Shown here piece by piece: positions 1 to 64,000 of a stretch of 64,000 nucleotides of DNA. The notes beneath the pieces are model-generated. The model had not been told where the DNA came from. It worked only from the letters and a program-made list of their open reading frames with translations, and did not search any database. Made by a program: the position numbers and the translations under genes. The first letter of the stretch is position 1; each line of letters begins with the position of its first letter. Origin of the DNA: Alteromonas sp. M12. Its GTDB lineage: Bacteria > Pseudomonadota > Gammaproteobacteria > Enterobacterales > Alteromonadaceae. Where the stretch lies: positions 3,100,001-3,164,000 of the forward strand of contig NZ_CP144164.1 of NCBI RefSeq assembly GCF_037478005.1, in the 5' to 3' direction.

Positions 1-1
1 A

Positions 2-220
2 GAATTGAATAAAGAAATGGATTGGCATTTTCCGACCGAAGGTCCAAAAACACTAAATGGACTTATATTAGAGCACTTAGAAGACATTCCTGACGCAAAC
101 ATCAGTGTTCGTCTTTATGGTTATCCTATAGAGGTTATTGAAATTAAAGATAACATGGTGAAAACCGTGAGAGTATTACCAGCTTATTACAGCATGCCAC
201 CTGAAGAAGACACGAATTAA
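2..220 (+). CDS. CorB/YfjD-type CNNM transporter, C-terminal fragment
   Basis: Only the last ~72 codons are present; the reading frame is open back to the left edge, so the gene begins outside the window. The tail has the look of the CorC/HlyC C-terminal domain of CNNM-type (YfjD/CorB) inner-membrane proteins: DWHFPTEGP, then LNGLILEHLEDIP, ending VKTVRVLPAYY. The family is linked to magnesium/cobalt export or Mg homeostasis. The DUF21 membrane domain and CBS pair would lie upstream. The TTG at position 5 is just an internal codon, not a credible start. Assignment is by family resemblance of a short segment. Confidence 0.72.
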   Translation, partial: ELNKEMDWHFPTEGPKTLNGLILEHLEDIPDANISVRLYGYPIEVIEIKDNMVKTVRVLPAYYSMPPEEDTN

Positions 221-257
221 CCGTAAATTTTCCTAGCGCGTAAAATTACTTTCCGTA

Positions 258-437
258 TTAAGATTGTTTTTGTGCACGCTTGAGTAGGATGGCTTGCTTC
301 ATTTTCTCTACGTTTTCGTTAAGTTTTGCTAAGCGCACGTAAATATTCTCCAACTCATCATCATGAGTTAGTTGCGATTGTTCCACGTGCTGCTGCAATG
401 CCTGCTGTAAGTAAGCAGGTAAACTTTTACTAGACAT
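258..437 (-). CDS. small hypothetical protein (59 aa) downstream of sixA
   Basis: A 59-codon frame starting MSSKSLPAYLQQALQQ and ending LLKRAQKQS. The start is supported by a strong Shine-Dalgarno, GGGGAGG, about four bases upstream of the ATG. The product is charged, Gln/Lys rich, with no membrane segment, and residues ~28-55 look like a single amphipathic helix or coiled coil. It lies 74 bp downstream of sixA on the same strand and may be co-transcribed. I do not recognise the family. Being real rests on the ribosome site, the clean start and stop, and the helix-like composition. Confidence 0.6.
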   Translation of the reverse strand: MSSKSLPAYLQQALQQHVEQSQLTHDDELENIYVRLAKLNENVEKMKQAILLKRAQKQS

Positions 438-511
438 AGGCCTCCCCTCAGATTTTTATCGGAATAAAACGCAAAAACTGTAGGGTATTGAAGCGGAATT
501 TAGCAGATATA

Positions 512-991
512 TTATTTAGGGGTGTATGTTTTAACGATGTGACCTTTCGACTCTTCAACATTATAGTCAATACAAACAATTGTACCGGTAGAAAACATTC
601 TCAATTCATCTATTTCACACATCTCATCAACCAGATAACTGACAAATGGCATATGGCTAACTAAAAGCAATCCAGTAACATTTGGGTGTTGTTCAGCAAA
701 TTGGTCAATAGAATAATGTAATGCCTGACAATTGCCGCTAGGCACTAAATCTGAATTAGAGCGTATATCAACAATCTTTGTCGCAAGGTTTACTTGCTGA
801 AATGTTTGTTGCGCCCTTACAAATGGGCTCACCATGGCGTGGCTTAGTGGTACCTTTGACTCTTCTGCAAACGATTGCAGCCAATTCCCACTTTGCTTAG
901 CCTGAGAAATACCATAGTCATTTAACGGTCTTAATTGATCATTTTGCAAAGATGGTTTGGCTTCACCATGGCGCATCACAAAAATGTACAT
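512..991 (-). CDS. sixA: phosphohistidine phosphatase SixA
   Basis: A 159-residue histidine-phosphatase (phosphoglycerate-mutase fold) protein, close to the ~160 aa of E. coli SixA. The RHG signature is at residues 7-9 (VMRHGEAKP) with the catalytic His8, and the second conserved His is in LLLVSHMPFV near residue 113. Family role: SixA dephosphorylates phosphohistidine on phosphotransfer proteins (HPt domain of ArcB, and NPr of the nitrogen PTS in later work). It is cytoplasmic with no signal peptide. It heads a minus-strand pair with the 59-residue gene and is divergent from the M16 peptidase gene. Confidence 0.9.
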   Translation of the reverse strand: MYIFVMRHGEAKPSLQNDQLRPLNDYGISQAKQSGNWLQSFAEESKVPLSHAMVSPFVRAQQTFQQVNLATKIVDIRSNSDLVPSGNCQALHYSIDQFAEQHPNVTGLLLVSHMPFVSYLVDEMCEIDELRMFSTGTIVCIDYNVEESKGHIVKTYTPK

Positions 992-1346
992 AATTGGTCC
1001 ATATTACGAGAGCTTTCAACACAAACTATTGTGCAGATTGTTATGAATATCAATATTGCCTGAATTCAATTTCATATAGTAGAGTCGAAATGCAATAAAA
1101 ACGATATGTTTTAGAGGTTTATTTTTTAATTTAGACAAAATAGCTGTTAAGGGTAAGTTAACTACTCATTTATTGAGATTTAAAGTCGATATGAATAATT
1201 AAGCACGAAAAATAAACAGGTTCAATTCGTTTCTACTTTTTCATTTTTCCAATTCGTCATTTTTTAATAAACAAATTCAGCCAGTTTATTTAAAAAAATT
1301 TTTATTGAGTTATGCTTGTTATCAAACTTCCAAGAAGGTGATCTAG
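992..1346 (+). other. intergenic region between sixA and the M16 peptidase gene
   Basis: 355 AT-rich bases between divergent genes, so it must hold promoters for both. No convincing -35/-10 pair, small ORF or stem-loop was found. Its last bases carry AAGGTG at 1335-1340, the ribosome site for the TTG start at 1347. Confidence 0.5.
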
Positions 1347-4112
1347 TTGCAGCTAAGTATAAACGACAAACGGGCCTATCTACAGGTTACACTTGCCAAT
1401 GGCCTGCGAGTATTATTAGTGAATGATGCTGATTGTCGAAAATCTGCAGCAGCAGTGTGCGTTCAAGCCGGACATTTTGATGATCCGGCTGATATTCATG
1501 GCCTAGCCCATTTACTTGAACATATGCTATTTAATGGCAGTGAGATGTTTCAAGATGCAGACAACTTAGATAAATTCCTTTCGCCCCATAGCGGCAGTGT
1601 TAACGCTTATACCGGCACGGAATTTTCGAATTACCATTTCGATGTATCACATACATATTTGCCAGAGGGGCTGCAGCGATTTGCTGACATGCTGTTTAAC
1701 CCGCTATTTAGCAAAAAGGCAATCGACAAAGAAATAAAAGCCATTGATGCTGAGTTCAACTTAAAAATACATGACGATTTGCGACGCCTCTACCAAGTAC
1801 ACAAAGAAACATGCAATCCAAATCACCCATTTAGTAAATTTTCAGTGGGTAACGGAGAAACGTTCTGCGCGCACTCCATAGAAAAAATTCAAAGTGCGCT
1901 AATTGAGCTGCATAAAAAGCACTATATACCCAACAATATGACCTTATGTATTGTCAGTAACATGTCTTTAGAAGAACAACAAAAATGTGTAGAAGACAGG
2001 TTTGGCACAATCAAATCTGGTAGTGATTTTGAGCGCCCCACGCCACCACCTTTGTATTTGCCAAACCAGTTGGGTGTCAAAATAAGTATTAAACCGATCA
2101 AAGATGCGCGCCGCTTAATAATTAGTTTCGCATTACCAGACATGCAACATTATTGTGATTCAAAACCACTGGAATTTATTAGTCATTTATTAGGGGATGA
2201 GGGTAAAGGTAGTCTACTGACGCATTATAAGCGCATGAATTGGGCGACTAACCTAAGTGCTGGAGGCGGCATCAATGGAACTGGCTTCAAAGATTTTAAT
2301 GTCAATTTACAACTTACTGAAGTCGGCAAAGACAATATTTCAGAAGTGCTAAATAGTCTATTTTATTACCTCAAGCTCATTCGCAATAATGCACTTGACG
2401 AATGGCGCATTAAAGAGAAAGCCATTTTAGGAAAATTGGCTTTTGACCACATCGAAAATGCAAAGCCCTTAGATGACGCAGTACAATTTTCCAATTTAAT
2501 GTTTCACTACCCTGAAGCCGATATTTTAACAGGTGATTATTTAATTACCGATTTTTCAGTGCAACCAATTGAGACTTGCTTAACTTTCATGAGTCCAGAG
2601 AATATGCGCTTGAAGTTAATCAGTAAAGACGTGCAAACAAACAAAGTTGCACGTTGGTACGAAACCCCTTATGCGATTGAATCTATAGATGGGAATTTAT
2701 TAAAAGCACTGTCGACACCTAGCGACCTCGATGACGTTCATTTGCCTCCCCCCAATCCATACATAACAGAATCCTGTGAACTGGTAGACGTGGATGACAA
2801 ATATCTCTTACCTAGCAGAATTTTGCATGAGCAAAACTTACAGGTATGGTTTGCGCAGGATTCACTATTTAGTCAACCCAAAGGAGATTGCTTTATTTCG
2901 TTTGATTGCGAGGCGGTTACCCAAGGGGCCAAAATTTCGGCCTACAAGCGTTTATGGGTTGCATTGATGGTGGAGCATTTAAATGACCAATTTTACCATG
3001 CCGGTGTTGCAGGGTTGCATTATCATTTGTATGCGCATCAAGGTGGTTTTTCTATTCACACAAATGGTTTTTCGCACAACCAACTTGAACTCAGTATAAA
3101 TATTTTAAATCAAGTGATGGCCGACGTTGATCTAAAACCGCTGTTTGAACAGGTAAAACACAAACAACTTCAAAACTTACAAAATTCACTATTAAATAAA
3201 CCGATTAACCGTTTGTTTTCGCGGCTTTCAGGCTTAATTCAGCGCTTTACTTATGCGCCACTAGAATTATTACCACTGGTTGAAAATGCCACAATAGAAG
3301 ATATCTACTGGCTCAAAGAGCAATTATTTAAAAATTACTCGGTTGAGGCGTTTGTGTTTGGCAATTGGACAATGCAACAATCTAAGCAGTTTGCAAGTAG
3401 ATTGAAAGATATGCCTAAACCTAGTCAAACGGGAAGTCAAATAAAGCGTGAAGTAGTTGATTTAAAGCATACTATTCACTATAAAAATCAGGTAATGAGT
3501 CAACACCCAGATTCTGCAGTAGTGCTTTATTTACAAACACCTACAGCCTCAATTAAAGATGTTGCGTTAACCATTTTAGTGGAACAGTTATTGGCCTCAC
3601 CCTTTTTTCATGAAATTCGAAATGAAAAACAATTAGGTTACTTGGTTGGCAGTGGTTATTTACCCCTTAATCAACACCCCGGCATGGTTTTTTATGCACA
3701 ATCACCTAATTTCAGCGCGAAACAAATTTTGATTGAAATACAGAGTTTCCTTGCACAAATCACTGCAAGCATAGATGACTATGAAGAAGTTTGGTCGCAC
3801 GTTAGAACCAGCGTGTCTAAACAGTTGCAAGGTAATGACACCAATCTAACCGCTAAAGCACAAAGGTTATGGCTTGCCATTGGTAACCAAGACCTTGAGT
3901 TTAATTTACAGACAGCAATAGCAAAAGCCCTTTTTTCATTAACCTTTGACGACATCAAGACCTTCTGTCAACTACTGATAGCGCCTGCAAATGTTGGGAC
4001 CCTCGTACTATATTGTTGTGGAGATAAAAATAAGCCGGAAGATATTCCAGCAGATGGCAAAGAGATCGATGATTTAACGGCGTTTAAACATCAAGCAAGT
4101 TACATTATCTAA
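1347..4112 (+). CDS. M16 family metallopeptidase, insulysin/pitrilysin type
   Basis: A 921-residue full-length insulinase-fold zinc protease with four M16 half-domains. The inverted zinc motif HLLEH is at residues 55-59, and Glu136 in IDAEF follows at the 77-residue spacing known for the third ligand in insulysin. The C-terminal half keeps the inactive M16_C repeats, including HEIRNEKQLGYLVGSG, typical of insulysin and protease III. Known members degrade small peptides inside a closed chamber. Unlike E. coli protease III there is no signal peptide (MQLSINDKRAY), so a cytoplasmic location is inferred. The start is TTG, supported by AAGAAGGTG seven bases upstream and no better downstream site. 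Confidence 0.9.
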   Translation: MQLSINDKRAYLQVTLANGLRVLLVNDADCRKSAAAVCVQAGHFDDPADIHGLAHLLEHMLFNGSEMFQDADNLDKFLSPHSGSVNAYTGTEFSNYHFDVSHTYLPEGLQRFADMLFNPLFSKKAIDKEIKAIDAEFNLKIHDDLRRLYQVHKETCNPNHPFSKFSVGNGETFCAHSIEKIQSALIELHKKHYIPNNMTLCIVSNMSLEEQQKCVEDRFGTIKSGSDFERPTPPPLYLPNQLGVKISIKPIKDARRLIISFALPDMQHYCDSKPLEFISHLLGDEGKGSLLTHYKRMNWATNLSAGGGINGTGFKDFNVNLQLTEVGKDNISEVLNSLFYYLKLIRNNALDEWRIKEKAILGKLAFDHIENAKPLDDAVQFSNLMFHYPEADILTGDYLITDFSVQPIETCLTFMSPENMRLKLISKDVQTNKVARWYETPYAIESIDGNLLKALSTPSDLDDVHLPPPNPYITESCELVDVDDKYLLPSRILHEQNLQVWFAQDSLFSQPKGDCFISFDCEAVTQGAKISAYKRLWVALMVEHLNDQFYHAGVAGLHYHLYAHQGGFSIHTNGFSHNQLELSINILNQVMADVDLKPLFEQVKHKQLQNLQNSLLNKPINRLFSRLSGLIQRFTYAPLELLPLVENATIEDIYWLKEQLFKNYSVEAFVFGNWTMQQSKQFASRLKDMPKPSQTGSQIKREVVDLKHTIHYKNQVMSQHPDSAVVLYLQTPTASIKDVALTILVEQLLASPFFHEIRNEKQLGYLVGSGYLPLNQHPGMVFYAQSPNFSAKQILIEIQSFLAQITASIDDYEEVWSHVRTSVSKQLQGNDTNLTAKAQRLWLAIGNQDLEFNLQTAIAKALFSLTFDDIKTFCQLLIAPANVGTLVLYCCGDKNKPEDIPADGKEIDDLTAFKHQASYII

Positions 4113-4380
4113 ATTTTGAGGTTGCGCAAAGTGACATGGCGCTTAACTACCATCACTTCCAATTTGCATGTTCCTGACTTTTTAAACCAGTATTTTAGAA
4201 CGGTTTTTAAACGAAAATGTAAATATTTGTTATTTAAACGGTAAAGAAGTCACTCAGAACTTGTACAGTGCACTTAAATTGGGCATATTAGCTACCTTAG
4301 TTCGTCACATTGTCATTGCTTTTTATGAAAATAATAATAATAAAAAAACAAAATGCATTTGAGATAGGTGAAACATCGAT

Positions 4381-7300
4381 TTGAGACGATTATTTCAGTC
4401 TACTGGGCTAATCGCATTAATCATGCTTTTGTCCTTATCCTATTCTAAATCCTACGCCAATGTAGCAGATATTCAGCTTCGTAATTTCTCGGTGCAACAA
4501 GGCCTGTCTCAAAGAACCGTTTTAGATATTATTGAAGATAAAGATGGATACATTTGGTTCGCCACAGTCGATGGCTTGAACCGTTTTGACGGCACATATT
4601 TCAAACAATATACCCCTAAATTACCAGACGAAAAACAGTTTCCCATTGAAGTGATTCGAAAATTATTTATCGATTCCAACAATAACCTATGGTTTTCAAG
4701 TATGGGGGCAATTGCCAGGTACCTACCGGAAAAAGATGATTTCCAAGTGTATGGCCGAAAGAACTCTAATTTAAAATCCAATATATTTTGGGCTATTGGT
4801 GAAACCAAACAAGGTAAATTACTTTTTTCAGGTGAAACATCACTTTACGAATATAACCCAGAATTAGATGACTTTACTGACGTTGAATTTAGTAACGGTG
4901 CTAAATTAAATGACTCAGTAAGAACTATTTACGCTGAAGACGATATTATTTGGTTAGGTACTGAAAAAAGCGGCATTTATGCTATCGACCCAAAAACTAA
5001 CTATTTATACAATTTACAAGAGAAAAACCCCTGGAATATTCAGTTAAATGCGAAAACCCTGTTTGATATAGTAAAAATTGATAACCAGTATTGGTTAGGT
5101 ACTTCGGTTGGCGCTATTGTTTTATCAGAAGATTACCAGATAGAGTTACAACTGGATGCCTTGCGAAATGATCAACTGAAAATTATTAACAACACTGTTC
5201 GTACCATAGTACAAAGCGATGATGGCAACGTTTGGTTAGGTACCACAGATGGTATCAGTATTTATGATAGTAGAGAGCAGTCAGTATTTTCCATTGACCG
5301 AGATAATGGAAAATACATAGGGTTAATTAACACAATCATTATTAAAGCTTATAAAAGTAGTAATAATTCAATTTGGTTTGGTACACATGCGGCAGGTCTT
5401 TTCCAATATCATAAATTGTTTTCCGCGATTAAACATTTCAAAATAGTTAATGATAATTTGCCGGGCATTAGTAATAGTGTCTGGGGGTTTGCAGATAACG
5501 GTGATAAAACTATATGGATAGCTCCGTTAAGTGGAGGAGTCAGTTTATATAATATCCAAACAGGTGAATTTAGACGCTTTTTGCAAGAATCCACTACTCT
5601 CGTCTGGGATGTGGAGGTTGATGCAGAAAAACGCTTGTGGCTGGCCACTGATACCGGTATTCATGTTTATGAATTCAAAGATGACAATTTAAATCATGTA
5701 AAAACGTTATTTTCAGGAACACCGATAACCGAATTAGAGCCGATGCAAGAGCAGTTCTGGGTAAAAGACATTAAGGAGCATTCTTTTTTAGTCGATGCTA
5801 AAGACCTAGCCAAAACACCAACAGAAATATCTTATAAAGGCTTGAATAGTGGAGTGATAGCCCAACTGCTTTTAGATAGCCAAAACAATATATGGCTAAA
5901 AACTGATGCAGGCATTGTTGTTACCGATCAAAACTACGCAAACTCTACTCGTATCTTATTACAAAACAATTTAGACGAAGACCAACCCGTGGTTTATAAC
6001 GTTCATGAAACGGCTGATGCGTTTTGGGCGTCCACAGGAAAACACGGAATTTTCAAACTTGATAAAAAAACATATGCCCCGATAGAACAGATCCACCCCC
6101 GTGGATATAACGTGAGAGGCATTGTCGTAAATTCCGTACTAGATACCCAAAATCAAACATCGGTATGGCAATGTAGTCAATCAGAAATTTGGCAAATTTC
6201 ATTGGAAACAGGTGAGATATTACAGTTAATTCCTCGACAAACTTTGGATTACAATGATTTGAACCAAGGCGCCACCTTGATGACAGCAGAAGGTATGTTG
6301 TTTTTTGGTGGCACAGATGGCTTCCATGTTTTTAATCCCCAAAAACTCACAGATTTAACGCTGGGAAATAGCGGAACAGCATCCCCCTTACCAACCTTAA
6401 GTCCGCCCAAAATCACTGAATTATGGATTCACAATAAACCTGTAGCTATCGGTGTTGAAGGCTCGCCATTAACTAAACCCTTGAGTTTAACTAGTTCTAT
6501 CTCTTTGTCTTACGAAAACATTCCATTTACTTTGTATTTCGATCATATTAATTCGTTGTATCAAAATGAGTTGAACTATCGTTATCGATTACTGGGTTGG
6601 CGAGATACCTGGATTGAAACCGGCAATAATGGAAGGTTTGCTTCCTTTTCCATTGAAACCTATGGAAACCATGTTTTTGAAGTCCAAGGACGTATTGGTG
6701 ATGGGCCTTGGTCCAAGACCGCAAGACTTAACATAATGATTTCACCGCCGCTTTGGCTAGATACACCAGCCATGGCGTTGTATGGATTGTCCGCCATTCT
6801 TGTATTATTGCTGATGTTACGGCAATACAGGCGTAAACTGGCGGTACAAAATGCCATTAAAGAAAGTGAAGAACGTCTAAAGCTTACCCTTTGGAGCAGT
6901 GGAGATGAACTCTGGGATTGGGATGTTTACCGAGGGCAGGTATATCGTGCCAATACATGGGGAACGATGGATTTTCCGCAAGACGACATTCGTTCGAACA
7001 GTTCCTATCAAGCCAATATCCATCCCAATGATATGTTACGGGTTCAAGAAGCGCTAAAGACCCACATCGATAAAAAATCGGACTATTTCCAAGTTACCTA
7101 TCGAGCTCGCACATTTAAAGGTGATTGGGTTTGGATTTTAGATAGAGGGATGATTGTCAAGCGGGATAATAATGATCAGCCGATTAGGATGACTGGTACT
7201 CTTAAGAATATCAGTCATTTAAAACAAGCTGAAGAACAGCTTAAACTTTACGAACGTTCAATTGAAACCATTTCTGACGGTGTGTTTATTGCCGATACAA

Positions 7301-8907
7301 CCTTCCGCTTTATTTCAGTTAATCAGTCTTATTGTAATTACACCGGTGAAACCCGTGAGCAGGGTTTAGCTAGCTATCTTAAATTCAATCAATACCCGGA
7401 AGCTTTCACCGAGGAAGTGAAAAAAGCACTGCGTCAAAAAGGCAATTGGAATGGCGAAGTTGAATCTAGACGCGCCAATGGCGAACGCTATGAAATGGAA
7501 TTGAATGTCGATGCGATCCATGGAGAAGATGGCAAAACAACTCATTATGTGGGTGTATTTTCGGATATCACTTCTCGTAAAAGCACCGAAAAAGAATTGT
7601 TGAAATTGGCCAATACTGACCCACTAACAGAAATGCCCAATCGATCTTTTTTCCAAGCTAGCCATCACAACCTAGTGCGTAAAGATGTGCCCCATGCGTT
7701 AGTGTGTTTAGACATGGACAACTTCAAAAAAATCAATGACTCTTTAGGTCACCAAACCGGTGACATTTTGATTAAGCAAATTGGTAAAAGGCTGCAAAAA
7801 ATTACCGGCACCAATGCAACATGTTACCGCTTAGGCGGCGATGAATTCAGTATTCTAGTCGACCGCGAAGAAGATATGCAGCGCATTAACCATTATGCCC
7901 AGCGTATTTTAGATCAGATGGCCCACCCGTTTTTGATTAACAAACAAGAATTTGTTTTAGGGGCAAGTGTTGGTATCGCTTTCTATCCTGAAGATGGTAC
8001 TTCAACTCAAGAGCTGTTAAAAAATTCTGATACTGCGATGTATTTTGCCAAAAATGCTGGCGGCAACAAATACCAATTCTTCAGCGGTGAAATGAACCAA
8101 AATGCAGTTCGCCAATTACAAATCGAAAACCTTATCCGCTATGGCTTGAAAGATGACTTGTTCACTGTTTTCTATCAACCTAAAGTTGATATCGCCACCG
8201 GCAGACTTGTAAGCATGGAAGCCTTAGTGCGTTTTGAACACCCCGACAAAGGTATTGTCAGCCCAGCTCAATTTATTCCCTTAGCAGAAGAAACGGGTCA
8301 AATCATTGACATTGGCGAGCAAGTACTTCGCAAAGCCTGTGAAGATACTAAACGTTGGGTTTCACAAGGGTTATTCACTGGGCGTGTAGCAGTGAATATC
8401 TCGGCTCGACAATTTGAATTGCCGGATCTTGATGATCGTATTTCCCGTATATTACAAAAAGTAGGCTTATCACCGCTCCATTTAGAGTGTGAGATAACGG
8501 AAGGCACGCTAATGCAAAATCCAGAGCAAGCCTTGCAAATGATGCAAAGATTGCGTGAGAAGGGCATACACCTCGCGTTAGACGACTTTGGCACCGGCTA
8601 TTCATCTTTAGCATATTTGAAGAAGTTCCCGCTCAATACGCTGAAAATAGATAAAGCTTTTATTGATGACATCGCTATTAGTAGCGTAGACAAACATATG
8701 ACCGCAGCAATAATTAATATAGCCCACAATCTAGGGTTAAAAGTAGTTGCTGAGGGCGTAGAACAAGAGAAACAGCTCGAAATTCTGAGCCTTTATGATT
8801 GTGAAATGTTGCAGGGCTACTTATATAGTAAACCCTTAAATGCCAAAAAGTTTGAAAAACTGTTGGCCGAAAATGTCCACATTAGCCAATTAATCGGCAC
8901 GAATTAA
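4381..8907 (+). CDS. two-component-regulator propeller / PAS / PAS / GGDEF / EAL signalling protein
   Basis: A 1508-residue membrane c-di-GMP enzyme. Order: signal peptide 1-26; periplasmic propeller repeats ~30-690 with many WLGT/WFGT-DGI motifs; Y_Y_Y domain ~715-790; membrane helix ~795-818; PAS_3-type domain ~833-945; second PAS ~957-1070; GGDEF domain with intact GGDEF at 1152-1156; EAL domain with EAL at 1280-1282 plus NISARQF, CEITEG, DDFGTGYSS, LKIDK and LQGYLYSKP. Both catalytic centres look complete, so cyclase and phosphodiesterase activity are both possible. Propeller sensors of this type usually pair with histidine kinases and often sense glycans; here the output is c-di-GMP. The TTG start has ATAGGTGA upstream. 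It could feed FlrA, whose FleQ/FlrA family binds c-di-GMP, but that link is inference. Confidence 0.92.
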   Translation: MRRLFQSTGLIALIMLLSLSYSKSYANVADIQLRNFSVQQGLSQRTVLDIIEDKDGYIWFATVDGLNRFDGTYFKQYTPKLPDEKQFPIEVIRKLFIDSNNNLWFSSMGAIARYLPEKDDFQVYGRKNSNLKSNIFWAIGETKQGKLLFSGETSLYEYNPELDDFTDVEFSNGAKLNDSVRTIYAEDDIIWLGTEKSGIYAIDPKTNYLYNLQEKNPWNIQLNAKTLFDIVKIDNQYWLGTSVGAIVLSEDYQIELQLDALRNDQLKIINNTVRTIVQSDDGNVWLGTTDGISIYDSREQSVFSIDRDNGKYIGLINTIIIKAYKSSNNSIWFGTHAAGLFQYHKLFSAIKHFKIVNDNLPGISNSVWGFADNGDKTIWIAPLSGGVSLYNIQTGEFRRFLQESTTLVWDVEVDAEKRLWLATDTGIHVYEFKDDNLNHVKTLFSGTPITELEPMQEQFWVKDIKEHSFLVDAKDLAKTPTEISYKGLNSGVIAQLLLDSQNNIWLKTDAGIVVTDQNYANSTRILLQNNLDEDQPVVYNVHETADAFWASTGKHGIFKLDKKTYAPIEQIHPRGYNVRGIVVNSVLDTQNQTSVWQCSQSEIWQISLETGEILQLIPRQTLDYNDLNQGATLMTAEGMLFFGGTDGFHVFNPQKLTDLTLGNSGTASPLPTLSPPKITELWIHNKPVAIGVEGSPLTKPLSLTSSISLSYENIPFTLYFDHINSLYQNELNYRYRLLGWRDTWIETGNNGRFASFSIETYGNHVFEVQGRIGDGPWSKTARLNIMISPPLWLDTPAMALYGLSAILVLLLMLRQYRRKLAVQNAIKESEERLKLTLWSSGDELWDWDVYRGQVYRANTWGTMDFPQDDIRSNSSYQANIHPNDMLRVQEALKTHIDKKSDYFQVTYRARTFKGDWVWILDRGMIVKRDNNDQPIRMTGTLKNISHLKQAEEQLKLYERSIETISDGVFIADTTFRFISVNQSYCNYTGETREQGLASYLKFNQYPEAFTEEVKKALRQKGNWNGEVESRRANGERYEMELNVDAIHGEDGKTTHYVGVFSDITSRKSTEKELLKLANTDPLTEMPNRSFFQASHHNLVRKDVPHALVCLDMDNFKKINDSLGHQTGDILIKQIGKRLQKITGTNATCYRLGGDEFSILVDREEDMQRINHYAQRILDQMAHPFLINKQEFVLGASVGIAFYPEDGTSTQELLKNSDTAMYFAKNAGGNKYQFFSGEMNQNAVRQLQIENLIRYGLKDDLFTVFYQPKVDIATGRLVSMEALVRFEHPDKGIVSPAQFIPLAEETGQIIDIGEQVLRKACEDTKRWVSQGLFTGRVAVNISARQFELPDLDDRISRILQKVGLSPLHLECEITEGTLMQNPEQALQMMQRLREKGIHLALDDFGTGYSSLAYLKKFPLNTLKIDKAFIDDIAISSVDKHMTAAIINIAHNLGLKVVAEGVEQEKQLEILSLYDCEMLQGYLYSKPLNAKKFEKLLAENVHISQLIGTN

Positions 8908-8928
8908 CCTACACTCCGGTTAATTCGT
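8899..8928 (+). terminator. stem-loop at the end of the GGDEF/EAL gene
   Basis: Perfect 11-bp inverted repeat ACGAATTAACC / GGTTAATTCGT with an 8-base loop, overlapping the stop codon. No T-run follows, so it may act as a 3' end stabiliser rather than a classical terminator. Confidence 0.4.
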
Positions 8929-9255
8929 TATCTTCTAGGTATCACCAACCCGCTCGCTTGCTGACTAACAGTCAAAATTCCAACGCCAGAATATCGACTT
9001 TTGATATTAGTTGTGGAATTGACGTCCAATGATGAACTCTTAATTTTTAAAAAATCCTGCAAAAACAACAAAAATCCCAAACCATTGAATTATAGGGTTA
9101 ATTTATCTGAATGTGAGGATTTCAACGCTCTAATCGGTAAAATATTTCAGCAAAAGTTAAAGTTGGCATATTCCTCGCAGATATATAAATGATTGACAAA
9201 AAATTGTCAGTTATAAAATTAAAATAATACAGAAGTATCAAAGAGGAACCGAAAG
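8908..9255 (+). other. intergenic region before the repeat-peptide gene
   Basis: 348 bases. It holds an unsupported 63-codon open frame (9001-9192, TTG start, no ribosome site), the palindromic TTGACA element at 9194-9209, an A/T-rich -10 zone (around 9213-9228), and a GAGG ribosome site at 9242-9245 for the gene at 9256. Nothing else was recognised. Confidence 0.5.
9194..9209 (+). promoter_or_regulatory. palindromic operator-like element over a -35 box
   Basis: TGACAA-AAAA-TTGTCA is a perfect 6-4-6 inverted repeat. Its left arm makes a consensus -35 hexamer, TTGACA (9193-9198). A TAAAAT lies downstream at a short 15-bp spacing; other A/T hexamers are available. The arrangement suggests a repressor site covering the promoter of the repeat-peptide gene about 50 bases downstream. 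The binding factor is unknown. Confidence 0.45.
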
Positions 9256-9486
9256 ATGTTAAAAGCTTATGCTGTAGCACTAATGCTAACTACGACACCT
9301 ACAAGCGCAAACTTAGATGGTGCCAATATAACCGAACAGCAAAAAACTGTATCGACTAGTTCAAACAAAGTCCTTAAGCCTGGTGGCGGTATTGGATTCG
9401 ACACTAACAAGGTTCTTAAGCCTGGTGGCGGTATCGGATTCGATAATAATAAGGTTCTTAAGCCTGGTGGCGGTATTGGTTTTTAA
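9256..9486 (+). CDS. small secreted protein with three NKVLKPGGGIGF repeats
   Basis: A 76-residue product. Residues 1-18 (MLKAYAVALMLTTTPTSA) read as a short signal peptide, with a plausible AxA-like cleavage after Ala18. Residues 19-36 are a polar linker, and 37-76 consist of three near-identical 14-residue units NKVLKPGGGIGFD(T/N), the last ending at F76. Codons within the units vary only at a few third positions. A ribosome site (GAGG), a dedicated promoter palindrome and a strong terminator make it a self-contained transcription unit. I do not recognise the family. Candidates are a multi-copy peptide precursor (signal or modified peptide) or a small repeat matrix/surface protein. No maturase, protease or exporter gene is adjacent. 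Confidence 0.75.
   Translation: MLKAYAVALMLTTTPTSANLDGANITEQQKTVSTSSNKVLKPGGGIGFDTNKVLKPGGGIGFDNNKVLKPGGGIGF
9364..9486 (+). repeat. tandem 42-bp coding repeat, three copies
   Basis: Copies at 9364-9405, 9406-9447 and 9448-9486 (the last lacks the final codon pair and runs into the stop). The second and third copies are nearly identical; the first differs mainly at synonymous positions. In-frame repeat length (14 codons) allows copy number change by slippage or recombination without frameshift. Confidence 0.9.
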
Positions 9487-9530
9487 GTGCTAATGCATTG
9501 GATTTTAGAATATGACAAGGACAGTATTTG

Positions 9531-9560
9531 AAAAAAGAGAGGTTATCCTCTCTTTTTTTT
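9531..9560 (+). terminator. rho-independent terminator of the repeat-peptide gene
   Basis: AAAAGAGAGG - TTAT - CCTCTCTTTT stem followed by more T residues, 45 bases after the stop codon. The A-run on the other side makes it potentially bidirectional, also serving the convergent gene that ends at 9566. Confidence 0.85.
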
Positions 9561-9565
9561 ATGCC

Positions 9566-9763
9566 CTACACTCTTAGCAGAGAATTATTAAAACCACGAG
9601 ATTGACGCAAAGCGACTCGTTGAGAAATTGAAAACATTGGTAAGATCATGGGACCAAACATAAGCCCTGCTAACGCCCACTTTTTAGCTGGTAACGCACT
9701 TTTGAAAGCTTCAACATAGTAATATACGCTAAACACTAAACAACTTATTATCGCTAAAATCAT
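9566..9763 (-). CDS. small membrane protein of unknown function (65 aa)
   Basis: Starting at the ATG at 9763 (MILAIISCLVFSVYYY) the product has two hydrophobic segments, residues ~1-16 and ~29-44 (WALAGLMFGPMILPMF), separated by a basic stretch, then a polar C-terminus. This start is preferred over an upstream TTG at 9808 because TAGGCGG lies seven bases before it and a TATAAT box overlaps the TTG. It is convergent with the repeat-peptide gene across the shared terminator. Family not recognised; the KKWALAGLMFGP pattern resembles small two-helix inner-membrane proteins common in Alteromonadales. Confidence 0.6.
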   Translation of the reverse strand: MILAIISCLVFSVYYYVEAFKSALPAKKWALAGLMFGPMILPMFSISQRVALRQSRGFNNSLLRV

Positions 9764-9797
9764 TTTCGCCCGCCTATGCATAGTTTCAATCGCGCAA

Positions 9798-9803
9798 ATT
9801 ATA
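9798..9803 (-). promoter_or_regulatory. -10 box for the 65-aa membrane protein
   Basis: A perfect TATAAT on the minus strand 34 bases upstream of the ATG at 9763, giving a leader of about 25-28 bases. No good -35 hexamer is seen at 16-18 bp. Confidence 0.35.
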
Positions 9804-9846
9804 CTCAAGCAAACTTACAAAACTAGTAGTTTTAGAGGTTTCAACT

Positions 9847-9873
9847 AAAAAAGCCGAGCAAAGCCCGACTTTT
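9847..9873 (-). terminator. terminator downstream of fadIJ
   Basis: On the minus strand, AGTCGGGC - TTT - GCTCGGCT pairs fully when one G-U is allowed, and is followed by TTTTT. It lies about 80 bases after the fadJ stop. Confidence 0.75.
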
Positions 9874-9955
9874 AACAATTTAATTACAAAAACAAACCCT
9901 TTAAATAGACAATTCATTTACCAGTAATTTACATTCCATCAATAGATTCAGCAGC

Positions 9956-12145
9956 TCAATAGAAGGTTTCATCATTATCCGCCATCTCAACCAGTTTGGT
10001 TGCTGGAAGATATCTATCACCGAATTTACTGCTGTAATATTGTAAACGCTCGACAACAAATTTTGCGCCAAGCTTATCCATGTAATGGAAAGGACCACCA
10101 AGAAATGGCGGAAAACCAATACCAAAAATAGCGCCAATGTCACCATCTCGTGGATTACGAATCACACCTTCATGCAAACACATTGCCGCTTCATTTAGCA
10201 TTAACATTACGCAACGTTCAGATATTTCAACTCCGCTCATGCGTTGTTCTGGTTTTATACCCAAAAGCTCATAGACACTTTCATCAACTTCTTTTCCCGA
10301 ATTCTTTCCGGAATAAGCGTAAAAACCACGTTTGTTCTTTTTGCCTTTACGATCATCAGCAAGCACCTTATCGAATGCATCTGCTGACTTAAATCGGTCA
10401 CCAAATTGAGCCATTAAAATAGGTATTATTTTCGTGCCTACATCTATACCAACTTCATCTAACAACTTAACAGGCCCCACTGGGAAACCGAATTTAACTA
10501 AGGATTTATCAATATGCTCAATTGGCTCACCGGATAAGAGTATATTTGCCGCTTCATTCATATGAGGAGCTAGAATACGGTTGACGTAAAAGCCAGCTCC
10601 ATCTTTAACCACAATAGGTGTTTTACCCTGTTTACGAGCCAGCTCCACCGTAGTTGAAATGGTTTTATCTGAGGTTTTATCATGGGCAATAACTTCAGCA
10701 AGCGGCATCTTGTCTACCGGTGAAAAGTAATGCAATCCAATAACTTGTTCTGGTCGAGCAGCCTTTTCAGCTATTTGAGCAATGGGAATTGACGATGTGT
10801 TAGTGGCAAATATCGTATTTTCATTACAATTAGCCTCTACATCATTGACCATGGACTGTTTTAACGCTAAGTCTTCAAAAACGGCCTCAATCACTACATC
10901 GGTATCTTTAAATCCTGCGTAGTCAACACTCCCAGTCAATAAAGACATTTGCTGCTGCATTTCAGACTTTCGCATAAACCGGCGTTTAACCTTTTTATTT
11001 AAAAGATCAAAGGAGTATTTCATCGCATTAGCGACTCCCTCAGACCGGATATCTTTAATTCTGGCGGGTAACCCTGCTTTAGTAGCGGTAACAAACGCAA
11101 TACCACCGCCCATCAATCCACCACCTAAGATACCCACTTTTTTCAACTGTCCAGGCTCAACACCGCTAACACCTGTTTCTTTTTTCATTTCCGTAGTAGC
11201 GAAAAAGATATTACGCAGTTGTTCAGATTCAGGGGTCATAACCAAATAAGCAAAGTTCTTAGCTTCTACCGCCATCCCTTCCTGTATGCCCTTATCAAAG
11301 CCTGTTTCAATACAATCAATAATTAATTCAGGAGCGGGATAATTGCCCTTAGTTTTACTTATGGTTTGTTTTCTTGCTTGTTTGAAAAGAGTATTGCGTC
11401 CAATTGACGTTTTTTCTAAGAATTGGCTCGCTAAATTCATTTTAACGGGTGTGCGTTGCGGTTTTGACTTCAACGCCATTTCTGTGGCCACCTCGAGCAG
11501 AATCGAACGTGGAACCATATCATCAACAATACCGTATTTTAGTCCTTGCTTAGCTCGTACTGCAGCACCAGTGAGCATCATTTTCATCGCTTGCTGGATA
11601 CCAATTAATCGCGGCAAACGTTGCGTGCCGCCGCTTCCTGGAAGCAACCCAAGTTGCACCTCAGGCAAGCCCATTTGGGTTATTTTATCGTCAGTACATA
11701 CTCTTGAATGACAAGCTAAGGCCAACTCAAGACCGCCACCTAGTGCCGGACCATGAATTGCAGCGACAAAATGCACTCGCATGTCTTCTATACGCTGAAA
11801 GATTTGTTGTCCGCCTGTGGCAATCGTCTCGACATCCTGAGCAGTCTCACAAGAGGCTAACATACTAATATCAGCACCCGCTATAAAGGAGTTTTCTTTG
11901 CCACTGACAACCACCACCCCCTTAATTTTACTATTGCTTTCGATTTCATCTAGCATTACTGAAATTTGATCTGCAAATTCCATTTTTAGCGTGTTCATCG
12001 ACTCGCCAGGCACATCAATAGTTAATATAGCAACGCCATTGTCTTGTAGATCTAGAGTAAAGGCGCTATTTTGCTGAGATACTTTAGTCTCTTCAGATAC
12101 TTGGCCCGCTTGAGTTAGTTCAGTTTCTTTATTCGCATTATCCAC
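9956..12145 (-). CDS. fadJ: fatty acid oxidation complex alpha subunit FadJ (enoyl-CoA hydratase / 3-hydroxyacyl-CoA dehydrogenase)
   Basis: Multifunctional beta-oxidation enzyme of 729 residues. N-terminal crotonase domain (~30-220) with HGPALGGGLELALAC and the acidic-residue motif LPEVQLGLLPGSGGTQRLPR; then the NAD-binding domain with VGILGGGLMGGGIAFV, catalytic His in IGLHYFSPVDKMPL, and the C-terminal dehydrogenase domains ending in the FGIGFPPFLGGP region. Size and pairing with fadI point to FadJ rather than FadB. The start chosen is GTG at 12145, preceded by AAGGGG and lying 11 bp after the fadI stop; the longer frame from a TTG at 12172 would overlap fadI. Works with FadI in a complex. 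Confidence 0.93.
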   Translation of the reverse strand: MDNANKETELTQAGQVSEETKVSQQNSAFTLDLQDNGVAILTIDVPGESMNTLKMEFADQISVMLDEIESNSKIKGVVVVSGKENSFIAGADISMLASCETAQDVETIATGGQQIFQRIEDMRVHFVAAIHGPALGGGLELALACHSRVCTDDKITQMGLPEVQLGLLPGSGGTQRLPRLIGIQQAMKMMLTGAAVRAKQGLKYGIVDDMVPRSILLEVATEMALKSKPQRTPVKMNLASQFLEKTSIGRNTLFKQARKQTISKTKGNYPAPELIIDCIETGFDKGIQEGMAVEAKNFAYLVMTPESEQLRNIFFATTEMKKETGVSGVEPGQLKKVGILGGGLMGGGIAFVTATKAGLPARIKDIRSEGVANAMKYSFDLLNKKVKRRFMRKSEMQQQMSLLTGSVDYAGFKDTDVVIEAVFEDLALKQSMVNDVEANCNENTIFATNTSSIPIAQIAEKAARPEQVIGLHYFSPVDKMPLAEVIAHDKTSDKTISTTVELARKQGKTPIVVKDGAGFYVNRILAPHMNEAANILLSGEPIEHIDKSLVKFGFPVGPVKLLDEVGIDVGTKIIPILMAQFGDRFKSADAFDKVLADDRKGKKNKRGFYAYSGKNSGKEVDESVYELLGIKPEQRMSGVEISERCVMLMLNEAAMCLHEGVIRNPRDGDIGAIFGIGFPPFLGGPFHYMDKLGAKFVVERLQYYSSKFGDRYLPATKLVEMADNDETFY

Positions 12146-12155
12146 GTAATTCCCC

Positions 12156-13466
12156 TTACTCTGTTTCAACAATCATTGCAGCACCAAGGCCACCTGCAGC
12201 ACACGCAGTCACTAAACCTGCACCACCGCCTTTGCGGTTAAGATCATTTAGCATTTGAGTGATCATCCGCGTACCGGTTGCTGCAAATGGGTGTCCGTAA
12301 GCAATTGAACTTCCCATTTGATTGAACTTGTCCATATCTATTTCACCAGTGGCTTTACTTCGCCCTAGCTTTTCTTGTGCAAATTTGTCGCTTGCAAACA
12401 TTTTGATATTTGCCAGTGTTTGCGCAGCGAACGCTTCATGCATTTCTATTAATGTTAGGTCGTTTAAGGTCATCCCTGCTCTGTCCAATGCAATTGGTGA
12501 CGCATAAGATGGTCCCATCAACATATCTTCCCAAACGTCTATGGCAGCAAACGCATAACTACGAATGTACCCTAACGGTTTATAGCCTAATTCTTTTGCG
12601 CGGCTTTCCGTCATCATCACGATTGCAGATGCGCCATCGGTTAATGGTGTTGCATTGGCAGCGGTTACTGTACCGTGTTTTTTATCAAAAACAGGGCGAA
12701 GCTTGGCATAGCCTTCTAACGTTGAATCGAAGCGCACATTGTTATCTTTTTCCAATGCCCCTTTGTATGGTTCGGCGTAAGCTGTCATGACTTCATCGTC
12801 TAAAAAGCCTTCATTCCAGCTCTTAGCTGCCAAGGAATGAGAACGATGAGCTAAGGCATCTTGTTCCTGTCGTGAAATGTTATGGGTTTTAGCCATTTGC
12901 TCGGCTGTCTGTCCCATTGATAAACCAGTGGAATATTCAGCTACTGCGGGCGGAACAGGCAATAAATCTTTGAATCCAAGCTTTTTAAACACATTCCACT
13001 TCTGACCAAGTGTTTTGGTTTTTTGCAGATCGGTAAGCGCTCTAGCAAGAGGTTTTGAAACCCCAATAGGCGACACTGAAGTTGAGTCAGCTCCGCCAGC
13101 AATACCAACGGCGATGTTTCCTGCCATCATAGATTCAGCAATATTGACTGTGGCTTGAAAACTAGTCGCACAAGCTCTGGAAACGGAATACGCATCAGTA
13201 TGCACGTTCATGCCAGTGCCAAGTACAATTTCTCTAGCAATGTTTGGCGCTTCAGGCATTTGCACAACTTGGCCATAAACAAGTTGCTCCACTAAATTGG
13301 GATCCAAATTATTGCGTGTAATCATCTCGTTGACGACTAATTTCCCCAAATCAACAGCGGGTACGCCATGAAAATAAGTCGCCATTTTCGCAAAAGGAGT
13401 CCGTAGACCCGCCACTATAGCGATCCTATCGCCACTGCGAGTAGTAACTGTTTGTTTTGCTGACAT
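12156..13466 (-). CDS. fadI: 3-ketoacyl-CoA thiolase FadI
   Basis: From the ATG at 13466 the protein has 436 residues, the same length as E. coli FadI, and the acyl-accepting cysteine falls at residue 99 (VSRACATSF), matching the family position. The other thiolase motifs are present: [11 protein letters not shown] (catalytic His) and [13 protein letters not shown] (second Cys). It cleaves 3-ketoacyl-CoA to acetyl-CoA and a shortened acyl-CoA, acting with FadJ. The frame stays open 19 codons upstream, but GAGG eight bases before this ATG and the FadR-like site upstream favour the shorter form. First gene of the fadIJ operon. Confidence 0.93.
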
Positions 13467-13493
13467 TATTTGTCCTCGTATTTTTGCCGGCCA

Positions 13494-13510
13494 GAGTGGT
13501 CTGACCTGTA
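13494..13510 (-). promoter_or_regulatory. FadR-like operator upstream of fadIJ
   Basis: GAGTGGTCTGACCTGTA (plus strand) matches the 17-bp FadR operator pattern AACTGGTCNGACNAGTT at 11 of 15 defined positions, including the core TGGTC-N-GAC. It sits 28-44 bases upstream of the fadI ATG, overlapping where the promoter should be. FadR represses fad genes and is released by long-chain acyl-CoA. Assigned by motif only. Confidence 0.6.
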
Positions 13511-13721
13511 ATGTATGAGCCAATTGTACAGAGTGTTAGATAAAATTCAAATTCTAGTTAACAAATTAGCTTTTCGCATAGATTCCCGATTAATTTGGCA
13601 ATTTGTAACATTGTATTTCGAAAAGGGAACCTTATATAAAAGGATGTGTCACTATGTAGCACCAAATGCACATCGCATTTATCTGATGTACACCCTTTTT
13701 CATCGTAGTTAGGACAAATTA

Positions 13722-14678
13722 ATGGCAGTTGAACAATTCAAGCGATTACAAGCGTATCTTGATTCGCAGGTGATCGGACAAAACAACCTAACCCACAACA
13801 TTATGATCGCCTTGTTGGCAAATGGGCATTTGTTGGTTGAAGGCCCTCCAGGTTTGGCTAAAACACGAGCGGTAAATGCTTTAGCGCAGGGGATTGAAGG
13901 TGATTTTCACCGTGTTCAATTTACGCCCGACTTGCTTCCTGCCGATTTGACCGGGACTGATATTTATCGCCCTGAAACCGGAGAGTTCGTTTTTCAGAAA
14001 GGTCCTTTGTTCCATAACTTAGTACTTGCTGACGAAATCAACCGAGCACCGGCTAAGGTTCAATCAGCATTACTTGAAGCCATGGCAGAAAAACAAATCA
14101 CCGTGGGTAATAAGACCTACCCTCTTTCAGATTTATTTTTGGTAATGGCAACTCAGAACCCGATTGAACAAGAAGGTACCTATCCATTACCTGAAGCTCA
14201 GCTAGACCGCTTTTTAATGCACTTAGAAATTGATTATCCTGGGGCCGAGACAGAGTTAGAGATTTTGCGTTTAACGCGGGATGAAGCCATTGGCAGTCAA
14301 AAAATCAATTCTGATATTATGAATCAAGCGGTTATTTTTGCGGCACGTAAAGAAGTATTGCAGATTCATTTAGCAGAATCTTTAGAAAAGTATCTTGTAG
14401 AGCTCATCATTGCCACTCGGACACCGGAAAAATATGATCCACAACTGGCTAATTGGATTGAATTTGGGGCCAGTCCACGGGCAACCATTGCGTTAGATAA
14501 GTGCGCAAGAGCACATGCTTGGTTAATGGGGAGAGACTTTGTGGGGCCCGATAATATTCGTGCAGTATTCCACAATGTATTACGCCACAGGTTATTACTA
14601 AGCTATGAAGCCGAGGCTGAAGGCGTCGATGCTAATCAGCTATTAGACCGTATTTTAACGCTTGTTCCAGTACCATAG
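13722..14678 (+). CDS. MoxR-family AAA+ ATPase
   Basis: 318 residues. Walker A GPPGLAKT at 41-48, Walker B LVLADEIN around 100-107, sensor-1 MATQNPIEQEGTYPLPEAQ, arginine-finger region EAQLDRF. MoxR ATPases are chaperone-like and work with VWA-domain partners, several of which follow directly in this operon. Ribosome site AGGA precedes the ATG by eight bases. First gene of the six-gene moxR - DUF58 - DUF4381 - VWA - VWA/TPR - BatD cluster. Confidence 0.92.
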   Translation: MAVEQFKRLQAYLDSQVIGQNNLTHNIMIALLANGHLLVEGPPGLAKTRAVNALAQGIEGDFHRVQFTPDLLPADLTGTDIYRPETGEFVFQKGPLFHNLVLADEINRAPAKVQSALLEAMAEKQITVGNKTYPLSDLFLVMATQNPIEQEGTYPLPEAQLDRFLMHLEIDYPGAETELEILRLTRDEAIGSQKINSDIMNQAVIFAARKEVLQIHLAESLEKYLVELIIATRTPEKYDPQLANWIEFGASPRATIALDKCARAHAWLMGRDFVGPDNIRAVFHNVLRHRLLLSYEAEAEGVDANQLLDRILTLVPVP

Positions 14679-14688
14679 ACCTTATCCT

Positions 14689-15636
14689 ATGCAAGATGTA
14701 TCAAACTGGTTGACCCGGTTAAATGCTGATGGTGTTAGTTTAAACATCAAACAGCTACTGTATTACCAAAAAAAGACTAGCCTACTCAACTTGGCGCCCC
14801 GTAAAACCATCCAATCAAAGTTGGCGGGAAGTTATTTGGCGAAAACCAAAGGCCGGGGAATGGAGTTTGATGAAGCGCGACATTATCAACCTGGTGACGA
14901 TATACGAGCCATTGATTGGCGAGTCACTGCCCGTTCTGGAAAAACCCATACAAAGCTATATAGGGAAGAAAAAGAACGCCCCATTTTTATTTTGGCAGAT
15001 CTATCGCCTAACATGCACTTTGGCACTCAATTACTCTATAAGTCGGTGCAAGTTGCTCATTTAGCGGCATTGATTGCATGGTCTGCGACAAATCGTGGCG
15101 ATCGAATTGGTGGCCTGGTGTTTAATCAACACCAACACCGAGAATTCAAACCACTGACTAGGAAAAAGGCTGTTCTAGGATTACTACACGGATTAGTAGA
15201 GGTTCATCAACCTGATGATTTACAACCTGGAAACTTCCAATTTTCTGATGCTTGTGCACGCTTGAGAAGACTAGTTCACCCTGGTAGCTTAGTCTTTGTA
15301 CTAAGTGATTTTCAAAATCTCAACGAAGCAGCGAAACAGCACCTGAGTCGTATATCAAGGCACAGTGAAGTAGTGGCTTATTCCATCACCGACCCCTTTG
15401 AACATGATTTGCCCAAAGTATCAAATTCACAAACAGTTGAAGTTACCGATGGCGTTGATCAGCAAACGTTAGTGTTAGGAGAAAAAACCGTTTCTCAACA
15501 ATATCATCGTTCTCATCAACGTCAATTTGAACAAATATCACGCACCTTGCAGCAATGCAAAACCCAGTTATTAAATGTTAGTGCTGCGGTTCCTATCGAA
15601 CAACAGCTAGTTGAAAAGCGTGGAGAAATTGCATGA
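14689..15636 (+). CDS. DUF58 domain protein
   Basis: 315 residues from the ATG at 14689; an in-frame TTG at 14662 inside moxR is less likely. The DUF58 signature RGMEFDEARHYQPGDDIR and AIDWRVTARSG lies at ~56-85, followed by a VWA-like fold whose metal site is degenerate (ADLSPNMHFG near 103-112). DUF58 proteins are regular partners of MoxR ATPases and are thought to form a complex with them. Its stop overlaps the next start (ATGA), indicating translational coupling. Confidence 0.85.
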   Translation: MQDVSNWLTRLNADGVSLNIKQLLYYQKKTSLLNLAPRKTIQSKLAGSYLAKTKGRGMEFDEARHYQPGDDIRAIDWRVTARSGKTHTKLYREEKERPIFILADLSPNMHFGTQLLYKSVQVAHLAALIAWSATNRGDRIGGLVFNQHQHREFKPLTRKKAVLGLLHGLVEVHQPDDLQPGNFQFSDACARLRRLVHPGSLVFVLSDFQNLNEAAKQHLSRISRHSEVVAYSITDPFEHDLPKVSNSQTVEVTDGVDQQTLVLGEKTVSQQYHRSHQRQFEQISRTLQQCKTQLLNVSAAVPIEQQLVEKRGEIA

Positions 15637-16139
15637 ATCCGCTAGATCAGTTAGCCGACATTCAACTTCCCCAAGAGGTCAGTATCTGGCCTTTAGCCTG
15701 GGGATGGTGGGTATCAGCTATTTTGGTTTTGTTAATCTTAGTTAGCATTATTTATGGCGTTCGACACTACATACTTCATCGTCGAGCCAAAAAAGCAGCA
15801 CTTTTGGCGCTATCAGCTATCGATTTAAACCAACAAAATGCGATTTCGCAAATCAATATTGTGCTAAAACGAGCGGCCTTAAGTTATTTTCCTCAAGAGC
15901 AAATAGCCTCGCTTCACGGGCAACAATGGAGCGCATTTTTAAGCAGTCAATTATCTGTAAAACAACAACAGAGTTTTCAACATGAAATTCAAGAATTTGT
16001 TGATTTACTGTATCGAGATGCGCCTAACAAAGATGTTAATAAAGCGGCCCTAACGGCTAAAACGTGGTTGCAATCGGCATTACCACCTAAACGAAAATCC
16101 AATCGCACGGTGCTGATTGAGGAGGCTCCTAATGTTTGA
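15633..16139 (+). CDS. DUF4381 domain membrane protein
   Basis: 168 residues with an N-terminal LPQEVSIWPLAWGWW segment and one membrane helix at ~24-46, then a cytoplasmic helical domain. This layout is typical of DUF4381 proteins, found almost only between DUF58 and VWA genes in MoxR/Bat operons. Starts four bases before the DUF58 stop and overlaps the next gene by eight bases. Function in the complex is not known. Confidence 0.82.
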   Translation: MNPLDQLADIQLPQEVSIWPLAWGWWVSAILVLLILVSIIYGVRHYILHRRAKKAALLALSAIDLNQQNAISQINIVLKRAALSYFPQEQIASLHGQQWSAFLSSQLSVKQQQSFQHEIQEFVDLLYRDAPNKDVNKAALTAKTWLQSALPPKRKSNRTVLIEEAPNV

Positions 16140-17136
16140 GTTTGCTTGGTGGTGGGCATTGTTCGCATTACCGTTGCCGTTGCTTGCATTGTTACTGCCC
16201 AAAAAGGAAAGACAGCAAGGAGCTGCTTTACGCGTCCCAGCGTTAACGGCAAATTTGGCAACCAATAACAAAAAAACCGGCCCGAATCGAATCAATTTGA
16301 TAATCGCCATTTTGGCCTGGATAGCATTAGTTATCGCAGCCGCTCGTCCACAATGGTTAGGCGAGCCTGTTAACATTCCATCTGAAGGACGGGATTTAAT
16401 GCTAGCGGTAGATTTATCCGGCAGTATGAATCAAGAAGATATGGTGGTGAATGGCCGTCGAGTAAATCGCTTAATCATGATTAAAAGCGTACTCAGTGAT
16501 TTTATCGAAAGACGGGTTGGTGACAGGTTAGGTTTAATATTATTTGCCGACACAGCTTATTTACAAGCTCCACTAACCTATGACAGAAAAACGGTTGAGC
16601 AACTGCTACTTGAAAGTCAGATTGGCTTAGTTGGCGAACAAACGGCAATTGGCGATGCAATTGGATTGTCTATAAAACGTTTTGCCAACCGAGAAGAATC
16701 AAACAAAGTGATCATTTTATTGACCGACGGACAAAACACTGCGGGCAATATTACTCCGGCACAAGCCAACGAACTGGCCATAAACAATGATGTAACCGTA
16801 TACACGATAGGGGTTGGCGCAGATTCTATGATAACCCAAGGTTTTTTTGGGCAGCGTCGAACGAACCCATCGAGAGATTTGGATGAAAAAATGCTAACTG
16901 AACTTGCCGAGTCCACGGGCGGCCAATACTTCAGAGCCAAAGATACCCAGTCTTTACAGCAAATTTATTCTATTTTGGATGCTCTAGAGCCCATTGAACG
17001 AGAAAACCGCCAGATGCGCCCGTTGCAAGCGTTATATTTTTATCCGCTAGCATTGGCACTTATTTTCAGTTTTTTAATTGCCTTAAATAGTTCTCTAGGA
17101 TGGATAAAACAACGATTTTTGGGGAGGCTACAATGA
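16132..17136 (+). CDS. VWA domain membrane protein, BatA-like
   Basis: 334 residues from the ATG at 16132, with GGAGG upstream. Membrane helices at ~5-23, ~53-71 and near 305-325 flank a von Willebrand A domain with an intact MIDAS start DLSGS at 94-98 and the later TDGQNTAGN loop. BatA-type proteins (named in Bacteroides aerotolerance operons) bind a divalent metal through MIDAS and are believed to act in the periplasm with MoxR partners. Overlaps the next gene by ATGA. Confidence 0.85.
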   Translation: MFEFAWWWALFALPLPLLALLLPKKERQQGAALRVPALTANLATNNKKTGPNRINLIIAILAWIALVIAAARPQWLGEPVNIPSEGRDLMLAVDLSGSMNQEDMVVNGRRVNRLIMIKSVLSDFIERRVGDRLGLILFADTAYLQAPLTYDRKTVEQLLLESQIGLVGEQTAIGDAIGLSIKRFANREESNKVIILLTDGQNTAGNITPAQANELAINNDVTVYTIGVGADSMITQGFFGQRRTNPSRDLDEKMLTELAESTGGQYFRAKDTQSLQQIYSILDALEPIERENRQMRPLQALYFYPLALALIFSFLIALNSSLGWIKQRFLGRLQ

Positions 17137-19031
17137 TTAATTTAGACAGCTTCCATTTTTTACGACCTGAATGGTTTTTTGCATTAATCCCACTGCTGTT
17201 ATTACTGATTTTATTGATGAACATACACAGACGTCAATCTGGTTGGCAGTCAGTTGTAGCAAGTCACCTTTATCAGCACCTTATATCTGAAAAAGGCAAC
17301 AGCCAAAGGCGTCCACCATTAAGCTTAGTGGCTTTAGGCTGGATAATTGCCGTTACCGCGTTGGCTGGACCAAGCTGGGAAAGGCTCCCTCAGCCGGTTT
17401 TTCAACTCAATGCTGGCAAAGCAGTAGTGCTAGACATGTCCATGTCGATGCGCTCCACAGACTTAACGCCAGACAGATTGACCCGTGCAAAATACAAAGC
17501 TATTGATTTAATTAATGAAATTTCTGAAGGTGATGTTGGATTAGTCGCCTATGCGGGCGATGCTTTTACCATTAGTCCGTTAAGTTCAGATGCGCAGAAC
17601 CTAACAGCTTTACTACCAAGCCTAACGCCAGAAATTATGCCGGTATCAGGCAGTGAACCCTATCTAGGTCTCAAAATGGCGGCCGAATTACTCAAAAATG
17701 CTGGTTTTTTAGAGGGCGATATATTTTGGATAACCGACGGTGTGGAAGTTTCACAATTAGCCGAATTGAATACTTATATTGAAAGCCTTCCCTATCGTAT
17801 TTCCATTTTGGGAGTGGGCACAGCTGAAGGTGCTCCTATTCAATTGCTTGATGGTGACTTTTTGAAAGACAATAGAGGCGCCATAGTTATCCCTAAAATG
17901 GATGCACAAATATTGTCAGGTTTAGCCCGCAAAAGCGGTGGAAAGTTTTATGCGATTACAGCAAATGACAGTGATATTAAATATTTAACTGAGCAAAGCT
18001 TAATAAATCACGAAACAATTTCAAACAAAGATGACAATGAACAGTTTGGTGATGAATGGCAAGAAGCCGGCCCTTATCTGCTTTTGCTGTTGTTACCGCT
18101 AGCCGCTTTGGCTTTTCGAAGAGGTTATGTTGCGATATTTTTAGTTACCTTGGTAACCAGTTCATTGGCGCCCCAACCCGCCTTTGCAAATACCTGGCAA
18201 GACTGGTTTAAAAACAGAGATCAACGCGGTTTAGAGTCTCTGCAAAAGCAAGATTATGAGCAAGCAGCAAACGAGTTTGAAAGTCCTATGTGGCAAGGCG
18301 CAGCGCTTTACAAACAAGGTAATTATCAAGCCGCGTTGGATGCATTTTCAAAAGCTGAAGGCCCACAAGCACTATACAATCAAGGCAATGCATTGGCACA
18401 GTTGGGCGAATTAGATGAGGCCATAAAAAGGTATGATGAAGCTCTTGCGCAACAACCTGATCATGCAGATGCGTTGAAAAACAAAGAGATACTCGAACAA
18501 CTAAAAGAACAGCAAGAGCAAGAACAACAAAACCAACAGCAAGATCAACAAGGTGACGACTCTGAAGAGCAGCAATCTGAAGATCAACAGTCGCAGCAAC
18601 AACAAGACTCGCAAGATCAGCAGTCGCAGCAAGATCAACAGAACCAAGACCAGCAAAATCAAGAGTCTCAGCAAGAGCAACAGACTGAACAAGAACAGCA
18701 AGATCAGTCTCAAAATGAACAAGATGCTGAACAAAACCAACAAGATGATTCCGAACAACAAGACGAATCTGAACAACAAAACGAGTCAGAGCAACAGCAG
18801 GACCCGTCACAACAAGAGCAACAGACTGAACAAGAACAGCAAGCTGCACAGCAGGTGCAAGAAGCAGAAGAATCAATGACGGATGAGGAGCGTGAAGAAA
18901 TGCAAAGAATGCAAAATTTGCTCAATCGCGTCCCCGATGATCCGTCTTATTTACTCAAGCGCAAAATGCTGCTGGAAAATCAACAACGACGTCGTCAACG
19001 TACGCCAAGCCAGTCGAAGAGGAATTGGTAA
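17133..19031 (+). CDS. VWA + TPR protein with Gln-rich tail, BatB/BatC-like fusion
   Basis: 632 residues from the ATG at 17133 (GGGGAGG upstream). Membrane helices ~15-31 and ~63-79, VWA domain with MIDAS DMSMS at 101-105 and TDGVEVSQ loop, two hydrophobic segments ~313-350, then TPR-like repeats ~395-455 (YNQGNALAQLGELDEAIKRY). Residues ~455-576 are almost entirely Gln, Glu, Asp, Ser and Asn, and a basic C-terminus closes the protein. In Bacteroides the VWA and TPR parts are separate (BatB, BatC); here they are one chain. The low-complexity tract creates long spurious open frames on both strands. Confidence 0.87.
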   Translation: MINLDSFHFLRPEWFFALIPLLLLLILLMNIHRRQSGWQSVVASHLYQHLISEKGNSQRRPPLSLVALGWIIAVTALAGPSWERLPQPVFQLNAGKAVVLDMSMSMRSTDLTPDRLTRAKYKAIDLINEISEGDVGLVAYAGDAFTISPLSSDAQNLTALLPSLTPEIMPVSGSEPYLGLKMAAELLKNAGFLEGDIFWITDGVEVSQLAELNTYIESLPYRISILGVGTAEGAPIQLLDGDFLKDNRGAIVIPKMDAQILSGLARKSGGKFYAITANDSDIKYLTEQSLINHETISNKDDNEQFGDEWQEAGPYLLLLLLPLAALAFRRGYVAIFLVTLVTSSLAPQPAFANTWQDWFKNRDQRGLESLQKQDYEQAANEFESPMWQGAALYKQGNYQAALDAFSKAEGPQALYNQGNALAQLGELDEAIKRYDEALAQQPDHADALKNKEILEQLKEQQEQEQQNQQQDQQGDDSEEQQSEDQQSQQQQDSQDQQSQQDQQNQDQQNQESQQEQQTEQEQQDQSQNEQDAEQNQQDDSEQQDESEQQNESEQQQDPSQQEQQTEQEQQAAQQVQEAEESMTDEEREEMQRMQNLLNRVPDDPSYLLKRKMLLENQQRRRQRTPSQSKRNW

Positions 19032-19032
19032 T

Positions 19033-20781
19033 ATGTTAGTTAAATTGTTAACCCGCAAAACCTTATTGTTAACTTTATTGTTTTTCAGCTTACTGAGTAT
19101 TACCAATGTGTATGCACAAGTTGAAAGTGTGACGGCAAGTGTCGATAAAAATCCAGCCATGGCAGATGAATCTATCGTGCTGTCTGTCGTCGCTTTTGGT
19201 AACCCAAATAATGATGCCTTTGACCCTAGCGTGTTAGAAGATGACTTCGTTGTGGGTCGAACGTCAGTGAGCACGCAAACGAGAGTAATCAATTTTGATA
19301 CGACTCGCTCTACCACCTGGACGACAATTTTAATTCCACGCCAGCAAGGAACGTTTACAATCCCATCCTTCGATGTGGGAGGCAAAAAAACTCAACCGAT
19401 AACGGTTAGAATACTACCTGTTTCAGCTGCCAGTAACAGTAAAGCACGAGAAGCTTTTATTACCGCAGAAGTCGATGTAGGCCAACCATTTGTACAACAA
19501 ATGGTGAAATATAAAGTCAAAATTCATCTTGCTACCAGTTTACAACGAGGCAGTTTGTCTGAGCCTTCTTTGGAAAACGCAGACATCAGCCTAATTGGTA
19601 AAGACAAAGATTATTCAGAAATTGTCGATGGTCAACGTTACCGGATAATTGAACGCAATTACGCAATTATTCCTCAGGCAAGTGGTCAAGTTAAAATAAA
19701 GGGACCGCTGTTTGAAGCTGAGGTTATTGATCGAACTCAAAATAGCTTTAGTTACTTTAATCAGACGCGCCCTATCAATCGAGTTGCGCCCGACGTGGTT
19801 CTGGATGTTCAGCCTATTCCAGCTGATTTTAATGAGCATTGGTTACCCAGTGAATTTGTGCAGTTGAATGAAGAATGGCAGCCTGACTTGTCACAAATAA
19901 AGGTGGGCGAACCTATTACTCGAACGCTGACATTATCGGCACTGGGTGTATCCGAACAACAATTACCGGAAATGACTGGAATATACCCACCTGATTTTAA
20001 AATCTATCCCGATCAAGCGACTACAGCATCCGTTACTCGTGAAGACAACATTATTGCGCAACGTGTTGAAAATATAGCTATTATTCCCAATCGAGCGGGA
20101 CAATTTGTTTTGCCTCCGGTGAAAGTAGCGTGGTTTAATACGTTAACTAAGCAAACTGAATATGCAGAATTACCCGCTCGAAGTATTGAAGTGGCCGCAG
20201 CCGCATCTTCTAATCAAACTGGTTTACCCCCTACTACCCCAAATCCGCTATTAGAAACACAGGCACCTACTAGTGTAGATTCCCAGACTCCAGGCCCATT
20301 AACGCCAACGGTGCAGACAGTCACAGTAACATCATTGTGGAGTATTAGTAGCTGGGTTTTATTAGCTTTATGGTTGCTTACATTACTGATTTGGTGGTTT
20401 TCAAGTCATTCGAAAAACGCTCCGCCCTTGGCCAAACAGGAATTGAATACTAATAACCTAGAGTCTGAAAACTGGAAATTGCTAAAAACGGCGTTAAAGA
20501 GTCATAAAATCGGCGAAATTTATCCTGCATTACTTAAATGGCAAACAAGCTTAGCAGTATATGGTGGCGCCAAATTATTAGATGAAAATGATATTTCAGA
20601 CTCAGAATTACAAGATGAACTGAAATCAATGTTTGCCAGCCAATACGCGCAAGGTGACAAAAATTGGAAAAGTGATACCCTATTAAATGTATTAGCACGT
20701 TTACGTCAAGATATAATAAAAAATAAAAATAAGTCGCCTTCGTTGCAACCTTTATATGCATCCCAACGGGTTGCGCACTAA
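19033..20781 (+). CDS. batD: BatD family protein
   Basis: 582 residues from the ATG at 19033; the open frame extends 50 codons further into the previous gene, but that part has no protein character. Signal peptide 1-28 (ending NVYA), a large periplasmic beta-rich region starting VESVTASVDKNP, one membrane helix at ~436-456 and a C-terminal cytoplasmic helical domain. Matches the oxygen-tolerance BatD family, last member of the MoxR/Bat operon. Stop is followed 18 bases later by the next start. Confidence 0.88.
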   Translation: MLVKLLTRKTLLLTLLFFSLLSITNVYAQVESVTASVDKNPAMADESIVLSVVAFGNPNNDAFDPSVLEDDFVVGRTSVSTQTRVINFDTTRSTTWTTILIPRQQGTFTIPSFDVGGKKTQPITVRILPVSAASNSKAREAFITAEVDVGQPFVQQMVKYKVKIHLATSLQRGSLSEPSLENADISLIGKDKDYSEIVDGQRYRIIERNYAIIPQASGQVKIKGPLFEAEVIDRTQNSFSYFNQTRPINRVAPDVVLDVQPIPADFNEHWLPSEFVQLNEEWQPDLSQIKVGEPITRTLTLSALGVSEQQLPEMTGIYPPDFKIYPDQATTASVTREDNIIAQRVENIAIIPNRAGQFVLPPVKVAWFNTLTKQTEYAELPARSIEVAAAASSNQTGLPPTTPNPLLETQAPTSVDSQTPGPLTPTVQTVTVTSLWSISSWVLLALWLLTLLIWWFSSHSKNAPPLAKQELNTNNLESENWKLLKTALKSHKIGEIYPALLKWQTSLAVYGGAKLLDENDISDSELQDELKSMFASQYAQGDKNWKSDTLLNVLARLRQDIIKNKNKSPSLQPLYASQRVAH

Positions 20782-20799
20782 CGTCAGGAAAATTACACC

Positions 20800-22653
20800 A
20801 TGAAGACATTGAAATCATTTGTTCCGCTAAGCCTTATCTCACTTGCGCTAATGGCGTGCTCCGAACCGGCTCAAAACACAAATTCGGATACACAAGCTCA
20901 ACTGCAAGAACAACAAAGCCAGCAAGTTAAGCTTAGTGAATCAGAAAGATTAGCTGCCTTTTTCGCTGACATGTTTGAAGAAGATTTGAAACGCTCCCCT
21001 ATGTCCCAAAGTTATCTTGGTTATAAGTGGGATTACGATAAATGGGATGATATTTCAGATAACGCCGCAGACCAAGACATTACGATTTTACAACAACGTC
21101 TAAAAGCTTTAAACGAGTTCGATCCAGCGCAATTAAATCAGCAAGAAAAAATGAGCCTAGAAATTGCCAAAGTTGATATTCAACGTCGATTGGCAAATGA
21201 CAAGTTTAGACATCACACTTACATCATGGACCAATTCCGCGCTTTTCATACAGTTGTGCCAAGCTTTTTAGTGAATATCCATAGAGTAAATGACGTTGAA
21301 GATGCGCAAGCGTATATATCACGATTGGAAAAAGTCGATGACCTTTTTGGGCAAGTGATAGAGCAATTAAAAATCAGACAAGAACTAGGCGTTTTCCCAC
21401 CTAAATGGTCATACGACCAAATGATCCAAGCGTCGCATAACGTCATCAGTGGTAACCCTTTTATCGAGTCAGCTGAAGATTCCACCATTTGGAAGGATTT
21501 CCAAGACAAACTGAATGCATTAGATATTTCTAATGCCGAAAAGACTGGCATGATGAAACAAGCAAGAGATGCACTTCAAGAGTCTGTTTTACCTGCCTAC
21601 CAAGCACTCATTGCAGAGCTAGAAATACAGCGTGAGCTCTCCCCTGAAGGTGATGGTGTTTGGCGCTTACCTGATGGAGACAAATGGTATGACAACCGAC
21701 TAGCCTGGTTTACAACCACCGATTTGAGCGCCCAGGAAGTTCACGAGATAGGTCTTAAACAAGTAGAACGTATTCACGACTTGATGCTTGAAATTATGGA
21801 GAAAGTCAATTTTGAAGGTTCTCTTCAGGACTTCTTTGTCTTTATGCGCACTAGTGATCAGTTTTATTATGCGAATGATGATACTGGCCGTGATCAGTAC
21901 TTAGCTGATGCAACCGCACTCATCAACGAAATGAAAAGCAAGATCCCTGAATATTTTGGATTAATGCCACAAGCAGAAATGATTGTTAAGCGTGTCGAAC
22001 CATTCAGAGAACAATCTGCCGGCAAAGCCTTTTATCAAAGCCCGTCAAAAGACGGTTCACGACCAGGCAGTTACTACGCGAATCTGTACAACATGAAAGA
22101 TATGCCAACCTATCAAATGGAAGCACTAGCTTATCATGAAGGGATCCCTGGACATCATATGCAACGAGCGATTGCGCAGGAATTAGAAGGCATACCAGAG
22201 TTTCAAAAATATGTATCTTTTACGGCTTACACCGAAGGCTGGGGTTTATACTCTGAAGAACTCGCCAAAGATATGGGATTTTATCAAGACCCCTACTCTG
22301 ATTTTGGACGTTTAGCAATGGAGCTTTGGAGAGCATGTCGTTTGGTGGTAGATACAGGGATTCATTCGCAAAAATGGAGCCGTGAACAAGCCATTCAATA
22401 CCTCGTTGAGAATACGCCGAACCCCGAGGGAGATTCAGTCAAAGCGATTGAACGCTACATTGCAATGCCTGGCCAAGCCACGGCGTATATGATTGGTAAA
22501 TTAAAAATCATGGAACTACGCGCCTATGCAGAGCAGACCCTTGGCGAAAAATTCGATATTCGTGGATTTCATGATGAAGTGTTAAAAGACGGTCCCGTGC
22601 CGCTTAATATATTAGAAGATAAGATTAAAGTGTGGGTTCAAAGCCAACAATAA
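20800..22653 (+). CDS. DUF885 family lipoprotein, putative metallopeptidase
   Basis: 617 residues. Lipoprotein signal with lipobox LMAC (Cys20) then a polar linker. The DUF885 core carries the zinc-binding-like motif YHEGIPGHHMQ near residue 445 and the following EGWGLYSEELA, as in gluzincin-type peptidases. Role inferred as peptide degradation in the periplasm or at the outer membrane; Ser21 after the lipid Cys gives no inner-membrane retention Asp. Only 18 bp after batD, but functional connection is not evident. A strong terminator follows. Confidence 0.85.
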   Translation: MKTLKSFVPLSLISLALMACSEPAQNTNSDTQAQLQEQQSQQVKLSESERLAAFFADMFEEDLKRSPMSQSYLGYKWDYDKWDDISDNAADQDITILQQRLKALNEFDPAQLNQQEKMSLEIAKVDIQRRLANDKFRHHTYIMDQFRAFHTVVPSFLVNIHRVNDVEDAQAYISRLEKVDDLFGQVIEQLKIRQELGVFPPKWSYDQMIQASHNVISGNPFIESAEDSTIWKDFQDKLNALDISNAEKTGMMKQARDALQESVLPAYQALIAELEIQRELSPEGDGVWRLPDGDKWYDNRLAWFTTTDLSAQEVHEIGLKQVERIHDLMLEIMEKVNFEGSLQDFFVFMRTSDQFYYANDDTGRDQYLADATALINEMKSKIPEYFGLMPQAEMIVKRVEPFREQSAGKAFYQSPSKDGSRPGSYYANLYNMKDMPTYQMEALAYHEGIPGHHMQRAIAQELEGIPEFQKYVSFTAYTEGWGLYSEELAKDMGFYQDPYSDFGRLAMELWRACRLVVDTGIHSQKWSREQAIQYLVENTPNPEGDSVKAIERYIAMPGQATAYMIGKLKIMELRAYAEQTLGEKFDIRGFHDEVLKDGPVPLNILEDKIKVWVQSQQ

Positions 22654-22676
22654 ATGAAGCTAAATTAGCTGTGACA

Positions 22677-22706
22677 TTAAAAATCCGGGTAATACCGGAT
22701 TTTTAA
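22677..22706 (+). terminator. terminator after the DUF885 gene
   Basis: Perfect 12-bp stem TTAAAAATCCGG / CCGGATTTTTAA with a 6-base loop, T-run included in the 3' arm. Confidence 0.85.
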
Positions 22707-22752
22707 TGCCCTAAACCCTGTCAATAGTTAGCTCCATAGGCTAAATTTATTG

Positions 22753-22795
22753 TCATAAACTTAAAAATAAATTCTTATACTAATCATAAACTTAA
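22753..22795 (+). repeat. direct repeat TCATAAACTTAA flanking a -10 box
   Basis: Two exact 12-bp copies at 22753-22764 and 22784-22795, 31 bp apart (about three helical turns), with TATACT (22776-22781) between them, upstream of the ECF sigma gene. Spacing on one DNA face suggests a regulator site or paired promoter elements. Confidence 0.5.
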
Positions 22796-22815
22796 TAAAA
22801 AAGGCTTAAGAACCT

Positions 22816-23373
22816 ATGTTTTTTCGAAAGCAATCTGCCAATGACTCGGTCTCTGATGATGTGGTAGCAAAACAAAAACGGTATGAGGCGTTAGTACATA
22901 GCCTACATGCCGACATATTTAGGTACGCCTACTGGTTAGTAAAAGATAAAGCAGTGGCTGAGGATATTGTTCAAGAGACCTTTTTACGTGCTTGGAAATC
23001 ATTAGATTCGTTAAAAGATGAAAAAGCTGCGAAGTCTTGGCTAATCACCATTCTTCGTCGCGAAAACGCTCGGCGATTTGAACGTAAACAGTTTGATTTA
23101 GTCGATATGGACGATGTGTCTTTAGAAGGTGATAATTTGTCAAACGAATTAGAAATTGAGTATCAAGAGCTCAGATTGCTAATGGCAGGTTTAAACGAAG
23201 AGTATCGAGAACCCCTTATACTTCAAGTTATGTACGGATATAGCGGAGACGAAATTGCTCAGCAATTGGATCTCAATAAGAATACGGTAATGACCAGGTT
23301 ATTTAGAGCGCGCAGTCAGTTAAAAGAAGCTTTAGAGAAATCAAATAACAGCAGAGGTTATAAAAATGGATGA
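22816..23373 (+). CDS. ECF-type RNA polymerase sigma factor
   Basis: 185 residues with the two-domain ECF layout: region 2 at ~36-80 (ADIFRYAYWLVKDKAVAEDI, ETFLRAW) and region 4 at ~135-170 (GYSGDEIAQQLDLNKNTVMT, RLFRARSQL). It directs RNA polymerase to a specialised regulon. It overlaps the start of the DUF3379 gene by eight bases, the usual coupling of an ECF sigma factor with its anti-sigma partner. No standard RpoE-like promoter was recognised upstream, but a direct repeat lies there. Confidence 0.9.
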   Translation: MFFRKQSANDSVSDDVVAKQKRYEALVHSLHADIFRYAYWLVKDKAVAEDIVQETFLRAWKSLDSLKDEKAAKSWLITILRRENARRFERKQFDLVDMDDVSLEGDNLSNELEIEYQELRLLMAGLNEEYREPLILQVMYGYSGDEIAQQLDLNKNTVMTRLFRARSQLKEALEKSNNSRGYKNG

Positions 23374-24079
23374 TTTAACATTCCGTCGTACCATTTACGC
23401 AGACCCAAACTGTGCTGAAGACGACGTAATACAAGCAGCTAAAGAAGATGCTAAAAAACAAGAGTTTTGGGACGAAATTAAGCAATTAGATGAATCTATT
23501 GCTAAGGCAGCCAGTATTTCTGTTCCTGAAAACCTTGCTGAAAAATTAATTTTAAGACAATCAACAGAAGTAGTTAGAACACAGCGAACCAAAAGTCGCA
23601 TACATTTAGCCGTTGCAGCATCAGTGGCCTTTGTTATTGGTATTAGTTTTAGCCTATTTCAACAACCACCAGGTATCGATTTAGGCGAACATGCGTTAGC
23701 CCACGTTACTCAAGAAGGTAATGGTTATGCACTGCAAGTTGATGGTGATTTTTCCTTAGATAACGTCAATGTTCAGTTAGCGAACCTTGGTGCGGAGTTC
23801 ACCCAAAAAGTAGGACGCATTTATTTTGCTAATTTTTGTGTATTCGATAACGTTCGCAGTTTCCATATGGTGTTGGAATCTGAAGAGGGTGAAAAGATAA
23901 CCGTCTTTGTAGTTCCTCAATCAAATGATATGCACAGCGATGAAAACTTTTCAGGTAACCACTTAAAAGGGCAAATGTTTAGTAGCCATCAAGCCAACGT
24001 AATCGTTGTTGGTGAGCATGGAAAGTCTGTTGGAAAAATGAAAGAAAAACTGCAAAAAACATTACGCTTTAGTGCTTAA
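23366..24079 (+). CDS. DUF3379 membrane protein, probable anti-sigma factor
   Basis: 237 residues. N-terminal cytoplasmic part rich in Asp/Glu (YADPNCAEDDVIQAAKED), one membrane helix ~77-98 (HLAVAASVAFVIGISFSLF), then a periplasmic domain of ~135 residues with one Cys. This is the DUF3379 arrangement, found next to ECF sigma genes and inferred to hold the sigma factor at the membrane. Anti-sigma activity is inference from coupling and topology. Confidence 0.82.
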   Translation: MDDLTFRRTIYADPNCAEDDVIQAAKEDAKKQEFWDEIKQLDESIAKAASISVPENLAEKLILRQSTEVVRTQRTKSRIHLAVAASVAFVIGISFSLFQQPPGIDLGEHALAHVTQEGNGYALQVDGDFSLDNVNVQLANLGAEFTQKVGRIYFANFCVFDNVRSFHMVLESEEGEKITVFVVPQSNDMHSDENFSGNHLKGQMFSSHQANVIVVGEHGKSVGKMKEKLQKTLRFSA

Positions 24080-24115
24080 TTATTATAGCTAGAAAGGTTA
24101 ATTCTTTCTCATCAA

Positions 24116-24153
24116 CTGATGATAGTGGCTTGTAACTATCCCACTATCATCAG
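24116..24153. terminator. 13-bp perfect stem-loop between convergent genes
   Basis: CTGATGATAGTGG / CCACTATCATCAG with a 12-base loop, between the DUF3379 and DUF3087 stops. No T-run on either side, so it may block read-through structurally or be a protein site. Confidence 0.4.
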
Positions 24154-24181
24154 CGCTAAGTTAACAACTCTCTGATCTGAT

Positions 24182-24688
24182 TTAAAACTGCTTTAACATC
24201 TCTTCGTTGTAATCATTTGCATCCAAGGTTAAGTTGTATTGCGAGGCAATAGCGTCAAGTTCAGCTTGATGAATGGCTAATTCATCCATCGTAATCGTAT
24301 TATCGTCTAACTGCCAAAGTTGCCTTGAGCCAGCGTAGCTATACTGTAAGGTAATCAAAGCGTCGATGTTCCCCTTTTGTCCTGCAGCCTTAATTTGGGT
24401 CATTTTACGATTAATTTTATTCAGCGCTTTTTTAAGTTCCCATACATAAACCACCTCAGTCATAAATTCGTTCGACCGGTACTTATTTAATAACCATCCA
24501 ATGGTTATGGCAGTTATTAACACTCCTAGAAAATTCCAATGAAAATGGCTACCGCTTGGATCTGGAAATAACCAGATCAACAGTTGCGAGATGGCTAAAC
24601 TGCCTAACGCAAAAATGATGACACAAGACAAAATAATACGATTTAGGCGCTTGCGATAACGTGCTTTGTTAATGTCTATGAGATGCAT
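24182..24688 (-). CDS. DUF3087 family membrane protein
   Basis: 168 residues from the ATG at 24688 (MHLIDINKARYRKRLN); a TTG 42 bases upstream is a weaker start. Two membrane helices at ~13-36 and ~43-62 separated by PDPSGSHFHWN, then a soluble helical domain with YSYAGSRQLWQLDDNT. Resembles the DUF3087 family seen in marine gammaproteobacteria. Function unknown. Divergent from the exported phosphatase-fold gene. Confidence 0.75.
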   Translation of the reverse strand: MHLIDINKARYRKRLNRIILSCVIIFALGSLAISQLLIWLFPDPSGSHFHWNFLGVLITAITIGWLLNKYRSNEFMTEVVYVWELKKALNKINRKMTQIKAAGQKGNIDALITLQYSYAGSRQLWQLDDNTITMDELAIHQAELDAIASQYNLTLDANDYNEEMLKQF

Positions 24689-24818
24689 AATTATCTGAGT
24701 ACAACTTTTTAAGATATTTGATGTATTCAATTGTAACTAAGTTACTACCTTAACTAAAAAGTATTTTATACTGTGAGCCAATAAACTACTTTTCAATATA
24801 TTGCTAAGGGAAAACCAC

Positions 24819-25343
24819 GTGAAGAATATCGCATTCGTCTTATTTGCAAGCTGCCTTCTTGTGTTTAACGCCCATGCAGCGGAAAATATCCTTGATATAT
24901 CCATTCCTGAGTTAAAGAACTATCAAGTTAACAACGAAAAAATGGTGAGTTCAGGTTTACCCACTAAACCACACCTTGAGATGTTGCAGAAGATTGGTTT
25001 AAACCAGGTTGTGGATTTGATTCCAGGGGATCGGACTGAACACCAACAATTAATAAGCAGCTTAGCATTGGGGTATCATAATATTGCTGTTGAATGGGAA
25101 AACCCCACCCTAGCAAATTTCCAAGAGTACGTTTCAATTATGCAAAATCTCAATGAACACGATGGGGTTACGCTCACTCATTGCCGTTTGAACTGGCGAG
25201 GTTCTGTTTTCACATATTTATATCAAGTCACGCAATTACAAGTACCAGAAGAAACTGCGAAACAAGAAATGTTAGCGATATGGCAGCCAAATGAAATTTG
25301 GTTAGGCTTTATTGACCATGTATTAGCTCACTACCAAAAATAG
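24819..25343 (+). CDS. exported phosphatase-fold protein (dual-specificity phosphatase / DUF442-like)
   Basis: 174 residues from the GTG at 24819 (AAGG nine bases upstream). Signal peptide 1-20 ending NAHA. The motif THCRLNWRGSVF near 128-139 is a Cys-x4-Arg loop as in DUF442/'beta-lactamase hydrolase-like' proteins (HCxxxNR), one residue shorter than the CX5R of classical tyrosine phosphatases. The preceding LQKIGLNQVVDLIPGD fits the same fold. Whether it is catalytic is unclear, and a periplasmic substrate is unknown. Confidence 0.7.
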   Translation: MKNIAFVLFASCLLVFNAHAAENILDISIPELKNYQVNNEKMVSSGLPTKPHLEMLQKIGLNQVVDLIPGDRTEHQQLISSLALGYHNIAVEWENPTLANFQEYVSIMQNLNEHDGVTLTHCRLNWRGSVFTYLYQVTQLQVPEETAKQEMLAIWQPNEIWLGFIDHVLAHYQK

Positions 25344-25366
25344 GGCTAGGTTAAAAGGAAAAATGA

Positions 25367-25561
25367 ATGGACGGCAGTAAACGCGAAAATATTAAAATTG
25401 GTTCAAAGGTAGCAATTGTTTTGAAGCAAGATCAGCGCAGCGGTAATCTTACACAAGGTGTCGTTTCGACGATCCTGACTAAATCTAGCAACCATCCCCA
25501 CGGTATAAAAGTGCGACTTGATGATGGTCAAGTCGGCAGAGTGAAACAGATTTTGTCTTAA
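25367..25561 (+). CDS. ywbE: YwbE family protein
   Basis: 64 residues, close to the typical YwbE (DUF2196) length. Features: NIKIGSKVAIVLKQDQRSGN, LTQGVVSTILTKSSNHPHGI and KVRLDDGQVGRVKQIL, which read as a small SH3-like beta barrel. Cytoplasmic, function not established. Starts 24 bp after the preceding gene on the same strand. Confidence 0.85.
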   Translation: MDGSKRENIKIGSKVAIVLKQDQRSGNLTQGVVSTILTKSSNHPHGIKVRLDDGQVGRVKQILS

Positions 25562-25656
25562 AAGAATCGCTAATATGTTTTTTTTGCTTGTACATAAACA
25601 ACATAATTCACCCACCAGCTATTTAAAAACACCAGTGAGTGCTGTATAAACGCGCC

Positions 25657-26514
25657 ATGAAAATTCCAAAACGTTTACAACCTTTAGTCGAAGACGGACT
25701 AATCGACGAAGTACTTTACCAACTTATGAGCGGTAAAGAAGCCACTGTGTTTGTGGTGAAAAGCCAAGGAGAGATCCGCTGCGCCAAAGTCTACAAAGAG
25801 GCAATGAAACGCAGTTTTAAAAAAGCCGCACAGTATCAAGAGGGTCGAAAAGTTAAAAATAGTCGGCGCGCAAGAGCCATGGAAAAAGGTTCTAAATTTG
25901 GCCGCAAACAACAAGAAGACGCATGGCAAAATGCCGAAGTAGACGCGCTTTTTACCCTTTCTAAAGCGGGGGTTAGAGTGCCACAGCCTTTTGGTTGTTA
26001 TGATGGGGTGTTGCTGATGGAGCTTGTCACTGTTGAAAATGGTGATGTTGCCCCACGTTTGAATGATGTGTCCATGTCAAAAGAACAAGCCTTAGAAGAT
26101 CATGCCCAAGTCATGTTCTACGTAATGTTGATGTTGTGTTGTGGCTTAGTACATGGCGATTTATCGGAATTTAATGTCTTAGTTGATGATTACGGCCCAG
26201 TAATTATTGATTTGCCGCAGGCAGTTAATGCAGCGGCGAATAATAATGCTTTTAGCATGTTACAGCGTGATGTGCGCAACATGACCGATTATTACGCGGA
26301 ATTCGCGCCAGAATTACGTCACACTCATTATGCTGAGGAAATGTGGGCATTGTTTGAAGCCGGTGAATTAACCCCTGAATCTGTGCTAACTGGGCAGTTT
26401 GAGTTTGATGAAAGTGCCGCCGATGTCGACAACGTTTTAGAAGAAATAAAAGCCGCATTTGCCGAAGAAGAAGAAAGATTAGCGCGCATTCGTGCCGCTG
26501 ACAGTGACGAATAA
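25657..26514 (+). CDS. RIO1-like atypical protein kinase (PA4780 family)
   Basis: 285 residues from the ATG at 25657 (MKIPKRLQPLV). Glycine-loop region SGKEATVFVVKSQGE with the ATP-binding Lys in RCAKVYKEAM, catalytic loop HGDLSEFNVLVDD and metal-binding IIDLPQAV are all intact. Bacterial RIO-like kinases are soluble Ser kinases of uncertain target. The C-terminus is acidic. Convergent with flhB, with only 57 bp between and no obvious terminator. Confidence 0.88.
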   Translation: MKIPKRLQPLVEDGLIDEVLYQLMSGKEATVFVVKSQGEIRCAKVYKEAMKRSFKKAAQYQEGRKVKNSRRARAMEKGSKFGRKQQEDAWQNAEVDALFTLSKAGVRVPQPFGCYDGVLLMELVTVENGDVAPRLNDVSMSKEQALEDHAQVMFYVMLMLCCGLVHGDLSEFNVLVDDYGPVIIDLPQAVNAAANNNAFSMLQRDVRNMTDYYAEFAPELRHTHYAEEMWALFEAGELTPESVLTGQFEFDESAADVDNVLEEIKAAFAEEEERLARIRAADSDE

Positions 26515-26571
26515 CCCAGCATTGTCATTTTTGATGTTTTGACGCTTCTGTACGCGTTTCTCACTCAGGAC

Positions 26572-27696
26572 TTAATAACGCATATCCTCTGGTATCGGAA
26601 GATTCTTGTTCAGTGGTGCTGGACGTTTTCCTTTGCCGCTCTTGAACGATTTAACCTGATATACATAAGCTAATACTTGAGCCACTGCCATGAACAATTT
26701 TTCAGGAATTTCGCTATTTGCTTCTGTGGTGTGGAATATTGCACGGGCTAATGGCGGCGAAGAGATAATAGGAATTCCGTGCGCGCCAGCTATCTTACGT
26801 ATGTGCATGGCTAGTTCATCTGCCCCTTTGGCCACCAGAATAGGCGCTGTAGCGCCATTTTTATCGTATTTCAAGGCTACTGAGAAGTGAGTTGGGTTAG
26901 TCACCACCACATCAGCTTTTGGCACTTCTTGCATCATGCGTTTTGCTGCCGCTTGATATTGTAGTTTTCGAATTCGACTTTTAACCAGTGGATCACCTTC
27001 AGAGTTTTTGCGCTCATCTTTCACTTCTTGTTTAGTCATTTTCATTTCTTTGTCATGTTTCCAAGTCTGATAGGGCACATCAAAGGCTGCGATCGGTATC
27101 AAGGCACAACACAAAAACAAAAAGGCCCATGCCAATAGCTCCATGGCGTGGAAAAGATTACGAGGATATATTTCCATATCTAAATGCAAGGCTTCGTCTT
27201 GAAAAACAATAAACGCGATGTATGCGGCGCAAGCCACTACCACAAATTTAGCAATTGCTTTTAATAACTCGACTAAACCATTGACTCCAAACATGCGTTT
27301 GAAACCGGCTAAGGGATTAATTTTACTCGCTTTAGGTTTAGTGGATTGCCAAGTGAAGTTGTATCCCCCCAAGGCTATGCTGCCATAAATACCAGCAATC
27401 ATAGCAATTAACAGGAAAAACAATACGGGGATACTGATAGTTTCAAAGGCGTATCCCCAAGCTTGAAACATATGAATAAAATCATAGCTTTCATCTCTGG
27501 AGAGTGTGAAAGTTCTTTGCATAACTTGGAATAATGCGGTGGCGATTCCTTCGCCAATTAACAAAAATGCAATGGCACTTCCCACTAACACTAGGGTAGT
27601 TGATAACTCACGGGAGCGGGCAATCTGCCCTTTCTTTCGGGTATCACCCTTCTTTTTTGCCGTGGGGTCTTCTGTTTTTTCGCTTGAATCAGCCAT
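26572..27696 (-). CDS. flhB: flagellar export apparatus protein FlhB
   Basis: 374 residues. N-terminal EKTEDPTAKKKGDTRKKGQI, four membrane segments in residues ~32-215, and the self-cleavage motif NPTH at 267-270. FlhB is the substrate-specificity switch of the flagellar type III export gate and works with FliK. Last gene of the fliE-flhB run; unlike most polar-flagellum clusters it is not followed by flhA. Confidence 0.95.
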   Translation of the reverse strand: MADSSEKTEDPTAKKKGDTRKKGQIARSRELSTTLVLVGSAIAFLLIGEGIATALFQVMQRTFTLSRDESYDFIHMFQAWGYAFETISIPVLFFLLIAMIAGIYGSIALGGYNFTWQSTKPKASKINPLAGFKRMFGVNGLVELLKAIAKFVVVACAAYIAFIVFQDEALHLDMEIYPRNLFHAMELLAWAFLFLCCALIPIAAFDVPYQTWKHDKEMKMTKQEVKDERKNSEGDPLVKSRIRKLQYQAAAKRMMQEVPKADVVVTNPTHFSVALKYDKNGATAPILVAKGADELAMHIRKIAGAHGIPIISSPPLARAIFHTTEANSEIPEKLFMAVAQVLAYVYQVKSFKSGKGKRPAPLNKNLPIPEDMRY

Positions 27697-27707
27697 CTAT
27701 GCCGTCC

Positions 27708-28490
27708 TCAATTCGCGCAAACTTGCAATAAATTACACATCAACTGCTGGGCTCTTTGCCATTGCAATTCGAAATGGTGGGTGAAGTTATCCATGGTTAA
27801 CCAAATAATGAGTAGTCCCATGATTTGTGCTATTGCAAAGCCAATACTGAAAATATTCAGTTGTGGCGCGGCTTTTGTCATAACACCAAAGGCTAAGTTA
27901 ACCAGTAAAAGCGAAACAATAGGTGCAAGAGAGAGTGTTACCGCAGCAACAAACATCCAACTTGCCCAATGGGCAATTTCTCTAAATTGCTCAGGTTGAA
28001 ACCAAGCTTCACCAATTGGGAACGCCTCAAAACTCATAACAACCATACTAATCATCGCTAAATGGCCATCCAGAGCCCAAAAAAGCAACGTGGCTAATAT
28101 TAGGTAAAACTGACCTACGGCTGGTACGTTAATGCCATTAACAGGGTCAACAATTGAGGCAAAACCTAGACCGGTTTGCATCGCAACAACTTGCCCAGCA
28201 ATAACGAATGTATCCAGCATCATTGCTGAAATAAATCCAATCGCCAAACCGATAATTAATTGCTGAATAATTAACACAAAAGTGCTGACTGAAAATATCT
28301 CTGATATATCCACAGGCGGCACGACTGGCATAATAAGTAAGGTAAGAAAAAGCGTAAGTAGAGTACGAATTGGAGTGGGAACCGTTTTCGCACTAATACC
28401 CACCATAGCTGCAAACAAACCAGAGATACGCATAAATGGCAGTAACATATCTGCCATATAATCGGTGATGGTGGACGCAGCAAATTCCAA
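27708..28490 (-). CDS. fliR: flagellar export apparatus protein FliR
   Basis: 260 residues, strongly hydrophobic with about six membrane helices (e.g. LIIQQLIIGLAIGFISAMML, GQVVAMQTGLGFASIVDP). Forms the FliPQR export channel. The start is TTG, 4 bp after the fliQ stop, with AGG in the fliQ end as ribosome site. Confidence 0.94.
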   Translation of the reverse strand: MEFAASTITDYMADMLLPFMRISGLFAAMVGISAKTVPTPIRTLLTLFLTLLIMPVVPPVDISEIFSVSTFVLIIQQLIIGLAIGFISAMMLDTFVIAGQVVAMQTGLGFASIVDPVNGINVPAVGQFYLILATLLFWALDGHLAMISMVVMSFEAFPIGEAWFQPEQFREIAHWASWMFVAAVTLSLAPIVSLLLVNLAFGVMTKAAPQLNIFSIGFAIAQIMGLLIIWLTMDNFTHHFELQWQRAQQLMCNLLQVCAN

Positions 28491-28494
28491 AAGG

Positions 28495-28764
28495 TTAACC
28501 TACAACTTCAGGTATGCGTTCAACCATGGTGAAAGTGAAATCCATTAACTTCTGCACTAACCAATGGCCTCCCCAACTCAACACTAATAAAGTCACAATT
28601 AAACGGGGTAAAAAACTCATGGTTTGTTCGTTGATAGAGGTGGCAGCTTGGAAAACTGCCACTATTAGACCGACGAATAAACTGGGTAAAATAATCGCCG
28701 AAACCAACAAAATGACCATTTGTAAGGCTTCTTTTAGTATTTCGACAAAGACTTCTGGTGCCAT
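28495..28764 (-). CDS. fliQ: flagellar export apparatus protein FliQ
   Basis: 89 residues, the standard length, with two membrane helices (ALQMVILLVSAIILPSLFVG and LIVTLLVLSWGGHWL) and the FQAATSINEQTM loop typical of FliQ. Part of the FliPQR core. Confidence 0.95.
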   Translation of the reverse strand: MAPEVFVEILKEALQMVILLVSAIILPSLFVGLIVAVFQAATSINEQTMSFLPRLIVTLLVLSWGGHWLVQKLMDFTFTMVERIPEVVG

Positions 28765-28776
28765 AGCAGTATCTCC

Positions 28777-29526
28777 CTACCCTAAACCAAAGCTTGTGGC
28801 CAAGGTGCCAAAAATAAGATTCCAGCCATCCACTAACACAAACAACATAAGTTTGAATGGCAGCGAAACGATCATAGGAGATAACATCATCATCCCCATT
28901 GCCATCAGGATTGATGCCACCACTAGATCTAAAATGAGAAAAGGAATAAACAACATAAAGCCAATTTGAAAGGCCGTTTTCAGCTCACTGGTCACAAACG
29001 CAGGGATTAATACATTCATCGGCACTTCTGAAGGATCATCAAACTGCCCTTGCATATCGCCCAACTGCACAAAGGTTTCTAAATCTTTGATACGTGTTTG
29101 CGAAAGCATAAAAGCGCGCATGGGAATCTTCGCCTGTTCATAAGCCTCAAGAGAGGTCATTTCTTCATTCAGATATGGCTGCAAGGCATTTTCGTTAATT
29201 TGTTCAAAAACTGGCGCCATAATAAACATAGAAAGAAATAAACTGACGCCAATCAATATTTGATTTGAAGGCGATTGCTGAAGACCAATAGCTTGACGCA
29301 AAATTGACAGTACAATAATAATTCGCGTAAACGACGTCATCATCATAACAAACGCAGGCAACAAGCTCAGTGCAGTCATTATTGCCAGCACTTGCAACGT
29401 CATGGTGTAATCTTGTGTACCGTCTGGATTGGTAGTAATTGTTAATGCATCAACACCAGGAGCCGCTAGCGCATCCGTAGGAGCCAATAAAATGGCGCCC
29501 AACAATACCAGTAAAAATCTAATCAT
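28777..29526 (-). CDS. fliP: flagellar export apparatus protein FliP
   Basis: 249 residues from the ATG at 29526, which overlaps the fliO stop. Cleavable signal peptide ([21 protein letters not shown]), then conserved FliP motifs: [31 protein letters not shown] and [20 protein letters not shown]. Main subunit of the FliPQR export channel. An upstream frame start at 29574 would lie deep inside fliO and is rejected. Confidence 0.95.
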
Positions 29527-30007
29527 TGTTTTGCCCATTCTGTTTGTCAAAGCCAGGATTGATTTTACCGGCAAGTGCTTGAGTTAATTTGTCTTTAAAG
29601 CTATCGGCTGATGAATTGGTCGGTTTTTCCAGAGGCTTTTCGAGCTTTGCTAAATGGTTAATATTAGTCGCCGTTACCCCAATTAAATGCTGCTCGTCAC
29701 CAACTTCGATGACCATAATTCGTTCTCGAGTGCCTGCCACCATAGATGCTACGACATGCAACTGACCATTTCCGGTTGCAGTGACATTAAACCGTCGCAT
29801 TAACAACGCCAACGCAACAACTATCACGATAACCAGCAATAATGATAGAAAAATTGACACTACAGAAGTGGGGTTTGAAAGGCTTTCGACTTGCGCGAAA
29901 GCACTTTTAGAAAGGATGAAAAGTGGGCTCAGCGCAATCCAAGCCCATGTTTTATATGAGTTTTTACTACCTAAGCTTTTTAATTCTCTCGATTTGACTA
30001 ATAACAT
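29519..30007 (-). CDS. fliO: flagellar protein FliO
   Basis: 162 residues: an N-terminal hydrophobic segment ending SAFA, a membrane helix ~49-68 ([19 protein letters not shown]), then the FliO domain with [24 protein letters not shown] sequence and HLIGVT. FliO assists FliP assembly. The only ATG lies inside fliN, giving an unusual 41-bp overlap; no later start codon precedes the first hydrophobic stretch. Confidence 0.88.
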
Positions 30008-30380
30008 CCGTTAACCGAATCCCAAATTTATCGTTGACGACTACTACCTCTCCATGAGCAATCAACGTGCCATTTACTAACACATCAAGAGGTTCGCCTG
30101 CGACTCGGTCTAATTCAACCACCGATCCTTGGTTCAATTGCAATAAATTACGGATGCTAATATGACTGCGTCCCACTTCCATAGAAATGGTTACAGGTAT
30201 ATCCAAAATCGTATCGAGCTTTTTCTTTTCTTTTTGAGTTATAGGCGCATCTTCAGACAATTCGTCTAATTCAGCTACCGATACTTCAGCGTCTTGATCG
30301 GCGTTTTTATCTGCACCTTCTTCTTCAGCTTGTTCAGCCATGGCTGCAGCCCAGTCGTCCATTGCATCATCTTCACTCAT
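29967..30380 (-). CDS. fliN: flagellar motor switch protein FliN
   Basis: 137 residues. Acidic N-terminal extension (~1-55) then the SpoA/C-ring domain: ILDIPVTISMEVGRSHISIR, LLQLNQGSVVELDR, GEPLDVLVNGTLIAHGEVVV. C-ring component that binds FliM and FliH. GAGG precedes the ATG. Confidence 0.95.
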   Translation of the reverse strand: MSEDDAMDDWAAAMAEQAEEEGADKNADQDAEVSVAELDELSEDAPITQKEKKKLDTILDIPVTISMEVGRSHISIRNLLQLNQGSVVELDRVAGEPLDVLVNGTLIAHGEVVVVNDKFGIRLTDVISQIERIKKLR

Positions 30381-30407
30381 TGTTCTTTACCTCGTTTTTG
30401 CAGACGC

Positions 30408-31466
30408 TCATAAATCTTCCTCAAGTATAGAAAGTTCAGCATCACTGTCTATTCGGCGTCCGCCTTTCGTTAATAATTGCAATTCAGATTTAACTGAAGT
30501 GGGTCGTGGAATCTTTTCCGTAATTTTTACCGCTATATTGTCTCGTGAGCGGCCTAGTTTGGCCCTAAACGTGGGTAACTCCTCAATCAATACGGTTATT
30601 GTTTCAGGCATTTCAATCGGAATAATATCGCCAGGTTCAAAATCCATTAACCTTTGTAGGGAGATATCCACATCTAACATATGGGTTGATACAGCCACTG
30701 TCACATCGAGGATTTCATCTCGAAGCGCTTTACTCCAGCGTAAATCAGTGTCTTCTTTATCACTTTGCACGCCGGCATCCAATAATTCTCGAATCGGCTC
30801 TAACATAGAGTAAGGTAACGAGACGTGAAAATCACCACCTCCCCCATCTAGCTCAATATGAAACGAACTGATCACGACCACTTCTGTGGGGCTGACGATA
30901 TTAGCCATTGCCGGATTCACTTCTGAATCTAAATATTCAAAAGAAACATCCATCACAGGCGCCCATGCTTCTTTGTAATCTTCGAAAATTAACTTAAGTA
31001 ACATTTGGGTTATGCGACGTTCAGTTGGTGTGAACTCACGGCCTTCAATTTTTGCATGATAGCGACCGTCACCACCAAAAAAGTTGTCAACTAAAATGAA
31101 AACCAAACGCGCTTCCATGGTAATTAAACCAGTACCTTTGAGTGGTCTAAAACGAACCATATTTAAACTTGTAGGCACAAACAACGTATGAATATATTCA
31201 CCAAACTTAATCATCTGAATACCGTTGATTGATACCTCTGCAGAGCGACGCATCATGTTGAACAAGCTCACACGCATGTGTCTTGCAAATCGCTCATTCA
31301 CAATTTCCAGCGTGGGCATACGGCCACGCACAATGCGGTCTTGTGAAGAAAAGTCGTACTCAATCATCGAACCATCAGATTCGAGATCCTCTGTATCGTC
31401 TTCTTCAACGTCATCAACACCGTGGAGTAGCGCGTCAATTTCGTCTTGTGATAATAAATCGCTCAA
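30408..31466 (-). CDS. fliM: flagellar motor switch protein FliM
   Basis: 352 residues. The CheY-P binding peptide LSQDEIDALL is at 5-14, followed by the GGxGG-type middle domain (LVDNFFGGDGRYHAK) and C-terminal SpoA domain. Sets rotation direction in the C-ring. The start is TTG, with only a weak ribosome site, 31 bp after fliL. Confidence 0.95.
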   Translation of the reverse strand: MSDLLSQDEIDALLHGVDDVEEDDTEDLESDGSMIEYDFSSQDRIVRGRMPTLEIVNERFARHMRVSLFNMMRRSAEVSINGIQMIKFGEYIHTLFVPTSLNMVRFRPLKGTGLITMEARLVFILVDNFFGGDGRYHAKIEGREFTPTERRITQMLLKLIFEDYKEAWAPVMDVSFEYLDSEVNPAMANIVSPTEVVVISSFHIELDGGGGDFHVSLPYSMLEPIRELLDAGVQSDKEDTDLRWSKALRDEILDVTVAVSTHMLDVDISLQRLMDFEPGDIIPIEMPETITVLIEELPTFRAKLGRSRDNIAVKITEKIPRPTSVKSELQLLTKGGRRIDSDAELSILEEDL

Positions 31467-31497
31467 AGTTTTGCTCGCTTAAATCAACATTTACCGA

Positions 31498-32019
31498 TTA
31501 TTGCATTACAAAGCCAGTGAATAGTACTTGTTCAACTACTTCATTACCGACTGTTTCTTTTAATACTTTTTGTACTTCTCTGCCTGCTTGGTCTCTTAAT
31601 GAAACTTTACCGGCCTCAGTGACTAAATCATCTGCATTTGAACTACTGAATACTTTTAACAAGGTGCCTTCAATTAAAGGGACGTGCATTTTCGCCAATT
31701 CTTCATTATCGGTTCCGCGCACCATCAATTGCACTTTTATTTGTGCTAAACGGTCTTTACCTTGTCCAGGGACATTAAACACAAATGGACGTGGCATCGC
31801 CACATACAGAGCCGTTCCTTTATTAGCAGAGGACATCGCAGCGCCATCGTCACCTGACTCTGCTGTCATTTCAGAATTAACTGCCATATCTGGCTCATCT
31901 GAACTACCAAGTAAAAAATAGGCTGCGGCACCACCGCCAATCAAGACTACAGCGATGATGATAATAATCATCATTTTGCCTTTACCGCCCTCTTCCATTT
32001 GTAACTCTTCTTCTGCCAT
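31498..32019 (-). CDS. fliL: flagellar basal body protein FliL
   Basis: 173 residues: short basic N-terminus, membrane helix ~15-37 (MMIIIIIAVVLIGGGAAAYF), acidic linker, and a periplasmic stomatin-like domain ending EQVLFTGFVMQ. Family role: stator-associated support of motor torque. A 93-bp gap separates it from fliK, with no recognised promoter. Confidence 0.93.
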   Translation of the reverse strand: MAEEELQMEEGGKGKMMIIIIIAVVLIGGGAAAYFLLGSSDEPDMAVNSEMTAESGDDGAAMSSANKGTALYVAMPRPFVFNVPGQGKDRLAQIKVQLMVRGTDNEELAKMHVPLIEGTLLKVFSSSNADDLVTEAGKVSLRDQAGREVQKVLKETVGNEVVEQVLFTGFVMQ

Positions 32020-32112
32020 TGTCTTCTCAGTTAAATTTGTTGTGACTATTAGGTGGATTGTATCAATAAATTGCTTTGACGGATCGATTCAAATCAAACA
32101 ATCACGCATCTA

Positions 32113-34383
32113 TTACACAAAGTAGTCTATTCCACCTAATCTGCCATGGGAAATTCGCTGTTCAATAACCTGTGACTCTTCCCCTTGCATATTCTCTTCT
32201 GCTTGATGAGTGCCAACATATTCTGAATCTTGTTGCCCCTTATCATTTTGTTCCTGTTGTACTGAAGACTGCCCAAGTTCAATACCTTGCTGTTCAAGTA
32301 GTTCTTTTAGTCTTGGTGTTGCCTGCTCAAGCACATCGCGGGCCTGTTGCGATTGCACCACAATATTGACGCTCGCGGTGTCACCAGACATGTTCAGACG
32401 CACTTTCATGGCTCCCAAGTCCGGCGGATCTAAACGAATCTCGGCTTGCAAATTGTTTTGATTCGCCATCCAGCGCACTTTTTCAGTTAACTGCTGCAAA
32501 CCTTCATTGCGAGTGATATTCACCGCTTTATCAAATTGCGCTAACTGCTGACCTTGTTTAGTTTGCAAATGTTGCGCCTGATTTATATTTTCTTTCACTA
32601 ATGTTTTTTCAGATACAAAATGATGCTGCAACTGTTCTATTTTGGCATTTAATTGACTCGCCAATTCTAAGCTTTGGTTAAATCGAGTCACCGATTGATC
32701 CAACACTTCTGGCACAATTGGCATTGCACCGACTTTAGTTGCAGCATCAGTTACCAATGTAGATAAATCTATTGCCGGTTGATGACCTTGCTTAATTTGC
32801 GCTTTTACCTCTTCAACCCCACTTTTAAGAGCACTGATAAAATCAGTTTTAATGCTAGTGCCAGAGGTGTCAGCTTGGTCAGTAGACGGTTTAACGTCTA
32901 ACCGCTGAGCCAGATTTGCTAAGGCCGCGTCAAGTTTGTCAGAAGGTATATCGAGTAATGCACGAACACTTTTATCCAGTTGTTTACCCGAGGCTGTTAA
33001 TTCTTGGTTTGCAATAGTTGTAATATTTTGCGCTTGCGATGTTATTGTTTGCTCGTCACTGGGCTGAGTATCGCTATTAGCCTGCATCTTAGTGGTTGCA
33101 TCTGTGACGTTTGAAACGGCCAGTAAATCTAACAGTAACTGCATATCTTCAGTGATAGCGTTATCCGTGGGCATTTCTGTGTCCGCCAGCATGTTATTTG
33201 ACACCGCCCCCGCTTCTGACTCAAGTGTTAAACTTTGCTGTAATTTTTCCATGACCTTGGGATCAATCTGTTCGACAAATTCGCTAATGCGAGTTAACAG
33301 TTGATCTAAGGATTCTGCTTCACCACTTTCCGTGTTTTGCTGGGATGCTTTAAACGCAGCTTGTAATTCAGTGATTAAGGTCGTCAATGTTTCCAATGTT
33401 GACTTGGTTTCTTGCTCTAGTGAAATATCGTCCCTTTCCACTTTGTTTGACTCATCGTTTGACACATTATCGACACTCGCCAAAATCGTTTCTTGACTGC
33501 TCGTTTCCAGTTCACTATTTGTGATGTTAACTTCAGATTGAACATCATCATTTACCAATTCAGAATTTTCAGTTGGTAGTAAAGCATTAAACGCCACTAA
33601 ATCGATACCTTCATCTGACTCCAATGCAGATTGATCAGTTGAGAGTTTTTCGGCTATCGAAGGGTCTAGCAACTCCCCTTCTTCTTTTACTTGCGGTTCG
33701 CCACCATCAGTCGCTTTGGCAATGCTTTTTTCCAACAATGATAACCAATCTATTAGGCTAGCTTCGTCAACCATTCCTTGTTCGGAAACAGATTCATCAA
33801 GATTACGACTATCCTGTTCAAGAGACGTTGAAACCGTATTTTCCAGATCTTTTTGTTCAGCAGAGATAAGCTCACTTTCATCTCCTGCTTTGTTCAATTT
33901 TGACTCTTCAACGCCGTTAGCTTGTTCCGAATGATGCTTTGAATTAAGCCCTTTGGTTTGGCCACTTACACTAACTTGTTCTTGGACGTCTTGTACTGTT
34001 GAATCAAGACTGTCTTTAGAGCCTGAGGTTTGAGGATTATCTGTATGCGAGCTCTGAGGTGCATGATTGGAAGATTTTTGCTCAACAGGCTTAGCGTATT
34101 CTCGCGAATCATCTTTGCTTTTTTCGCGCAGCGCATTTTTTTGATTTTCATCAACGGGCTTTATATTTTCCTGAGCAGTATGATTTTTACGAGGCTCATC
34201 AGGATAGCCATATACTCTATCGGCTTGTTTCAAATACGAACCAAACTCTTGCTGTTGATTAAAATTGTTGCCAGAATAATCATTCACCTTGGTTACCAAG
34301 GCGGCAATTTCTGATTTAGTGGTGGCAATATCTTGCATCTCTAATTCCCGTTTCAGCATTGATTTATGGCTTAAATCAATCAT
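32113..34383 (-). CDS. fliK: flagellar hook-length control protein FliK
   Basis: About 756 residues, long for FliK (often ~400). The C-terminal Flg_hook domain is clear: LQAEIRLDPPDLGAMKVRLN, VVQSQQARDVLEQATPRLKE. The rest is a hydrophilic, Glu/Asp/Gln/Ser-rich ruler-like region. FliK is secreted, measures hook length and triggers the FlhB switch. The start is uncertain: ATG at 34383 is used, with TTG at 34413 and ATG codons at 34359 and 34338 as alternatives; none has a strong ribosome site. Confidence 0.88.
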   Translation of the reverse strand: MIDLSHKSMLKRELEMQDIATTKSEIAALVTKVNDYSGNNFNQQQEFGSYLKQADRVYGYPDEPRKNHTAQENIKPVDENQKNALREKSKDDSREYAKPVEQKSSNHAPQSSHTDNPQTSGSKDSLDSTVQDVQEQVSVSGQTKGLNSKHHSEQANGVEESKLNKAGDESELISAEQKDLENTVSTSLEQDSRNLDESVSEQGMVDEASLIDWLSLLEKSIAKATDGGEPQVKEEGELLDPSIAEKLSTDQSALESDEGIDLVAFNALLPTENSELVNDDVQSEVNITNSELETSSQETILASVDNVSNDESNKVERDDISLEQETKSTLETLTTLITELQAAFKASQQNTESGEAESLDQLLTRISEFVEQIDPKVMEKLQQSLTLESEAGAVSNNMLADTEMPTDNAITEDMQLLLDLLAVSNVTDATTKMQANSDTQPSDEQTITSQAQNITTIANQELTASGKQLDKSVRALLDIPSDKLDAALANLAQRLDVKPSTDQADTSGTSIKTDFISALKSGVEEVKAQIKQGHQPAIDLSTLVTDAATKVGAMPIVPEVLDQSVTRFNQSLELASQLNAKIEQLQHHFVSEKTLVKENINQAQHLQTKQGQQLAQFDKAVNITRNEGLQQLTEKVRWMANQNNLQAEIRLDPPDLGAMKVRLNMSGDTASVNIVVQSQQARDVLEQATPRLKELLEQQGIELGQSSVQQEQNDKGQQDSEYVGTHQAEENMQGEESQVIEQRISHGRLGGIDYFV

Positions 34384-34442
34384 CTTAACTGGATACAGCA
34401 AAGAGTGTTCCAACCTGTCAAATAAGGGCTAGAAAGAACAAA

Positions 34443-34880
34443 TTACTGATTGCGGATAAAGCGTTGGGTTGAAAGCTCGTCCATAAACAGCTGTTCAAGT
34501 TTATTATTCCTCACTTCTTGCGCTTGACGTTTTTTCTCTAACAGCATCTCCACAGCTTTGCGTTTACGCTGTTGCGCTAACCAAAGATTTTTGCGTTGTT
34601 CAGCAACTAAAACAGATTGATTATGCACTTGCATTTGTTGCTGACAGGCTCTATCTAATTTGCCAATAAATGAATGTAACTTATTAAATTTATCAATATT
34701 GAGCGCTCCTGCTCCCTTCATCTGCGTCTGACGCAAATAATCAAGGCGATAGCCTTCTAAGCTCGACAGCTTTTGCTTGTTTAACTCGGCATGTTGTTGA
34801 GCCAACTGAAAATCCTGAGCAAGACGATCTTCTTTGTCTTTTTCCCATCTTGCTACTAATTCTAACTGCCGCTGCGCCAT
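34443..34880 (-). CDS. fliJ: flagellar protein FliJ
   Basis: 145 residues, almost wholly helical coiled coil, rich in Gln, Lys and Glu (LELVARWEKDKEDRLAQDFQ). FliJ links the FliI ATPase ring to FlhA. ATG overlaps the fliI stop in TAATG. Identified by position after fliI, size and coiled-coil character. Confidence 0.92.
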   Translation of the reverse strand: MAQRQLELVARWEKDKEDRLAQDFQLAQQHAELNKQKLSSLEGYRLDYLRQTQMKGAGALNIDKFNKLHSFIGKLDRACQQQMQVHNQSVLVAEQRKNLWLAQQRKRKAVEMLLEKKRQAQEVRNNKLEQLFMDELSTQRFIRNQ

Positions 34881-36214
34881 TAGCCGTTACCCAAACCTTT
34901 TGTCAAAGACATCATCCCTTCTAGACATTCATCATAGGGCAATATTTGTTTCATGCCTTGCTGCAAGAACGTGTTAATTACAGGTTCAGCCGCTATGGCT
35001 AAATCCATTCTCGGGTCGGTTCCTTTTGTATAAGCACCGATATTGATTAGATCTTTGTTCTGTTGATAATTTGAATATACCTGTTTAATCCGACGACTCG
35101 CCATTAGGTGTTCTTCACTCACAACCATTGGCATAACACGACTGATAGAAGCTTCAATATCGATTGCCGGATAGTGACCCGCTTCGGCTAGATTTCTTGA
35201 TAGTACGATATGACCATCAAGAATCGCTCGCGCTGAATCTGCAATGGGATCTTGTAAATCATCACCTTCGGTCAACACAGTGTAAAACGCAGTAATAGAT
35301 CCCTGACCTTCTTTACCGTTTCCGGCCCTTTCCACTAATGCAGGCAACCTGGCAAATACTGAGGGTGGATACCCTTTGGTTGCTGGCGGCTCACCAACCG
35401 CTAAGGCAATTTCACGTTGCGCCATGGCGTATCGGGTTAATGAATCGATTAGCAGCAGCACATTAAGGCCTTTATCTTGAAAATATTCAGCGATAGCCAC
35501 CGCGGTTTCGCAACCTTTAAGTCGCATTAATGGTGAAGTGTCTGCAGGAGACGCCACAACCACTGACTTTTGCCTTTCTTGATCACCTAAAATATCTTGA
35601 ATAAATTCTTTTACTTCGCGGCCACGTTCACCCACTAACCCAACTACCACAACATCGGCTGAGGTGCCGCGAGTCATCATCCCCAACAACACACTTTTGC
35701 CTACACCACTACCTGCAAACAATCCCATTCTTTGGCCTTCACCAACGGTAATCATTGAGTTAATCGCGCGAACGCCAACATCCAAAGGGTTAGTGATAGG
35801 TTTACGGGATAAGGGGTTGATGGGTGGTTTGCTCAGTGGAACTCGTTTTTCTGCTTTAATCGCACCAAGGCCGTCTAATGGTTGACCATTACCATCAACT
35901 ACACGTCCTAACAAAGTCATGCCAACAGGCAAACCAGGCTCGCGATTGAGTGGTTCTACACGGGAACCAGGCACTATCCCTTTAACCGCTTCGGTAGGCA
36001 TAAGATAAGTGATATGTTCCGCAAACCCGACGACTTCAGCTTCAATCTGTCCGTCTACTGTTTTAACTAAACATTGACTTCCCACTGGCATTTGACAGCC
36101 AACCGCTTCTAGCGTTAAGCCTATGCCTCTGACTAATTTACCAGATGCAACAGTATGCGCTTCAGGGATTTGGCTTTGCAGTGATTTAATTCGATCAAGC
36201 AGCTGTTGTGACAT
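34880..36214 (-). CDS. fliI: flagellum-specific ATPase FliI
   Basis: 444 residues. Walker A AGSGVGKS at 167-174, [15 protein letters not shown], Walker [21 protein letters not shown], as in F1-beta-like type III ATPases. Energises unloading of export substrates with FliH and FliJ. Confidence 0.96.
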
Positions 36215-36217
36215 GGT

Positions 36218-37027
36218 TTAGGACTCACTTTCAATATCGCTAAGTCCCTGCTCAAGCAAAAATTTATTCAGCACGTCCTTCACTCTTCGTTCAATTGAAG
36301 CATCAACTGCGTTATTTTGTGTGCTGATATCACAGCCTCCTCTCGACATATTCTGGTTTTCCACAAATACCCAAGCATTTTTTTCTATTTGTTCAGGAGT
36401 ATAGCGTTCTTTGACCAGCTCGATATCGTCAGGATGCATGTGAATTTGATATTGAGATTCATGGATAGGAAGTGCTTTTAAGCCTTCGTTTAAAGCGTTA
36501 AATAGAATTTCTGGATTAGTTTGTACTTCTGTGCGAATAACTGATTTTGCCAAGGAAACGGCCAGTTTGACTAACTCAGACTGTAACACCTCTTCAACTT
36601 GGGATACCGGTTGATGTAACTGTTCCATCAACCCATGCCAAGACTCTATTTGCGACTCAACTTGTTCTTTTCCTTCGACCAGACCTTGCTCTTTACCTTC
36701 TTGCAGACCTTGTTCTTTACCTTCTTGCAGGCCTAACTCTTTACCATCATTATAACCTGCTTGATGACCTTCTTTTTTCCCTTGTTCAAAACCTTCTTGA
36801 TAAGCAGATTCGCGGATTTGCTCGATTTCTTGGGCCGTAGGCGGCAAGACATCTTCTTCCACCTCCGGAGGTTCATATTTCCAGGTTGACTGTCGATTAA
36901 ATACGTTGGTTTTGCTGGGATTGGCATCAAATGTTTCTTCTAAGACAGGCAATTCCCAAGCGGCAATGTCGTCATCACTTAAGTCTTTATCACTGTTATC
37001 TTTTTCAGTCACATTTTTATCCGTCAC
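36218..37027 (-). CDS. fliH: flagellar assembly protein FliH
   Basis: 269 residues, GTG start. Disordered acidic N-terminus, then a run of four-residue-period glycines at ~85-125 (EQGKKEGHQAGYNDGKELGL and three KEQGLQEG units), the GxxxG repeats FliH proteins are known for, then a C-terminal domain like the F-ATPase delta subunit (LVKLAVSLAKSVIRTEV). Stator of the FliI ATPase. The glycine run is built on near-identical 24-bp DNA repeats at about 36670-36740. Confidence 0.94.
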   Translation of the reverse strand: MTDKNVTEKDNSDKDLSDDDIAAWELPVLEETFDANPSKTNVFNRQSTWKYEPPEVEEDVLPPTAQEIEQIRESAYQEGFEQGKKEGHQAGYNDGKELGLQEGKEQGLQEGKEQGLVEGKEQVESQIESWHGLMEQLHQPVSQVEEVLQSELVKLAVSLAKSVIRTEVQTNPEILFNALNEGLKALPIHESQYQIHMHPDDIELVKERYTPEQIEKNAWVFVENQNMSRGGCDISTQNNAVDASIERRVKDVLNKFLLEQGLSDIESES

Positions 37028-37055
37028 AAAAAAGCTCGTTTAATAATAGGTGCCA

Positions 37056-38093
37056 TTATAGGAATTCTTCCCCGCCGCCACCGCCAAGCATAATTTCTCC
37101 GGAATCAGCCAATCTTCTGGCCACCGATAAAATTTCTTTTTGCGCTGTCTCTACTTCACTAATACGAACAGGACCAAGCGCTTCTAAATCATCAATCAGC
37201 ATTTCTGCAGCTCGTTTGGACATATTCTTAGTGATTTTATTTTTCAGTTCTTCATCGGCGCCTTTAATCGCTTTGAGCAATGAATCTTGTTGCACTTCAC
37301 GCAGTATTGCCTGAATTGCGCGATCATCCACATCAGCTAAGTTATCAAAGACAAACATTAAGTCTTGGATTTGCTGACTCATTTCCTCATCTTGCTCGCG
37401 TATTGCGTCCATCAACTGACCTTCGATATTGGTATCAAGGTAATTCATGATATCTGCTGCAGATTTCAAGCCGCCCATTTTAGCCGCTTGCGTACCCGCT
37501 TGACCGGCAAATTGTTTTTCCATAATTTCATTTAATTCTTGCAAGGCTGCTGGTTGCACTTCTTCAAGATTGGCCACCCGCATCATCAGATCTAAACGTA
37601 CTTTTTCTGGGAATTGCGACAATATCTCTGCGGATTGTTCCGCATCTAAGTAAGACATGACGATGGTTTGAATTTGAGGATGTTCATTTCGGATGATACT
37701 GGCAACTTGCTTAGAATCCATCCACTTAAGGGAGTCGAGACCTTTCGCGCCACTTCCCATCAGAATCTGATCAATAAGATTAGCCGCTTTATCTTCACCT
37801 AGCGCAGCAGTCAACGCACGTTTCACAAAGTCTTGGCTTTGGAAACCGATAGTGCTGTAATTTTGAATCTCTTCGATAAAATGTTTATGCACGGCCGTGA
37901 TTTTAGGCTGCGTCATATCATCGATTTGCGCCATTGCTTGACCCAAACGCTGTACTTGTTTGGGCTCTAAATGTTTAAGAATTTGTGCGGCATCCTCTTC
38001 TGATAAACTCAAAAGTAAAATTGCAGCTTTATCTACACCTTCTAATTTTCCAACGTCATATCCGCTGGATTCAGTCAACTCTTCATCAGGCAT
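37056..38093 (-). CDS. fliG: flagellar motor switch protein FliG
   Basis: 345 residues from the ATG at 38093, eight bases after AGGA; a TTG two codons upstream is less well placed. Motifs: GVDKAAILLLSLSEEDAAQI, middle-domain IIRNEHPQIQTIVMSYLD (EHPQ), and a charged C-terminal torque domain near IQAILREVQQDSLLKAIKGA. Rotor part contacting stators and FliF. Confidence 0.95.
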   Translation of the reverse strand: MPDEELTESSGYDVGKLEGVDKAAILLLSLSEEDAAQILKHLEPKQVQRLGQAMAQIDDMTQPKITAVHKHFIEEIQNYSTIGFQSQDFVKRALTAALGEDKAANLIDQILMGSGAKGLDSLKWMDSKQVASIIRNEHPQIQTIVMSYLDAEQSAEILSQFPEKVRLDLMMRVANLEEVQPAALQELNEIMEKQFAGQAGTQAAKMGGLKSAADIMNYLDTNIEGQLMDAIREQDEEMSQQIQDLMFVFDNLADVDDRAIQAILREVQQDSLLKAIKGADEELKNKITKNMSKRAAEMLIDDLEALGPVRISEVETAQKEILSVARRLADSGEIMLGGGGGEEFL

Positions 38094-38101
38094 GTTCAAT
38101 C

Positions 38102-39808
38102 CTACTCATCTTGCATCAACCAGCCTTTTACTACCTGAGCTGATAATTCCGGTTCATTGGCAACTAAGGCGCGAACCGCTTTTAATACGTCTTCATCTTT
38201 GTGTAAATCAGGCAACATCAAAGAACCGTCTGCAGCAAAACCAACCTGCCCCTCATCAAATTCCTGAGATAACATACTAATGGTTTCATCACCTAAGTCT
38301 AGCGCGCTATCAACATCAAAGTCTTCGCTTTCAGTGGTGTCTTGAGGATTAATTAAACGACTTAACATCGGTCTAACTAAGGCAAATATCAAGACGATGA
38401 TAATTAGCGCTCCGGCAGCTACTTTTACCGTTTGCGCAAACCATTCCTCTTTGTAATAAGGAACCTCAACTGGCACATAATCGTCGTCTCTACTAAAGGG
38501 GATACTCACCACTTCCAACGAATCACCACGGGTAACATCAAATCCAATTCCACCTTGTAATAAACGGCGAATATTAAGTAATTCCTGTTGTGCTCTAGGT
38601 GAGATTGACTCAGTGCCATCTTCTGCCACTTCAGTAATATAATCCACTGCAACCGAAACACTCAATCGTTTAATAAAACCAGTCTGCTGCTTGGTATGAC
38701 TAATTGTAGTATCTAACTCGTAATTTCGCGTTTCTTCCTTAGAATTTCTACCCGGTAATGTCGTTTGCGAATTACTACCAGTGGCATTTTCAGGAATTGT
38801 CGAATCTAAAGGCGGTTGGTTCGTTAATGCTCCAGGTATACCTGCGATTGCTCCGCCTATGCTGTTCTCTTCCACCAGCATTTCACTGCGTATTGCCGGC
38901 AAATCTGGGTTATATCGGCGCTGGGTCTGTTCAACAGCGGTGAAGTCCATGGTTACGTCAGCTTGCGCTGTGTAATTTCCTAAGCCCAATACTGGGATCA
39001 AGATAGAATCAATTTTTTCTAAATAGGCATTCTCGCGCTGTTTCTCTAACTCATATTCTTTTCTTGAGCGCGCAGATGCTGCATCTTGAGAACCGGAGTT
39101 GAGTAATCGGCCATTACTATCTGTGACCGTAACTCGGCTTGGTTCCATACCTTGAACGGCTGAACCAACAATATCAATAATCGCGTCGACTTCTTCATTT
39201 GATAAACTAGAGCCTCGCCCAGAGGTAACAACAACAGTTGCACTGGCTTTTTTCTCACGCCGCGCAAAAACGTTTTCAACCGGTAAAGCTAGTAACACTT
39301 TTGCCCGTTTAACCCCATTTATTTCCTCAATAGTTCGCGCTATTTGTTGTTCTCTGGCGTGTTTTAAACGTTCTTTTTCAACCCGTTGTGAAACCCCAAA
39401 TCCCATGTCTTGCATGATAATGTCTGCACCAGAGTTTTCAGAAGAAGAAGAAGAAAGCCCCTGACGAGTCATATTTAGTTTTATATTTTTGTAATCGCTT
39501 TCTAAAACTTTAACGACATTACCCTCAAGAATATAATCTGGATAATTTTGATCAAGATAATCAAGGGTCTCGATAAGCTCTTGGGTGTCCATTTTGCCCA
39601 ATGGGCGGTATGTAGGTTCTTGCGCCCAAATGACAATAAAAATAGCAATGGCGATACAAATTACCAGAGCAATCACTATGGTTACTTGGCGCATTAAATC
39701 TACGCTACCTAATGCGTCCATGAAACCAGATTTATGCTCTAGTTCTGTGGAGTCTGAATAATTATCATTGTCACTAAGTGCAAGCTCAGTGCTAGTTGCC
39801 TCGGCCAC
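38102..39808 (-). CDS. fliF: flagellar MS-ring protein FliF
   Basis: 568 residues, GTG start with AGAGGA upstream. Two membrane helices, ~35-57 and ~455-477, flank the periplasmic ring-building region with GFGVSQRVEKERLKHAREQQ and EIDSILIPVLGLGNYTAQAD-like motifs. The C-terminal tail ends LVANEPELSAQVVKGWLMQD, the FliG-binding segment. First platform of basal body assembly. Confidence 0.96.
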   Translation of the reverse strand: MAEATSTELALSDNDNYSDSTELEHKSGFMDALGSVDLMRQVTIVIALVICIAIAIFIVIWAQEPTYRPLGKMDTQELIETLDYLDQNYPDYILEGNVVKVLESDYKNIKLNMTRQGLSSSSSENSGADIIMQDMGFGVSQRVEKERLKHAREQQIARTIEEINGVKRAKVLLALPVENVFARREKKASATVVVTSGRGSSLSNEEVDAIIDIVGSAVQGMEPSRVTVTDSNGRLLNSGSQDAASARSRKEYELEKQRENAYLEKIDSILIPVLGLGNYTAQADVTMDFTAVEQTQRRYNPDLPAIRSEMLVEENSIGGAIAGIPGALTNQPPLDSTIPENATGSNSQTTLPGRNSKEETRNYELDTTISHTKQQTGFIKRLSVSVAVDYITEVAEDGTESISPRAQQELLNIRRLLQGGIGFDVTRGDSLEVVSIPFSRDDDYVPVEVPYYKEEWFAQTVKVAAGALIIIVLIFALVRPMLSRLINPQDTTESEDFDVDSALDLGDETISMLSQEFDEGQVGFAADGSLMLPDLHKDEDVLKAVRALVANEPELSAQVVKGWLMQDE

Positions 39809-39827
39809 GAGTTATCCTCTTGCTATG

Positions 39828-40148
39828 TTAAACTGGCATGTTCATGATTTGCTTGTAAGCTTCTAGCACTTTGTTTCGTACTTGTACTGTAGCTTCAAAA
39901 GCAATACTGGATTTTTCTTTAGTCAACATGACGTCAGCTAAACTCATATTCGGATCACCCATCTCAAATGCCTCTTGTTTGCCTTTGGCATCGAGTTGCA
40001 TATCATTAACTGTGTTAATAGCCTGACCTAGCATCTCGGCAAAATTATGGGAGGAAGGATTGGTGCCAGGAAGCTGGGCAACATCCATTTGTGCATTTGA
40101 CGCCATTGCCTGCATTTCTTGATATAAAGATTGTGCTTTGATTTCCAT
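39828..40148 (-). CDS. fliE: flagellar hook-basal body protein FliE
   Basis: 106 residues from the ATG at 40148 (GGAG seven bases upstream). Ends with the conserved MTKEKSSIAFEATVQVRNKV-like helix (here MLTKEKSSIAFEATVQVRNK) and LEAYKQIMNMPV. Joins the MS ring to the rod. First gene of the fliE-flhB operon, behind a sigma-54 type promoter. Confidence 0.95.
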   Translation of the reverse strand: MEIKAQSLYQEMQAMASNAQMDVAQLPGTNPSSHNFAEMLGQAINTVNDMQLDAKGKQEAFEMGDPNMSLADVMLTKEKSSIAFEATVQVRNKVLEAYKQIMNMPV

Positions 40149-40237
40149 GTGTCGCTCCAGTGGTATAATCAATAGGCTTTGCGAGAGTCAAAAAAATGCG
40201 GCAAAGCGATAGTTTTTTAAACGTATAGCATAACTAA

Positions 40238-40252
40238 GCAATCTCAATGCCA
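40238..40252 (-). promoter_or_regulatory. sigma-54 type promoter for fliE operon
   Basis: Minus-strand TGGCATTGAGATTGC has the invariant GG and GC exactly ten bases apart and matches TGGCAY-N5-TTGC. Expected start of transcription is about 12 bases on, leaving a leader of ~75 bases before fliE. Fits control by FlrA or FlrC. Confidence 0.75.
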
Positions 40253-40373
40253 ACCTTTATTTACAATAAATATCAATGAGTTACAAGTTTTGTCATTTTA
40301 TTGACGGAGCCACTTGCTTTAAGTGTGATGGGGGTAGGATGGAAGTCATGCGGAATCCCCCCCGTAAAAACCA

Positions 40374-40403
40374 TAAAAAATAGCCGTTGGAGAAACGGCT
40401 ATT
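40374..40403 (-). terminator. terminator after flrC
   Basis: Minus strand: AATAGCCGTT - TCTCC - AACGGCTATT followed by TTTT, 18 bases after the flrC stop. Confidence 0.85.
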
Positions 40404-40420
40404 GTGAAAACGTGGGATAA

Positions 40421-41764
40421 TTAAGCGGGTAGCTCGATTCCTACCTCGCGCATACGCGCCAATTTATATCGCAAGGTTCTGGGACTAATACCCAATCTTT
40501 CAGCTACATCTTTACGACGACCGTTGCAGGATTGCAAAGTGTCTAAAATGATTTGGTGTTCTTGATGACGCAGTTCACTACCTAATTTACTATCATCAAC
40601 TTCATTTTGACTTGATTGGTCACTAACAAGTGTTTGGCCTGTCTCGATTTCAATCATCAAGTCATTAGCATCAATTGTTTCTCCATCGGATAAGATAAGT
40701 GCGCGCTGAATTACGTTCTCTAATTCTCTCACGTTGCCAGGCCATGCATGCTGCATCAACTTACTTCGCGCAGAAGCGGTTAAACTAGGAGCAGCCTGTT
40801 TACCATTATAGTGTCGTTCTATCATGTGCTCGGCCAAAGGCACTATGTCCCCTGCTCGCTTATCCAACGGGTGCCACATCAATGGAAAAACATTTAATCG
40901 ATAGTACAAATCTTCTCTAAATTTTCCGTCACTAACCACTTGTTTTAAATCGCGGTTACTAGTGGCAATTACGCGTACATCCAATGCAATGGTTTTACGG
41001 CCACCTAGTCTCTCAACTTCTTTTTCCTGCAATACACGCAATAGCTTCGCTTGTAGTGCTAAATCCATTTCGGTGATTTCATCTAATAAAATACTACCAC
41101 CTTGGGCCAGTTCAAACTTACCTGGCGAGGCTTGAAATGCACCGGTAAAGGCACCTTTTTCATAACCAAATAAAGTCGCTTCCAACATATTCTCTGGTAT
41201 CGCAGCACAATTAATTGCTACAAACGGCTGGTCTTTGCGACTAGATTGATCATGGATATAACGAGCCAATACTTCCTTACCTGATCCACTCGGTCCCAAT
41301 ACCATTACAGTGGCGTCAGAGGTAGCGACTTTCTTAGCAAGATTAAGCAAGTTAATACTTAGTGGATCAGCAGCAATAGGATCGCGAGACTCCACCTGCT
41401 GAGCAGGTGCATATCGCCCAACCAAATTTAGCAACACTTCAGGACTAAATGGTTTTGATAAATAATCGGTAGCGCCATCACGCATGGCTTGAACCGCATC
41501 ATCAATAGTGGCGTATGCTGTCATAAGCAAAGTAGGTAAACTGGGAAACTTGTTTTTAATACTGCGCAGTAATGAAAGACCACTCATCTCACCCATTTGA
41601 ATATCGCTAACCACTAAGTCAACTTTATGTGAGCTGAGTTTGACCATCGCTTGTTCAGCCGAGTTTGCCTCTATCACTTCATAACCGCCAAGTAATAAGG
41701 TGTCGACTAATGCCTCTCTTAACCCGGCATCATCTTCTACAATTAATATGCTGGTTTGACTCAC
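40421..41764 (-). CDS. flrC: sigma-54-dependent flagellar response regulator FlrC
   Basis: 447 residues: receiver domain with phospho-acceptor Asp54 (DLVVSDIQMGEMSG), AAA+ domain with Walker A GPSGSGKE and the sigma-54 loop GAFTGA intact, and a Fis-type helix-turn-helix (GRRKDVAERLGISPRTLRYK). Activates class III flagellar genes after phosphorylation by FlrB. GTG start overlaps the flrB stop as GTGA. Confidence 0.94.
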   Translation of the reverse strand: MSQTSILIVEDDAGLREALVDTLLLGGYEVIEANSAEQAMVKLSSHKVDLVVSDIQMGEMSGLSLLRSIKNKFPSLPTLLMTAYATIDDAVQAMRDGATDYLSKPFSPEVLLNLVGRYAPAQQVESRDPIAADPLSINLLNLAKKVATSDATVMVLGPSGSGKEVLARYIHDQSSRKDQPFVAINCAAIPENMLEATLFGYEKGAFTGAFQASPGKFELAQGGSILLDEITEMDLALQAKLLRVLQEKEVERLGGRKTIALDVRVIATSNRDLKQVVSDGKFREDLYYRLNVFPLMWHPLDKRAGDIVPLAEHMIERHYNGKQAAPSLTASARSKLMQHAWPGNVRELENVIQRALILSDGETIDANDLMIEIETGQTLVSDQSSQNEVDDSKLGSELRHQEHQIILDTLQSCNGRRKDVAERLGISPRTLRYKLARMREVGIELPA

Positions 41765-42942
41765 GATTTCTCTCCCAAAGCCTGTTTAGTTGTCTGGCTT
41801 GATTTAATGATTGGAAGCATGAGACTAAAACATGCTCCTGCGCCTGGCATATTTGAAACAGTCACCGAACCACCGTGGGATTTAGCCACTGTGGCAACTA
41901 CCGAAAGTCCCAAACCTGTGCCATGGCTTTTTGACGTATAAAAAGGTTCAAAAACTCGATTTAGACTTTGTGGATTTATGCCGGGGCCGTTATCTTGGAT
42001 TTGTAAACTCACTTGCTGACTATCGCTCAAACAGCTAATAGTTATCTGGCAATCTTCAGGCTGTTCTTGAATCGCATTGTGTACAATATTTTGTAGCGCA
42101 CCTATAAGTGCGGGCTTGTTACCTAAAATTGTTAATTGTGGATCGATATCTTTCACGCTCAACTGTGCGTTTGCTTGCTGAACCATGTTTTCTGATGAAA
42201 CCAATAATTCAGACATCAATTCTGCAACAGAAATGTTTTGAACGACTTGCTCTTCGCCACTTTTAGCAAACAACAACATGTCATTTACCTGACCTTCTAA
42301 GTCTTTCAACCTGAGCATTAACTTTTCACTAAAACGCTCTCGCGCACTATCACTAAGTTGGTTACTTGCTAAATTAGAAGCGTATAAAATGGCTGCCGAC
42401 AGAGGTGTACGTATTTGATGCACGATCGAAGCCACGGTTTTGCCCAACGAAGATAAGCGTTGCATATGGCTAATGCGCTGCTGCAACTGTCTGGTTTCAG
42501 TCAAATCGGTTAAAACAATGAGCTGTCCAGGTTCGGCTGTTAATGGCGTGATTGATAATTTAACCTTTCTACCATCATGTAATGAAACTTCATGACCATC
42601 GTCGGCTTGAGGTTTAAACGAGCGGGCAATAATTTTTCGCCAAGCTTGCCCTTCTAAAGGCTCTCCTAACAACGCTTTGGCTAAGGCATTAGCTTGTTTT
42701 ACCTGACCTTGTCCATTAATTACGACAACGCCAGCCGGCATTACCTGTAAAAGGTGTTCAAGCCGAGTGGCTTGGCTTTTCAACTGTTCGAATTCTTGTT
42801 TCGACACTTCAGTAGTAGATAAATTCAGCGGTTGAGGTGCAGCTAAACAAGGGTCAAGCTCACGTGAATGAGACGATGATGTACTGCGAACTTGGTTCTG
42901 GTCGTCTTCATACGATATGTTGAATGCACTGCTTAGCGCCAT
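41761..42942 (-). CDS. flrB: flagellar sensor histidine kinase FlrB
   Basis: 393 residues, no membrane segment. PAS-like domain ~65-150, phospho-acceptor His175 in SIVHQIRTPLSAA, then HATPase motifs QNIVHNAIQ, DNGPGINP and GTGLGLSV. A soluble kinase partner of FlrC, as in FlrB/FleS. Ribosome site GAGGA before the ATG. Confidence 0.93.
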   Translation of the reverse strand: MALSSAFNISYEDDQNQVRSTSSSHSRELDPCLAAPQPLNLSTTEVSKQEFEQLKSQATRLEHLLQVMPAGVVVINGQGQVKQANALAKALLGEPLEGQAWRKIIARSFKPQADDGHEVSLHDGRKVKLSITPLTAEPGQLIVLTDLTETRQLQQRISHMQRLSSLGKTVASIVHQIRTPLSAAILYASNLASNQLSDSARERFSEKLMLRLKDLEGQVNDMLLFAKSGEEQVVQNISVAELMSELLVSSENMVQQANAQLSVKDIDPQLTILGNKPALIGALQNIVHNAIQEQPEDCQITISCLSDSQQVSLQIQDNGPGINPQSLNRVFEPFYTSKSHGTGLGLSVVATVAKSHGGSVTVSNMPGAGACFSLMLPIIKSSQTTKQALGEKS

Positions 42943-42983
42943 AATGTCCTCACGTCAAAAATATTACATATAGTGAGTATTTA

Positions 42984-42998
42984 GCATATCGCATGCCA
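42984..42998 (-). promoter_or_regulatory. sigma-54 type promoter for flrBC
   Basis: Minus-strand TGGCATGCGATATGC keeps GG-N10-GC; -12 side is ATGC instead of TTGC. It lies 42 bases upstream of the flrB ATG, right for a short leader. FlrA-activated flrBC transcription is the known pattern in Vibrio-type hierarchies. Confidence 0.7.
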
Positions 42999-43121
42999 AT
43001 TATTTTACTCGTAATATCAACGAGTTAAATGATTTTAGAAGAAATATTAAACGTCAACAAAATGACGGGAGGGAGTTTTATCAAAAAATAGCGCAATCAA
43101 TGTATCAATTAAAACATCGCG

Positions 43122-44591
43122 TTAGTCGCGAACAATTCCGTATTTACGCATTTTCTCAACCAGAGTTGTACGGCGCATCCCCAAGACTTCAGCGGCTCTT
43201 GCAACAACACCATCTTGCTGATCAAGCGCTTGATTTATCATACTGATTTCCAATTCAGATAAATACTCTTTGAGGTTCATACCATCTGATGGCAAAGCTG
43301 AATTGGTATGTAACTCACCATTTTGAACTTGTTCGCTATTATCATCGGAATCAACCAATTCATCATCGCTGTCATTTGTATCGTTAAATAATGCGATTAT
43401 AGCTTCACGTTCTAACAACTCTTCAGGGTAGTCAGGTTCGAAGTTATCACCATCTGTATACTGATATTTCGTTGGTAAATCGGTGACATCAACCACTTGA
43501 TTGGGGAACAAAATGAGCAGTCTTTCCACTAAATTGGAAAGCTCACGGACGTTTCCAGGCCAAAGGTGCTCTACCAGTGAATTGATTGCACTTTCGGTAA
43601 AACGCAGTGATTTCTCATTTTCTTGTTCCAATCGCGAGACCAGTTCTTGCAATAATAATGGAATATCTTCTTTGCGCTCTCTTAATGCCGGGCTTTCGAT
43701 AGGGAAAACATTTAAACGATAATATAAATCTTCTCGAAAAGAGCCTTCAGCGATCATAGTTTCTAGCTCTCGGTGGGTAGCAGCAACAATGCGAACATCA
43801 CATTTTATGGGTTTATTTCCCCCTACTCGTTCATATTGTCGTTCTTGCAAAACACGTAACAATTTAACTTGCATTTGCAAAGGCATATCACCAATTTCAT
43901 CTAAAAATAAAGTGCCACCTTCGGCAAGTTCAAAACGACCTTTGCGAGAGTTGATAGCGCCAGTGAACGCGCCTTTTTCATGGCCAAACAACTCACTTTC
44001 TAAAAGTTCAGCAGGAATCGCTCCGCAATTGACAGGTATAAAAGGCCCATTATTTCTATTCGACATAAAATGTAGATTACGGGCGATAACTTCTTTGCCA
44101 GTTCCGGATTCACCTAACACCAGCACATTCGCATCAGAGCTTGATACTTGCTCGATTAAGTGACGTACATTTTGAATTTCATCACTTTTGCCAACCAAGC
44201 TGCGAAATAATTTAGTTTTACTTGTATTTGCGGTCTTTGCAGGTCTTTTGCGCAAGTATTCCTGACAACGATGTAACATCTGAGTCAAAACGGGATATGT
44301 TACGGGCTCAACTAACTGTCCGACGATATTAGCTCGGAACTCTGCATCACCATCAACGGCTGAATTGCCAATAACAATGAAGGGCTGGGCTGGAAATTTA
44401 CTGACTACGTCATCAGTAAGTTCTGGGGACTCAAAGTCGATGATGACAGCTTCAAAACTGTCTTGTTTTTTCAACGAAGTGATAGCTTGGGAAAACGGTA
44501 CTATCGCACAATGCTCGCCTAAGAAAGACAAGATAGTTTTGAGATTATTGGCGCGCGTCATTTGCTCGCTGATAATCAGAATAGTGCTCAT
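43122..44591 (-). CDS. flrA: flagellar master regulator FlrA (FleQ family)
   Basis: 489 residues from the ATG at 44591, with GGGGAAAGG upstream (13 extra in-frame codons are not used). N-terminal FleQ receiver-like domain without a canonical phospho-Asp context, AAA+ domain with Walker [11 protein letters not shown] and GAFTGA, C-terminal Fis-type HTH ([20 protein letters not shown]). Top activator of flagellar sigma-54 promoters; family members bind c-di-GMP through the AAA+ domain. Separate from flrBC by a 179-bp promoter region. Confidence 0.94.
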
Positions 44592-44939
44592 CCTTTCCCC
44601 AACTTTGTTATTTTTATTGTTTTTATTCAAGCGCGTGTCAATTCCAAGTAAATGTTTGCCAAGCTTTTCTATTCAAAATAAGCATCCGAAGATAACTATA
44701 TTGAACATTCTGTCTAATCAAAGATTAGCGTATATTTTTACTCGTGTCAGCAAAGCATAAAATGAAACTTAAACTCACTTATAAATGTTCACTTGATTTT
44801 AAACATTCGTTGTCGGATAGCAACAATCAATTTTTATGTTTATGAATAAAATCAGTTAATTGAACAAAATAAAAGCAGCCTAAGCTGCTTTAATGTGGTT
44901 ATTGCGGTTTTCAAATAAACAAAACCATTTTTACCTGAA
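44592..44939 (-). other. flrA upstream region
   Basis: 348 bases holding the flagellin terminator at its far end (44865-44891) and the flrA promoter. A TTGACA hexamer lies on the minus strand at 44636-44641, but its -10 partner is poor. No GG-N10-GC element was found, consistent with flrA being sigma-70 driven. Confidence 0.45.
44865..44891 (-). terminator. terminator of the flagellin gene
   Basis: Minus strand AAAGCAGC - TTAG - GCTGCTTT followed by TATTTTG, about 50 bases after the flagellin stop. Confidence 0.75.
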
Positions 44940-45740
44940 TTAACTCAAAAGAGACAACACCTGACCTTGTTGCTGATTAGCTTGAGATTGAACAGATAAC
45001 GAGGCCTGACTTTGAATTCCAGTGGCAATACTATCTGCTGTCGCTTGGGCATAATCGGTATCTTGAAGTCGACTTCTAGCAGCTGAAACGTTGACATCGG
45101 CTTGGCTTAAGTTTCGAGCCGCACTTGCAAATTGATTTTGCGTCGCACCTAAATCCGCTCTAGCACCACCAACAAACTCCAATGCATTATCCGCAATTTC
45201 TAAAGCCTCTTCAGCTCCAGCAGACGTGGATACATCGATATTCAATACATCATCAAGTTGTGCGGCAACATCTTGAGTTCCAACACCAATACGCTGGCCT
45301 GAATTAGCCCCCACTTGAAAATCAATATTACCTTCTTCTGACAACAAAGGCTTTCCACCAAAATTGGTTTGCTCAATGGTTTGGGTTATGTTGCTTTGTA
45401 ATTGAGAAATTTCGGATTGCAGCGCTTCTCTATCTGAGTCACTCAAAATGCCATTACCAGCCTGAACAGACAATTCACGGATTCGATTTACATCAGTGTT
45501 AATCCCCGACAAGCCGCCTTCGGCAACTTGAGATAAGGAAACACCATCATAGGCATTGGAGATAGCTTGTCGATTCCCCTCTACTTGAGTAGTTAATCGA
45601 TCAATAATCTGTTGCGCAGCAGAATCATCGGCAGCACTATTCACTCGCTTACCGGAAGCCAGCTTTTCAAACAAGGTTTCTTGTTTCTGCTGTAACTGCT
45701 GTAAAATTGATGAATTGTTGCTTGAATCAATATTAATCAT
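44940..45740 (-). CDS. short divergent flagellin
   Basis: 266 residues from the ATG at 45740 (AGAGGA upstream; a further 24 in-frame codons have no protein character). Carries the flagellin N-terminal helix region KLASGKRVNSAADDSAAQQI and NAYDGVSLSQVAEGGLSGIN, and C-terminal QSQASLSVQSQANQQQ ending VLSLLS. Only D0/D1-type sequence is present, with no large variable domain. The first residues, MINIDSSNNSSILQQLQQKQ, differ from the usual MALTVNTN-type start, and DDSAAQQI replaces the common DDAAGLxI. It is next to maf and upstream of flrA, so it is a likely glycosylation target. No clear sigma-28 or sigma-54 promoter was found. fliD, fliS and flaG are not nearby. Confidence 0.85.
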   Translation of the reverse strand: MINIDSSNNSSILQQLQQKQETLFEKLASGKRVNSAADDSAAQQIIDRLTTQVEGNRQAISNAYDGVSLSQVAEGGLSGINTDVNRIRELSVQAGNGILSDSDREALQSEISQLQSNITQTIEQTNFGGKPLLSEEGNIDFQVGANSGQRIGVGTQDVAAQLDDVLNIDVSTSAGAEEALEIADNALEFVGGARADLGATQNQFASAARNLSQADVNVSAARSRLQDTDYAQATADSIATGIQSQASLSVQSQANQQQGQVLSLLS

Positions 45741-46044
45741 AAATTTATCCTCTAACACCTCCCCTTGAGGATAGCAAAATATTGCCGATAAAGTAAGCAA
45801 GTGGCGACACAAAGGACCTGAACTAGGTATCGTTTTTCATAACTATGTATATTTATTCATCTTATTGTTTAGCAAAATAATACGAAACCAATAAACACGA
45901 TTGACTCGGATACCTATCAACGGTCACAATCATTTTAGTACATAAAAAGAAAATAAAATTATCGATATAACAATGCTAAATAACACTTTAGACTCGTTGT
46001 TAGGTTTGAATGAGTTAACTTCTGGCGCAAACAAATAAGAAATC
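45741..46044. other. divergent region between flagellin and maf
   Basis: 304 AT-rich bases. On the plus strand GCCGATAA (45784-45791) equals the sigma-28 -10 consensus but its -35 (TTGA) is weak. On the minus strand a GGCAATATTTTGC element resembles sigma-54 sites but with GG-N9-GC spacing. No other structure was recognised. Confidence 0.4.
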
Positions 46045-49000
46045 ATGCTTAAAAATATACGACTACACATTGAAAAAGATGAAGAAAAACAGGAAAAATT
46101 AGATCAGAAGCTAGCTGCAACTATTGTAGACATGCAGCATAAAAATATTAATAGCTTTACCCGTAATATTCCCTCTTTAGTGCCGACACTTAAATCTACG
46201 TCTTTGCAAAATCATTCATTGTTTAGCAATAAGTATGGTGAAATAAATATCGTCGATTACGGTATTGGACGGACATTGTATGGTTTTCATCCTTTAGATG
46301 AGGTGACGCAACAAGTTCAGCGCTTTGAACAACATAGTCCGAAAATAACCTTATCTGAGATCAGTACAGAGACATCCAAAACGGAAGAATCAACGTCATG
46401 CTCCCTTGACTTCCAAGAACTTGACGCATACCAAATTAGACAAAAACAGCCATCGTTACCTGAAGAGATAGAATGCCTAGTGGTATTAGGTTGTGGTTTA
46501 GGTTTGCACTTAGAACAGTTATTACGTCAGCATCGAATTAAATACCTCATCGTTTACGAACCGCAAATCCAGTACTTTCAATGCTCGACCTTGGCAATAG
46601 ATTGGTCTGAAATATTCGCGCTAGCGAAAAGTAATGGTACAGGTATTTTCCTACAAATTGAAAAAGACGGCCGTAATATTGTTGACGATATTCAGCAATT
46701 ACAAGAACATGAAGGCATCACCGAATTCCGTATTTTCAAACACTATAATCACCCTATTTTCGACGCTATTTTCAAAGAATTATCACATCGGCCTTGGGCA
46801 GACATCAAAAAGAATGGATTTAAAGTCAGTACCACAGAAAACTATTTGACCTATGTACCTAGTTGGACACCGGAAATCGATCTTCAGCAATGTAAATCTG
46901 TGTCTGAGAGCCAATCAAGATTCACACAAAACTTAAAAGCCTTCGAAAAATATTATCCAGCAATATATAAACAATTCAAATCCTATACCCCACAAAATTG
47001 GCTTCCAATCCACACTCAAGACTCAGAAGTTAATTTGTTAAATCGTGAGAACCTCACTACCTGGTATGGTGAATCACCTATCCATGATTGTGAATTAAAC
47101 TTCAAAAACTTCTATTCCCAGCCCAATAAAGATGGATTAGTTTTAGGCTACTCAGGTAAAAAGCTGGCGCATTATGAACACTATAAATTCGTAAAGAAAA
47201 CCGAAGAGCTGTTAAAGCGAGCCGAAGATGAAATTGGGGAATTACCCAGTACAGTAGCCTCTATCATTATGTTTGGATTAGGGGGCGGCTATCAATTAGA
47301 GCACTTACTAGCTAATCACAAAGTAGAAAAGCTATTTATTTGTGAACCTAACTCAGATTTTTTCTATGCCTCATTATTTGCTATTGATTGGACCGCAATT
47401 TTCGAAAAAATTGAAAAGACTAATGCACGAATTTATTTAAATATCGGTGATGACGGATCTCATTTGTTTAGAGATTTATTGAGTCAGTTCCACTCAATAG
47501 GCCCTTATATTCTAAACAATACCTACTTTTATCAAAGCTACTATAACTCCGCATTGAACAGCGCAATTGGCCAACTCCGCGAGCAGTTGCAAGTGGTAAT
47601 ATCCATGGGCGAATATTTTGATCATGCTTATTATGGCATCGCTCATACCAAAGAAGGAATGAGACGAAAGATCCCAGTACTAACCAATAACCCATCTGAA
47701 AAGCTAAGTTACGATGACAAAGAAGTGCCAATATTTATCGTTGGAAATGGTCCATCATTGGATAGCTCGATAGAAGCGATTAAAGAATGGCAAGACAAAG
47801 CAATTGTTGTAAGTTGTGGCACTGCATTACAAGTGATGTACAAAAATGGAATTGTACCCGATTTCCACGCTGAAATAGAACAAAATAGAAGTACCTATGA
47901 CTGGGCAACGTTGATTGGTAGTTTAGATTTTTTAAAAAAGATCACGTTGATATCGTGCAATGGAGTTCATCCAGATACTTGCGATTTATATAAAGATGTT
48001 TTGATCGCCTTTAAAGAAGGGGAATCATCTACAGTTTCTGCATTACACGTACTCGGAGAAAAGCACTTCGAAGTGCTTAAACATGCCTTTCCCACGGTAA
48101 GTAATTTTGTGTGTAATATTATCAATTCATTGGGCTTTACCAGTGTCTATTTTATGGGCGTAGACTTAGGTTTTGTAGATGTAAAACATCACCATTCAAA
48201 AGATTCAGGTTACTACTTAGAAGACGGAGAAGAAACCTATGACTATGCAGAAAAAAACAACACATCTATAGTAGTTCCAGGGAATTTTAGAGCGACCGTT
48301 AACACTAAACATGAATTCAAAGTATCACGTCAAATCATCGAACAAGTCACCGCAATAAAGTCCCAGTACCAAACATTTTATAATTGTAGTGATGGCGCTA
48401 AAATTCACAACACCACTCCACTTCATATAGAAGAGTTGCTTATAATCGCAACTGAAGAGCAAAAACAAACAGCTCTCAAACACATACGAGAAAAAGCATT
48501 CTCAACTGACCATATAGAAGGTTTTACTGAGAAGTTCGAAAGTACTTTTTTACAATCTAATCTGATTAGAGAAATCACCGCAATGGAAAAACTTCTCAGT
48601 CAAGAAATGGACACACAAGAACAAGTAAACCAGATAATCGCGCAGCAAAAAGCCATGTTATTCCACTCTTACCGTAGTGGAAAATCCTTGTTATTTTATT
48701 ATCTGTACGGCACGGTCAATTATGCCAACGCATTGCTTTTGAAACTATCATTAAGTTACTCGAATAAAAATCAACTTTCGGACAGTGTAGACAAGTGTAT
48801 GCAAGAGTGGCGGAAAACCATAAATGGAATAAAGACTCATGTTAGTTCGGATATTGTAGAGTTTGATACGTCAGAATACAGAAAAGCACATCGTGAAAAC
48901 TTGCTGTTTTCACATCAAATAAAGCAGAACAAACTATTAGTCGTAACAAACTCATCTGTATTTTCCGGTGCAGTTAAAAGGAACGTAATAAATAATTATC

Positions 49001-49689
49001 CCGAACTCGAATCTTTAACAATTTGTAATAATGAAAATATAAATGAATTTAAAAACGAACAGTTTGACTACGTAATTTATTATGTAGATGAAAAACTGAG
49101 CCGTATCACCTTTAATAACGTTTCAAGCAACTTTAAAATTCTAGGAGATCGAAGTACTTTAGTTATTATGAACTGCAGTTTCATACAATCCCTTGAATTA
49201 GCAACTAATAGTAAAAAAGTCACTCTTCTCCCCACATTAATCAACCCAAGTAACAAGAACTCTTCAGTTATATCAAACTTACTTTATTTGGCTAAAATAA
49301 GTGTGCGTGCTTGTTTAGAAAAGCACCACGCGCATGTAATTTATCCACGGTATATAATTCCCGAAAAAGGAACTTCCCCAGAAGATCTAAATATTAAATC
49401 ACGATATCCTAGTACACTTAAATACTACCTTTTTGACTTTCCGCTATATACTGTCGCCTATAAGGATACATATATACCAAGATTAGCGACCTGTAATACA
49501 GGAACTAGGGGAACTTATTTAAAAAATTCCCAAATTAATGAGGATTTATTAATAAAACGAGTTACAGCTGAACTTTTCAACAATCTTAAAGGCAGCTACC
49601 TAAGAAATGACCCAAATTTATATAACGACACCAATTACTCTAAAAGTGAACTCATTGTTTTGAATAAAGAAATACCGTCTCAAAAATAA
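46045..49689 (+). CDS. Maf-type flagellin glycosyltransferase (motility accessory factor, DUF115)
   Basis: 1214 residues, far longer than the common ~620-720. The catalytic MAF/DUF115 core has GNGPSLDSSIEAI at 567-579 and VPDFHAEIEQN. Before it lie two homologous Rossmann-like N-terminal modules: ~138-255 (LVVLGCGLGLHLEQLL, VYEPQIQYFQ, AIDWSEIF) and ~398-515 (IIMFGLGGGYQLEHLL, ICEPNSDFFY, AIDWTAIF). A C-terminal region beyond ~950 is unrecognised. Maf proteins transfer nonulosonic acid-type sugars to flagellin Ser/Thr in Aeromonas, Campylobacter and others; the sugar here is not shown. Start follows a stop codon three codons upstream; ribosome site is weak. Convergent with the glycan operon. 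Confidence 0.88.
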   Translation: MLKNIRLHIEKDEEKQEKLDQKLAATIVDMQHKNINSFTRNIPSLVPTLKSTSLQNHSLFSNKYGEINIVDYGIGRTLYGFHPLDEVTQQVQRFEQHSPKITLSEISTETSKTEESTSCSLDFQELDAYQIRQKQPSLPEEIECLVVLGCGLGLHLEQLLRQHRIKYLIVYEPQIQYFQCSTLAIDWSEIFALAKSNGTGIFLQIEKDGRNIVDDIQQLQEHEGITEFRIFKHYNHPIFDAIFKELSHRPWADIKKNGFKVSTTENYLTYVPSWTPEIDLQQCKSVSESQSRFTQNLKAFEKYYPAIYKQFKSYTPQNWLPIHTQDSEVNLLNRENLTTWYGESPIHDCELNFKNFYSQPNKDGLVLGYSGKKLAHYEHYKFVKKTEELLKRAEDEIGELPSTVASIIMFGLGGGYQLEHLLANHKVEKLFICEPNSDFFYASLFAIDWTAIFEKIEKTNARIYLNIGDDGSHLFRDLLSQFHSIGPYILNNTYFYQSYYNSALNSAIGQLREQLQVVISMGEYFDHAYYGIAHTKEGMRRKIPVLTNNPSEKLSYDDKEVPIFIVGNGPSLDSSIEAIKEWQDKAIVVSCGTALQVMYKNGIVPDFHAEIEQNRSTYDWATLIGSLDFLKKITLISCNGVHPDTCDLYKDVLIAFKEGESSTVSALHVLGEKHFEVLKHAFPTVSNFVCNIINSLGFTSVYFMGVDLGFVDVKHHHSKDSGYYLEDGEETYDYAEKNNTSIVVPGNFRATVNTKHEFKVSRQIIEQVTAIKSQYQTFYNCSDGAKIHNTTPLHIEELLIIATEEQKQTALKHIREKAFSTDHIEGFTEKFESTFLQSNLIREITAMEKLLSQEMDTQEQVNQIIAQQKAMLFHSYRSGKSLLFYYLYGTVNYANALLLKLSLSYSNKNQLSDSVDKCMQEWRKTINGIKTHVSSDIVEFDTSEYRKAHRENLLFSHQIKQNKLLVVTNSSVFSGAVKRNVINNYPELESLTICNNENINEFKNEQFDYVIYYVDEKLSRITFNNVSSNFKILGDRSTLVIMNCSFIQSLELATNSKKVTLLPTLINPSNKNSSVISNLLYLAKISVRACLEKHHAHVIYPRYIIPEKGTSPEDLNIKSRYPSTLKYYLFDFPLYTVAYKDTYIPRLATCNTGTRGTYLKNSQINEDLLIKRVTAELFNNLKGSYLRNDPNLYNDTNYSKSELIVLNKEIPSQK

Positions 49690-49701
49690 TGAGCACTATC
49701 T

Positions 49702-50784
49702 TCATACTAGTTTCAACACATTTTTGATTAGTTCAATAACTTGGCGCTGCTGCTGCTTCTTCAAGTTAGGATAGATTGGTAAGCACAATATACGTTTCGA
49801 AACGTCGTCTGCAACAAGACATTTATTGTTATTTAATAAAAAATTAATTTGGTCAAGGCTAGGATAAAAATATCTGCGAGGAAAAATATCGAAATTATTT
49901 AAAGTGTTTTTAACTTTAAGCAATTCCTGTTCGTTAGAAAACAGTACTGGTACATATGCACAATTGTTTGTCGCATTTTCATTCCATTTCTGAAATTTCA
50001 AATAGTCTGATAAGTGAATTTTATATTGTTGCCAAATTTGCGCTCTATTTTTTTTAATAGTATCTATATCATCTAAAACAGACAGTCCCATTGCAGCGGA
50101 TAATTCATGCATTTTTGCATTGATTCCGCACAACGCTATATTTTCCTCATCAACAATGCCACATTTTATCATCAAACGAATTTTTTTAGCCAAGGAACTG
50201 TCATTAGTAACAAGAGCGCCCCCTTCAATCGTATGAAATAATTTAGTTGCATGAAAACTTATAGTACTAATATCCCCCTGTGAAAGAATACTTTCCCCAT
50301 GGTAATTTACTCCGAAAGCATGAGACGCATCATATACGATTTTCAAATTATGTTTACTTGCGATTTCGTTCAAGCGCTCAACATTGCAAGGATTGCCGAA
50401 AACGTGAACAGGTACCAAAGCACTAGTTTTTGAAGTGATTTTAGACGTCACATTATCAACATCTATATTTAAAGTTAACGGATCAATATCTGCAAAAACG
50501 GGCTTACAATTTTGCCATGCTAGACTGCTGCTTGTGGCGATAAAACTAAAAGGAGTAGTTATAACCTCCCCCGTAACGCCTAAGGCTCTATAAGCGATTT
50601 GTAATGCTAGTGTTCCATTACTTACAAGTATGAGATGTTTTACACCTAAATAAGTTTGCAGTCTCTCTTCGAGCAAACGTACAAGTGGGCCATTATTTGT
50701 CAAATGTCCTGATTTATAAACTTGATCAATATATGAATCCAAGCGTTCCCTATCAGGTAGCCAAGGGCGAGTCACAGTAATCAT
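49702..50784 (-). CDS. DegT/DnrJ/EryC1 sugar aminotransferase, VioA-like
   Basis: 360 residues from the ATG at 50784 (AAAGGAG upstream). PLP-binding Lys181 in SFHATKLFHT, plus SNGTLALQIAYRAL, DASHAFGVNYHG and EGGALVTND. The N-terminal VTRPWLP and GHLTNNGP pattern is that of aminotransferases making dTDP-4-amino-4,6-dideoxyhexoses (VioA, FdtB/QdtB group). Substrate is inferred: a dTDP-4-keto-6-deoxysugar. No rmlA or rmlB homologue is in the window. Last gene of the minus-strand glycan operon. Confidence 0.85.
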   Translation of the reverse strand: MITVTRPWLPDRERLDSYIDQVYKSGHLTNNGPLVRLLEERLQTYLGVKHLILVSNGTLALQIAYRALGVTGEVITTPFSFIATSSSLAWQNCKPVFADIDPLTLNIDVDNVTSKITSKTSALVPVHVFGNPCNVERLNEIASKHNLKIVYDASHAFGVNYHGESILSQGDISTISFHATKLFHTIEGGALVTNDSSLAKKIRLMIKCGIVDEENIALCGINAKMHELSAAMGLSVLDDIDTIKKNRAQIWQQYKIHLSDYLKFQKWNENATNNCAYVPVLFSNEQELLKVKNTLNNFDIFPRRYFYPSLDQINFLLNNNKCLVADDVSKRILCLPIYPNLKKQQQRQVIELIKNVLKLV

Positions 50785-50859
50785 TTTAACTCCTTTATGC
50801 AATTATTTAGACAAGCCACTAAACAGCTTTTGACCTTAGTATAAGTTGTAAAGTTAATT

Positions 50860-51762
50860 TCAAACATCCATATACGAAAAGTCATAACCAAATGATTCAT
50901 AGGGCAACCTCAGTTCAAACTTGCCGAAAAAATAATCGAACGTCTCTTTTTGCCAAGGTTCAAAAGACATATAACGCTCTGCAGACGTCATTTTCTTCTT
51001 ATCTTTTTTGTGTCTATTAATAACCCCCTCGTCAAACACTTTATCTAAATAATCTTCCGTGGCTAAATCCGAATTATCAGTGAGTAGGAATAACATTTGT
51101 CTAAATTTTTCACGATCTTGGGTAATAGATTCCATCGTAAATGTACCAATAAAATCAATATTTTTATTAGTTCCAACAACTACTTCATAAACATCACAGT
51201 CTTTTTTAATACTGCTTAAGATTGCACAAGCACCTATAAAGGCTAGATATTTATATTCACCTATATTTATCTGATATTTTTCAATCAAACTATAACTAAA
51301 ATCTTTACCTTCATTGAGAATTTTATCTAACGTCCAGTACAACTCATTGATATCAAAAGTGAATAAATCTTGTAATTGGCCGTAACCGCTCCATACCAAA
51401 TCTACAGGATTACGAACAAAGTTAGCGACTTTGAAGCTTTTTTGTGGGCTCCCATACTTCTTCAGTAAAATAGGTATGTCACGAAGCCTAAGAACATGGA
51501 CTGAACCATAATATTTTGCACTACCAAGCTGTTGTATATCGTCATATAACGTATCCAACGATAAGACTTGTCGCCCTACATAACCTCGATGAAAATTGTG
51601 AATATTTTTAACTAAGTTACTATTGCTGTGTAATTCAGTATCATTGGCCAAAACATTACGCGCACTGTGAGTACAAACAATGTTGCTATTTAAATTGAAT
51701 GAGTGTGCTAACCAATTACTTGCACTCCATCCATGTGATGTAACGATAAAACTATTTTGCAT
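50860..51762 (-). CDS. sulfotransferase-like protein
   Basis: 300 residues. N-terminal P-loop-like FIVTSHGWSASNWLAHSFN at 5-23 fits the PAPS 5'-phosphosulfate loop, and NFVRNPVDLVWSGYGQ at ~114-129 fits the 3'-phosphate motif of carbohydrate sulfotransferases. No signal or membrane segment. Would move sulfate to a sugar of the glycan; acceptor unknown. Classification is by these two motifs, so moderate certainty. Confidence 0.65.
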   Translation of the reverse strand: MQNSFIVTSHGWSASNWLAHSFNLNSNIVCTHSARNVLANDTELHSNSNLVKNIHNFHRGYVGRQVLSLDTLYDDIQQLGSAKYYGSVHVLRLRDIPILLKKYGSPQKSFKVANFVRNPVDLVWSGYGQLQDLFTFDINELYWTLDKILNEGKDFSYSLIEKYQINIGEYKYLAFIGACAILSSIKKDCDVYEVVVGTNKNIDFIGTFTMESITQDREKFRQMLFLLTDNSDLATEDYLDKVFDEGVINRHKKDKKKMTSAERYMSFEPWQKETFDYFFGKFELRLPYESFGYDFSYMDV

Positions 51763-51836
51763 TCACCTACTTCCAAAACAACCAATTACTGCGATCTAAA
51801 AAGCACATACTGAAAATGCTTACCCTAAATTTTTTA

Positions 51837-52781
51837 CTACGTACTTACTAACTCTGCATATCCGAATCCTGATTGACCAAACCCGTTGCCATTGTAAAAC
51901 ATCAAACGTTTATCCTTCACATCAACCACATGGGGATAACATATCATCAAGTCGTCCCACCCATTTGAACTGATATCAATACCACTCAAACTATCCATTC
52001 GCTTAAAATGTATTCCATCTGATGACTCAGCATATCCAATTCGATAACTATTTTTTGGATCGACGCGATAGTTACTGAAATTTCGATAGGAATACCACAT
52101 GCAGTATTTCCCGGCTTTTTTAATTACACTAGCTTTGACAATACCGGCTTCATTTGAATCGGCATAATCTATCGAAATGATCCCCTCTCTTTTCCAATCG
52201 ATACCGTCATTAGATTCTGCATATTTAATATGATAACGAGGTTCCATCTTCCCATTTACACGCCTCCATTCAGTGCAAGAAAGATACCAATTACGCCAAA
52301 CATTATTGTCATCAATTAAAACACATGTACTTCCCGAGTAATGTGGTTCTTTATAGTCTCTATCCCACAGAGGGCCTTCCGAAAACTTTTTAAATGTATT
52401 TCCATCATCTTCACTAATCGCTAGACCGACAGCATTATGGTACGGAATAGTATTTCTTACATTCCACCCAATATAATAGAGATACTTTTTACCATTAGAA
52501 TTAACAACACAAGAGGGCATAACCCCACAGTCATCAAAAGTTCCATTTTCACCTAAATCAAGGATAGGCGATTGATTTTTATATATTATTCTCTGGGGAT
52601 CAAAGGCTGAAACGTCCAAATAATCAGGCAAACTGCGCCCTAATGAATCTCGAGTTGAAAAGTAGATTCGGATTTTATCCTGCTCGGCAATAAATTCGGC
52701 TACGGGTACCTGTGCATGGCTGCAACTCCACTTCTTTTCACCTGAAGGTTTATAAATTAATCCTTTTTTTTTCCATAACAT
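51837..52781 (-). CDS. five-bladed beta-propeller glycosidase-like protein
   Basis: 314 residues, no signal peptide. Repeated blade motifs YFSTRDSLGRS, DDCGVMPSCVV, GLAISEDDGNTFKKF, HIKYAESNDGIDWKR and RIGYAESSDGIHFKR resemble GH32/43/68/130-type propellers. Proteins of this kind occur inside polysaccharide gene clusters, where a cytoplasmic propeller may be a transferase, phosphorylase or inactive lectin rather than a hydrolase. Catalytic residues cannot be assigned here. Ribosome site GAGG before the ATG, 15 bp after the acyltransferase gene. Confidence 0.65.
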   Translation of the reverse strand: MLWKKKGLIYKPSGEKKWSCSHAQVPVAEFIAEQDKIRIYFSTRDSLGRSLPDYLDVSAFDPQRIIYKNQSPILDLGENGTFDDCGVMPSCVVNSNGKKYLYYIGWNVRNTIPYHNAVGLAISEDDGNTFKKFSEGPLWDRDYKEPHYSGSTCVLIDDNNVWRNWYLSCTEWRRVNGKMEPRYHIKYAESNDGIDWKREGIISIDYADSNEAGIVKASVIKKAGKYCMWYSYRNFSNYRVDPKNSYRIGYAESSDGIHFKRMDSLSGIDISSNGWDDLMICYPHVVDVKDKRLMFYNGNGFGQSGFGYAELVST

Positions 52782-52796
52782 TATATTCCAACCTCA

Positions 52797-53459
52797 TTAA
52801 TATACTTCATGGCTAGGTTTAGGACCTTTACGAGCGGGATTACCAATGTAGACCCCCCAAGCTTCAGTATCTTTAGTAATAGAAGCAGACATTGCAACTA
52901 AAGTGCCTTCGGCTAAATTTATATAGTCCCTAATAGTCGCATTAACACCTAAAAAACAATATGGCTTTATTTTACAATGCCCTGACATAACAACATGTGA
53001 AGTAAAAAACACATTGTCCATGATTTCACCATGATGACCAATATGATTACCACTCCATAAAACCACATTATTGCCGATACTTGTAAAAGGCTGGATTGTG
53101 TTGTCTTCCAATATAAAACAATTGTCACCAATACGTGTTTCTGGAAATACAGTGGCTTTCGAACTGATATAGGATATGAATTGATACCCCTTTTTTTTAC
53201 CTTCTAAGTAAATTTTTTCACGATTTCGATTCATATTTTTCCCTGTCATAGGAGCAAACAAGCCATAATCAGAAGGCGGATAAACGTTTTCCAAATTCTC
53301 GAAAGGGACTATTGGTAAACCTTTGAACTGATTTTGTTCAATAAACTCTGAATGCAGAGTAAACGCCACTACCTCAAAATCTGAGTCGTGAGTTAAATAA
53401 AAGTGGGCTAATTCGGCCGTATCAAGAATTCCAAATATAACGACTTTTGAATGGCTCAT
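52797..53459 (-). CDS. sugar acyltransferase of the NeuD/PglD/VioB type
   Basis: 220 residues: N-terminal Rossmann-like domain (VVIFGILDTAELAHFYLTHD), then left-handed beta-helix hexapeptide repeats from ~100, with the catalytic His region SGNHIGHHGEI. Such enzymes acetylate amino groups of 4-amino sugars (PglD, VioB) or O-acetylate sialic acid (NeuD). With the aminotransferase two genes on, N-acylation of a 4-amino-4,6-dideoxysugar is the simplest reading. Confidence 0.82.
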   Translation of the reverse strand: MSHSKVVIFGILDTAELAHFYLTHDSDFEVVAFTLHSEFIEQNQFKGLPIVPFENLENVYPPSDYGLFAPMTGKNMNRNREKIYLEGKKKGYQFISYISSKATVFPETRIGDNCFILEDNTIQPFTSIGNNVVLWSGNHIGHHGEIMDNVFFTSHVVMSGHCKIKPYCFLGVNATIRDYINLAEGTLVAMSASITKDTEAWGVYIGNPARKGPKPSHEVY

Positions 53460-53496
53460 AAATTATCCTAAGTTGGAGGTGAAAAATAGAAAGCAA

Positions 53497-54198
53497 TTAT
53501 CGCAATTGATAATTATCTAACATATTAAATACTTGCTCTTTATCACAATTCATTAGCACATCAATTATCGACAATCCAGCGACAAAATGTGGAGAACTTT
53601 GACTGTATTCAGGTAAAACAGATTGAAGAAATCTCAGCTCGACACCTTGCGCGTCAAAGTAAGGTTTATCGTAAAGAGCTTCCCCTCCCTTAGGGTTAAT
53701 GTAAACTACCTCACCTTCTTTTTTCGTAATTTCAATTAAACGATCGGCCTTGTTCAAATGATTATTGCAATAATGTTGTTCAGATGACAGTTTAAAATTC
53801 TTTTCTATTCCTAGGTAATCAATAACCATTTTTATTGACTGAACAGCTAAGGCGCTAATACTTTGAGAACAATTAGTAAACTGCTCTTCAAGTAATGGAT
53901 AAACATCTTTAAAAAAAGGAGCTTTACTATATGCATGATATAAGGTTTTCAATAATTTTTCGGTATCATTGCAATCACGGTTCACTTTAATGTTGCAAAT
54001 CTTCTTTTGATAGGTCGGTTTGACACAAGGAATAGTAAAAAGATATTCGTTTTCACCTAATAAAATACGATTTCTATTAATCCAACCTCTTTTGATGAAA
54101 TCAACATCATCATAAAAAATAAACTTATCAACAGCCATAATAAGCTGAAAATAGCCTACATAAGGAAATATGTAAGGTTGCATTATTGCGATAGTCAT
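53497..54198 (-). CDS. WbqC family protein
   Basis: 233 residues. Starts MTIAIMQPYIFPYVGYFQLI and continues DKFIFYDDVDFIKRGWINRN, the hallmark of the WbqC family found in O-antigen and glycan clusters, often beside 4-amino-dideoxysugar genes. Reported or proposed roles involve attaching amino acid or acyl groups to amino sugars; not certain. Cytoplasmic. Confidence 0.85.
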   Translation of the reverse strand: MTIAIMQPYIFPYVGYFQLIMAVDKFIFYDDVDFIKRGWINRNRILLGENEYLFTIPCVKPTYQKKICNIKVNRDCNDTEKLLKTLYHAYSKAPFFKDVYPLLEEQFTNCSQSISALAVQSIKMVIDYLGIEKNFKLSSEQHYCNNHLNKADRLIEITKKEGEVVYINPKGGEALYDKPYFDAQGVELRFLQSVLPEYSQSSPHFVAGLSIIDVLMNCDKEQVFNMLDNYQLR

Positions 54199-54244
54199 AA
54201 ATATTATTTTCTTATTTATCTTACAAGGTTGATTGGATGTAAAA

Positions 54245-55147
54245 CTATTGAATTATTTTTCGCAACGCAAAGCTCTGCGATATCTCCATAGTGAGATAAA
54301 CAATTTCATAGTCATTTTCGACACAAAAGCGATGTACAGCCTCAATCACTCCATATTTATATCTTTTCGACCAATTCCCCATACAATAATCATGACCTAA
54401 AATCCAACCGTCTCGTTTGATTTTTTTACTGTACAAATTCAACTCCTGATAGGTCGTATGATAACTATGATCGGTGTCTATATAGACCCAATCAAAGTAC
54501 TCATTCTCAAAGTCTTCAGCCGCTTCAATAGATAGTTTTCGATGTATATAAATTTTTTCTTCTCTTAATTGCGTTTCATATTTTCCTTGAATAATCGTTA
54601 ACAGCTTCTCGCTATATCTATCACTTCCCCAAATATCAATTAAATGTAATTTTTTTGGTGTAACAATATTGAGAATATCTTTTGTAAATTTACCAGCAGC
54701 TACACCTATTTCAGCCCCAATCGTATTTTTTGAAAGTTTTTCGAGCAACAATTGTCGATTAGCCAACAAACTAGCATTTTTAACATGTTCAGTTTTCAGC
54801 CTTTCAAGCTTCATTTGCGCTAATTTTTGAGTTTCTGCAACTTCGTAACTTTGTTTCAATTCATCAAGGGTTTCGGCTACTTGAGACAAATCATCAACAG
54901 AAACATAATTTTTTATACCGACTTGGTTTAATACATCAGTAATTTCCAGCAAAAAAGAACTACATATAATGATCAAGTCAGCCTGTAAACTGTGTAACTC
55001 TTTTATAGAAAATATTTCTTTACCCAAAAATTGCTTTTGCCCAGGGAGGGCATGAGATTCACAAAATCCAATCAAATTAAAATTTAATGCTATAGCAGTT
55101 ACATTTTCGAGTGCTTTTGAACCTGTTCCATAGATGATTACTTTCAT
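54245..55147 (-). CDS. fusion: PglD-N-like Rossmann domain + SAM methyltransferase
   Basis: 300 residues from the ATG at 55147 (AGGAAA upstream). Residues ~1-85 form a nucleotide-binding-like domain (KVIIYGTGSKALENVTAIAL, ADLIIICSSF); after a helical linker, ~140-300 is a class I methyltransferase with GAEIGVAAGKFTKDIL (SAM loop), HLIDIWG, DWVYIDTDHSYHTTYQEL and GHDYCMG. Likely methylates a sugar. The front domain may bind a nucleotide sugar or steer regulation. Confidence 0.78.
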   Translation of the reverse strand: MKVIIYGTGSKALENVTAIALNFNLIGFCESHALPGQKQFLGKEIFSIKELHSLQADLIIICSSFLLEITDVLNQVGIKNYVSVDDLSQVAETLDELKQSYEVAETQKLAQMKLERLKTEHVKNASLLANRQLLLEKLSKNTIGAEIGVAAGKFTKDILNIVTPKKLHLIDIWGSDRYSEKLLTIIQGKYETQLREEKIYIHRKLSIEAAEDFENEYFDWVYIDTDHSYHTTYQELNLYSKKIKRDGWILGHDYCMGNWSKRYKYGVIEAVHRFCVENDYEIVYLTMEISQSFALRKIIQ

Positions 55148-55209
55148 TACGTTTCCTATCAAAAATTCTAAAGTTGCGAAAGAGTCATTTAGATCTCAAA
55201 TTAACTGCA

Positions 55210-56349
55210 TTAAAAGTATGACTTGACCAATTGAATAAGTTTATAAGTTCTAATGCTAGTTTGTTGATAACTAAACATATTTAATGCTTTTTCTGCATTC
55301 GTATTCGCCTGCTTCTCAGTTAATTGAAACTCACCTATATTAGAGCCTGAATTCAAATCATTAATAGAATAAAATACGTATCCTCTATGTTTGAAAAAGT
55401 TAAATGCAGGACATTTTTCGTTTAAAAAAACAGTACAACCAGTTAAAAGTCCAATCCAAATATTCCCCATAGCTTGCTGTCTGATGTGATTCATTACCAT
55501 GTACTTAGATCGTGCAATTAAATTAACGTATTGGCCAAACTCAAAAAACTCATCAATGATTTCAAAGTTATTAGCGAGCACTGTTTCAGCTGCATCTTTT
55601 ATTTCATTTTTATAATTATCGAACCCATAAGACATAGGAATATAATGAACGAGGCTTCTTAGAGATTTGTTTTTAGTAGCAATAGATAAATAATCTAGGT
55701 GATTATTAGTGATAGTAGAACTATTTCCTAACCAAAGGCTATCAGTTTTAACTATACAATCTTTGGCTTTAACTACTTTTTTCATTGGATAATCAAATCC
55801 GTAGCGCCATTCGATATATTGAAGATGCTGAGTAAACGAGTGCTTAGCTTGAATTATTTCGAATTCCTCTTCAAAAACTGGACAAAACAAATTAATTTTT
55901 AAAATAGCTTGAATTTTATTGTTTGAAACTGTGTACTTATTTGAAGGGTTACCATCGACTAGCCGTAATTTCGAATATAATTGTTTGGACTTTGTTTCAA
56001 GTAGATCAGAAAAGTCATCATACATTAAGTCTAAATAATCAAACCCCCAGCCTTTCCACATAATGACTGTAGATCCTTGTGTCATTAAATTTATTATGTT
56101 GGCATGCAAAGGAGTTAAACAATGCACGACAAGTAAATCAAAAGCTTCTAACTTTCTGGCGACAGTTAATTGTTCACTAACTTCAAAATTAATGTACTTA
56201 TTTAAACTCGAGTTACAAATAGGGATTTCAGCCATTTTTTCATCTTGCTTTTCAAGAAAAAAAATATGTTCATCCAATTCAACCTCATTAAATAAGTTGA
56301 TAACATTGTCGATGTGTTTATGGTTAACAGCAAGGTGTGCAATTCTCAT
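55210..56349 (-). CDS. GT56-type glycosyltransferase (WecF/RffT-like)
   Basis: 379 residues. Motifs of the Fuc4NAc transferase family: WKGWGFDYLDLMYDD, WLGNSSTITNNHLDYL, HYIPMSYGFDNYKNEI and NHIRQQAMGNIWIGLLTGC. The reference enzyme moves dTDP-4-acetamido-4,6-dideoxygalactose in enterobacterial common antigen. Its presence beside a VioA-like aminotransferase and acyltransferase supports a dTDP-4-amino-sugar donor. Confidence 0.78.
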   Translation of the reverse strand: MRIAHLAVNHKHIDNVINLFNEVELDEHIFFLEKQDEKMAEIPICNSSLNKYINFEVSEQLTVARKLEAFDLLVVHCLTPLHANIINLMTQGSTVIMWKGWGFDYLDLMYDDFSDLLETKSKQLYSKLRLVDGNPSNKYTVSNNKIQAILKINLFCPVFEEEFEIIQAKHSFTQHLQYIEWRYGFDYPMKKVVKAKDCIVKTDSLWLGNSSTITNNHLDYLSIATKNKSLRSLVHYIPMSYGFDNYKNEIKDAAETVLANNFEIIDEFFEFGQYVNLIARSKYMVMNHIRQQAMGNIWIGLLTGCTVFLNEKCPAFNFFKHRGYVFYSINDLNSGSNIGEFQLTEKQANTNAEKALNMFSYQQTSIRTYKLIQLVKSYF

Positions 56350-56425
56350 GTTACTTTCTTATTTACGTTAATTAAAAAAACATTTTCATTACAAATGAAC
56401 ATTTGGGAAAATCTCACACACTAAC

Positions 56426-57193
56426 TTAACTATCTAAGCTTCTAACCATAAAAATTTTCTCTTCTTCAATAAAACCGAATTTGTTTTTTTTCTGAGGATA
56501 TAATCTATCACTAGACTTCCAGTCGAAAACTTGAACATCAAAACCTGCCTCTCGCAATTTATTTGGGTAATCTTGCCCATATAATCTTACATGGTCTTCC
56601 TGTCCAAAAGCATGTAAACGCCCCTCTTCGGTATTTATACTCAGATCTTCGTATGTGTGTTCGCTGTTTAGTGAAATAGGTACCTGGAGAATTGCAGCGC
56701 CAGTGTTATTTTTTAATACACGCTTAAGTTCATTTAACGCTTTTTTATCATCAGGAATATGCTCTAATATATGATTCGCGATAATCAAATCAAAATGTTC
56801 ATCTGGGAAAGGAATGTCAGTCATATCAATTGTCATATCAACATTTTTTGCGTTTAAATCAGCTGTTATGTAATTTGAAAATATACTCTTTAATTTACGC
56901 CTTAATACGGTTTCTGGTGCAAAGTGAAGAACCTTTATATTGTCACTTAAAAGAGATGGCTGAAGCTTTAAAAACATATAAATTAATCTTTCTCTATCTA
57001 GACAACCGCAGATAAAACATCGCGCATTATCTCTTCTACCACCGCCAACAACTTGCTTTTCATACATGACTGGCAAATCGAAGCCATAGGGCTTAAAACT
57101 ACCCATATAAAAATTACACATGGGACATTTATGTTTAAAACCACTCACTTCTTTCCAGCGTTTTAAACGCCTTATTAACCTCGCGAATTCCAC
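56426..57193 (-). CDS. SAM methyltransferase with N-terminal zinc-ribbon-like segment
   Basis: 255 residues, GTG start with GAGG upstream. CPMC (~22-25) and CFICGC (~60-65) could form a metal site. Then a methyltransf_11 domain: KVLHFAPE, DLIIANHILEHIPDDKKALN and RVLKNNTGAAILQVP. This CxxC plus methyltransferase layout recurs in glycan clusters. Acceptor unknown. Confidence 0.8.
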   Translation of the reverse strand: MEFARLIRRLKRWKEVSGFKHKCPMCNFYMGSFKPYGFDLPVMYEKQVVGGGRRDNARCFICGCLDRERLIYMFLKLQPSLLSDNIKVLHFAPETVLRRKLKSIFSNYITADLNAKNVDMTIDMTDIPFPDEHFDLIIANHILEHIPDDKKALNELKRVLKNNTGAAILQVPISLNSEHTYEDLSINTEEGRLHAFGQEDHVRLYGQDYPNKLREAGFDVQVFDWKSSDRLYPQKKNKFGFIEEEKIFMVRSLDS

Positions 57194-57309
57194 TACTTTC
57201 CCTCAAAATGCCCATTCTTTTTAGAATAAACTTTGTTTATAAACAACTTATCGACCAATTTGTTAAATCAGTTAATTTATATGTTCAGCTAAAAAATAAA
57301 TTGAATTCA

Positions 57310-58344
57310 CTATTTTCTAAAAAAATGTATGACACGTCTAAAGTCAAAGGCGATTGCTTGCTTCAACAGATCAAATCCGAAATTGCGGCTTTTTTTCAAC
57401 CCATCAACTCCAAATAACTTTACAAACAGCATTACTCCCAGAAGTCCATTTCGCCAAGCTTGCCGACGAAACATATCTAATAATAACCATTCTACCTGTT
57501 GTTGGTTGTATCTAGAGTTAGGTAATGCTCTCAAAATCGTTTGCATAATAGTTGCAGAACGTTTTAAGTAGGTTAAATTAAAATCGAGATTTAATGTCTC
57601 AGCCGGATATACTAACATTCTTGCAATATCTGCGGTTTCTGCTTTGCAATCAAAGACCGTTAATTGATATTGAACAATTTCTAAACATCCCTGATTTTGA
57701 CGGTATTTTTGAGCGATAGTCTCTTGACCACTATGCTCACGGTATGTCATCAATGGTTCCTCAACTAACCCGATTTTTCCAAATTTTGACAACTCTACCC
57801 AAAAAAGGTAATCGCTAGCACCTGATATCCAAGTTCGAAACTTAATATTATTTTTACGACAAATATCAGCCCTAAACATACTGCCTGGATTTAAGATGTG
57901 GTTATAAAACAATAAATACTCTGGATTCAAGTAATGCTTAGGAACTGCAATAAGCTTTCTATTTTGACTACTTTGCTTATAAAAGTGACAGGTACAATTA
58001 ACATACTCAGGGTGGGTATCTAAAAACTTTAGTTGCTGCGCAATGCGCATAGGTTCTGCTATATCATCAGCATCCATCCAAGCTGCAAGATCTGTTTCGC
58101 AAAGTTGAAGTAATTTATTTCGGCTTGCAATGATACCTAAATTCGTAGGGTTACAATGCACCTGTACTCTGTTATCTTTTGCTGAAAACTGCCTTGCAAT
58201 ATCTAATGTGTTATCCTTGGAACCGTCATCCAAAACTAAAACAATTAAATTTAGATAGCTCTGCGTCAAAATGGACTCAAGCGCTTCAGTTAAATAGTTT
58301 TCGACATTAAAACAAGGGATTAGAACAGAAATAGGAACTGACAT
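57310..58344 (-). CDS. glycosyltransferase family 2
   Basis: 344 residues. GT-A fold: PISVLIPCFNVENYLTEALE, VLDDGSKDNTLDIA, NLGIIASRNKLLQ and the metal-binding WMDADDIAEPMRI. Inverting transferase using a nucleotide sugar; substrate unknown. C-terminal helical segment is amphipathic, fitting membrane contact. Confidence 0.9.
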   Translation of the reverse strand: MSVPISVLIPCFNVENYLTEALESILTQSYLNLIVLVLDDGSKDNTLDIARQFSAKDNRVQVHCNPTNLGIIASRNKLLQLCETDLAAWMDADDIAEPMRIAQQLKFLDTHPEYVNCTCHFYKQSSQNRKLIAVPKHYLNPEYLLFYNHILNPGSMFRADICRKNNIKFRTWISGASDYLFWVELSKFGKIGLVEEPLMTYREHSGQETIAQKYRQNQGCLEIVQYQLTVFDCKAETADIARMLVYPAETLNLDFNLTYLKRSATIMQTILRALPNSRYNQQQVEWLLLDMFRRQAWRNGLLGVMLFVKLFGVDGLKKSRNFGFDLLKQAIAFDFRRVIHFFRK

Positions 58345-58416
58345 AAATTATTTTTCAGCATGAATTAACAAAGCAAACTCATGTCCTTGTGCAAGTGCTG
58401 TCATTAAAATAAGGTA

Positions 58417-59643
58417 TTAATTTATACAATTTTTTTCCCTCAGCAATTTTTCATAAAATGAAATTGTCTTCATTACAAAATCCTCATTGGAGAAAGACTC
58501 TAAGGCAACATTTCTGCTTTTATTACTTTCTTTCTCTAAACCTTCGAAACTAAGATGGGTAATAACATTATATAACTCCTGCCAATTTCCCGTCTTAACC
58601 AAATGACCATTACATCCATTGGTTATCATCTCTACAATACCCCCAGTAGCATAACCGTACACTGGAGTTCCTGCTGCTAAGGACTCCAAAACAACCAGTG
58701 GAAAGTTGTCAGCCTTACTGCAATTCAAAAAAATATCTGCTGCATTATAGTATTTATTTAGTTGCTCAACCTTTTTTTCATAACCAGCGAAAGTACAATT
58801 TAAACCATCAAAATGATGTTTGTCCTTTTTTGTAACTTTACCAACAACAATAACTTGAATATTTTCTCCTAAGCTATGTAAAATTTTTAATGCGTCATCA
58901 GTACCTTTGATTGGACTATTAATTTGGAACGCGATAATTAACAGTGTTAACTTATGCGGATCTAAGCCTAATGATTTTTTAACTTCATGTTTATCCATAG
59001 GATAAAAGCTTTTAGTATCAACGCCATTATTAATTACGACGATTTTATCTGTATCAATTACGCTCTCGTGGGCTTGATTTTTCAAATACTCCGAGGGAGA
59101 AATGATGTGTATTTTTTTGCTGTGTAACCAACGTTTTAGTGTTAAGTGAAAACTGGTTAAATCATACTTTCCCTCTAATGGCCAAACCGAATGTTGTGGG
59201 CAGTTTCCACAATCCGATTGAAAACGAACACAACCTAAAGGATATACACAACCACCGGTAAAAGGAGAAAAATCATGCATTGTCCAAACAACAGGGAAAT
59301 GGTTAGTAAGAAGCCCTATACTAATTGGCGAAAGTGCTGTTGTCGTATCATGAATATGAACTATATCTATTTCTAAACGCGTCAATTCAGATTTAAGATA
59401 AAGATATTCCAACGGAACGCTTTCTTGAAGACCAACACTTTGAAATCTATATTTAAGCCATTTAAAGAGCTTTTCATGGGGACCAAATAAATTACTTTGA
59501 TTAGTCTCATAACCATGTTCACTATCTCTTCGAAAGTGATGGCAGAAATGTCCATTTTGTCTCAACAAATTAGCTAAAGTAGTCGCAACTTTACTACCAC
59601 CTCCGCCGAGGTTAGCGGCTTTAGAAATTATAGCTATTCTCAT
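58417..59643 (-). CDS. glycosyltransferase family 4
   Basis: 408 residues. GT-B fold with N-terminal GGGGSKVATTLANLLR, the Cys-rich GGCVYPLGCVRFQSDCGNCP loop seen in a GT4 subgroup, and C-terminal SPIKGTDDALKIL, FLNCSKADNFPLVVLESLAA, GTPVYGYATGGIVE with the conserved Glu pair region. Retaining transferase; substrate unknown. Starts 9 bp after the HAD gene. Confidence 0.88.
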   Translation of the reverse strand: MRIAIISKAANLGGGGSKVATTLANLLRQNGHFCHHFRRDSEHGYETNQSNLFGPHEKLFKWLKYRFQSVGLQESVPLEYLYLKSELTRLEIDIVHIHDTTTALSPISIGLLTNHFPVVWTMHDFSPFTGGCVYPLGCVRFQSDCGNCPQHSVWPLEGKYDLTSFHLTLKRWLHSKKIHIISPSEYLKNQAHESVIDTDKIVVINNGVDTKSFYPMDKHEVKKSLGLDPHKLTLLIIAFQINSPIKGTDDALKILHSLGENIQVIVVGKVTKKDKHHFDGLNCTFAGYEKKVEQLNKYYNAADIFLNCSKADNFPLVVLESLAAGTPVYGYATGGIVEMITNGCNGHLVKTGNWQELYNVITHLSFEGLEKESNKSRNVALESFSNEDFVMKTISFYEKLLREKNCIN

Positions 59644-59651
59644 AAAAGCCT

Positions 59652-61949
59652 CTACAGACTTAAAATATTGATCGAATCGCTGTTATATTTTTGCGATAGC
59701 TTAAATATGTTTTTCGCAATTTCATCTTTAAATCTCATTGAACAAATTACAATATTTTGACAGTTTGATTTTATAGCTTGCTCTAGCGATATCACTGGGT
59801 ATCCAAGAAATTCATAACTTCCCGATACTTCTGCTTTTCGATCAATTACCATCTCAACATTTAGTGAATGTTTATCTATATAGTGATGCAATTTTTCAAA
59901 AAATTCTCCTGCACCGTATATACTAAAGCTTTGCCACTGGTTTTGATTGATTAGTTCATATAATTCTGCGACGTCGTTGTCAGTATTCTTTGCCATTAAG
60001 CCATACTGCTTTTGCATAAACTTGTCTGACAACAAATTCAATATTGCTTGTGGCCAATGAATTTTTCCAATTTTCCATCTCGTGTAACGAGTAAATTCTA
60101 AAAAGGTATTTTCAAAACCAAAATCTTGCACTTGTTCGAGTTGATTTTCACAAATAACTGTATAAGTGAAGTCTGAACCAAAATTATCTTGATGATACAC
60201 TCGTGTAAAAAGCTTTGCTTCTTCTATAGTTGGAAATTGAACATACCGTAATAATATGCAATTTACATCGGCTAAATTAATGTCTCCAAAGCCCAATTCA
60301 TGGTGCTGATTAAAATATTCATGCGCACCTTGCATAAAAGCTTTTACGATAGTTGAATTACCATCTAGCTTAGGTGCTAACATAAGCTTACCATCATCAC
60401 TATATGCCAATGTAGTACCACAATCCCCAACTAGAAAAGCCTCTACGCATTCAGGTGTTCGCGCTAATAACTTCGCGGCCTGATTTGTTTCGGTAAAAGT
60501 GTTAATAAAGCTTGAGTATGTTGTTGTTGATGTGTATCGATATATTCTTTTAGATGCATAGAACAATAAATTGGCAGAACAAGGTCGTCCAAATATTTGC
60601 TGAATTTGATATTGAATTGTCCCACCATTACCTAAATCTACTACTGTGCACTTCTCATAGGGAGTAACAATGTTTGTCTCATAATAGTTGATAAAATTCG
60701 ATTTTTGAGCGCTTATATAATTCTTTATTTTCTTTATATTACTAGCGGCTAATTCGGTAAGACATTTGAGTACACTTCGACCATTATAAAACAGCCCATC
60801 AGATCTTTTTACTAAACTATTATGGAATTTGGAGTAAATATCATCCGGTTTAAGATGAAAATCACAATAAAAATCTGCAACCGTATAACCCCTAGGAATT
60901 ATAAGTAGATTAATAAGATCGACTAACCAGTTCTTTGATGTAACGTCTATAGAGGGCCAAAATGTTGATTTACGTGATGCAAACAGTTTTTTGACAGTTA
61001 TATGGCTGATGTTTCGTTGCGACAACCTTTGTTCAATTAAAGGAACATATACTTCTGCTTCGCGCATCAAACAAAGGATAGTATGACTATTCGCACTAAT
61101 GGTTTTATCAATGACCCAATCTGAAAAGGCTAAAAGAGCAGGCCCCCAAACAAACGCGCCAATGTCAAAAGCAACAGGTTCTGCCAGTACATATTTATTT
61201 CCACAATGGTTTGTAATAGATAAATGTCGAGCCGCATTAAAATCTAATGAACCGGGTGAACATAATTGTTCGGTATCAAAAATCTGTTTGCTATTTAGAG
61301 CGCCTGCCACATGAATAGCCCGTCCTCCAATTTTATGAGGTACTTCAAAATCCGACTTTAGATTGTCCCCTACATGTAACCATTCAGAATACTCCAAACT
61401 AAGTTGCTCTTTTACGTAATGAAACAATTGCCCTGATGCTTTATTTTTTTTATATTCTGATGATACGTATAGTGGGATATCGCAAATCCACTTGTTTTGA
61501 TCAAAAAATGTTGTATGAATCTGCTCTTTACTAAGATACATATCAGACAAAAATAAAACCTGAATCCCTTGGGCTTTTAACTCAGTTATTAGATTCAACA
61601 GGGGCTCAAATAAAAAACCGTATAGAGTTTCAGTCTCTAATTCACTTTTCAGTAATGCCGCTTTAATTGATTGCGAAAAAGGCATGTAATCATATATTTC
61701 TTCTAGTGAGACTTCTTTACCAGGAGCGTTGTATTTCGCTTCTTTTTCTGCAGAGATCCTTAACTCTTCAAACTCATTTTTACTTAACGCTAATCCAATA
61801 CTGTCGTTAACTTTTGCATAGCTCAATGCAAAGATGTCAGAAGGTTTAGATACCTTTCGATAAATTAACGTATCAAACAAATCAAAAGACACTACTTTAA
61901 TATCATGTTGTTTGATATGAGACTTAATGTTAAAGATTAATACAGACAT
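59652..61949 (-). CDS. HAD-like / Rossmann fusion protein of glycan clusters
   Basis: 765 residues. HAD fold at 18-215: motif I SFDLFDTLIYRK (nucleophile Asp23, but Phe25 instead of the +2 Asp), motif II FLSDMYLSK, and GDNLKSD for motif IV. A long middle region (~260-650) is of unknown type, with WGPALLAFSDWV. The C-terminus (~670-765) is Rossmann-like (SIYGAGEFFEKLHHYI, VIDRKAEVSGSYEFLGYPVI). The missing +2 Asp argues against a classical phosphatase. Seen widely in polysaccharide loci; function unassigned. Confidence 0.75.
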   Translation of the reverse strand: MSVLIFNIKSHIKQHDIKVVSFDLFDTLIYRKVSKPSDIFALSYAKVNDSIGLALSKNEFEELRISAEKEAKYNAPGKEVSLEEIYDYMPFSQSIKAALLKSELETETLYGFLFEPLLNLITELKAQGIQVLFLSDMYLSKEQIHTTFFDQNKWICDIPLYVSSEYKKNKASGQLFHYVKEQLSLEYSEWLHVGDNLKSDFEVPHKIGGRAIHVAGALNSKQIFDTEQLCSPGSLDFNAARHLSITNHCGNKYVLAEPVAFDIGAFVWGPALLAFSDWVIDKTISANSHTILCLMREAEVYVPLIEQRLSQRNISHITVKKLFASRKSTFWPSIDVTSKNWLVDLINLLIIPRGYTVADFYCDFHLKPDDIYSKFHNSLVKRSDGLFYNGRSVLKCLTELAASNIKKIKNYISAQKSNFINYYETNIVTPYEKCTVVDLGNGGTIQYQIQQIFGRPCSANLLFYASKRIYRYTSTTTYSSFINTFTETNQAAKLLARTPECVEAFLVGDCGTTLAYSDDGKLMLAPKLDGNSTIVKAFMQGAHEYFNQHHELGFGDINLADVNCILLRYVQFPTIEEAKLFTRVYHQDNFGSDFTYTVICENQLEQVQDFGFENTFLEFTRYTRWKIGKIHWPQAILNLLSDKFMQKQYGLMAKNTDNDVAELYELINQNQWQSFSIYGAGEFFEKLHHYIDKHSLNVEMVIDRKAEVSGSYEFLGYPVISLEQAIKSNCQNIVICSMRFKDEIAKNIFKLSQKYNSDSINILSL

Positions 61950-61997
61950 AAACTGCCTCTTTGAAGTAGTGTGAATAATAAAAATCAGAGTTAAATA

Positions 61998-63494
61998 TCA
62001 ACATTGCTCGGCCAATAACTTTGATGCTTCTTCAAAAATAACGGCTGAACTATTTCCAATATTTTTAGGCTCATAGAGTTTTCCAAGCAGGTTCTGCCTT
62101 TGCTCTCCATATTGATCTTGATTTAATGAATCTATGATACTTGCATATAAACTTTGAATATCTGTAGGTTTCATGCCGGGGGTATTTTCATCAAAATCTA
62201 ACATAAAATCACCGTGACGTTTTACGTATTCTAATTTGTCATAAACAAAAAATACGATTGGTTTATCTAAAAGCAGATAGTCAAAATAGATCGATGAATA
62301 ATCTGTAATTAGTAATGATGACATGGCTAGGAGCGGATAAATATCATTCGTACTGGGATAAAAAACAATATTGTGTTGATAGTTCGAAGTAAATTGATAA
62401 TCATCGTTTTCCATTGAATCAAAAAATGATTCAGGCCGGATGAACGGATGCATTTTCAACACTATATTCAAATTATTTTGCTGAGCAAACGAATTCAATT
62501 CATCTAAATTAATCGGATTATTTTCAAATGAATCTCCGCGCCAAGTCGGCATGTAGATAACCAGTTTGTTGCTTGATGTTTTTGCCCATTCAAAAATGCG
62601 TTTTTCCACCATACCCAGATTTTTTTTATCACTATTTTTTTGAAATAAAACATCATTTCTAGGATAACCAGAATTAATAATTTTTTTATAATTAAAAATT
62701 TCAGAAAAAGCATATTCAGTGACAAAGTCAGAAGTCGATATCATTAAATCGTATTCTACGACTTTGTAGTCAGCCATATGACCAATTTTTTTTAGCGGAA
62801 TGCCATGCCATAGTTGAATGGTTTTGGAGCCACTAATAGCACACCGAAGATCTTTAGTGATAGGTGTATGATCTAAAATAGTGAGCTTGGCTCTAAGGCT
62901 ACAGAATATAAATTGCCATGAATGTATATCGATGACGTTAAAACCTAGGGGTTTAAGCAGTACTATTTGTGCTTTATTATCGGTAGCAATAGTTGCTCGT
63001 ATTTTAGGTTGGGCAGAAAAATACAAATAAAGCTGTTTGATATTTAGATCGATAAAATCCTGACTAAGAAACAGCACACTATTATCATGTTGCAGATATT
63101 TTTTAAGGTACCGCTGCAATACTAAGTGTATTTGCGGTAAAACATTATTCTTTGTCTTATCCCACCAAAGCTTGAACGCTGAAATTTTGCTAAAAACACC
63201 ATTATAAATAACCAATTGACGTTTTGATTTCGCTACGCCTACGCCACCTAACCCTTTGTATATTTCCAGACCATAGTTAGGTGAGATAATTAAAACTTTA
63301 TCAAACTCCTTGTTTATTAGCTCATCTGGATGGAGGATATCCTTCCCTTGTTTTGTTTTGTCCACAAAGCCTAAAATATTCACATCCAAATGTTGAACAA
63401 GGGACCGTTTAAGCTTTTCTGACATTGGGGTAAACGGAGTAATGTAAACAGATTGCCCAGAGACAAGGCCCAGCTGTTCTATTTCTAATGACAT
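61998..63494 (-). CDS. CDP-glycerol glycerophosphotransferase family protein (TagB/TagF-like)
   Basis: 498 residues. C-terminal GT-B-like domain with the family signatures [45 protein letters not shown] and [21 protein letters not shown]-terminal ~200 residues are a separate domain. The family transfers glycerol or ribitol phosphate from CDP donors, as in teichoic acid synthesis, and recurs in Gram-negative capsules. Directly follows the cytidylyltransferase gene. Confidence 0.87.
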
Positions 63495-63536
63495 ACTTTA
63501 TCCAAAACTATTTACTCCCCAACACACTTACAATGG

Positions 63537-63995
63537 CTATTCTAGCGCTTTTACAATATCCAATACGCCATCCAACCCTTGTTTAATTTTTTGAATAGCA
63601 GCGCTATCAATTTGTGACAGTACTTTTTTTAGGTCGGTTGTTGAAATACTTGGAGTACGAGGCAAATAAATCACTTCACACAGGGCCTGAAGCTCATCAA
63701 ATTTACCTTCCCAGTCAGCACCAATACCAAACACATCGACATCGTGCTCTTTGATATCCACGGCTTTTTGTGCCCAGTCATTTTCAGGTATCACTAAGTC
63801 AACGCAACGTAATGCACCGACTATTTTTGCTCTTTCTGCATACCCATAAATACATTGTTTACCTTTAAGCAGATTAAATTCATCGGTAGATACCCCGACG
63901 ATGAGCTTATTGCCAAGTTCTTTAAGGCGCTCCAACATATTTACATGACCTATATGAAGGAGGTCAAAGGTGCCATAAGTTAGAATTGTTTTCAC
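63537..63995 (-). CDS. glycerol-3-phosphate cytidylyltransferase-like protein (TagD-like)
   Basis: 152 residues, complete. Nucleotidyltransferase fold with YGTFDLLHIGHVNM (HIGH at 14-17) and RTPSISTTDLKK, as in TagD (RT-x-GISTT). It makes CDP-glycerol or a related CDP-polyol for the neighbour. A C-terminal ~20-residue extension follows the usual end. The ATG is five bases from the window edge, so its promoter and any upstream operon genes are not visible. Confidence 0.88.
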   Translation of the reverse strand: MKTILTYGTFDLLHIGHVNMLERLKELGNKLIVGVSTDEFNLLKGKQCIYGYAERAKIVGALRCVDLVIPENDWAQKAVDIKEHDVDVFGIGADWEGKFDELQALCEVIYLPRTPSISTTDLKKVLSQIDSAAIQKIKQGLDGVLDIVKALE

Positions 63996-64000
63996 CGTAA

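Follow-up and report, generated by a model that had tools for sequence, protein, structure and literature searches.

A tandem-repeat peptide gene family beside a propeller-bearing c-di-GMP receptor gene in Alteromonadales, and its possible role as a signal

What is the role of a small gene that encodes three exact copies of a short peptide next to the gene of a large c-di-GMP-type membrane protein? The question is raised by a locus in the genome of Alteromonas sp. M12, within a 64,000-nucleotide stretch of DNA (hereafter the window; positions 3,100,001 to 3,164,000 of contig NZ_CP144164.1). Comparison with relatives shows that the peptide gene belongs to an undescribed family located on the downstream side of an orthologous receptor gene in Alteromonadales. 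The explanation that accounts best for the locus, to which we give slightly under an even chance, is that these genes encode a secreted, often multi-copy precursor whose C-terminal unit would be the ligand of the neighbouring propeller-type c-di-GMP receptor and would thereby set c-di-GMP. Its support is comparative: the family exists and keeps its place, sigma54 elements accompany it, selection acts on the unit at the protein level, unit and receptor diverge in a correlated way, and the peptide is absent where the propeller is missing.

The peptide gene (9256-9486, + strand) encodes a repeat-bearing, secreted-like product of 76 residues, and its ATG is preceded by AGAGGAACC. The product opens with a signal-like segment, MLKAYAVALMLTTTPTSA (9256-9309), which is the best-conserved part of the family, followed by a linker that is variable in the family alignment, NLDGANITEQQKTVSTSS (9310-9363). 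Three exact copies of the 12-mer NKVLKPGGGIGF then occupy 9364-9399, 9406-9441 and 9448-9483 (all + strand), with DT after the first copy, DN after the second and the stop codon directly after the third. An earlier note, made from the DNA letters, had described nearly identical units of 14 residues; the three copies stand, while the exact part is the 12-mer, with DT or DN between copies. The N-terminus looks like a short signal peptide, as do those of the family when judged by eye, suggesting that the peptide is exported; some signal-like segments in the family contain no basic residue (MLSSLILSL). The gene is present once in its own 5.01 Mb genome. An identical peptide is encoded by Aliiglaciecola lipolytica strain D2R05, and three named sister genomes (L002-L004) keep all 76 residues with 88-100% identity. 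Adjacent copies of the repeat DNA differ by three and four silent substitutions (seven in total) and by no replacement substitution in a codon count. This sister conservation and the purifying selection on the repeat indicate a real rather than a chance reading frame, as had been proposed, and frameshift decay of the repeats was not seen in the genes of the three sister species. Neither Pfam nor NCBIfam gave a match above the curated cut-off, in agreement with the earlier statement that no known family fits; Chlam_PMP was considered as an identity and rejected, its E value of 0.054 lying under the cut-off. At three loci from related genera (L261, L262 and L272) the last copies seem decayed by substitution (DTSRNEISI, DTSSNEISI and DDTNHNEVSI), which suggests that repeats may be lost, not only gained.

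The unit had also been described as flanked by its own palindromic promoter and a strong terminator. The terminator is real: an intrinsic terminator at 9530-9559 (+ strand; fold of -16.2 kcal/mol, z -5.15) was overlooked by a simple terminator scan and detected by folding. The palindrome (9192-9211) is equally real, whereas its role as a promoter did not hold up, as a sigma54 (-24/-12) promoter element, TTGGCATATTCCTCGCA, with the spacing GG-N10-GC, precedes it at 9163-9179 (+ strand). A role as promoter or operator was rejected because this element lies upstream and because the stem sequence varies among loci while its pairing is kept; a promoter scan gave no sigma70-like site on the + strand at the palindrome region. 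The palindrome starts about 11-14 nt past the -12 element, which places it where the mRNA is predicted to begin, and there it would form a stem-loop (9189-9214, + strand; fold of -10.7 kcal/mol, z -4.03). Stems of six or more perfect pairs (Watson-Crick and GU, starting 9-18 nt past the -12 GC) occur at 70% of 60 loci of the MLKAYA type described below, compared with 18% of mononucleotide shuffles.

A published sigma54 consensus is TGGCACN5-7TTGCT (PMC12316311), and the window element is close to TGGCAC-N5-TTGC with GG-N10-GC. A strict element occurs downstream of the receptor gene at 124 of 137 loci, a set that contains 60 loci selected for peptide presence and three (L198, L202 and L205) added after the peptide had been seen; over the same loci, 100 mononucleotide shuffles gave a mean of 1.33 and never more than 4, and the reverse strand gave 2. 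At the 124 sites the ATG lies 38-98 nt (median 62) past the -12 GC. The pattern TTGGCAYNNNNNTNGCW has 28 genome matches, as against 7 for a reversed control pattern. All 18 genomes tested carry rpoN, the window's own and peptide-less ones among them, and loss of rpoN was therefore rejected as the cause of the peptide-less genera. Pairing of a CCTTATT motif with the ribosome-binding site in other genera was likewise rejected, because these bases precede the predicted transcription start.

Upstream of the peptide gene lies the candidate receptor gene (4381-8907, + strand), whose product of 1508 residues combines a periplasmic double beta-propeller and Y_Y_Y part, a transmembrane segment, two PAS domains, a GGDEF and an EAL domain according to Pfam, AlphaFold2 (AF2) and Foldseek. 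This agrees with the earlier description of the neighbour as a c-di-GMP-type protein with a large periplasmic domain. An AF2 model of residues 1-832 has a mean pLDDT of 85.7 (15 sequences), and its top Foldseek match is BT4663 (4a2l) of Bacteroides, so that the predicted periplasmic fold is the double propeller plus Y_Y_Y of an HTCS-like sensor. An M16 peptidase gene of the pitrilysin/insulinase type (1347-4112, + strand) precedes the receptor gene in the window, at 59 of the 60 MLKAYA-type loci and at 18 of 20 other loci tested; from its family, one might guess that this enzyme trims or clears the peptide. On the far side the locus is usually bounded by a fadJ-type gene (9956-12172, - strand, in the window), found on the opposite strand within 1700 nt at 75 of 78 loci with at least 2500 nt of sequence, and a thiolase gene usually follows fadJ at MLKAYA-type loci. 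The receptor gene adjoins 59 of 60 MLKAYA-type genes, and at the remaining locus (L143) it is cut by the contig end. Nine window neighbours were scanned (the M16 peptidase, the receptor, two small ORFs with no assigned family, fadJ, the thiolase, a MoxR-type AAA protein, DUF58 and DUF4381), and among these no exporter, immunity gene or modification enzyme was recognised. The window also gave no Rfam match. Between the peptide gene and fadJ lies a membrane-like ORF of 80 residues (9566-9808, - strand) with no Pfam match over the cut-off; two other loci (L111 and L151) have small ORFs of 98 and 92 residues, mutually alike, in the same place.

Single-sequence and profile searches define a family of mostly 44-58 residues with a near-invariant start (MLK[AE]YA[VI]A...P) and a variable tail, here called the MLKAYA type. 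Within the window's family, 82 of 395 genomes and 13 of 52 genera have it; 81 of the 82 carry a single gene and the other carries two adjacent copies. Across the order, E < 1e-10 was reached by the MLKAYA profile in 12 of 394 genomes, all of them from the window's own family (f1), and the other 64 genomes at E <= 1 had a best E of 0.0067 or weaker. One 48-residue protein with a near-identical start and one copy (P0004) comes from a 642-base contig. Loci were fetched for 60 of the 82 matching genomes, and the tail occurs once in 52 of these and two or three times in 8. The repeated tail is KVLKPGGGIGF or KALKPGGGIGF at four loci; the others are ALKPRGSIRT, GVRAGTVRF and, in two species of one genus, KGWKRGG/KGYKRGG. 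These are at least four unrelated tails, which implies four or more separate duplication events. In an uncultured Paraglaciecola (L015, at 5784 and 6001) the small gene as a whole stands twice in tandem, the two copies being near-identical, as it also does in genome G609.

Beside the same receptor in other genera, the only place where repeat-type peptides were sought, the units are quite different: GTRRGTIRI and ATRRGMIRI in seven copies each, GRKGIRI in four, GKRIKI in five, RKHVRV in three, TVNTRIRIK in fourteen and ISKPGGVIR in five, with ALPAIKVL in fourteen copies (L205) and AWRKIK in two (L198) in other families of the order. Over the family the copy number ranges from 1 to 14; at least two copies are present in 69 of 129 ORFs and a single copy in 60, and one of the 69 ORFs in the copy-number, selection and core counts, that of L259, was judged spurious. 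The repeated cores are lineage-specific, with 59 distinct cores among 63 loci (two were corrected by eye before this count, in addition to six corrected for the tests below), and the core coincides with the exact ORF end in 53 of the 63. In 58 aligned loci, R is the last residue but one in 55 and I the last in 53. Searching proteins with the repeat type brought up 15 relatives, one of them from Thalassotalea eurytherma. The L209-type precursor matches Pfam DUF4097 above its cut-off (37.4 against 22.9 bits), which hints that long spaced repeats may form a beta-solenoid. At 51 of 69 other-genus loci and at none of the 60 MLKAYA-type loci, using a pattern of our own, the repeat ORF is succeeded after 5-57 nt (8 nt in L209, 146 nt in L291) by another tiny ORF, of about 32-38 residues (MINLIKSLF...IEIKEMPASTWWN); the one member tested had no Pfam or NCBIfam match.

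Selection on the repeats was assessed by comparing adjacent copies in 68 genes. The repeated core shows 687 silent and 6 replacement differences, a replacement count that is biased down by defining the core as a repeated word, whereas spacers of equal length show 102 silent and 98 replacement differences in the same comparison. Silent divergence between core copies reaches 0.36 per site with the residues unchanged, which excludes recent DNA copying as the source of the identity. At the level of these codon patterns, the conserved thing is the protein product, not the DNA or RNA.

The association with the receptor was also examined at loci chosen by the receptor alone. Seventy-seven such loci were fetched, and three with less than 400 nt downstream (L222, L224 and L304) were dropped, leaving 74, with genus g26 represented by one genome (L181 and L226) out of many listed. 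A strict sigma54 site lies within 900 nt in 61 of the 74 and a peptide ORF in 65, and 59 of these 65 ORFs have at least two copies. The ORF begins 30-150 nt past a strict sigma54 site in 60 of the 65, and in the others (L213, L223, L280, L295 and L296) it is present with no strict site in that interval. Three loci (L198, L202 and L205) were kept from seven other-family loci after a peptide-like ORF had been seen, and they enter the 137-locus counts and other counts over 77 loci and stand outside the 74; the L202 ORF has 40 residues and no repeats, and gene order is not kept at L198. The four remaining other-family receptor-like loci (L199, L200, L201 and L203) have no such gene, and gene order is not kept there either, so that they may not be orthologues. 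Paralogous receptors of about 1500 residues have a repeat ORF at none of 11 loci, and a strict sigma54-like match is present at two of these (L192 and L194).

Losses on the receptor side were compared with losses of the peptide. Propellers have been lost from seven orthologues, drawn from seven genera and all next to the M16 gene (L182-L186, L206 and L226, the last keeping the Y_Y_Y part). In the stretch examined beside the receptor, neither a repeat peptide nor a strict sigma54 site occurs at any of these loci; one has a relaxed sigma54 match 1225 nt away (L185). Presence of the peptide thus differs between these loci (0 of 7) and the comparison loci (65 of 73), with a Fisher p of 2.0e-6 when loci are treated as independent. 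However, fadJ is not downstream in six of the seven, so that rearrangement could explain the missing peptide. There are also exceptions in the opposite direction. Seven full-length receptors among the 74 loci lack a peptide (in g3 L207 and L256-L259, five of five fetched; in g38 L281 and L286), L225 is cut by the contig end, and a 1305-residue receptor outside the 74 (L204) has none. The order M16-receptor-fadJ persists in genome G002 where the peptide is missing, and adjacency alone therefore proves little. The proteins of L181-L186, L206 and L226, in which the propeller is wholly or mostly lost and the cytosolic PAS, GGDEF and EAL parts are kept, are natural receptor-blind variants.

The two halves of the receptor diverge at very different rates: across six genera, identity is 36% in the periplasmic half and 81% in the cytosolic half, and 34% and 58%, respectively, in the paralogous receptor of the same six genomes. 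In Mantel tests with cytosolic distance as a control, the correlation between core distance and periplasmic distance is r 0.448 (p 0.0005, n 58), and r 0.370 (p 0.0005, n 54) once fadJ is added as a further control, while the reverse test, cytosolic given periplasmic, gives r -0.06; all correlation p values are from permutation, which ignores the tree. These tests exclude L198, L202, L205, L259, L293, L306, L208, L220 and L221, and receptor ORFs of 1400 residues or less. For 142 close pairs, the correlation is 0.41 with the periplasmic half as against 0.07 with the cytosolic half and 0.10 with fadJ, and genus g8 taken by itself shows a weak effect (r 0.197, p 0.0275, n 17). Control segments of the other-genus precursors give 0.209 (N-terminal segment) and 0.158 (linker). 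At 59 MLKAYA-type loci, the tail, taken as the last 13 residues, gives r 0.543, compared with 0.371 for the N-terminus and 0.387 for the linker, and it keeps 0.434 with both held. As the N-terminus and linker also correlate with the periplasmic half, common descent accounts for part of the signal, and it is the excess of the unit over these segments that we lean on in linking it to the receptor. On this evidence the neighbouring receptor is probably a partner of the peptide rather than incidental context.

Taken together, these observations are consistent with a mechanism in which sigma54 and an activator would switch on the peptide gene, the precursor would be exported by means of its signal-like N-terminal segment and then be cleaved into units. 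The active ligand would be the lineage-specific C-terminal unit, KVLKPGGGIGF in three copies in the window and elsewhere 1-14 copies of what is typically a stretch of 7-10 residues, often with [IV]RI at its end. The unit would bind the periplasmic propeller of the PAS-GGDEF-EAL protein encoded upstream, whose GGDEF-EAL half may then change c-di-GMP in one direction or the other; the number of copies would set the dose, and the unit, being specific to the species, would serve for self-recognition (a pherotype). The repeats and the species-specific units favour a signal that passes between cells over one that stays in the periplasm. The suggestion of the earlier note that the product could be a multi-copy precursor is in this way strengthened by comparison, through the 1-14 copies, the species-specific unit, the silent-only divergence in the window and the statistical link with the receptor. 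A broader proposal, which we put forward more tentatively and consider rather doubtful, is an order-wide Gram-negative pheromone system in which a sigma54-driven, secreted multi-copy precursor yields a species-specific peptide of 7-12 residues that acts through a co-diverging double-propeller receptor on c-di-GMP and would serve marine Alteromonadales as a signal of self in choosing between surface and free life. A counter-point to any peptide ligand is that the best structural match of the propeller senses polysaccharide.

The evidence for a link with the receptor would fit equally well if the peptide were a periplasmic connector, bound uncut by the receptor of the same cell and relaying sigma54-dependent physiology (motility, nitrogen) to c-di-GMP, with the signal confined to that cell. 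Small connector proteins are known to act on histidine kinases, most MLKAYA-type genes have a single copy of the tail, and no exporter was recognised among the scanned neighbours. However, amplification to 14 copies and species-specific units would be unexpected for an intracellular connector, and we regard it as unlikely. Similarly improbable is that old gene order alone made the two genes neighbours and that the target of the peptide lies elsewhere, for example in an envelope or matrix role as a structural repeat protein. The persistence of gene order in G002, the full-length receptors with no peptide and the DUF4097 match of one precursor agree with such a target, whereas the absence of the peptide where the propeller is lost and the excess correlation with the periplasmic half do not, and single-copy forms of about 50 residues are probably too short for a solenoid.

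Two further possibilities disregard the receptor. Many units are basic and amphipathic and have diverged rapidly, as would be expected of an antimicrobial or antagonistic cationic peptide diversified by arms races. This explanation is made quite improbable by the very low charge of the window unit and some others (KPGGGIGF, RPGNGIGF), by the scanned window neighbours, none of which was recognised as a gene for immunity or export, and by the occurrence of the MLKAYA-type gene once in nearly every genome that has it. An element acting as RNA or DNA (a regulatory RNA or titrating repeats), with an incidental reading frame, would be suggested by the 5' stem-loop and sigma54 promoter, since sigma54-driven small RNAs are known; this idea is strongly disfavoured, to the point of being hardly credible, by the great excess of silent over replacement differences in the core and by the lack of an Rfam match in the window.

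If the preferred reading of a secreted ligand for the neighbouring receptor is true, it would reveal a widespread Gram-negative counterpart to the peptide pheromones that are textbook knowledge for Gram-positive bacteria and fungi, with a tandem-copy precursor and a c-di-GMP receptor, and would change views of kin recognition and biofilms in marine bacteria. It would also put forward a class of candidate ligands for propeller sensors, most of whose known ligands are polysaccharides, and would offer dozens of natural ligand-receptor pairs that are testable with short synthetic peptides. Should the reading as a signal prove wrong, an explanation is still needed for a single-locus family that is under strong selection at the protein level and has a window member unmatched in Pfam and NCBIfam. 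A literature search, whose coverage left out most subscription-journal papers and preprints, found no description of the peptide family, and we know of no pheromone-like peptide/receptor pair of this kind in Gram-negative bacteria.

The likeness to peptide pheromones and their receptors is drawn by analogy, with no claim that the locus belongs to a family of that kind. Multi-copy pheromone precursors of the yeast alpha-factor type consist of a signal segment, a spacer and tandem short species-specific peptides in variable copy number, and the window family has the same arrangement with a signal-like segment. It differs in being bacterial and sigma54-driven, in having no known processing sites, and in its candidate partner, a propeller GGDEF/EAL protein instead of a GPCR. 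The cyanobactins, which are RiPPs with multi-core precursors, similarly combine a leader with several copies of a variable core, but here no modification enzyme was recognised in the window locus and an export-like signal replaces the recognition leader. On the receptor side, the predicted double-propeller and Y_Y_Y periplasmic fold is shared with the Bacteroides hybrid two-component sensor BT4663 (4a2l), which, unlike the window receptor, senses heparin/heparan sulphate according to its entry title and has a histidine kinase output; to our knowledge BT4663 has no partner peptide gene. In the Gram-positive agr and com systems, peptide pheromones are paired with receptors and a hypervariable sensor adjoins the signal gene. 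The locus described here resembles these in that the peptide gene adjoins a putative receptor and that the peptide and the sensor half diverge fast and in a correlated way while the output half is conserved; it departs from them in being Gram-negative, in the tandem copies, in having no recognised dedicated exporter or modification enzyme, and in an output that would be c-di-GMP.
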